Virus record (IMG/VR): IMGVR_UViG_3300031673_000459
Coordinates: 1 to 24,580 of that record
DNA: 24,580 nucleotides
Reading direction: 5' to 3' (one strand)
Source: a virus
The notes under the pieces are model-generated. The model saw only the letters and a program-made list of their open reading frames with translations, was not told the origin of the DNA and did not search any database. The position numbers were made by a program, and so were the translations under genes. Positions 1 to 24,580 of the stretch are shown in pieces (within the stretch, counting starts at the first letter, position 1; each line of letters begins with the position of its first letter).

Positions 1-870
1 GCAGGAACTCATATTGGGTCAAGTGACTTTAAAAATTGCGCGATAGGTGTATTTCAGGACGGCGGAGGTGTTCCATATTCGTGCGGTTTGTCTATGGATC
101 AAGTATCAATGCTTGGATGTACTGAGGCTATCAAAGTTTCCAGAAGTGACGACTTTCGTTTAACAAATAGCAACATCGATTCTAACGATAAACCACTTCA
201 ACTCCTTGGAATGGCAGATGCGGAAATAATCGGCAACTATATAGCCAATAAAACAGCAGACCCAGCGATATATGCTGTAGATGCAACTGAACATAATGAG
301 CATCTTCTTTTTGTTGGAAATGAAATACTCGGAGTCTATGATGCTGCTAACACGTTTGATGCCGTATATCTTGAGAACACGATTTATACTAAATTTGTAG
401 CTAATGAGATTCATTTTTATACTCGCTATGGAATTTCTCTCAATGGCGATACAATTATGGATATATCGAATAATTACTTTTCACCGAGAGCGGGACACGG
501 TGTAAATTCAATTTTCAATAGAGGAGTAGATAACTCAAGTATACGTATAGTTAATAATGTTTTTACTCAAGATCCTTCCACAACAAATGCGACATATGCA
601 GGGAATAGTGGCTGGAATACATCCTACGAGGGAACCGCTAATGTATTAAGCGGAAATACAACGGTTGTTGTCGCTCACAATATGGACGTTACACCTGATA
701 TTATATTAATTACAAGAACCCAAGAAACAACAACAAATCCAGTAACTTCCTGGTGGGTACATACTGTAGGTGCCGCTAATTTCACAATAGAAGTGAATGC
801 TGATCCGGGGGCACTTAATTGTACGTTTGCCTGGAGAGCATCTAAGGTTGGCGTATCTGTCCTGTGGTAA
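1..870 (+). CDS. Phage tail spike/fibre protein, C-terminal part (partial)
   Basis: The reading frame is open from the first base, so the gene starts outside the window and only its last 289 codons are seen. The visible protein is rich in Asn, Gly, Ile and Val with regular short turns ending in Asn, such as ADAEIIGNYIANKT and SSIRIVNNVF. This is the pattern of a right-handed parallel beta-helix. The last 70 residues form a separate beta-rich domain (HNMDVTPDIILITRT, then TSWWVHTVGAANFTIEVN, then FAWRA) of the type found at the C-terminus of phage tail spikes and fibres. It probably belongs to the receptor-binding end of the virion and would be the last gene of the tail operon, just before the attachment site. 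Fold and role are inferred from pattern only, and the receptor cannot be told. Confidence 0.65.
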   Translation, partial: AGTHIGSSDFKNCAIGVFQDGGGVPYSCGLSMDQVSMLGCTEAIKVSRSDDFRLTNSNIDSNDKPLQLLGMADAEIIGNYIANKTADPAIYAVDATEHNEHLLFVGNEILGVYDAANTFDAVYLENTIYTKFVANEIHFYTRYGISLNGDTIMDISNNYFSPRAGHGVNSIFNRGVDNSSIRIVNNVFTQDPSTTNATYAGNSGWNTSYEGTANVLSGNTTVVVAHNMDVTPDIILITRTQETTTNPVTSWWVHTVGAANFTIEVNADPGALNCTFAWRASKVGVSVLW

Positions 871-958
871 TTTAGGTTAAGAAATGTAAGTTAGACATTT
901 TTACATCTGGACAGCATAACGGGCTATGCCGTGGTAATACATTACCAAAAAATAAAAA

Positions 959-981
959 AGCCGCTTTTTCTGAAAGCGGCT
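959..981 (-). terminator. Rho-independent terminator, minus strand
   Basis: A perfect 9-bp stem (AGCCGCTTT / AAAGCGGCT) with a 5-base loop. On the minus strand it is followed by a T-rich run (TTTTTTATTTTTT); on the plus strand the following bases are not T-rich. It therefore ends leftward transcription coming through the tRNA fragment at 999-1045. If this is attP, integration would place it directly downstream of the rebuilt tRNA-Ala gene, supplying that gene with a terminator. Confidence 0.75.
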
Positions 982-998
982 AAGTTATTGAATTTATT

Positions 999-1045
999 TG
1001 GTGGAGGTGAGCGGGATCGAACCGCCGACCTGTACGTTGCGAAGG
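999..1045 (-). other. Attachment site (attP core): 3' half of a tRNA-Ala(CGC) gene
   Basis: Read on the minus strand this is the 3' part of a tRNA. It holds the anticodon loop TTCGCAA (anticodon CGC), the 3' anticodon stem CGTAC, variable loop AGGTC, a T-arm (GGCGG-TTCGATC-CCGCT), the 3' acceptor strand CACCTCC, discriminator A and encoded CCA. The T at position 70 would make the G3-U70 pair that marks alanine tRNAs. The sequence on the 5' side of the loop does not complete the anticodon stem, and there is no D-arm or 5' acceptor strand, so this is a fragment. A tRNA 3' fragment beside a tyrosine integrase is the classic att signature. Phage genes on both sides favour attP of a phage genome over a prophage-host junction, but a neighbouring prophage on the left cannot be excluded. 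Confidence 0.8.
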
Positions 1046-1060
1046 CATCGCGCCCACAAA

Positions 1061-1082
1061 TTCAGCATATATTTCAGTATAT
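1061..1082. repeat. Direct repeat in the att arm, possible integrase arm-type sites
   Basis: TTCAGCATAT (1061-1070) and TTCAGTATAT (1073-1082) differ at one position and lie 12 bp apart, about one helical turn, just outside the tRNA-derived core. Short direct repeats beside the core are typical of arm-type integrase sites. No binding data exist and the region is AT-rich, so chance is possible. Confidence 0.25.
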
Positions 1083-1130
1083 TGTATCGTGTGTTTTTTG
1101 GTACATCATTGTTTTTGGAATGATCAAAAA

Positions 1131-1607
1131 TTAATGCGAATCATCCCATGATAATCGAATATTAAATTCATTGCATTGTTTTAAAATTATACTTAAAACT
1201 TTCTTACCAGGTTTACCAAACAGATGAAGTCTTATATTTTTATCTGAAAAGTATGTTTTATAAACCAGCAGTTGCCCTATTCCATTTTTCCACTGTTTTA
1301 CATTTTTAACTTCAATAATTTCTTTAGGCGTTAATATATCTATATAACCAGCTTTGACTTTTACTTCTGACTTTATTTGTTTTGAGTCATATCTATTCTT
1401 TAATTCAATTATTAAACAATCACATACTTTTGTTTCAGTGGAATTATAAGATCTTAATCTTGTAGTTTCTAACTGTTTTTGTCTTCGCATGGCTTTATAG
1501 TAAGCAGATTTACCTCTTCCAAAGTATTCTCTTTTAAATTTTTTACTATTAGGAGGGTCTCGATATTGAGTAATCCATCTTCCATCTTTTAGTTTATGTA
1601 CGCTCAT
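1131..1607 (-). CDS. Integrase-type arm-binding domain fused to a PD-(D/E)XK-like nuclease domain
   Basis: 158 aa from an ATG with a good ribosome site (GGGAGG, 5 bases upstream); the longer frame beginning at 1685 lacks one. Residues 1-55 closely match the N-terminus of the adjacent integrase (shared LKDGRW, QYRDP, REYFGRG and RSY), which in such integrases is the arm-site DNA-binding domain. Instead of a catalytic recombinase, residues 75-158 carry GYID(90), EIIEVK (E99, K101) and a GQLLVY helix (Q112), a layout like the D...ExK...Q core of PD-(D/E)XK nucleases. The gene is visibly AT-rich whereas the integrase is GC-rich, suggesting separate acquisition. It sits between attP and int on the same strand as int. 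A nuclease aimed at att arm sites, or a regulator of integration, are both possible. The domain reading is by eye; the nuclease activity is inferred. Confidence 0.65.
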   Translation of the reverse strand: MSVHKLKDGRWITQYRDPPNSKKFKREYFGRGKSAYYKAMRRQKQLETTRLRSYNSTETKVCDCLIIELKNRYDSKQIKSEVKVKAGYIDILTPKEIIEVKNVKQWKNGIGQLLVYKTYFSDKNIRLHLFGKPGKKVLSIILKQCNEFNIRLSWDDSH

Positions 1608-1756
1608 AATGACCTCCCAAAGAAATCCCGCCTTAGCGTTGCGAGGACAGCAACGTCCCCCGGGTTGTTTCCTTGCCGGACGCATAGCGGGTTTTATTTG
1701 GATTTATGTTCCGTTGCTGTTTCGCGATCTAAGCGTGTCACATTTTTGTAAAGATG

Positions 1757-2821
1757 TCAAGATTCTGTTTTTCCGGGGAGATCCAGGGCCGGCAGGTTGG
1801 AAATAGCATTGCGATGAGCGGCAAGGTCGGTGTGCTGGTAGATCCGGGTCGTGGTGTCGGTGCGGCTGTGGCCCAGGATTTCGGAAGTGGATTTAAGGTC
1901 CCCGCCGCCGGATAGGATCCGGGTGGCAAAGGTGTGGCGGAAGGCATAGGGAGTGAGCCGGCGGGTGATGCCGGCTTTTTTTTTGGCATGCGCCAGGGCC
2001 GTTCGGATGCTTTTGACCGGCCTGCCATTAAAGGTAACGATGTGATTGGATGAAAAATGCTCGTTTTCGGCGTCTTTTTCATCCCAAACCTTCAGGAGCT
2101 CCGCGAAATCCGGATGAAGCGGCACGATCCGGAATGGCGGGCCCCCCTTCTTCGAAGATCTGACCAGGATGGTCTTCTGATCCCAGTCGATGTCGGTCCA
2201 TTTGAGGCTGAAAAGCTCTTTGCCGGGCCGGAGTCCGGTGTAATAGCTGATGACCAGGGCACGGGTCACATGATCCGGGGTGTGGTCGAGCAATTTCCGG
2301 ATCTCCTGGTGAGTGACGGGCTGAATGATGGCGTCATCGCGTTTGGGACTCGAGTAGCCGTTTACAGGATTGCGTTTGATGATCTCGCGCTTTACGGCCC
2401 AGTTGAGGATGGCCTGGATGTCCGAGATCTCCCGGTGGACCGTGGTGCGCTTGACGCCCGTTTTAAGACGTTTCGCCACATATTGATCCATGCGGTGATG
2501 GGTCAGACGCAGGGCCTCGGTCCGGCCTATTTCGGGCAGGATGGAGGCCTTGAGCACGATGGACAGCCGGCGCAGGGTGGTCGTTTCATTGACGCCCAGC
2601 CTGGCCGTTATGTAGCCCGTAGCGAGGTCCTGGAACCAGGGCGACGTCCCTATGGGCGTCCGCCGGGTGTAGGAGCGGACATCGATCGCCTCCTGTCTTT
2701 TCCGGGCCTTTGCCTCTCCATCCAGTCCTCGCCCGAAATATTCCCGGCTGTATTTTCCCGCCCGATCCGGATCCCGATACTGCACAATCCAGCGGCCGTC
2801 TTTCAGGAGGTGCGCACTCAT
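1757..2821 (-). CDS. int: Tyrosine recombinase / phage integrase
   Basis: 354 aa, usual length for a phage integrase. Residues 1-50 are an arm-type DNA-binding domain (LKDGRW, REYFGRG), about 60-160 the SAM-like core-binding domain, and 165-335 the catalytic domain. Visible active-site residues are R198 in TGLRPG, a Lys at 224/225 in SSKKGG, R295 in PYAFRHTF (Tyr replaces the usual first His of HxxR, a common variant), H318 in LGHS and the nucleophile Y328 in TTTRIYQH. It would catalyse site-specific integration and excision between attP (about 1.0 kb) and the host tRNA-Ala gene. Its ATG overlaps the stop of the repressor gene (ATGA), so the two are translationally coupled and expressed leftward together. 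No separate excisionase lies beside it; the small HTH protein at 10834 is a distant candidate. Confidence 0.95.
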   Translation of the reverse strand: MSAHLLKDGRWIVQYRDPDRAGKYSREYFGRGLDGEAKARKRQEAIDVRSYTRRTPIGTSPWFQDLATGYITARLGVNETTTLRRLSIVLKASILPEIGRTEALRLTHHRMDQYVAKRLKTGVKRTTVHREISDIQAILNWAVKREIIKRNPVNGYSSPKRDDAIIQPVTHQEIRKLLDHTPDHVTRALVISYYTGLRPGKELFSLKWTDIDWDQKTILVRSSKKGGPPFRIVPLHPDFAELLKVWDEKDAENEHFSSNHIVTFNGRPVKSIRTALAHAKKKAGITRRLTPYAFRHTFATRILSGGGDLKSTSEILGHSRTDTTTRIYQHTDLAAHRNAISNLPALDLPGKTES

Positions 2822-3264
2822 TCTATCAGCCTAAGCTCCGAAGCACCCCCTCTCTCTCTTATTTTGTTTGATATGAGAAGTGCGCAGTCGAGGAGGCTAT
2901 CCAGGTATTTTTGGGCATGTGCGTAAATGTCCGGATCCAACTGGTCTAAACAACACAACGCCTTGAAACACTTCAGGGTAGTTTCCTTATCCCGGAAGTC
3001 ATGCCCATGCATGACTATGCCTTCGGCGGAGATCGTCGATCCTGGGCCGGATTTGGAGTCCTCGCGGGGTATTCCTGACTGATCTAAGCCAAAATTTTCA
3101 CCAAAGCGGAATTTTGCATATTCCACTGCAGTTTTTGAAGGGAATTTGATACCTCGCTCAATATCTGAGATGCTCTGATATTTTAATCCAAAAATTTGAC
3201 CAAAATCAGTTTGATTCAAACCCATTGATTTTCTTAGTGTTTTGAAGCGTTTGCCGATATCCAT
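2818..3264 (-). CDS. XRE-family transcriptional repressor (CI-like)
   Basis: 148 aa from ATG 3264 (MDIGKRF); a longer frame from 3324 adds an unlikely N-terminus that would run through the operator region. Residues 6-58 form a HTH_3/XRE domain (RFKTLRKSMGLNQTDFGQIF, then YQSISDIERG). The C-terminal 90 residues hold no recognisable S24/LexA-type peptidase motif, so classic RecA-driven self-cleavage is not evident and induction may work differently. It is divergently placed from the Cro-like gene at 3514 and coupled by an ATGA overlap to the integrase, the usual position of a lysogeny repressor. A weak ribosome site (GGAA) precedes the start. Repressor function is inferred from domain and position. 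Confidence 0.8.
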   Translation of the reverse strand: MDIGKRFKTLRKSMGLNQTDFGQIFGLKYQSISDIERGIKFPSKTAVEYAKFRFGENFGLDQSGIPREDSKSGPGSTISAEGIVMHGHDFRDKETTLKCFKALCCLDQLDPDIYAHAQKYLDSLLDCALLISNKIRERGGASELRLIE

Positions 3265-3270
3265 AAAAAT

Positions 3271-3316
3271 AATTCCGCTATATGTTAATTTTTTCCTTGA
3301 CAAATTCCGATATAGG
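3271..3316. promoter_or_regulatory. Operator-like direct repeats in the repressor/early control region
   Basis: AATTCCGCTATATG (3271-3284) and AATTCCGATATAGG (3303-3316) match at 12 of 14 positions and are spaced exactly 32 bp, about three helical turns. They lie immediately upstream of the repressor start, between divergent regulator genes, where repressor operators are expected. Binding by the 2818-3264 product is inferred. Confidence 0.5.
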
Positions 3317-3324
3317 TGTATCAT
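3297..3324 (+). promoter_or_regulatory. Candidate sigma-70 promoter for rightward early transcription
   Basis: A perfect -35 box TTGACA (3297-3302) and a near-consensus -10 box TATCAT (3319-3324) are separated by 16 bp. The second operator-like repeat (3303-3316) lies inside the spacer, so a bound repressor would block it. The transcript would have a leader of about 180 bases before the Cro-like gene, so another promoter closer to that gene is possible. Confidence 0.4.
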
Positions 3325-3433
3325 GGGTTCGAAACCTTCAATAAACCCTTAGAAACGGTGATCCACTAAAAATAAAAGAACAGTACTCCGTCTACAATTT
3401 AACATGGGTTTCACGTCTTGTCAATAAAAAAAA

Positions 3434-3455
3434 TGAATGCAATTCAGTGAATGCA
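3434..3455. repeat. TGAATGCA direct repeat with palindromic core
   Basis: TGAATGCA occurs at 3434-3441 and 3448-3455, 14 bp apart. The first copy is also part of the inverted repeat TGAAT-GCA-ATTCA (3434-3446). It lies about 60 bp upstream of the Cro-like gene and could be a second operator type in the same control region. It is short, so chance cannot be excluded. Confidence 0.35.
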
Positions 3456-3513
3456 CTACAGAAGGATGAAAAACGATAATCGAATAATATAACAAGTGTT
3501 ACGGGGAATGTCA

Positions 3514-3789
3514 ATGGATATTCAGCATACCATGTGCCTGCGGATCCTCAAAGAGTTAGGCTACGACCTGGTCGCAATACGTCAGGCCATGCCGCACCTG
3601 ACGGGGATCGATCATCCCGCCCTGGCCAAAATTACCCACCGGTCCAGGCCATACATCACGCTTATAATTTCCGGGATCCGGACGACGGCCCAGGTCCAGA
3701 AAGAGGTCGCCGATGCGTGGGGCGTCCCCAAAGAGGAGCTTTTTGTCGATGGCACTAAAACCCATGGGGCCGATCGAGCGGGCGATTAA
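3514..3789 (+). CDS. Small HTH DNA-binding protein, Cro-like
   Basis: 91 aa. ATG 3514 is chosen because GGGGA at 3503-3507 stands 6 bases before it; GTG 3496 and ATG 3508 are in-frame alternatives. Residues about 33-75 read as a helix-turn-helix (LAKITHRSRPYITLIISGIR, then VQKEVADAWGVPKEELF), the arrangement of phage and mobile-element XRE/Cro-type regulators. It is the first gene rightward from the control region and divergent from the repressor, the position of Cro. Likely role: switch to lytic growth by binding the shared operators. The gene overlaps the next one by 41 bp, so the two are probably co-transcribed. Family assignment by motif is good; function is inferred from position. Confidence 0.65.
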   Translation: MDIQHTMCLRILKELGYDLVAIRQAMPHLTGIDHPALAKITHRSRPYITLIISGIRTTAQVQKEVADAWGVPKEELFVDGTKTHGADRAGD

Positions 3790-3994
3790 CACGCTGATCG
3801 ACTTTGAAAAAGAGATAAAACTCCTTAAGCAGGATCTTTATGCGGAGCTGCCCAAACGCCGGGTCCGCCAGGGTGCGTATTTTATAGATCATGAGGGTAA
3901 GCGCCAATATTACCTGAGAAAGCCAAAGAATTACCTGAGAAAGCCAAAGAATTACCTGAGAAAGCCAAAGAAGGAAGCCAATGAAAAAGCCTGA
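3749..3994 (+). CDS. Small basic protein with a triplicated 7-residue repeat, unknown function
   Basis: 81 aa from ATG 3749 (MALKPMG), preceded by GAGGAG. The in-frame upstream start at 3713 has no ribosome site, and an internal ATG at 3764 is possible. The N-terminal half (ERAINTLIDFEKEIKLLKQD) looks helical, perhaps a coiled coil. The C-terminus is strongly basic and holds three exact copies of YLRKPKN-type heptads encoded by a 21-bp tandem repeat. No family recognised. It overlaps the Cro-like gene and is followed by a strong hairpin terminator, so it closes the first early operon. The basic tail could bind nucleic acid, but this is a guess. Confidence 0.55.
   Translation: MALKPMGPIERAINTLIDFEKEIKLLKQDLYAELPKRRVRQGAYFIDHEGKRQYYLRKPKNYLRKPKNYLRKPKKEANEKA
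3909..3971 (+). repeat. 21-bp perfect tandem repeat, three copies
   Basis: ATTACCTGAGAAAGCCAAAGA occurs three times head to tail with no mismatch (3909-3929, 3930-3950, 3951-3971). Each unit is exactly seven codons, so copy-number change keeps the frame of the 3749-3994 gene. Perfect identity suggests recent expansion, by slippage or recombination. Confidence 0.95.
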
Positions 3995-4028
3995 TAGTCG
4001 ACGGCCAGAACGAGCCTCGATGCCTTAT

Positions 4029-4090
4029 GCCCCGGCGGTGATATGCGAGTTCCACCTCCTTTCTCGCGTATTGCCTCGGGGCTTTTTATT
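4029..4090 (+). terminator. Hairpin terminator whose loop displays an anti-Shine-Dalgarno sequence (possible small RNA)
   Basis: The outer stem is GCCCCG (4029-4034) with CGGGGC (4077-4082), followed directly by TTTTTATT. An inner stem GCGAG (4045-4049) / CTCGC (4063-4067) encloses a 13-base loop (4050-4062). The loop and its 3' edge read CACCTCCTTTCT (4053-4064), the same as the 3' end of 16S rRNA in many bacteria. The structure terminates the Cro-like operon and could also give a stable RNA with an exposed anti-SD loop. No promoter of its own was identified. On the opposite strand the loop reads AAGGAGGTG, but no start codon follows at usable distance. Confidence 0.5.
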
Positions 4091-4110
4091 CCCATTCCCG
4101 GTCCGGAGAT

Positions 4111-4131
4111 AACACTACATCTTGTGGTGTT
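4111..4131. repeat. Inverted repeat upstream of the Acb2 gene
   Basis: AACACTACA-TCT-TGTGGTGTT has 9-base arms, pairing throughout with one T-G. It lies 146 bp before the Acb2 start, after the upstream terminator, so it belongs to the leader or promoter region of the second early operon. It may be an operator or an RNA hairpin. The rest of 4132-4276 holds a repeated CGAGCCGG (at about 4201 and 4222) and no clear promoter. Confidence 0.4.
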
Positions 4132-4276
4132 TAGATAAATAATGAATGTTTCTATGAATTATTTCCTATTAACCTTAACTAAGTGAAAAGGGACCGCCGG
4201 CGAGCCGGATCCGCGTGGCGCGAGCCGGGACTGCAGCGCGAAACCGACCACAACATATAGGAGAGGAGAGTTAGAC

Positions 4277-4486
4277 ATGGAACAAGCCGAACTGGAAAAC
4301 CGGTTTACGTACCACCCGCCCAAAGATGATCAGCCTGAAAAATATGAGATGATCCGGAGTAGCGCCCTGGATTTTGCCTTGTTCCTGAATAGGGCGTGTC
4401 CGGACTCCCGGGAAAAGAGCATCGCCATGACCCATTTGGACCAGGTGGTGATGTTTGCCAATGCCTCAATAGCCAGGCGGGAATGA
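4277..4486 (+). CDS. acb2: Acb2-family anti-CBASS protein (cyclic-nucleotide sponge)
   Basis: 69 aa, ATG preceded by GGAGAGGAG. The sequence fits the Acb2/Tad1 hairpin domain: N-terminal FTYHPP (10-15), then DQPEKYEMIR (18-27), a helical middle, the CPDSREKSIA signature (41-50), and a C-terminal helix ending ANASIARRE. Known Acb2 proteins are small phage proteins that assemble into hexamers and bind the cyclic di- and trinucleotide messengers made by CBASS cyclases, so the effectors are not switched on. Tad1 proteins share this fold but are longer and block Thoeris signals; the short length favours Acb2. It is the first gene of an early operon, as expected for a counter-defence protein needed soon after infection. 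Ligand range cannot be read from sequence. Confidence 0.85.
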   Translation: MEQAELENRFTYHPPKDDQPEKYEMIRSSALDFALFLNRACPDSREKSIAMTHLDQVVMFANASIARRE

Positions 4487-4487
4487 C

Positions 4488-4685
4488 ATGGCATCGTGTG
4501 TGATATGTCATCGAGATGAACCGGGCCGGAGGCCGCAGGATCCGGGCAGGGATTTAATCTGCTCAAGGTGTGTGCAGAAATTAGTTAATGCCACATCCCT
4601 ACAGATAACGGCCATGTATCAAAACGCCCGGGATCTCGGTATGGATGAAAATGCCGAGCTCCTGAAACCATTTGTCAAGGAGTAA
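4488..4685 (+). CDS. Small zinc-ribbon protein, unknown function
   Basis: 65 aa, starting two bases after the Acb2 stop, so translation is probably coupled. Two CxxC pairs are visible (CVIC at residues 4-7 and CSRC at about 25-28), enough for one zinc-binding ribbon or knuckle. The C-terminal 35 residues look helical (LQITAMYQNARDLGMDENAE). No family recognised. Its tight linkage to acb2 makes an early host-takeover or counter-defence role thinkable, but nothing in the sequence shows it. Confidence 0.65.
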   Translation: MASCVICHRDEPGRRPQDPGRDLICSRCVQKLVNATSLQITAMYQNARDLGMDENAELLKPFVKE

Positions 4686-4687
4686 AA

Positions 4688-4762
4688 ATGATTCCCATGG
4701 TGAAATTCTATTTTAAGACGGGTAATGGGTATTTTATTGTCTGGACCGTTTATCTGAATTAA
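4688..4762 (+). CDS. Very short peptide, 24 aa
   Basis: ATG 4688 follows AGGAG at a spacing of 5 bases and opens a 24-codon frame (MIPMVKFYFKTGNGYFIVWT and four more residues). The peptide is hydrophobic and aromatic. The good ribosome site and its place in a compact operon support translation, but so short a frame could be chance. Confidence 0.35.
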   Translation: MIPMVKFYFKTGNGYFIVWTVYLN

Positions 4763-4779
4763 CAAAGGGCGGGCGATAT

Positions 4780-4944
4780 ATGAAAAATCTAATCGACTGG
4801 TTTTTGGCATTTCTTTTTGTGGCCGGTTTTATCCTGTGTTGCCAGGACGTGGGCACTTTCCCCTGGGCCTGGCTCGGTGGCCTTGCATGCTTTGCCATAT
4901 TAGGCTGGATAGCGAATAAACATCTGGATCTTGAAAGTGATTAG
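4780..4944 (+). CDS. Small membrane protein with two transmembrane segments
   Basis: 54 aa. Two hydrophobic stretches are seen, at about residues 7-21 (WFLAFLFVAGFILCC) and 28-44 (PWAWLGGLACFAILGWI), joined by a short loop, with an acidic C-terminus (DLESD). It probably sits in the host inner membrane. The ribosome site is weak (GGGCGGG). No family recognised. In phages such proteins may be superinfection-exclusion or holin-like, but its early-operon location speaks against a lysis role. Confidence 0.5.
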   Translation: MKNLIDWFLAFLFVAGFILCCQDVGTFPWAWLGGLACFAILGWIANKHLDLESD

Positions 4945-4956
4945 AAAGGAGAAATT

Positions 4957-5106
4957 ATGACACCGTTTTGGATTGCTGTATGTATTGTGGGCGCGTTCGT
5001 GGCCGGTTTAATTATGGGAGTATTTGTTATGGCGTTATGCGCCATGGCAAGCTATTCCGAAAGAGCAAGCGCTGTTAAACTGGACCTGCAGGATGACAAC
5101 CCATGA
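4957..5106 (+). CDS. Single-pass small membrane protein
   Basis: 49 aa with a strong AGGAG site 5 bases upstream. Residues 3-31 are one hydrophobic helix with small-residue steps (GAFVAGLIMGVFVMALCAMA), followed by a charged cytoplasmic-type tail. It resembles the short phage membrane proteins grouped as DUF3789 in layout only. It follows the two-segment membrane protein by 12 bases, so the two may be co-translated and could work together. Function unknown. Confidence 0.55.
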   Translation: MTPFWIAVCIVGAFVAGLIMGVFVMALCAMASYSERASAVKLDLQDDNP

Positions 5107-5139
5107 CGGCTGGATAGCCAACACGCTCCAGGAGGTGGA

Positions 5140-5547
5140 ATGAAAGCGATATCAATAAGACAACCGTGGGCGAGTTTGATTGTCGAAGGGTATAAAGACA
5201 TTGAGAATAGAACATGGGAAAGTTTTTACCGAGGCCCATTACTGATCCATGCCTCGCTCAAATACGATTATGAAGGGGAAGAATGGATTAAAATGTATAT
5301 GGGCTTTGCTTTTGAATTTGTGAAGAGTTTCCCAACGGGATGTCTAATGGGGCAGGTTACGATGGATGACTGTGTAATTGAACATCCGTCGGATTGGTTT
5401 TTCGGGCCATTCGGTTTTGTATTTAAAGAACCTATGAAATTTTTGCAACCCATATCATACAAAGGGAAATTGGGGATATTTAATGTGCCGTATGGGTTTG
5501 TAAAAACTCGACTCGCCGAGATCCTCCGAGAGTCAAAACAGGAATAA
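5140..5547 (+). CDS. ASCH-domain (PUA-like) protein
   Basis: 135 aa, preceded by AGGAGG. The N-terminus carries the ASCH signature: MKAISIRQPWASLIVEGYKD, then IENRTW and RGPLLIHAS. ASCH domains have the PUA fold and bind RNA or modified nucleotides. The family member YqfB of E. coli hydrolyses N4-acetylcytidine, using a Lys, a Thr and a Glu; whether this protein keeps that set needs an alignment. Phages often carry ASCH proteins among early genes. Possible roles are nucleotide-modification metabolism or interference with host RNA. Fold confidence is high, function open. Confidence 0.85.
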   Translation: MKAISIRQPWASLIVEGYKDIENRTWESFYRGPLLIHASLKYDYEGEEWIKMYMGFAFEFVKSFPTGCLMGQVTMDDCVIEHPSDWFFGPFGFVFKEPMKFLQPISYKGKLGIFNVPYGFVKTRLAEILRESKQE

Positions 5548-5604
5548 ATGCTGGGTTTGCATGGCATAATGCGCGAACTAAATAAAGAAAGAAGGTAAAA
5601 AACA

Positions 5605-5820
5605 ATGCCGGAGGAGAAAAAAGAAAAGAGCAGGATCCAACGGGCATTTGACCTTATTCGCGACGAAGCCGTTGATAGGATGAAACCCGGATTAGATTAT
5701 GCGGGACTATTATGCGGCGTATCCGTGGAGGTTGACAATTTGATATTATGTGAAATGGCGGAGTTCAGGCTCGCTGAAAGATGGGAAAAAAAGAGCGATG
5801 GGAAAAAACAAACGCTATAA
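5605..5820 (+). CDS. Hypothetical protein, 71 aa
   Basis: Starts at ATG 5605 after AGAAAGAAGG. It is a charged, mainly helical small protein (SRIQRAFDLIRDEAVDRMKP, then FRLAERWEKK). No cysteine cluster, membrane segment or known motif is seen. It overlaps the next gene by 23 bases in another frame, typical of a tight phage operon. Unknown function. Confidence 0.6.
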   Translation: MPEEKKEKSRIQRAFDLIRDEAVDRMKPGLDYAGLLCGVSVEVDNLILCEMAEFRLAERWEKKSDGKKQTL

Positions 5821-6016
5821 CGGTTTTATAGGCATCGACTTCGACAGTCCCGGCGCCCCGGATGTGGAGATCATCAAACTGTTTGCCCGGTACATCGTCT
5901 ATGCCGAGATCCACGTGGCCGGGATCCCCGAGGACCTGGTGAACCAATTAGATAAGGTGCCAGGTATTTCGATCGATGTTAAAGGGATAGACGGGATCCG
6001 GAAGCAAGGAGGTTAA
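5798..6016 (+). CDS. Hypothetical protein, 72 aa
   Basis: ATG 5798 (MGKNKRYNGFIG) is taken as start. The frame also opens at 5750, but that would lie deep inside the upstream gene. The protein alternates beta and helical stretches (GFIGIDFDSPGAPDVEIIKL, VYAEIHVAGIPEDLV) and ends 2 bases before the next start codon. Its DNA is more GC-rich than the following gene. No family recognised. Confidence 0.55.
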   Translation: MGKNKRYNGFIGIDFDSPGAPDVEIIKLFARYIVYAEIHVAGIPEDLVNQLDKVPGISIDVKGIDGIRKQGG

Positions 6017-6018
6017 AA

Positions 6019-6342
6019 ATGGGAATAATAAAATGCATGAATCGTGAGTGTCATTTTTTCGATGGCGAAAAGCTGGATAACTGCGCACACGCTTTTATGA
6101 AAATCAAGCTGTGCACAGATGGCATAGTAAAGGATGTGGAGATCAAAAAATACCAGAATTCATATATTAGCGCACTTTACAGTAATGAATGCATGTGTGG
6201 AAATCATAAGAAAATTAAAAAACCCTTTTGTTATCAATGCTACGAAAACCTGCCCAGGGATCTCCAGATAGATCTTTATTCTCGTATGGGCTGTGGTTAT
6301 AAGCAGGCCTACGATGCCGCCGTGAAATATTTGGACGGTTGA
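6019..6342 (+). CDS. Cysteine-rich putative zinc-binding protein
   Basis: 107 aa with a strong AAGGAGG site. Two Cys groups are seen: an N-terminal one (C6, C11, C22, C32) and a central/C-terminal one (ECMCGNH, then FCYQCY), suggesting one or two zinc sites. The last 35 residues (LPRDLQIDLYSRMGCGYKQA) look like a helical hairpin. It follows the 72-aa gene by 2 bases. No known family; a nucleic-acid or protein-binding zinc finger is the most that can be said. Confidence 0.65.
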   Translation: MGIIKCMNRECHFFDGEKLDNCAHAFMKIKLCTDGIVKDVEIKKYQNSYISALYSNECMCGNHKKIKKPFCYQCYENLPRDLQIDLYSRMGCGYKQAYDAAVKYLDG

Positions 6343-6385
6343 TTGCCAAACGAAGATAAATAGTGGATTGAAAGGAGTGAGAAAC

Positions 6386-6589
6386 ATGCAAGCTGTAGAA
6401 CGTGATGGAACAGAAAGAATGGCCGAACTATTTAGCGAAAAAAGAATTAATAAATTATTAGACGACCCAAAGATAAAAGAGGTGAAGGTGTTTCGATTAG
6501 AACTCGGGCAGCGGGTAACTATCCAAGACACCGTTTACAAAGTCATATCTGCAAGAAAAAACGGCAAAGTTACGATGAAACCAGTTTAA
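6386..6589 (+). CDS. Hypothetical small protein, 67 aa
   Basis: ATG 6386 lies 8 bases after AAGGAG; an in-frame TTG at 6368 overlaps that site and is rejected. The N-terminal half is helical and charged. The C-terminal half reads as a small beta-barrel-like segment (VFRLELGQRVTIQDTVYKVI, ending NGKVTMKPV), a pattern common in short phage proteins beside replication genes. Function unknown. The primase follows after 5 bases. Confidence 0.6.
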   Translation: MQAVERDGTERMAELFSEKRINKLLDDPKIKEVKVFRLELGQRVTIQDTVYKVISARKNGKVTMKPV

Positions 6590-6594
6590 TCATT

Positions 6595-7308
6595 ATGAAA
6601 TGCGCCGACGTATATAATGTTTTCTTTGATCGCGGCGAGGTGGTCGAGATCCGGGCGTTCGGGTTGTCGAAGTCAAACACGGCATGGGAGGGCTGGGCCG
6701 GCGGCGCCGGTATTATTTACGGTTACTTCGACAATGCCGACGACTTTGGCAAATGCGCCGAGGCCCTGGAGAAGGCCAAGGCACCCGGGATTTACTTTAC
6801 CCTCAACCCGGTGGTCCCCGAGCTCCTGGCGCGATCCGCAAACCGCCTGAAGGCCGCCGGCATGAAAACCGTCACGACCTCGGACAAAGACATTAAATAC
6901 GTCAGGTGGCTGCCCATCGATCTGGATCCCATCCGCCCGACCGGGATCTCTTCGACCGACACGGAATTAAAGGCAGCGATAAAGCTCCGGAAAAAGATCT
7001 GGGAATGGATGAAGGAGAAAGGCTTTGAGTCTTGTGTCCCGGCAGTGTCCGGAAACGGCGCCCATCTCACCTACCTCCTGGACAATCTCCCGAACAACGA
7101 AGATAGCGTACAATTCATAAAAGATGCCCTGGCAGCTATTGCCAAACAATTCAAAAATAAAAAGGTGGATATTGACCAGGCGGTATTTAACCCGGCCAGG
7201 ATCTGGAAGCTCTACGGGACGACCGCCCGCAAGGGCGACCATACCAAAGGCCGGCCGCACAGGCGCAGTTATATAGACCCCAAATTTTTGGAGTCGTTAA
7301 GGAGTTAA
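6595..7308 (+). CDS. Archaeo-eukaryotic-type primase (AEP / prim-pol), stand-alone
   Basis: 237 aa. The three AEP catalytic motifs are present in order: WLPIDLDP (D109, D111), SGNGAHL (H157) and VDIDQAVFNPARIWKLYGT (D192 or D194 with the following basic residues). These bind metal and nucleotide in primases of the PrimPol group, so this protein should make primers on unwound DNA. In many elements this domain is the N-terminal part of one long protein with a D5-type helicase; here it is a separate gene 325 bp before the helicase. No strong ribosome site precedes ATG 6595, only a 5-base gap after the upstream stop. Confidence 0.85.
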   Translation: MKCADVYNVFFDRGEVVEIRAFGLSKSNTAWEGWAGGAGIIYGYFDNADDFGKCAEALEKAKAPGIYFTLNPVVPELLARSANRLKAAGMKTVTTSDKDIKYVRWLPIDLDPIRPTGISSTDTELKAAIKLRKKIWEWMKEKGFESCVPAVSGNGAHLTYLLDNLPNNEDSVQFIKDALAAIAKQFKNKKVDIDQAVFNPARIWKLYGTTARKGDHTKGRPHRRSYIDPKFLESLRS

Positions 7309-7310
7309 CG

Positions 7311-7511
7311 GTGTTAACAGACAAGATTGACTTTAAAGGCAAAAGCATAGGTGAGCATCAATTTAAAACCCTGGCTAAAGAACTCAACTGGCCCGGCACT
7401 GACGAGGAAATGCAAAAAGGCCTGGAGGCCCTGCATGCCAAAACCATGCCCAACAATATTAATAGAACTGTCAGACATCCTGGAGATAAAAAACAAATCG
7501 ATTCTGGTTAA
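7311..7511 (+). CDS. Hypothetical small protein between primase and helicase (GTG start)
   Basis: 66 aa from GTG 7311, with AAGGAG 6 bases upstream and the primase stop 2 bases before. The N-terminal 45 residues look like a compact helical domain (IGEHQFKTLAKELNWPGTDE). The C-terminal third overlaps the next gene in another frame and may be only the shadow of it. No family recognised. Confidence 0.5.
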   Translation: MLTDKIDFKGKSIGEHQFKTLAKELNWPGTDEEMQKGLEALHAKTMPNNINRTVRHPGDKKQIDSG

Positions 7512-7665
7512 GCTCCGGGATAACAGAATCAGGCGACTGCCATTATATTACAGGGATGGGTCAGACATCCTTTTTTTTGTACCTCACGGCGTCTTTGTGC
7601 CGCCCTGGGTGAAAAGAAAATTGATAGATCCCGATGAAAAAGAAAATAAAACCAACCCCACTTGA
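7435..7665 (+). CDS. Hypothetical small beta-rich protein, 76 aa
   Basis: ATG 7435 has TGGAGG 7 bases upstream; the frame extends to 7351 but without a ribosome site. Residues 8-60 alternate hydrophobic and charged residues like a small beta sheet (ILVKLRDNRIRRLPLYYRDG, then ILFFVPHGVFVPPWV). It overlaps the upstream gene by 77 bases and the helicase by 32 bases, so the replication genes are densely stacked. Which of the two overlapping frames at 7435-7511 matters most cannot be decided by eye. Confidence 0.5.
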   Translation: MPKPCPTILIELSDILEIKNKSILVKLRDNRIRRLPLYYRDGSDILFFVPHGVFVPPWVKRKLIDPDEKENKTNPT

Positions 7666-9469
7666 AAAACTTGAAGCCCTCGCCGCCCTCGCCCCCAAAG
7701 ACGATCAAAGTCCTAAACAATCCCCTGAAACAAAAAAAAAGTCGCAACGTCGAGGCTCTCAGGCCGGTCCTGACTGGGGCATATGGCAGGTAAATAAATA
7801 TCTGGATCACTACGGCATTTCATACAATCTGAAAATGGCCGGAAGTCGTAAGATCTATAAATTAAAACAATGCCTGTTCGACCCGTCACACACCCAAAAT
7901 GAATCCGCCATTGTCCAGGATGCCAGCGACCTGATCACATACCAGTGTTTTCATGATAGCTGCAACTACAAATGGAAGGATGCCCGGCAAAAGATATCCG
8001 GAGAAGCGAAACATCCCGAATTTTTCACCAAGTACGATCCGAACTACAAACCGAAAGACCGCGAAGGCGGCACCGGGATCCTCAAGGACCTCAACGTGGA
8101 GCCTACCTCGGCCTTTACCGCCGGACCGCCCGGCGTCCCCTTGCCTCGGGATATTGACCCCATGGAATTCTACATCAAAAGTAAATCAACGGGTAAATTT
8201 TTATTTGTCCCTGTGCGTATGGCAAAATACTACGTCAATTATTTTAAAAACCTGGCCCACACCGCCGGCGCATTCTGGATATTCAAAGACGGCCTGTGGC
8301 AGGAGATCTCAGAGTTTGTTTTAAACCAGGTGTGTGTGCAGGCGATGAAAGAGAACATCCATCCTAATATGATCGATGGCAGCATTAAGGTCCTGCGCGG
8401 CCTGGTCAACCGTGAACCAAAGGAGTGGCCGGACATCGCAGGATATATCAACTGTATAAACGGGATGATCGACATACACAACGGCATGAAGTTGATCCCG
8501 CACGATCCTTTGTTGGGCAGCCGGACCCAGGTGCCCTGTGAATTCAACATAAAGCATTTGGAGAAGTGTGAGAGGTGGTTTCAATTCCTGGATGAAATTT
8601 TCCCAGATGAACAGGATAAGATAGATCTATTACAGCAGTTTTTCGGTTATTGTCTCATAACTGATTGCCGGTTTGAAAAGATGCTTTTTATGATCGGATC
8701 CGGCGGGAACGGAAAAGGAACAGCCCTTACCATGTTAAATGAGATAGTGGGATCTGAAAACACATCATCGCTTACCATGCGGGATTTGAGCGATCCGAAA
8801 TTCAGCCTGTATTTTTTGCAAAACAAACTGGTCAATGTGTCGACCGAGACCTCGCACCGGGATCCGGTGGCCACGGAACATCTAAAAACGATTGTGAGCG
8901 GCGAATGGCTCACCGCGGAAAGAAAACACGGGCACAAATTCCAGTTTAAGCCGTATGTTAAGATGATATTGTCCATGCAGGAAACGCCGGTCATTCCGGA
9001 CAGAAGCTATGGCCTGGAGCGGCGTCTATTGATATTGAGATTTAATCAGAGATTCACCGACGAGACCAAAGATCCGGATTTAAAGCAAAAACTATTACCG
9101 GAGCGCGATGGAGTTTTCACCTGGGCTTTGTTGGGTCTGGAAAAATTACTCAAAAACAATGGGTTCAGTGAAAGCGGTGCTGTGAAGAAAGACAAACAGG
9201 CTTTTATGATGTCTTTACATCCTTTATTGCAGTTTGTGGAGGAGAAATGTGTCCAGGGGCGAAACCTCAAGATCGAGGTCAATGATTTACATAGAATATA
9301 TTGTAAATGGTGCGAGGAAGGTCAATATCGTAAATTAGCCAGGAATAGATTCACAGAACAGATATTAATGAATTTTCCGAATATAGAACGAAAGCCATTG
9401 TCAAAGACCAGGCGAATCCATTTCCTGGGAATAGGAGCGGTAAGTGAGTTTGAGAGCAGCGAAGAATAA
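7634..9469 (+). CDS. Zinc-finger SF3 helicase, phage/plasmid primase P4/D5 family
   Basis: 611 aa. Residues 80-110 hold a zinc-binding motif (C80, H86, C105, C110) like that of phage primases. About 200-340 is the D5_N-type region. The SF3 ATPase follows: Walker A GSGGNGKGT (355-363), Walker B-like LVNVSTET (399-406), sensor ILSMQETP (445-452) and the arginine-finger region ERRLLILRF (462-470). The C-terminus looks like a winged helix (QFVEEKC to the end). SF3 helicases form hexameric rings that unwind the origin; with the 6595-7308 primase this gives a P4-alpha-like replication initiator split over two genes. The iteron array just downstream is its likely binding site. The AEP catalytic motifs are absent here, so priming must come from the separate gene. 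Confidence 0.9.
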   Translation: MKKKIKPTPLEKLEALAALAPKDDQSPKQSPETKKKSQRRGSQAGPDWGIWQVNKYLDHYGISYNLKMAGSRKIYKLKQCLFDPSHTQNESAIVQDASDLITYQCFHDSCNYKWKDARQKISGEAKHPEFFTKYDPNYKPKDREGGTGILKDLNVEPTSAFTAGPPGVPLPRDIDPMEFYIKSKSTGKFLFVPVRMAKYYVNYFKNLAHTAGAFWIFKDGLWQEISEFVLNQVCVQAMKENIHPNMIDGSIKVLRGLVNREPKEWPDIAGYINCINGMIDIHNGMKLIPHDPLLGSRTQVPCEFNIKHLEKCERWFQFLDEIFPDEQDKIDLLQQFFGYCLITDCRFEKMLFMIGSGGNGKGTALTMLNEIVGSENTSSLTMRDLSDPKFSLYFLQNKLVNVSTETSHRDPVATEHLKTIVSGEWLTAERKHGHKFQFKPYVKMILSMQETPVIPDRSYGLERRLLILRFNQRFTDETKDPDLKQKLLPERDGVFTWALLGLEKLLKNNGFSESGAVKKDKQAFMMSLHPLLQFVEEKCVQGRNLKIEVNDLHRIYCKWCEEGQYRKLARNRFTEQILMNFPNIERKPLSKTRRIHFLGIGAVSEFESSEE

Positions 9470-9574
9470 AAACAGCTTTATTTTTTTTTGTTTTTTTTGG
9501 GGTTTTCCCGGCGCCCCCCTCGAATTTTCAAAAATGCCCACTCATATGCTGTTTAGGGGGTACCACATTGTGAG

Positions 9575-9942
9575 GGTGAAAGTAAAGAAAGCAAATTTCC
9601 CCTATTCTTTTTCTCTCTCTACTCTCTCTTTTCTTTGCTTATTTAACTATTTTACCTGCGCGATATATGTTCAAATTGCTTTCTTTACTTTCACCTTTAG
9701 TAAAACTTACAGTATGGCATAGTGTGGTTTCAGGTGGTTACATTATAATCAGGGTGAAAGCAAAGCGAAAGAAAGGTGAAAGTAAAACCGTTATTTACAG
9801 GGTAACTTACAGGTAGTAGCTTTCTACCTGTCAAAAATGACATAAGGTAGGGTGAAAGCAAATTGATAATTTACAGTATAAGTTACAGGTCGTAAGTTTC
9901 ACCTTTCTTTCACCTTTCTTTCACCTATAAGTATGACTGTAA
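9575..9942. repeat. Iteron array, probable replication origin
   Basis: GGTGAAAG occurs forward at 9575, 9753, 9775 and 9851. It occurs reversed (CTTTCACC) at 9688, 9907 and 9918, with a 7/8 copy at 9896. The last three have an 11-bp period and 9753/9775 a 22-bp period, that is whole helical turns. A 20-bp perfect inverted repeat (9575-9594 / 9676-9695) flanks an 81-bp pyrimidine- and AT-rich stretch that could be an unwinding element. A second family, TTACAG, appears at 9707, 9795, 9807, 9871, 9883 and reversed at 9937, in pairs 12 bp apart. CAGGTAG / CTACCTG (9810-9830) is a further palindrome. The position directly after the SF3 helicase gene matches P4-like origins. Confidence 0.75.
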
Positions 9943-10431
9943 ATTAAAGGAATACGGCGAGAGAGTGAAAAATTGCATAGAATAGGGTGGGACGCATAAA
10001 GGGCCGCCTGCAGGCCAGGACAAAACCGATGCAATGCAGTGGGAAGAGAAAGGCAAACAACCAGCATGGTCGGTATAACTGAATAAACGGGGGGGGACCG
10101 GAAGATTCGGATTAATACGCTGATTATTGATTTATGCCGATTTATGGGGATATTCGGCTATTTACTCTGTTTTGCTTGTTTGGTGGATGAGACGGATCCC
10201 GGTTATCGGCGGTTATGGGTGATTAAGGTCGGTGGCCTGGGATTAGGGGTTTCTGGCATTTGACCACAATTAGCTCATTCTGGTCCAGGGGCTGCTCAGG
10301 ATCTCTTTGGATTACTCGGGATTTGCCTTATGTCGAGAAAAGCAAATACATGATAATATCCATTATGTAAACTAAACGGCCTTTTTCCGGGTTGGATTAG
10401 AGGCGATGACAGGCGATTAGAGGCGATCGAT
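9943..10431. other. Non-coding stretch after the iterons; no gene seen
   Basis: No frame here shows a ribosome site or a plausible protein. A G-run of 9 bases lies near 10090, GATTTATG is repeated near 10130, and GATTAGAGGCGAT is repeated at 10395-10407 and 10415-10427 (20-bp period) just before the HNH gene. The second copy places GAGG near the HNH start and may serve as its ribosome site. The rest could be origin-flanking or promoter DNA, but nothing specific is seen. Confidence 0.5.
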
Positions 10432-10677
10432 ATGCCGATGGATAGAGCTAAATACGGTGATGGGTGGGAGATAATCGCCTGGTATGTGAAGGCGGCGGCT
10501 GGATGGCGATGCTCCAGTTGTGGGATCGGACATATGACCGACAAAACCATAAGTTCGTGTTTGACTGTCCATCATCCGGATCGCGATCCGGACAATCCCG
10601 GCGCCAGGCTCGTGGCCCTGTGCGCCAGGTGTCATCTCCGGGCCGAGGCCCGCTTGAGATCGATTTTAAAAGGTTGA
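10432..10677 (+). CDS. HNH endonuclease-like protein
   Basis: 81 aa. A zinc-braced HNH fold is readable: CSSC (C27, C30), then LTVHHPD (H47, H48), N55, and CARCH (C64, C67, H68) near the C-terminus. HNH nucleases use the HH and later H to cut DNA with a metal ion. In many phages a small HNH gene lies just upstream of the terminase and assists genome packaging or cleavage; the present gene is about 0.9 kb upstream of terS. It could also be a free-standing homing nuclease. ATG 10432 is used; ATG 10438 is an equal alternative. Confidence 0.75.
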   Translation: MPMDRAKYGDGWEIIAWYVKAAAGWRCSSCGIGHMTDKTISSCLTVHHPDRDPDNPGARLVALCARCHLRAEARLRSILKG

Positions 10678-10764
10678 TGCCCCCAAGGTGGTCGCCGCCG
10701 GTTATTTGGGACTCCGTATTTACCCTAACACATCGGAGAGCAACCGAATTTTTAAATTCCAAAG

Positions 10765-10800
10765 TCGTTTAAAATTTTCCAACGCAAAAAATTTTAACGA
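10765..10800. repeat. AT-rich inverted repeat upstream of the HTH gene
   Basis: TCGTTTAAAATTTT (10765-10778) is matched inversely by AAAATTTTAACGA (10788-10800), with one extra base in the left arm and a 9-base centre. It lies 34 bp before the start of the small HTH gene at 10834, a reasonable place for autoregulation. No T-run follows, so it is not a typical terminator. Confidence 0.35.
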
Positions 10801-10833
10801 TGCAAAAAAATATAGTTCGGGGGGATATTGCTG

Positions 10834-11046
10834 ATGGAAGAATGTAAAGTCTTGATTGGGCGAGATAGTATTTGCCGCCATCTTAATGTGGGGAAGAGTG
10901 TTTTTTATGATTTAGTGTATAACGCTGGTCTTCCTGCTTCCAAGCAGGGGGGGCGCCGTCGCTGGGTAAGTAATACGACACTCCTTGATGAGTGGTCCTG
11001 TAAGGTCGCCCTAAACAAGACATTAGATGTAAAAGAACCGTATTGA
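10834..11046 (+). CDS. Small HTH protein, excisionase/AlpA (MerR-like) type
   Basis: 70 aa from ATG 10834, preceded by a run of six G. The pattern GRDSICRHLNVGKSVFYDLV, then GLPASKQGGRRRWVSNTTLL and DEW is a winged-helix MerR-like domain as in excisionases and AlpA regulators: recognition helix, wing with GGRRRW, then a closing helix. Its role could be excision, late-gene regulation, or a DNA-recognition part linked to packaging, since it lies between the HNH and terminase genes. It is remote from int, which weakens the excisionase reading. Confidence 0.65.
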   Translation: MEECKVLIGRDSICRHLNVGKSVFYDLVYNAGLPASKQGGRRRWVSNTTLLDEWSCKVALNKTLDVKEPY

Positions 11047-11141
11047 TAATCAACGTGTTGTATGTTATATTTTAATATACAGTACGTTAAAATGTATTTT
11101 TGCAGTACCTAACTTACCCCCTACTAAAGGAAAGGTGTAAA

Positions 11142-11360
11142 ATGAACAAACATGAATGGAATAAAGTAAAAGATGGACTACCGGCGGAAGGAACCCTTTG
11201 TATCGTTTATTTTCCTTTCGTAATAAATAATATCACATCAAAAACGGTTGGGCCGATTGCAATGGCATATTACTTAGAAAAAGAAGGGTGGGTATATGCT
11301 GACACTCCAAGCCCTTTAAGGTTTGAACCGTGTTATTGGAGACCGTGGGATGAAAGATAA
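11142..11360 (+). CDS. DUF551-like small protein
   Basis: 72 aa from ATG 11142, preceded by GGAAAGG. The layout is that of DUF551 phage proteins: W-x-K-V-K-D-G-L-P-A-E-G near the N-terminus, a beta-rich middle (TLCIVYFPFV), and a C-terminal W-R-P-W in place of the usual HWMPLP-type ending. DUF551 proteins are frequent small phage proteins without known function. The DNA is AT-rich compared with the terminase genes. Confidence 0.6.
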   Translation: MNKHEWNKVKDGLPAEGTLCIVYFPFVINNITSKTVGPIAMAYYLEKEGWVYADTPSPLRFEPCYWRPWDER

Positions 11361-11437
11361 TTAATTACCCCTCCTCGCCGGCTCGAGTGCTTTGAGGTAT
11401 CCGGGCCGTCAAAAAATCCTGTCAAGCTTTTTCTACT

Positions 11438-11487
11438 GTCCTATATTGTCTTAATTTGTCCCCTTAAGAACCGCGTCCTATTTTGTC
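11438..11487. repeat. GTCCTAT(A/T)TTGTC direct repeat upstream of the terminase
   Basis: GTCCTATATTGTC (11438-11450) and GTCCTATTTTGTC (11475-11487) differ at one base and lie 37 bp apart. Further TTGTCC pieces occur between and after them. The pair lies about 60 bp upstream of terS in the 187-bp gap 11361-11547, where packaging (pac/cos) recognition sites or a late promoter are often found. The remainder of this gap shows a possible -10 box TATAGT near 11518 without a clear -35. Confidence 0.45.
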
Positions 11488-11547
11488 CGCAGGAAAATTT
11501 TCTCAAAAAACCCGTGGTATAGTTCAAAAAAAATATCTATCAAAAAT

Positions 11548-12117
11548 ATGGCCACCAAGATCGAAAAATACCATCTTGAAGACCGGTGTCTTGAACTGTC
11601 AGCCGGTCCCGGTATGACCGGCGTCAAAATCGCCCAGGTATTGACTGAGGGATTGAACGGAAAAGACACCATCACTCAATCCACAGTGTGCAGGTGGTTA
11701 AAATCTGTTCGGGAAGAGCGGGCCGATGAAACCCGGGAAGTCTACAGAAAATATGTCAAAGGCCACCTCCCCAATGATCTTGATCAGGTTGAAGAAATTC
11801 AAACCTTTTTTCTTGGGATCTTTCGGAATCAAAAATTTGATCCTGAGAAAAAAGAATTTGTTGATGGCAGTTTTTCGCTTGCTGAGCAGGGGGAGGCCGG
11901 AAAGACCGTTTTCAAGATGATAATTGACAAATTAAAACTGGGCGGCGTCCAACCCCCATCCGAAAAACCTTCACCTGGTGATATGGACGATGAATCCTTA
12001 CAACCCGCAGGAGTGTTACTTATTCAGGCCAGATCCGGAATACAAGGAATTATTACACGGCTTGGAAGTTCTGGCATCGCAGGCCCTACACCCGAAGAGG
12101 GAGAAACATTTAATTGA
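11548..12117 (+). CDS. terS: Terminase small subunit (putative)
   Basis: 189 aa. Residues about 8-50 form a helix-turn-helix (CLELSAGPGMTGVKIAQVLT, then ITQSTVCRWLKSVREERADE), as in small terminases that recognise the packaging site. A middle helical region (residues 55-135) could be the oligomerisation part. The last 43 residues overlap terL in another frame and are low in complexity, so the true functional part may end earlier. No clear ribosome site precedes the ATG. It is assigned mainly from the HTH and its place directly before terL; its product would hand phage DNA to the large terminase. Confidence 0.7.
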   Translation: MATKIEKYHLEDRCLELSAGPGMTGVKIAQVLTEGLNGKDTITQSTVCRWLKSVREERADETREVYRKYVKGHLPNDLDQVEEIQTFFLGIFRNQKFDPEKKEFVDGSFSLAEQGEAGKTVFKMIIDKLKLGGVQPPSEKPSPGDMDDESLQPAGVLLIQARSGIQGIITRLGSSGIAGPTPEEGETFN

Positions 12118-13570
12118 GGATTTGCAGGCCTACTGCCTGCATGATCTTTATTTTTTATCAAAATATGTCCTGGGTTACTGGTATTTATGCGCCGATCCGC
12201 ACCGGGAGTTTTGTCATGAGATCCAGAAAGATATTCATCTTACCTTATATTTACTGCCTCGCGGTCATTGTAAGACAAAGATATTTTCTATCTGCCATAC
12301 TATCCAGGAAGTTCTTAAACATCCCGGCGTCACCATCGGCCTTGGCTCAGATACACGGCAAAGAGCGGCCCGGCGCCTCCGCGAAATCAAAGCGCATTAT
12401 AAATCAAATACCGTCTTCCGGGCGGTGTTTTACGATAAGGTCTGGCGAAATCCAGAGAATCGAAGTGAATGTCCTTTGTGGTCAAGCGATGAAATTCACC
12501 TGCCCGGGTTTACCATGGGGCAGGAAGCGGCCATCACGGCCTTCGGCATCGAGGCCATGCCCACAGGATCCCATTTTCCAAGAATCAAATTCGATGACCT
12601 GGTCGTCCCGGAAAACACCACGACCGCCGATCAAATCAAAAAACTCAAAGATCAATACGGCATTGTCCGGAGCTCTATCCTTACCACGTTCGGGAATGTC
12701 CAGATCTGCGGCACAATATATGACGACGGCGACCTTCATTGTGAGATGGAGCGGAGCGGTAATTACAAAGTGTATAAGCGGCCTGCCGAGGAAACCCTTA
12801 TCGATCCCGAAAGCGGTATCAGGAAAAGACGGACGTTATGGCCTGTCCAGTACGGTCCGGATCAACTGGACGCCATCAAAAAAGATCCGATGGTCGGCCT
12901 ATATATTTACAGTTGCCAATACCTTTTGGATCCTGCGCCGGAAGATGAAAACGCCTTTTTTCAGCTCAAATGGTTTGGCCGTTATAAAACAGTGCCTCGA
13001 TATCTCAAGATGTACGCGGCGGGCGATCTTGCTATTTCCGAGGCCGAGACGGCGGCGGATACCGCCCTGGTGGTTGCGGGCCTGGATTATGATCATGAGC
13101 TTTGGATTACGCATGTGCGCTTCGGTCGCTGGGACAGCCTTGAGATCATTGATAACATCCTGGAGATCCAGGCTTTGTATAAACCCGGGATCTTTACCCT
13201 GGAGGCCGAGAATATTCAGCGGACCATTATGCCCTTTTTAAAACTGAAAATGCGGGAGACAAATATTTTCCCCAATATCACGGCGCAACTCCCCCGGGGC
13301 GACAAGATCAGTAAAGCCCGCCCATTTCAGGGCCGGGCGCGGGAAGGCGCGATTCACCTGCCGGCCAAAGGACCGGAGCAGCCGGACTGGCTGTTTGATA
13401 CGGAGTTTGAGATCCGCCGTTTTCCACGAGGCCGGAAAAAGGACATCCCGGACAGCATTGGTGTCCTGTGTCATCAACTCGCAGATCAATGGCGCCTGCC
13501 TACACGGCGGGAAATTATTGCGGCGGAACAGGATCATTATATCCCGCTCGATGCACAGACCGCCATGTAG
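11990..13570 (+). CDS. terL: Terminase large subunit (ATPase and nuclease)
   Basis: 526 aa from ATG 11990 (MNPYNPQE); GTG 11978 is an in-frame alternative. The N-terminal ATPase shows a Walker A-type loop LPRGHCKTK (89-97) and Walker B IKFDDLV (199-205). The C-terminal RNase H-like nuclease shows D346 in AAGDLAIS, E405 in FTLEAENIQ and the late acidic pair in KKDIPDSIG (D485, D488). The enzyme pumps DNA into the procapsid and cuts it. It overlaps terS by 128 bp, more than usual. Unlike most phages, the portal gene does not follow directly but lies about 10.5 kb downstream. Confidence 0.92.
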   Translation: MNPYNPQECYLFRPDPEYKELLHGLEVLASQALHPKREKHLIEDLQAYCLHDLYFLSKYVLGYWYLCADPHREFCHEIQKDIHLTLYLLPRGHCKTKIFSICHTIQEVLKHPGVTIGLGSDTRQRAARRLREIKAHYKSNTVFRAVFYDKVWRNPENRSECPLWSSDEIHLPGFTMGQEAAITAFGIEAMPTGSHFPRIKFDDLVVPENTTTADQIKKLKDQYGIVRSSILTTFGNVQICGTIYDDGDLHCEMERSGNYKVYKRPAEETLIDPESGIRKRRTLWPVQYGPDQLDAIKKDPMVGLYIYSCQYLLDPAPEDENAFFQLKWFGRYKTVPRYLKMYAAGDLAISEAETAADTALVVAGLDYDHELWITHVRFGRWDSLEIIDNILEIQALYKPGIFTLEAENIQRTIMPFLKLKMRETNIFPNITAQLPRGDKISKARPFQGRAREGAIHLPAKGPEQPDWLFDTEFEIRRFPRGRKKDIPDSIGVLCHQLADQWRLPTRREIIAAEQDHYIPLDAQTAM

Positions 13571-13577
13571 GGTTTAA

Positions 13578-13739
13578 ATGCTCAGACAACGCTACAATGA
13601 AAAGCATAAGCGCATCGAATGGGGGCTTGTGGCCCGCACCGGAAGCAGGATCCTTCAATGGTTCGGTACGAGAAAACCCAATAAGGACAGAATTGACCAG
13701 GCCGAGGCCCGGGTTCAATATTATAAACACAAGGAGTAA
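13578..13739 (+). CDS. Small basic protein, 53 aa
   Basis: ATG 13578 starts 7 bases after the terL stop and ends at TAA 13737-13739, just before the ribosome site of the next gene. It is rich in Arg and Lys (MLRQRYNEKHKRIEWGLVAR) and probably helical. No family recognised. Its place after terL suggests a head or packaging accessory protein, but this is only inference. Confidence 0.45.
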   Translation: MLRQRYNEKHKRIEWGLVARTGSRILQWFGTRKPNKDRIDQAEARVQYYKHKE

Positions 13740-13743
13740 GACT

Positions 13744-14082
13744 ATGGCGCTTATTGATTTAAAGATCCCGAAGAAAACCCAAAAGGAAATGGAAAAAGGA
13801 GCCATGCCTATAGATTCCGAACACGATCAATATCCTTACGGGGCAAGGCTGAACTTCAATAAACCGGAGGTTGATAAGATAAAAATCCTAAAGACCATCC
13901 AGGCCGGCGCTATCGTGGAAATTAAGGCAAAGGCCAAAGTGACCAGTATCCGAACGGATGATACTGAAAAGGGCCGGAAGCGCCATAATGTGGAAATTCA
14001 GATCCACAAAATCGACATAACGAATACGAAATTTGAAGAGGACGAAAAAGAGGCGGCTTTTAAAGAGGGCACATCAAAATAA
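13744..14082 (+). CDS. Capsid-staple-like head protein
   Basis: 112 aa from ATG 13744, after AAGGAG; the same frame is open from 13468 but that part lies within terL and the preceding small gene. The order of elements, YPYGARLNFNKPEVDKIKIL, then AGAIVEIKAKAKVTSIRTDD and VEIQIHKIDI, matches phage capsid-staple proteins such as YSD1 gp17: a short arm followed by a small beta domain. Those clamp neighbouring major capsid proteins at the head surface. Position between terL and portal fits a head protein. Assignment is by remembered pattern and is moderate. Confidence 0.55.
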   Translation: MALIDLKIPKKTQKEMEKGAMPIDSEHDQYPYGARLNFNKPEVDKIKILKTIQAGAIVEIKAKAKVTSIRTDDTEKGRKRHNVEIQIHKIDITNTKFEEDEKEAAFKEGTSK

Positions 14083-14108
14083 TCTTAACCCAACGGGGGG
14101 ATGGAAGT

Positions 14109-14495
14109 ATGAAAAATTTTAAGAAGAATATTCATTCGGTATTCGTAGCGCTCCTGGTCATAGGTACAATTCTGGTATTTCAGGGGTGCTCGAAGAATAT
14201 TATCCTTGACTGGCAAAATCTGGACACTCCGACGAAGCGGTATTACTTCGCGCAGTTGAGTTTTAAGGACACGCAGACGGATTATATTGCCATGTTTCCG
14301 AGGCAGCCGAAGAAAACACAGACCTATCTGCGCGAAAATGTGTCTCCAGTACTGCACAAGGCCAAGCGGGCCCTGGACGCCTGGGACGAGGTGATTACGC
14401 AAGGCGCTATCAATACCGGGCAGGAAAGCAAGTTCACGCTGCTTTTTGATAAGCTGATCTTGCTCCTTAAACCCTATATCGTAAAGGAGAAATAG
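14109..14495 (+). CDS. Phage-encoded lipoprotein
   Basis: 128 aa. The N-terminus is a lipoprotein signal: basic start (KNFKKN), hydrophobic core, lipobox LVFQGC with Cys27. Ser at +2 suggests sorting to the outer membrane in a Gram-negative host. The mature part is mostly helical and charged (KRYYFAQLSFKDTQTDYIAM, then SPVLHKAKRALDAWDEVI). It could act at the cell envelope as a superinfection block or as the outer part of a spanin. No partner inner-membrane spanin was found beside it. It opens the block of exported proteins. Confidence 0.65.
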   Translation: MKNFKKNIHSVFVALLVIGTILVFQGCSKNIILDWQNLDTPTKRYYFAQLSFKDTQTDYIAMFPRQPKKTQTYLRENVSPVLHKAKRALDAWDEVITQGAINTGQESKFTLLFDKLILLLKPYIVKEK

Positions 14496-14497
14496 TT

Positions 14498-14665
14498 ATG
14501 ACAGCCGCACAATACGAGCTGGCCCTGCTCCTGGTAAAAGGCATAGTGAAATTAGGCGAGCGCCTGGATAAGGTGGGTAGTATGACCGACGATCAATGCC
14601 GGACGATGATCCCTGCGGTTCAGGCAGGTATAGACGAAAACGATAAAATCATAGAAGGATTGTAA
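14498..14665 (+). CDS. Small helical protein, 55 aa
   Basis: ATG 14498 lies two bases after the lipoprotein stop, with AAGGAG 8 bases upstream. The protein is helical and moderately acidic (LALLLVKGIVKLGERLDKVG, then MTDDQCRTMIPAVQAGIDEN). No membrane segment of full length and no known motif. Probably co-translated with its neighbours; function unknown. Confidence 0.55.
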   Translation: MTAAQYELALLLVKGIVKLGERLDKVGSMTDDQCRTMIPAVQAGIDENDKIIEGL

Positions 14666-14688
14666 ATAAGAATAGGAGGGTTACCGTT

Positions 14689-14901
14689 ATGTTTAGTGTG
14701 GATCCGCATATTGTGGAGTTTGTATCCAAGAATTTTCTTGGATTGTTGCTTGCCCGCGAGATCTTAAAACGCGTGGCCAAGATCACGCCCTGGGCGGGCG
14801 ATGATCAAATCTATCAAATTTTTACCGGGTTAATCGATGTTGTCCGGCGTCATAAACCATCGGATATGGAGGTAAAGCAAGATGATAAAGAAACGGTGTA
14901 A
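14689..14901 (+). CDS. Hypothetical small protein, 70 aa
   Basis: Preceded by AGGAGGG. The N-terminal part is amphipathic-hydrophobic (VEFVSKNFLGLLLAREILKR), and the C-terminus is acidic and overlaps the next gene by 20 bases. It may be membrane associated. No family recognised; placed in the same operon as the lipoprotein. Confidence 0.55.
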   Translation: MFSVDPHIVEFVSKNFLGLLLAREILKRVAKITPWAGDDQIYQIFTGLIDVVRRHKPSDMEVKQDDKETV

Positions 14902-15595
14902 AGGTTGCCGATATCATTCTTTGGATGAAAAACAGGCAAGAATGATTACCCTCGAAAAGGGAAAGGATCCGGTTTTATTTAGACCCTGCGTAAATCCGGA
15001 TATCGATGGTGTCCAAAACAAGTACCACAAGGCGACAACCATGGTGATCTGCAAATCAAAGGCCAAGACCCCTATGATGACCCACGCTAATTTTGGTTGC
15101 GGACTATTCGTCAAACTCCTTATGGCCCTGTTTGTATTCGCCATGTTGTTCCAGGTCGGCCATGCTCTGGCTGCGGGTACGGTAGTGGTCACCACTGATA
15201 CCACCTATACGCGGGGTGATTGGTCTAAAGGTGTCCGCGAGATTCTCTGGACCTGGACATCCACGGACGGCACGGCCACGGCCACGGGCGGATTCATCAA
15301 CGCGGTAACCGGGACAATTATCGGGATCTATGCGGTGCCCAGCACAGTAAACCTGCCGGACGATGATTACGATATCGATATTTTGGATGCCGGGAACAGT
15401 CACGATGTCCTTAACGGCGCCGGGGATAGTCTACCCCAGAGTGCAGTCAGTGATGAAAACCGGCGTTTCCCGGTTGATTGGCTGAATTCCGGGCCTATTT
15501 TTCTGGTGAATGAGACCCTTTCTTTTAACGGCGCAAACCTTAACACAGCCGGGACTGCAACGGGAAAACTGTATGTCTATATACTGCTTCCCTGA
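14882..15595 (+). CDS. Exported phage structural-type protein with a Cys-rich N-terminal extension
   Basis: 237 aa as one frame from ATG 14882. Residues 1-60 are a small Cys-bearing region (CKGC at 6-9, C36, C57). Then residues 66-98 look like a Sec signal peptide (GLFVKLLMALFVFAMLFQVG, then HALA-AG), and 99-237 a beta-rich domain typical of small phage structural proteins (GTVVVTTDTTYTRGD, IFLVNETLSF, KLYVYILLP). A signal peptide in the middle is odd. Either a second start at 15074 or 15077 makes the exported form, although no good ribosome site is seen there, or two proteins have fused. The former makes sense if both forms are used. Function unknown. Confidence 0.6.
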   Translation: MIKKRCKGCRYHSLDEKQARMITLEKGKDPVLFRPCVNPDIDGVQNKYHKATTMVICKSKAKTPMMTHANFGCGLFVKLLMALFVFAMLFQVGHALAAGTVVVTTDTTYTRGDWSKGVREILWTWTSTDGTATATGGFINAVTGTIIGIYAVPSTVNLPDDDYDIDILDAGNSHDVLNGAGDSLPQSAVSDENRRFPVDWLNSGPIFLVNETLSFNGANLNTAGTATGKLYVYILLP

Positions 15596-15626
15596 ACTGA
15601 AAACTTTTAACGGTCCTATTTATAAA

Positions 15627-18600
15627 ATGAAACGCAAATACATAGCTATACTTACAGCCTTTCTCCTTATCCTCTTCCTGTCCTCTCAGGCATGGGCGGC
15701 GAATTACTATGTCACACAGGCCGGGGCTGGCGATAAAAGTGGTCAACCAACTGTTGCCGATGCTATGCCAGTGGCTACATTCAACGCCCTTTCTGGCACA
15801 GGCTATGCCGGGGATTTCTTCTATTTCAGTGGTGCGATTACATCAGAGGTTAAACCTGGAATTTCAGGTACTTCTGGTGGGGGGTATGTTACTCTTGATG
15901 GTTATCAGGCAGGAAGTTGTGACCCCATTAATTCAGTGTGTGGTAGTTCTGCCGCGATTGACCGAAATGATCCTGGTGACGGCACATATGACGGTATCTT
16001 TACTAATAACCAAGACTATCTAATAATTCAGGATTTTAGAATCACAGATTGCAGTGCGGGAATTACATCTTCTTATCCAAGCACATCAGATCATATTATT
16101 ATCAAACGCAATCATATAAGTGTATGCCGAAGTGCCGGGATTTACGGTAGTAGCAGTGTTGGATATTGGACTATTGGTGGTTCAGAGGGTGATGGAAATG
16201 TTATATATAACATAGGTCTTGGTGGAACATTTTCGGCACCTGCTGGGTTAAGATTCTATCAAATCAATGATGTTGTTGCTTCTTATAATTATATCTACAA
16301 CGATGACGAAACATACGGCGATCCTGTTAAAAGTGATGGAATAGTTGTAATGAGCAGTAACAGGCATCTGTATGAATATAATACAATACACGATCAAGGT
16401 GAAGACGGTATTGATTGGAAAGGTTATTCGCAACAACTGATTTTCAGATTTAATAACTGTTACAATACCTATCAATCGCCCTTTCAGGTACAACGTGGGA
16501 CTGATTATTCTTACGTGTATGGAAATCGCCTTTGGAACGCAAATGAGCCTGGCGATCATTGGCATGGTTTTTTGATCTATCGTGGTGCTGACCAAGTCAA
16601 GGCATGGGCGAATCTGATATTCAACAATAGAGGTAGCGGTATTGCCATTTATAAGGATTCATCCGATACAAGCGGTGATCCAGTGTCCAGTACAGGATGT
16701 GTTTTTTATAATAATGTAATAGTTGAAAATGTGCGGGACGGTGACGATAATTCAGATTGTGGAGTTTTGGATTATGTAGGAACCGGGGCAATCTTTAAAA
16801 ATAATATATTTGCAAGAAATGAGTGGGGAGGAACAAACGAACGGCAGCTTTACTTCGCGTCTATTTCCGGCAGAACTTTAGACTACAATTTGTATTATTA
16901 CAACAGTAGTGATAGCCCGAAAATTCGTGTGGGGAGCACTTATTATACTCTTACTGATCCCGTATCTGGAACTTCGTTTAACACCGCAACAGGGCAAGAA
17001 GATCATGGAAATGTAGGTAATCCGCTTTTTATTGACATAGAAGGCTGGAATTTCCGGCTGCAATCCACAAGTCCCGCGAGAAATACAGGCGCAGATTTAA
17101 GCGGCCTTGCAGGATCTATGCAAGTTCAGGGCGTTACACACAATATGTATTATGATGACTGCCTTGATCCCGATAATACCGACTGGTCAACAATCCCTCC
17201 GACTGTGGCAACCAAAAAGCAAAATGATTACGTTTCCTGGGAAAAAGGCGCATATATCTATACGGGCGGTGGGCCAGGGCCAGACCCTAATGAAGCTCCG
17301 ACAGCCATTATAGTTTATCCACCGTCAAATATCACGATAAATGAGGGTGAAACAGTTACGTTTGAATTTTCTGGATCAGACCCAGATCCCCTTGATGTTC
17401 TTACTTATATTGGGTCTTTCAGCGATATTGATGATTGGGTACAAGACGGCACATATGCTGTTGGGGCGTTGGTAGAGAATGGAGCTACTACGTATTTTAA
17501 ATGTATACTTGAGCATACAGACGATACAGGAGATAAAGAGCCTCCTAATGCCACCTACTGGTCAACAACCCCAGAAACCACGGCAAGCCCAGGTACAGCG
17601 ACCTACGCAACCAAGGGGAATTACACAGTCAGCTTAAAAGTGAACGATGGAACCGTTGATAGCCCTACCGTTACAGTGCCTATAACTGTTCTTGATGTAT
17701 TGTCTCCTACAATCACTGACATTTTCACCCGAAACTCTGCGGGAACGCCCTGGGGCTTCGATGCTCATGTCGACACTGGCGACGCTACCTATATGTCTCA
17801 GAACACAACTTATGGAGACAATATAAATTATAGTAGCTCTGACACCCTGATTACACGATATGCTGGAAACTTGAGCTTTCAGACACTTGTGCAATATGAT
17901 TTAGCCTCTAAAGCAGCTGCGGAAATAACTGATGGGATTTTTAGCCTTTATCTGGAAACTGCCCCAGGTGTAACCACAAACATTGGGCTCTATCCTGTTA
18001 CAACTGCGTGGACAGAAGATGGTGTGACATGGAATTGTGCTAATGGTGTAGGCGATGATGTTGGGAGTTGTGATACAACTGAATGGACAGATTATCTGAC
18101 GCACGATGTCGGGGGGCTATTGAAAGAAATCCAGTTGACGCCAGAATCCACAATCAATCAATACTATGACTGGCAAAGCCCGGAACTCAGCGCTTATCTA
18201 CAATCAAGGGCGGGACTCATAGCGTATTTTCTCTTAAAATCTACTGTTACTGATTGGAGCGGGTATATTCCGGTTTGGAGTGATGACACTGGCACAGATG
18301 GTACACGACCAAAACTATCAACGACCTCTGGTTCTGAGGCTGGGGAGGTGCCCGTTTTAGTCAATATTGAATGCCCTGGCGGTGATGGGAATTATAAGGA
18401 AGGGGATACAACACCGCCGTTCAAATTGAACTTTAATGTGTCATGTGAATATGACCAAACAGTGGTTCTCAAACTCGATACCGACTCGGACGGGGCCAAT
18501 GATGCCGTGACTACGGTCAATGCGGGAAGTGGAACAAGTCAATTAACCGCCCCAGGAATCCTGGTTACAGCAGATCATCATACTATAAAATTAGATGCGT

Positions 18601-19361
18601 TACAATGTGATGTCACGGCTGGATATTTGCGGTCTGTGGCTGATGAAACAAGCATTGCCTTGACCGGGACAGCATTCACCACATTTCCCACCGGGGCAGA
18701 TCCAGGAAGCCTTGCCTCTAATAATAACATCATTATTGATGTCACGGCCCCCACTACATCAAGTGTGAATAACACCTGCACGGATTGTAGTGGAAACGCT
18801 ACTTACGCCACAGCAGGAACATTGATTGTCTATGAAATTGAATTGAGCGAATCTCCTATCATTTTATGGGGTCAACCAGACCATTTAAAGCAGCCCACAA
18901 ATATTATAGGTACAGGCAGTACAGTGTATGCGCAGTGTATAGGTTTGGGTGATGATACGGGTAGGATTAAGATGGGAGTTGAGCTAACCGTAGGGATGCG
19001 AATAGGCGTCTTCAATTTTGCTGGGGCTTTGGAGGGGATTTCTGTAACTGATCTTGCTGGGAACCCTATCAATGTAGATATGGGTGCATTAAGCCTCGCG
19101 GACGTAGCGGCGATTGTGATAGCTGTGCCTTATCCTTCTACCTCTCCCAAAAAATTCACAACAACTGACACCTGGGCTGATGCAATAACTGCGGGCTGGC
19201 ACAGTGTGCCGAGCGATAACTTGAATTTTAATGTTACAGAAAATATAAATACCGATAAACCTGGCACATCAGGGCATGAGATAGTCTACACGGGGACGAT
19301 AACGGGTACGGTCACGGTTGATGAGGATTATATTAACCTTGAAAGATTGATAATTAATTAG
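15627..19361 (+). CDS. Large secreted multidomain right-handed beta-helix protein
   Basis: 1244 aa from ATG 15627, chosen because it begins a classic signal peptide (residues 1-24, ending SSQAWA); the longer frame from 15510 lies inside the previous gene. Residues about 25-490 form a pectate-lyase-like beta-helix with Asn-ended coils, closing with a NPLF...DFxL...SPARNTG type motif. A PKD/cadherin-like domain (about 555-690) contains an inserted chitin-binding-like module at about 601-648 (YAVGALVENGATTYFKC, then PNATYW). A DNRLRE-type domain (about 700-870) and Ig-like parts follow. The protein stops soon after a segment like the first coil of another beta-helix. It may bind or cut polysaccharide at the cell surface or on the virion. 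The ribosome site is weak. Confidence 0.75.
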   Translation: MKRKYIAILTAFLLILFLSSQAWAANYYVTQAGAGDKSGQPTVADAMPVATFNALSGTGYAGDFFYFSGAITSEVKPGISGTSGGGYVTLDGYQAGSCDPINSVCGSSAAIDRNDPGDGTYDGIFTNNQDYLIIQDFRITDCSAGITSSYPSTSDHIIIKRNHISVCRSAGIYGSSSVGYWTIGGSEGDGNVIYNIGLGGTFSAPAGLRFYQINDVVASYNYIYNDDETYGDPVKSDGIVVMSSNRHLYEYNTIHDQGEDGIDWKGYSQQLIFRFNNCYNTYQSPFQVQRGTDYSYVYGNRLWNANEPGDHWHGFLIYRGADQVKAWANLIFNNRGSGIAIYKDSSDTSGDPVSSTGCVFYNNVIVENVRDGDDNSDCGVLDYVGTGAIFKNNIFARNEWGGTNERQLYFASISGRTLDYNLYYYNSSDSPKIRVGSTYYTLTDPVSGTSFNTATGQEDHGNVGNPLFIDIEGWNFRLQSTSPARNTGADLSGLAGSMQVQGVTHNMYYDDCLDPDNTDWSTIPPTVATKKQNDYVSWEKGAYIYTGGGPGPDPNEAPTAIIVYPPSNITINEGETVTFEFSGSDPDPLDVLTYIGSFSDIDDWVQDGTYAVGALVENGATTYFKCILEHTDDTGDKEPPNATYWSTTPETTASPGTATYATKGNYTVSLKVNDGTVDSPTVTVPITVLDVLSPTITDIFTRNSAGTPWGFDAHVDTGDATYMSQNTTYGDNINYSSSDTLITRYAGNLSFQTLVQYDLASKAAAEITDGIFSLYLETAPGVTTNIGLYPVTTAWTEDGVTWNCANGVGDDVGSCDTTEWTDYLTHDVGGLLKEIQLTPESTINQYYDWQSPELSAYLQSRAGLIAYFLLKSTVTDWSGYIPVWSDDTGTDGTRPKLSTTSGSEAGEVPVLVNIECPGGDGNYKEGDTTPPFKLNFNVSCEYDQTVVLKLDTDSDGANDAVTTVNAGSGTSQLTAPGILVTADHHTIKLDALQCDVTAGYLRSVADETSIALTGTAFTTFPTGADPGSLASNNNIIIDVTAPTTSSVNNTCTDCSGNATYATAGTLIVYEIELSESPIILWGQPDHLKQPTNIIGTGSTVYAQCIGLGDDTGRIKMGVELTVGMRIGVFNFAGALEGISVTDLAGNPINVDMGALSLADVAAIVIAVPYPSTSPKKFTTTDTWADAITAGWHSVPSDNLNFNVTENINTDKPGTSGHEIVYTGTITGTVTVDEDYINLERLIIN

Positions 19362-19371
19362 AGAGGATAAT

Positions 19372-20871
19372 ATGAAAAATCTTTTAGGATTTTTAATTAT
19401 ACCCTTAATGCTCCTGGTAGGTTCTCAGGCGTTTGGGGCGACTATTTACGTTGATAATAGTGGATGCGGAGACTGTGCTGATTACAGGGTAGCAGAACGA
19501 GATTGCGGTTCGGGAACCGAACAAAATTATGACACCATACAGGAAGCAGTAGACGCCTTATCCGCAGCGGGCGATATTATTGATATCCGTCCTGGAACGT
19601 ATGCTGAAACCGTGACAGGAACAAGTAAACAGGTGGGAGCGAATTGGGGATCTCCGATAACAATACGAGGGCATGATGGGGATGCTATGCCCGTTATTGA
19701 TGGGCAGGATAGCTATGCATTCCTTTCTGAATCTGATGTTAATTATTATTGGCTTTTTAGTGGTCTTAAATTTACTCGAAACTATAATGCTGCCTATGAT
19801 AGGACAATGTATATCGGCTATGGGGATTTTTTTACATTTGAAGACTGTACAATAGAGGGATATGTAAACACTTTTACACAGGGAGACCTTACATTTGATA
19901 CCTGCCTGTTTGATGGATTAGATGGTACACATGAATATGCGACACAGATTCAACAGCAATCTGGTGGAGCTGGAAGTCCAGGGCCTATCACAATTCAAGA
20001 TTGCACATTCCAGAATTATTCTGCCCGTGGTATCTGGATTATGCACGCATCAGACAGTAATATTATTACCAGAAATACAATCAATGCCTGTGTGACTGGA
20101 ATCGACATTGATAACTATGGCTGGACACGACAGAGTGATACAAACGAAGTTAGTTATAATAAGATATATGACTGTACTAACAGGGGATGTGAGTTTGAAA
20201 ATTGCACAAACTCAGTTATGAAGTACAATCGCAGTTACGGAAATCTCTATGGCCTGGACGTAATAACTTATGACGCCTATAGGGGAAGTGACTCAAGCAA
20301 TTTACTCTTTGGGAATGTCATTTATAACAGTGCTGATGGCGGGATAAGAATAATTGAGGCTGATGGAACTAAAATTTATCATAACACAATCGTCAACAAC
20401 ACAACTTCGACAGGTTGTATCGCAATAAAGAATGGTGAAGGAACAGATTATGGCAGCAATACTGATATACAAAATAATATTATGTACCAACCTGCCGCGA
20501 GTGATGCTTGCCTATGGTTTCCGGTAGGGGCCATTACAGGTGTGACCCTCAACCATAATATCTATTTTAACGCATCACAGGTAGATGTCATCTACGATGA
20601 GGATTCGGCGACATGGTACACTTTAGAAGAATGGGTGGCCGCAACAACCTATGACGATAATTCAATGCAGGATAATCCCGATTTCACCGACTTAGGAGGG
20701 GGTGACTTTACACTAACACCACAATCGCCCTGCATAAACGCCGGAGTTCGTAATCCGGGTTATGATGCAAGGTTGCATTGGTCCTCAAGTTGGCCTGATG
20801 GGGTAATATTATTCTATGGAAAATGTACTATTGGAGCATACGGTGTGCCTGGTGGAGCAGCCGGAATGTAA
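19372..20871 (+). CDS. Secreted right-handed beta-helix (pectate-lyase-like) protein
   Basis: 499 aa, GAGAGGA site upstream, 10 bases after the previous gene. Signal peptide residues 1-22 (LLGFLIIPLMLLVGSQAFG-AT). The mature N-terminus has the IYVDNSG start and YDTIQEAVDAL element that open many beta-helix proteins. Repeated coils follow (FEDCTIEGYV, ITIQDCTFQNYS, SNIITRNTINAC, TDIQNNIMYQ), and the end carries NPDFTDLGGGDFTLTPQSPC-INAG, a closing motif of bacterial surface beta-helix proteins. It probably recognises or degrades a polysaccharide. Catalytic residues cannot be assigned by eye. It is followed by a strong terminator. Confidence 0.8.
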   Translation: MKNLLGFLIIPLMLLVGSQAFGATIYVDNSGCGDCADYRVAERDCGSGTEQNYDTIQEAVDALSAAGDIIDIRPGTYAETVTGTSKQVGANWGSPITIRGHDGDAMPVIDGQDSYAFLSESDVNYYWLFSGLKFTRNYNAAYDRTMYIGYGDFFTFEDCTIEGYVNTFTQGDLTFDTCLFDGLDGTHEYATQIQQQSGGAGSPGPITIQDCTFQNYSARGIWIMHASDSNIITRNTINACVTGIDIDNYGWTRQSDTNEVSYNKIYDCTNRGCEFENCTNSVMKYNRSYGNLYGLDVITYDAYRGSDSSNLLFGNVIYNSADGGIRIIEADGTKIYHNTIVNNTTSTGCIAIKNGEGTDYGSNTDIQNNIMYQPAASDACLWFPVGAITGVTLNHNIYFNASQVDVIYDEDSATWYTLEEWVAATTYDDNSMQDNPDFTDLGGGDFTLTPQSPCINAGVRNPGYDARLHWSSSWPDGVILFYGKCTIGAYGVPGGAAGM

Positions 20872-20898
20872 GAATTAATAAAAATAAAACTTGGCTAA

Positions 20899-20986
20899 CT
20901 TCAGGCTGATCCCCTGAAGGACAGTAATTAAAGGGCAAATGTAGGGCCTACATCGGGAGAGATCCCGCCTACGTTGCCCTTTTTTT
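20899..20986 (+). terminator. Hairpin plus rho-independent terminator inside the late region
   Basis: A first hairpin CTTCAGG (20899-20905) / CCTGAAG (20913-20919) is followed by a long stem. That stem pairs GGGCAA (20933-20938) with TTGCCC (20974-20979), GTAGG with CCTAC, and CGGGA-GAGA-TCCCG at the tip, then seven T. Within it ATGTAGG-G-CCTACAT (20939-20953) is a near-perfect palindrome that competes with the main stem. Only 34 bases separate the T-run from the next start codon, so the downstream genes depend on read-through or antitermination. Confidence 0.75.
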
Positions 20987-21020
20987 ATTGCCGATAAACT
21001 AACAATGAGAGGTTAAAAAG

Positions 21021-22889
21021 ATGAAAAAACAATTACTATGGGCTGCACTTTTTATCTTAGGCTTTGCTGTTGTTGCCTATGCTGCATGGGACGGGGCGAC
21101 TAATTACCCTGCTGCCCTTGATGACGCCGCTTCCCTATATGACGTTGAGGATGCCGGAACCGTAGAAGATGAACATCACGATGCTCCTGTCCAGGCCATT
21201 ATTGCTATTGAGACTAAGATCGGAACTGGAGCAAGTACGCCAACGGCCACGGCTGTCATGATTGGTACGGGGGTTGGGACTTCAGCATGGGATACCACAC
21301 CCGCTTTTGGTACGCCTTCTTCGGGGACTTTAACGAATTGTACCGGACTTCCTATCTCTACTGGTGTTACTGGTTTAGGTGCGAATGTTGCGACTTTTTT
21401 GGCTACACCAACCACTGCTAATTTCGCCGGTGCCGTAACGGGTGAAACTGGAACGGGCGCGGTGGTTTTCGCAACGTCCCCAACACTCGTGACCCCTGCC
21501 TTGGGGACACCGGCATCTGGAACCTTGACGAGTTGTACGGGATTACCACTAACAACCGGAGTGGCAGGGGTTTTACCAGTTGCAAATGGCGGAACTAATT
21601 CAAATACAGCTTTAAACAATGATTTTGTAATGGTCAGCAATTCCGGTGCAATCGTGGAATCTGCTACGGTTACAGTAACGGAGCTTGCATTGCTGAATGG
21701 CGAAACAGATTTGGCAAATCAAAGCGAACTTGATACGGTTGCCGCCTTAGTAGATTCGGATGATGAGATCATAGCAATAATCAACGCTTCTCCTACTACA
21801 TATATTGATGTGGCGGCTGGGGGAACGGGAGTGGGGACTTTGGCTGATGGTGGATTAATGATAGGAAATGCCACCGGAGATGTTGAGGTGGTGGCTGCTG
21901 GTACAGCCACACAAATTTTAGTCGGTGGTGGAGCAAATACTGCACCTGTATGGGGAACGGACATACCCACAGCGGTTACAATAGGTTCTGGATATATCTA
22001 CAGGGCAGGGGGCACGGATGTAGCCGATGCGGATGTCGTGGACACGCTTACTATCACTAATATTTCACAGGTTCAAGACATCACTGCCTCCGCTGCGGAA
22101 ATCAACACTCCCCTGGACGGAGCATTAGTTACCCTTACTGAGTTTCGGGAACTTGAGACCATCGGTGATACAACTATATCAGCTAACCAATGGGCCTTAT
22201 TGGGTGGGGTTGCCGAAACATTGGGATTTGCAGAATTGAATTTGCTTGATGGTGAAACAGACCTGGCGAGTCAGGCTGAACTTAATGCTGTCGCTGCTTT
22301 GGTTGATTCTGATGATGAGATCATAGCGATTATCAATGCTTCACCAGGGACTCAAATTGGTGTACCTGCTGGTGGTATGGGGGCAGGAACTTTCACCAAC
22401 CATGGAGTATTGGTTGGTAGCGGGACTGGTGCGGTAACGGCGCTTGCTGTAGGTGGCCCCAAGCAAGTATTAAAGGGAGTAACCGATGCTGACCCTATCA
22501 TGGCGGTCGATAGGGATTTTTCCTCACAGCCGTATACTGCAAGCGGTAATATCACTGAAGCTCATATTCTTGCAAGCAAATTCATTACCAACAAAGGTGC
22601 TGGAGCTGAAATTGACTTGGTATTGCCTGATGTAGAATACTTTATTACTGTGATTTTCATTGTCAATCAAGCCTTTGTTATTGAGATCAATCCTCCGAAT
22701 GCGGACGCTCATGAGGCATTTGATCTTGATGATGGAGATAATTTGTTGGATGCAAGTGACTGTATTGATTCTCCTGCAATACTGGGATCTAAAATCTCAG
22801 CCACACGAATGATGTGGAGTGATGGCACCTGGAAATGGTCTTTTGATACGATCAGGGGTGCATGGGTAGATACAGGGCCGAGTGACTAA
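21021..22889 (+). CDS. Signal-peptide-bearing phage fibre-repeat protein
   Basis: 622 aa after a GAGAGG site. Residues 1-21 look like a Sec signal peptide (LLWAALFILGFAVVAYA-AW). The rest is Thr/Gly/Ala-rich with repeats known from phage tail fibres: FGTPSSGTLTNCTGLPIST, FATSPTLVTPALGTP, LPVANGGTN. A segment of about 50 residues starting LLNGETDL is duplicated (DNA 21690-21840 and 22242-22392). The C-terminal 130 residues form a different, probably globular domain (FITNKGAGAEIDLVLPDVEY to WKWSFDTIRGAW). Fibre proteins normally assemble in the cytoplasm, so the signal peptide is unexpected. It may be a surface-displayed or periplasmic adhesin, or a virion fibre exported for unknown reason. Confidence 0.75.
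   Translation: MKKQLLWAALFILGFAVVAYAAWDGATNYPAALDDAASLYDVEDAGTVEDEHHDAPVQAIIAIETKIGTGASTPTATAVMIGTGVGTSAWDTTPAFGTPSSGTLTNCTGLPISTGVTGLGANVATFLATPTTANFAGAVTGETGTGAVVFATSPTLVTPALGTPASGTLTSCTGLPLTTGVAGVLPVANGGTNSNTALNNDFVMVSNSGAIVESATVTVTELALLNGETDLANQSELDTVAALVDSDDEIIAIINASPTTYIDVAAGGTGVGTLADGGLMIGNATGDVEVVAAGTATQILVGGGANTAPVWGTDIPTAVTIGSGYIYRAGGTDVADADVVDTLTITNISQVQDITASAAEINTPLDGALVTLTEFRELETIGDTTISANQWALLGGVAETLGFAELNLLDGETDLASQAELNAVAALVDSDDEIIAIINASPGTQIGVPAGGMGAGTFTNHGVLVGSGTGAVTALAVGGPKQVLKGVTDADPIMAVDRDFSSQPYTASGNITEAHILASKFITNKGAGAEIDLVLPDVEYFITVIFIVNQAFVIEINPPNADAHEAFDLDDGDNLLDASDCIDSPAILGSKISATRMMWSDGTWKWSFDTIRGAWVDTGPSD
21690..22392 (+). repeat. Internal duplication in the fibre-repeat gene
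   Basis: Two copies of a 151-bp segment at 21690-21840 and 22242-22392 encode near-identical stretches. Both contain VAALVDSDDEIIAIINASP and start with L-L-(N/D)-G-E-T-D-L-A. The offset is 552 bp, a whole number of codons. The DNA has drifted more than the protein, showing an older duplication kept by selection. Confidence 0.8.
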
Positions 22890-22898
22890 GGAGTAGCA

Positions 22899-23543
22899 AT
22901 GAAAAGACTATTATTAATTCTTATAGCTTGTGCAGTTATTGCTTGGTCAATGACAGCATTGGCAGCTGATGGGTACGGGACCTCAGTATATGGCACTTCG
23001 GTGTATGGGGCTGCTGGCGGGGCAATGCCAAAAGTTCTAATATCGGGTAATAATGTGACATGCTCATATGTCCTTGTAAATTGCACTGATCCTGCATACG
23101 ATGTTGCAGTCCAAGTTACAGGCACAGGTCATATCTCGGAAAATTGTACGTATTACAAATCTAATGGTCTTGCTTTAGACGCTGATGAGACTTGTACGGT
23201 CACAAATACTATCCTTGAGGGTAACACTCAGGACATTGATGTAGCAGCAACCAAAACCGTCACGGCAAAAAATAACTGCCTGCATCACTCGGCTAATGCA
23301 ACTACCAATATCGGGGCTGGAACTTATACAGACGCCAACTCTATTTTTGCTCAAAACCCATTGTTTAGAATCGCTGGGGCCGACTTCCACCTCACCCGCG
23401 GAAGTCCTTTAATAAATGCTGGATATGACACCGGTGTGGACACAGACCTTGACGGAAGAGTAACACCACGGGGATTGCACGACATAGGACCATATGAATT
23501 CCGGGGCACGGGATTATCGGTTTTGATGCTCTTATTATTATAG
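22899..23543 (+). CDS. Short secreted beta-helix-type protein
   Basis: 214 aa with AAGGAG upstream, 9 bases after the fibre-repeat gene. Signal peptide residues 1-23 (LLLILIACAVIAWSMTALA). The mature start has a tandem GTSVYG repeat. Beta-helix coils follow (NVTCSYVLVNC, CTVTNTILEGN, VTAKNNCLHHS), then the closing motif NPLFRIAGADFHLTRGSPL-INAG and a GRVTPRGLHDIGPYEF tail seen in bacterial surface beta-helix (choice-of-anchor Q) proteins. It ends with a hydrophobic stretch, LSVLMLLLL. Only about five coils fit, so it is a reduced form compared with the 19372 gene. Probably polysaccharide-binding. Confidence 0.7.
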   Translation: MKRLLLILIACAVIAWSMTALAADGYGTSVYGTSVYGAAGGAMPKVLISGNNVTCSYVLVNCTDPAYDVAVQVTGTGHISENCTYYKSNGLALDADETCTVTNTILEGNTQDIDVAATKTVTAKNNCLHHSANATTNIGAGTYTDANSIFAQNPLFRIAGADFHLTRGSPLINAGYDTGVDTDLDGRVTPRGLHDIGPYEFRGTGLSVLMLLLL

Positions 23544-23571
23544 TAAAAATATAATTGGAGGGTAGTCTTTA

Positions 23572-23889
23572 ATGCAAATTTTAAATCAAGGTCCTCGCAT
23601 GGAGGATGACCTGGCGGTCGAACATGAAAAGATGATTTACGGCATCGTGTATCATGCCGTCCGCGAGATCACGGGAAGGGATCCGGGAAGCCCCGAAATA
23701 CTAAAGGCCATGGACACCGACCTGGCCCTTTTAACCTATGATCACAGGGCCTATATGGATTTTACCTGGCGGGGTGATCCCATTGTGCGCGTACACCGCG
23801 TGACCTGCGAGACAAAGGGTAAAGACACGGTGATCCGGCATCGCAAGATCGATCAGCTCTGGAAGAAACGGCATTTGTTTATTCATTAG
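23572..23889 (+). CDS. Hypothetical protein upstream of the portal gene, 105 aa
   Basis: TTGGAGGG site upstream. A mixed helical/beta protein (EHEKMIYGIVYHAVREITGR, then YMDFTWRGDPIVRVHRVTCE), with no signal peptide, cysteine cluster or known motif. DNA is GC-rich again, like terL and unlike the beta-helix block, so the core head module seems to resume here. Function unknown; possibly a head-assembly accessory. Confidence 0.6.
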   Translation: MQILNQGPRMEDDLAVEHEKMIYGIVYHAVREITGRDPGSPEILKAMDTDLALLTYDHRAYMDFTWRGDPIVRVHRVTCETKGKDTVIRHRKIDQLWKKRHLFIH

Positions 23890-23899
23890 GAGAGACACC

Positions 23900-24124
23900 A
23901 TGATCACCATCGATGACGAGTTTATCACGTTTTCAAGCGGCTACCAGGTCCCCTCCTGGGCCGGCGTCCAGGTGGCATGGAAGGAGAACCCCATCAACCC
24001 GGATCAATCGGGCATGCAGGTGATCCCCTATGACCATTACCAACTGAATCGTAAAGACAGGGAAGAATTAGCGGATTACATGATCGAATTCTGGACAAAG
24101 GAAAGAGAACGGACAGCGCCATGA
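23900..24124 (+). CDS. Hypothetical protein, 74 aa, coupled to the portal gene
   Basis: Starts 10 bases after the previous stop, with AGGAGAG upstream. Its TGA stop overlaps the portal ATG (ATGA), so translation is coupled. The protein begins beta-rich (ITIDDEFITFSSGYQVPSWA) and ends in a charged helix (KDREELADYMIEFWTKERER). No family recognised. Confidence 0.6.
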   Translation: MITIDDEFITFSSGYQVPSWAGVQVAWKENPINPDQSGMQVIPYDHYQLNRKDREELADYMIEFWTKERERTAP

Positions 24125-24580
24125 GTGACGAAGACAAACTGGCCAAGTTTATCGCGGATGACCTTTTTACGTGGTTCAAAGACGAGCGCAACCAACTGTA
24201 CGAGGGCATCTGGCGCCGCAGTTATGACGCTTTTCGCGGCAAGTACGATTCCGATGCCCTGAAGCGATGGAAGGCCACGGAAGGAAAAGACTGGCGGAGC
24301 AAGGTGTTTGTGCGGCTGACAAAGCAAAAGGTCGTTGCAGGCTACAACCAGGTAAGGGCCATCAGCCTCCGGGGAAACGATATCCGCTGGGATATATCGC
24401 CCACCCCCATCCCCGAGCTGGCCCCCGGCGTGCATCTGGATCCCGATACCGCCGCCCTGCGCTGCGAGCTTATGAAAAAGCAGATCCAGGATGATTTCAC
24501 CCAGTGCAAGGCATCCACCCAGACCACCATGGCCATACTCGAAATGGCCCTTTACGGGCACTTGTGGTTATGGGGGCCGC
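24121..24580 (+). CDS. Portal protein, N-terminal part (partial)
   Basis: 153 codons are seen before the window ends. The N-terminal helix (EDKLAKFIADDLFTWFKDER), the segment WRSKVFVRLTKQKVVAGYNQ, a PTPIPE stretch and the helical IQDDFTQCKAS...AILEMALYGHLWLWGP recall podovirus-type portal proteins, in which membrane-like clip and stem segments follow. A portal forms the dodecameric ring through which terL pumps DNA. Its location after terL and head genes supports this, but the decisive C-terminal region is outside the window. Confidence 0.6.
   Translation, partial: MSDEDKLAKFIADDLFTWFKDERNQLYEGIWRRSYDAFRGKYDSDALKRWKATEGKDWRSKVFVRLTKQKVVAGYNQVRAISLRGNDIRWDISPTPIPELAPGVHLDPDTAALRCELMKKQIQDDFTQCKASTQTTMAILEMALYGHLWLWGP

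Follow-up and report, generated by a model that had tools for sequence, protein, structure and literature searches.

The window, an IMG/VR record that is linear and 24,580 bases long, encodes a 158-residue protein in which an integrase arm-binding-type domain is joined to a predicted PD-(D/E)XK nuclease module, the gene lying between a tyrosine integrase gene (int) and attP. The module is a member of a wider family that is fused to many DNA-binding domains resembling those of neighbouring genes, a pattern that was invisible to the sequence-only reading that this analysis follows up. The interpretation we prefer, and hold tentatively, is that the gene is a homing-type mobile nuclease cassette that shares the DNA-binding domain of its neighbour and specifies a site-directed endonuclease. 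If this is true, a phage nuclease aims itself by way of the DNA-binding domain of the neighbouring gene, different DNA-targeting domains have been placed on one cutting module in nature, and a general and testable rule, which is to read the adjoining gene, could be used to predict what dozens of unnamed nucleases target.

An integrase-type domain on a gene beside attP

The features of the locus are as follows.

932–947, no strand assigned: perfect palindrome TGGTAATACATTACCA, past the attP core, a putative arm-type site
999–1057, minus strand: attP core, tmRNA/tRNA 3′-end-like, conserved with the relative L079
1115–1767, minus strand: insert of 653 bp, missing in L079, which has 16 bp between the same flanks
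1131–1607, minus strand: fusion gene, 158 aa (integrase arm-binding-type domain plus predicted PD-(D/E)XK module)
1134–1439, minus strand: nuclease module, residues 57–158, with E58, E81, D90, E99, K101, Q112 and Y116
1443–1607, minus strand: N-terminal domain (N-domain), residues 1–55, homologous to integrase N-termini; modelled as strands followed by the start of a long helix
1620–1696, minus strand: c4-2 antisense-RNA-like element, adjoining the fusion gene on its 5′ side
1735–1742, no strand assigned: TGTGACAC half-site at the edge of the insert on the int side, inside a 15-nt exact match to the putative arm region of the phage contig L012
1757–2821, minus strand: tyrosine integrase, 354 aa (phrog_1, PF00589)
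2818–3324, minus strand: HTH repressor upstream of int, with a 4-bp overlap with the int start

The fusion ORF runs from an ATG at 1607 to a stop at 1131, with a GGGAGG ribosome site just upstream, and the sequence-only reading had its coordinates, strand and frame right. That reading had also placed the gene beside attP, in agreement with the alignment of the tmRNA/tRNA 3′-end-like stretch to L079, where int runs directly into it. A small gene elsewhere in the window (3912–3974) contains three tandem copies of a unit encoding YLRKPKN/K, which is present as one copy in L079.

The first 54 or 55 residues of the fusion protein align with the start of the adjacent integrase at 54–59% identity (E 6e-15 to 8e-16), confirming that this domain is a paralogue of the neighbouring arm-binding domain, and residues 1–55 are homologous to the arm-binding domain of phrog_1 tyrosine integrases. 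Unlike those integrases, the protein lacks the core-binding and catalytic domains; its alignment to the integrase covers residues 1–55 only, it has no PF00589 match, and by that measure it is not a tyrosine recombinase. An AT-rich fusion gene does indeed stand beside a GC-rich integrase gene, as had been noticed at the outset (27.9% versus 58.7% GC). Because the part encoding the N-domain is AT-rich as well (30.9% GC) and the two proteins are only 54–59% identical there, this part is no recent copy of the window's own integrase gene. A search upstream of the window's fusion for a DNA-level duplicate of the integrase 5′ leader found none that was convincing, in contrast to a family member, L019, in which the leader region is duplicated too.

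The earlier reading had further supposed that the protein reads the same arm sites as the integrase. We found that the window N-domain scores best against the integrases of L079, L003 and L084 and of the window itself, and that in trees of N-domains, which comprise 54 columns and groups picked after a first tree, the N-domain of the fusion in L012 groups with the integrase of L012 (95/95). Placing the window and L012 N-domains in one clade was disfavoured (p-AU 0.040; 0.067 for all three fusions). These results are suggestive, but not firm, as to whether the N-domain tracks the resident integrase. GGTAATAC-type repeats flank attP in L003, L084 and L095, with a similar palindrome in the att region of the window, and from their position and symmetry we infer that these repeats are arm sites. 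Recognition of the same arm sites is thus plausible, the argument being an indirect one from the grouping of the L012 domain and from the affinity of the window domain to integrases with GGTAATAC-type repeats. At the insert border, GTGTCACATTTTTGT (1735–1749) matches the putative arm region of L012 exactly over 15 nt in the opposite orientation; with an E value of 1.5 over all loci, this match, which includes TGTGACAC, is suggestive only.

Predicted fold and conserved residues of the nuclease module

An AlphaFold2 model of the fusion protein (pLDDT 93.8, pTM 0.73) contains a helix (residues 33–69), three strands (79–84, 87–92 and 96–102), a second helix (103–117) and a further strand (124–130), so that the alpha-beta-beta-beta-alpha-beta order of the PD-(D/E)XK core is present in the model. 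Foldseek against the PDB returned no match below E 0.001; VIA-align applied to the Foldseek candidates gave clear matches for residues 52–158, the best being NucS (2vld, Z 11.2) and an EndoMS–DNA structure (5gke, Z 10.7), with Can2, Card1, CdiA-CT, XisH (2okf, Z 8.7; 2inb, Z 8.5) and many restriction enzymes among the further matches. The PD-(D/E)XK prediction is therefore borne out by structure modelling, which points to a NucS/restriction-endonuclease-like fold rather than to another one. Although the C-terminal domain of NucS/EndoMS is the best structural match to the module (Z 11.2), it differs from the fusion in sequence (~13% identity) and in its N-terminal domain, and the NucS/EndoMS family profile NF003270 scores 12.5 bits against a cut-off of 216. 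The module has no match above cut-off in Pfam or NCBIfam and is unnamed in both. Matches to Pfam Tox-REase-7 and SfsA and to Cas4b of PADLOC were weak or below cut-off and were set aside, as were matches to ubiquitin variants (E 0.14), which we regard as noise in sequence searches of solved structures that otherwise gave nothing useful.

Five residues, D90, E99, K101, Q112 and Y116, are invariant in all 40 non-redundant modules, and two more are nearly so (E81 in 39 and E58 in 37); since the search patterns contained D90, E99, K101 and W106-K107, only E58, E81, Q112 and Y116 are largely independent evidence. The four residues singled out earlier as the nuclease-like core (D90, E99, K101 and Q112) thus stand at the positions given for them and are among the invariant ones. 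By its sequence the module is of the motif kind ending in QxxxY (Q112xxxY116). The fusion protein is a predicted metal-dependent endonuclease. We considered and rejected a secreted toxin as an explanation of the window protein, which has a DNA-binding domain at its start and no visible signal.

Empty sites and recurrence of the fusion

The integrase of L079 is 91% identical to that of the window, and the alignment of the two genomes runs to 1768 and resumes at 1114, with 16 bp in L079 and 653 bp in the window between these points; the last residues of the window integrase differ from those of L079 at the insert. Most other related integrase loci with downstream sequence also pass from int to the tRNA-like 3′ end without such a gene. 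Because L079 and most related loci lack it, the insert between int and attP is probably derived.

The same fusion is encoded by two more phages, L012 (62.6-kb contig) and L037 (22.4-kb contig), which argues against its being a chance product, and the three nuclease modules fall into a single clade (UFBoot 100); a phylum scan of 395 genomes yielded no new int-nuclease fusion. L012 provides the recurrence beside another integrase that the sequence-only reading had proposed to look for, in the same int–fusion–attP order. There the fusion gene has a 4-bp overlap with the integrase stop; its own stop codon is overlapped by an 11-bp inverted repeat, TGTGACACATT-a-AATGTGTCACA, after which comes a tRNA 3′ end. 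The C-terminal LRQAINRIPSLGL of the L012 fusion matches integrase C-tails (0 of 2000 shuffles scored as high), which suggests that in L012 the nuclease replaced the middle of an integrase copy; the window protein has no such tail. The L037 gene sits between a small HTH gene and the pre-portal genes, in a variable late-gene slot that is occupied by unrelated genes in relatives and by an HNH-like ORF in L125, and no full integrase was found in this ~22-kb contig.

Occupied and empty alleles of one site, as expected of a homing endonuclease gene, are accordingly seen both in the window versus L079 and at the L037 slot. A homing element had been among the functions first suggested, and this part of the suggestion gains support from the relative with an empty site, the position of the insert next to putative arm sites, the foreign composition and the polymorphic sites; together with the gene debris described below, these observations favour homing.

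The same loci bear on the idea that the protein is an integration or excision factor, which would join the integrase complex through its arm-binding domain and nick or bend DNA, biasing direction, in the manner of XisH, a factor of the PD-(D/E)XK fold to which control of fdxN element excision is ascribed. The gene does lie between int and attP in two phages, XisH is among the structural matches (2okf and 2inb) and the L012 fusion has an integrase-like C-tail. However, Z scores of about 8.5 are common to many nucleases of this fold, the C-tail is absent from the window protein, the close relative L079 has an intact int–attP module without the gene, as most relatives lack it, and L037 carries the gene away from any integrase. 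We therefore regard such a role as highly improbable, and the earlier suggestion that the protein modulates integration found no direct support, the L037 contig being without a full integrase.

Remnants in L019, L028, L081 and L083 look like traces of insertion or duplication at gene borders. In L028, ~20 bp past the nuclease stop, there remain the 50 C-terminal residues of a protein related (88% identical) to the one encoded next to the nuclease in L019, which look like debris of a displaced gene. L081 encodes a divergent homologue of the module (4275–4667, E 9e-10) that begins like a signal peptide and has E-x-D in place of E-x-K; this ORF lies between the repressor and int and overlaps a 35-bp remnant of the int 5′ end. 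In L083 the int 5′ end is present a second time, as a 67-bp copy of 85% identity (3925–3991) directly after the repressor, with small unrelated genes between this copy and the full int. The L083 copy is what would be expected if cassettes enter int borders and duplicate the int 5′ end, in which case the fusion could be an accidental in-frame product and the gene a passenger (moron) with a role unrelated to the integrase, and the L037 site, as a general variable slot, fits such an origin as well. But the active site is intact in three divergent fusions, the L012 N-domain is matched to the resident integrase, and a neighbour-domain pattern extends across the family (13 of 35 proteins, see below), and we think a passenger improbable.

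Neighbour-like domains in the family, and known systems

The module occurs in cyanobacterial plasmids and chromosomes, in phages and in Desulfobacterales. For 35 non-redundant proteins with a sufficient N-terminal part we compared the part preceding the module with the neighbouring ORFs, with 336 other genes from the same loci as controls. Among these proteins, drawn from pattern-selected matches with a 70% identity filter, 13 of 35 have a paralogue of their N-terminal part in an adjacent same-strand gene, as opposed to 11 of the 336 control genes (Fisher p 6e-9). All 13 neighbour paralogues are on the same strand and most are directly adjacent; a detectable neighbour paralogue is absent in the remaining 22. 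KilA-N genes in Desulfobacterota genomes have a neighbour paralogue in 1 case out of 23 (p 0.0045), which answers, for the one phylum sampled, the worry that such regulators simply occur in arrays. The neighbour-like domains are of the KilA-N (L018, L039 and L040), Bro-N (L009), HTH-like (L042 and L061) and integrase (window and L012) types. Filamentous cyanobacteria commonly encode proteins joining KilA-N to the nuclease (L043–L057), most of which have no neighbour paralogue; that these proteins are so widespread there argues that they may have a stable chromosomal role, which counts against our preferred reading.

According to the homing interpretation, the protein would be brought to arm-type repeats next to attP by its N-terminal domain, and its C-terminal PD-(D/E)XK module would then cut the DNA close by in a metal-dependent reaction. 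The gene and its c4-like antisense RNA would constitute a mobile cassette between int and attP, beside the sites to be recognised, such that in a mixed infection the int–attP region of an empty relative would be cut and would acquire the cassette by repair from the genome that carries it. As the module repeatedly carries a relative of the N-terminal DNA-binding domain of the adjacent gene, it probably shares the target sites of its neighbour. The shared int–fusion–attP order in L012, the neighbour pattern in 13 of 35 proteins and the variable slot in L037 speak for this interpretation, whereas the lack of a full integrase in L037, the 22 of 35 proteins without a neighbour paralogue and the palindrome at the window's own attP speak against it. 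Because a perfect palindrome of what is presumed to be the arm class is still present there, self-cutting must be avoided, and candidate routes are masking by the integrase, c4 control or destruction of the cut site by the insert. With less confidence, we propose that a mobile module gains targets by adopting DNA-binding domains related to that of the adjoining gene, whichever this may be, and that next to an integrase it could become a nuclease directed at attachment sites, homing into the attP region of related phages or destroying it, its domain being re-matched to the resident integrase. A nuclease of this kind would give temperate phages a novel means of competing for integration modules or of spreading into them.

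KilA-N proteins of moumouvirus and mimivirus and proteins of Tetraselmis virus 1 and a Feldmannia virus match the module at their C-termini (27–36% identity, E 1e-8 to 4e-7), but their N-terminal domain is KilA-N or another type rather than integrase-type and they have no att site context. Homing endonucleases of the I-Ssp6803I type are small PD-(D/E)XK enzymes, as is the fusion protein, whose gene is probably likewise mobile with empty alleles; unlike them, the fusion lies outside introns and has a separate, imported DNA-binding domain, and I-Ssp6803I was absent among the matches. Shuffling of KilA-N domains was reportedly treated by Iyer and colleagues in 2002. Our search of the open literature found no description of the nuclease module. 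As far as the literature searched goes, the earlier statement that no such system has been described holds for this exact layout.

The closest parallel in design is Odn of the phage ICP1, a chimeric nuclease with a RepA-like domain that, as a RepA mimic, cuts PLE replication origins (PMC8263062). Both are chimeric phage nucleases: the DNA-binding domain of Odn resembles another element's initiator, the sites of which it cuts, and the fusion has a DNA-binding domain in common with another mobile-element DNA-binding protein, the integrase. Odn differs in belonging to a GIY-YIG-related family of putative homing endonucleases and in targeting origins, whereas the fusion, encoded beside attP, combines a PD-(D/E)XK module and an integrase arm-binding-type domain, the latter being shared by a neighbour in the same genome. 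Odn is the precedent for the main alternative to homing, a weapon against competitors aimed at the arm sites of phages or satellites of the same specificity and wrecking their attP region, with the c4-like RNA keeping the nuclease off in the lysogen and the integrase shielding its own sites. The N-domain belongs with integrases that have GGTAATAC-type repeats, a c4-like RNA lies directly upstream of the fusion gene and neighbour domains are shared across the family, all of which would suit a weapon. Yet a palindrome of this type is present in the phage's own attP, no candidate victim element was identified, and insertion beside the gene's own presumed target fits homing better, and we judge this use of the nuclease to be somewhat unlikely. 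The homing and anti-competitor readings can be stages of one history, as the authors of the Odn study relate Odn to putative homing endonucleases (PMC8263062).

The c4-2-like element upstream of the fusion gene is a full-length match that scores 39.7 bits, where the gathering score is 41 (RF02944; E 5e-9 in the window), and no c4 RNA reaches the gathering score in 12 other loci. In P1 and P7, c4 is the silencer of an antirepressor, and by analogy the c4-like RNA would be a reasonable candidate for an off switch of the fusion gene. c4 is also listed for phages (PMC2864571). Slightly upstream of the element we spotted by eye a run of 9 nt (ACAGCAACG, minus strand) that complements part of it.
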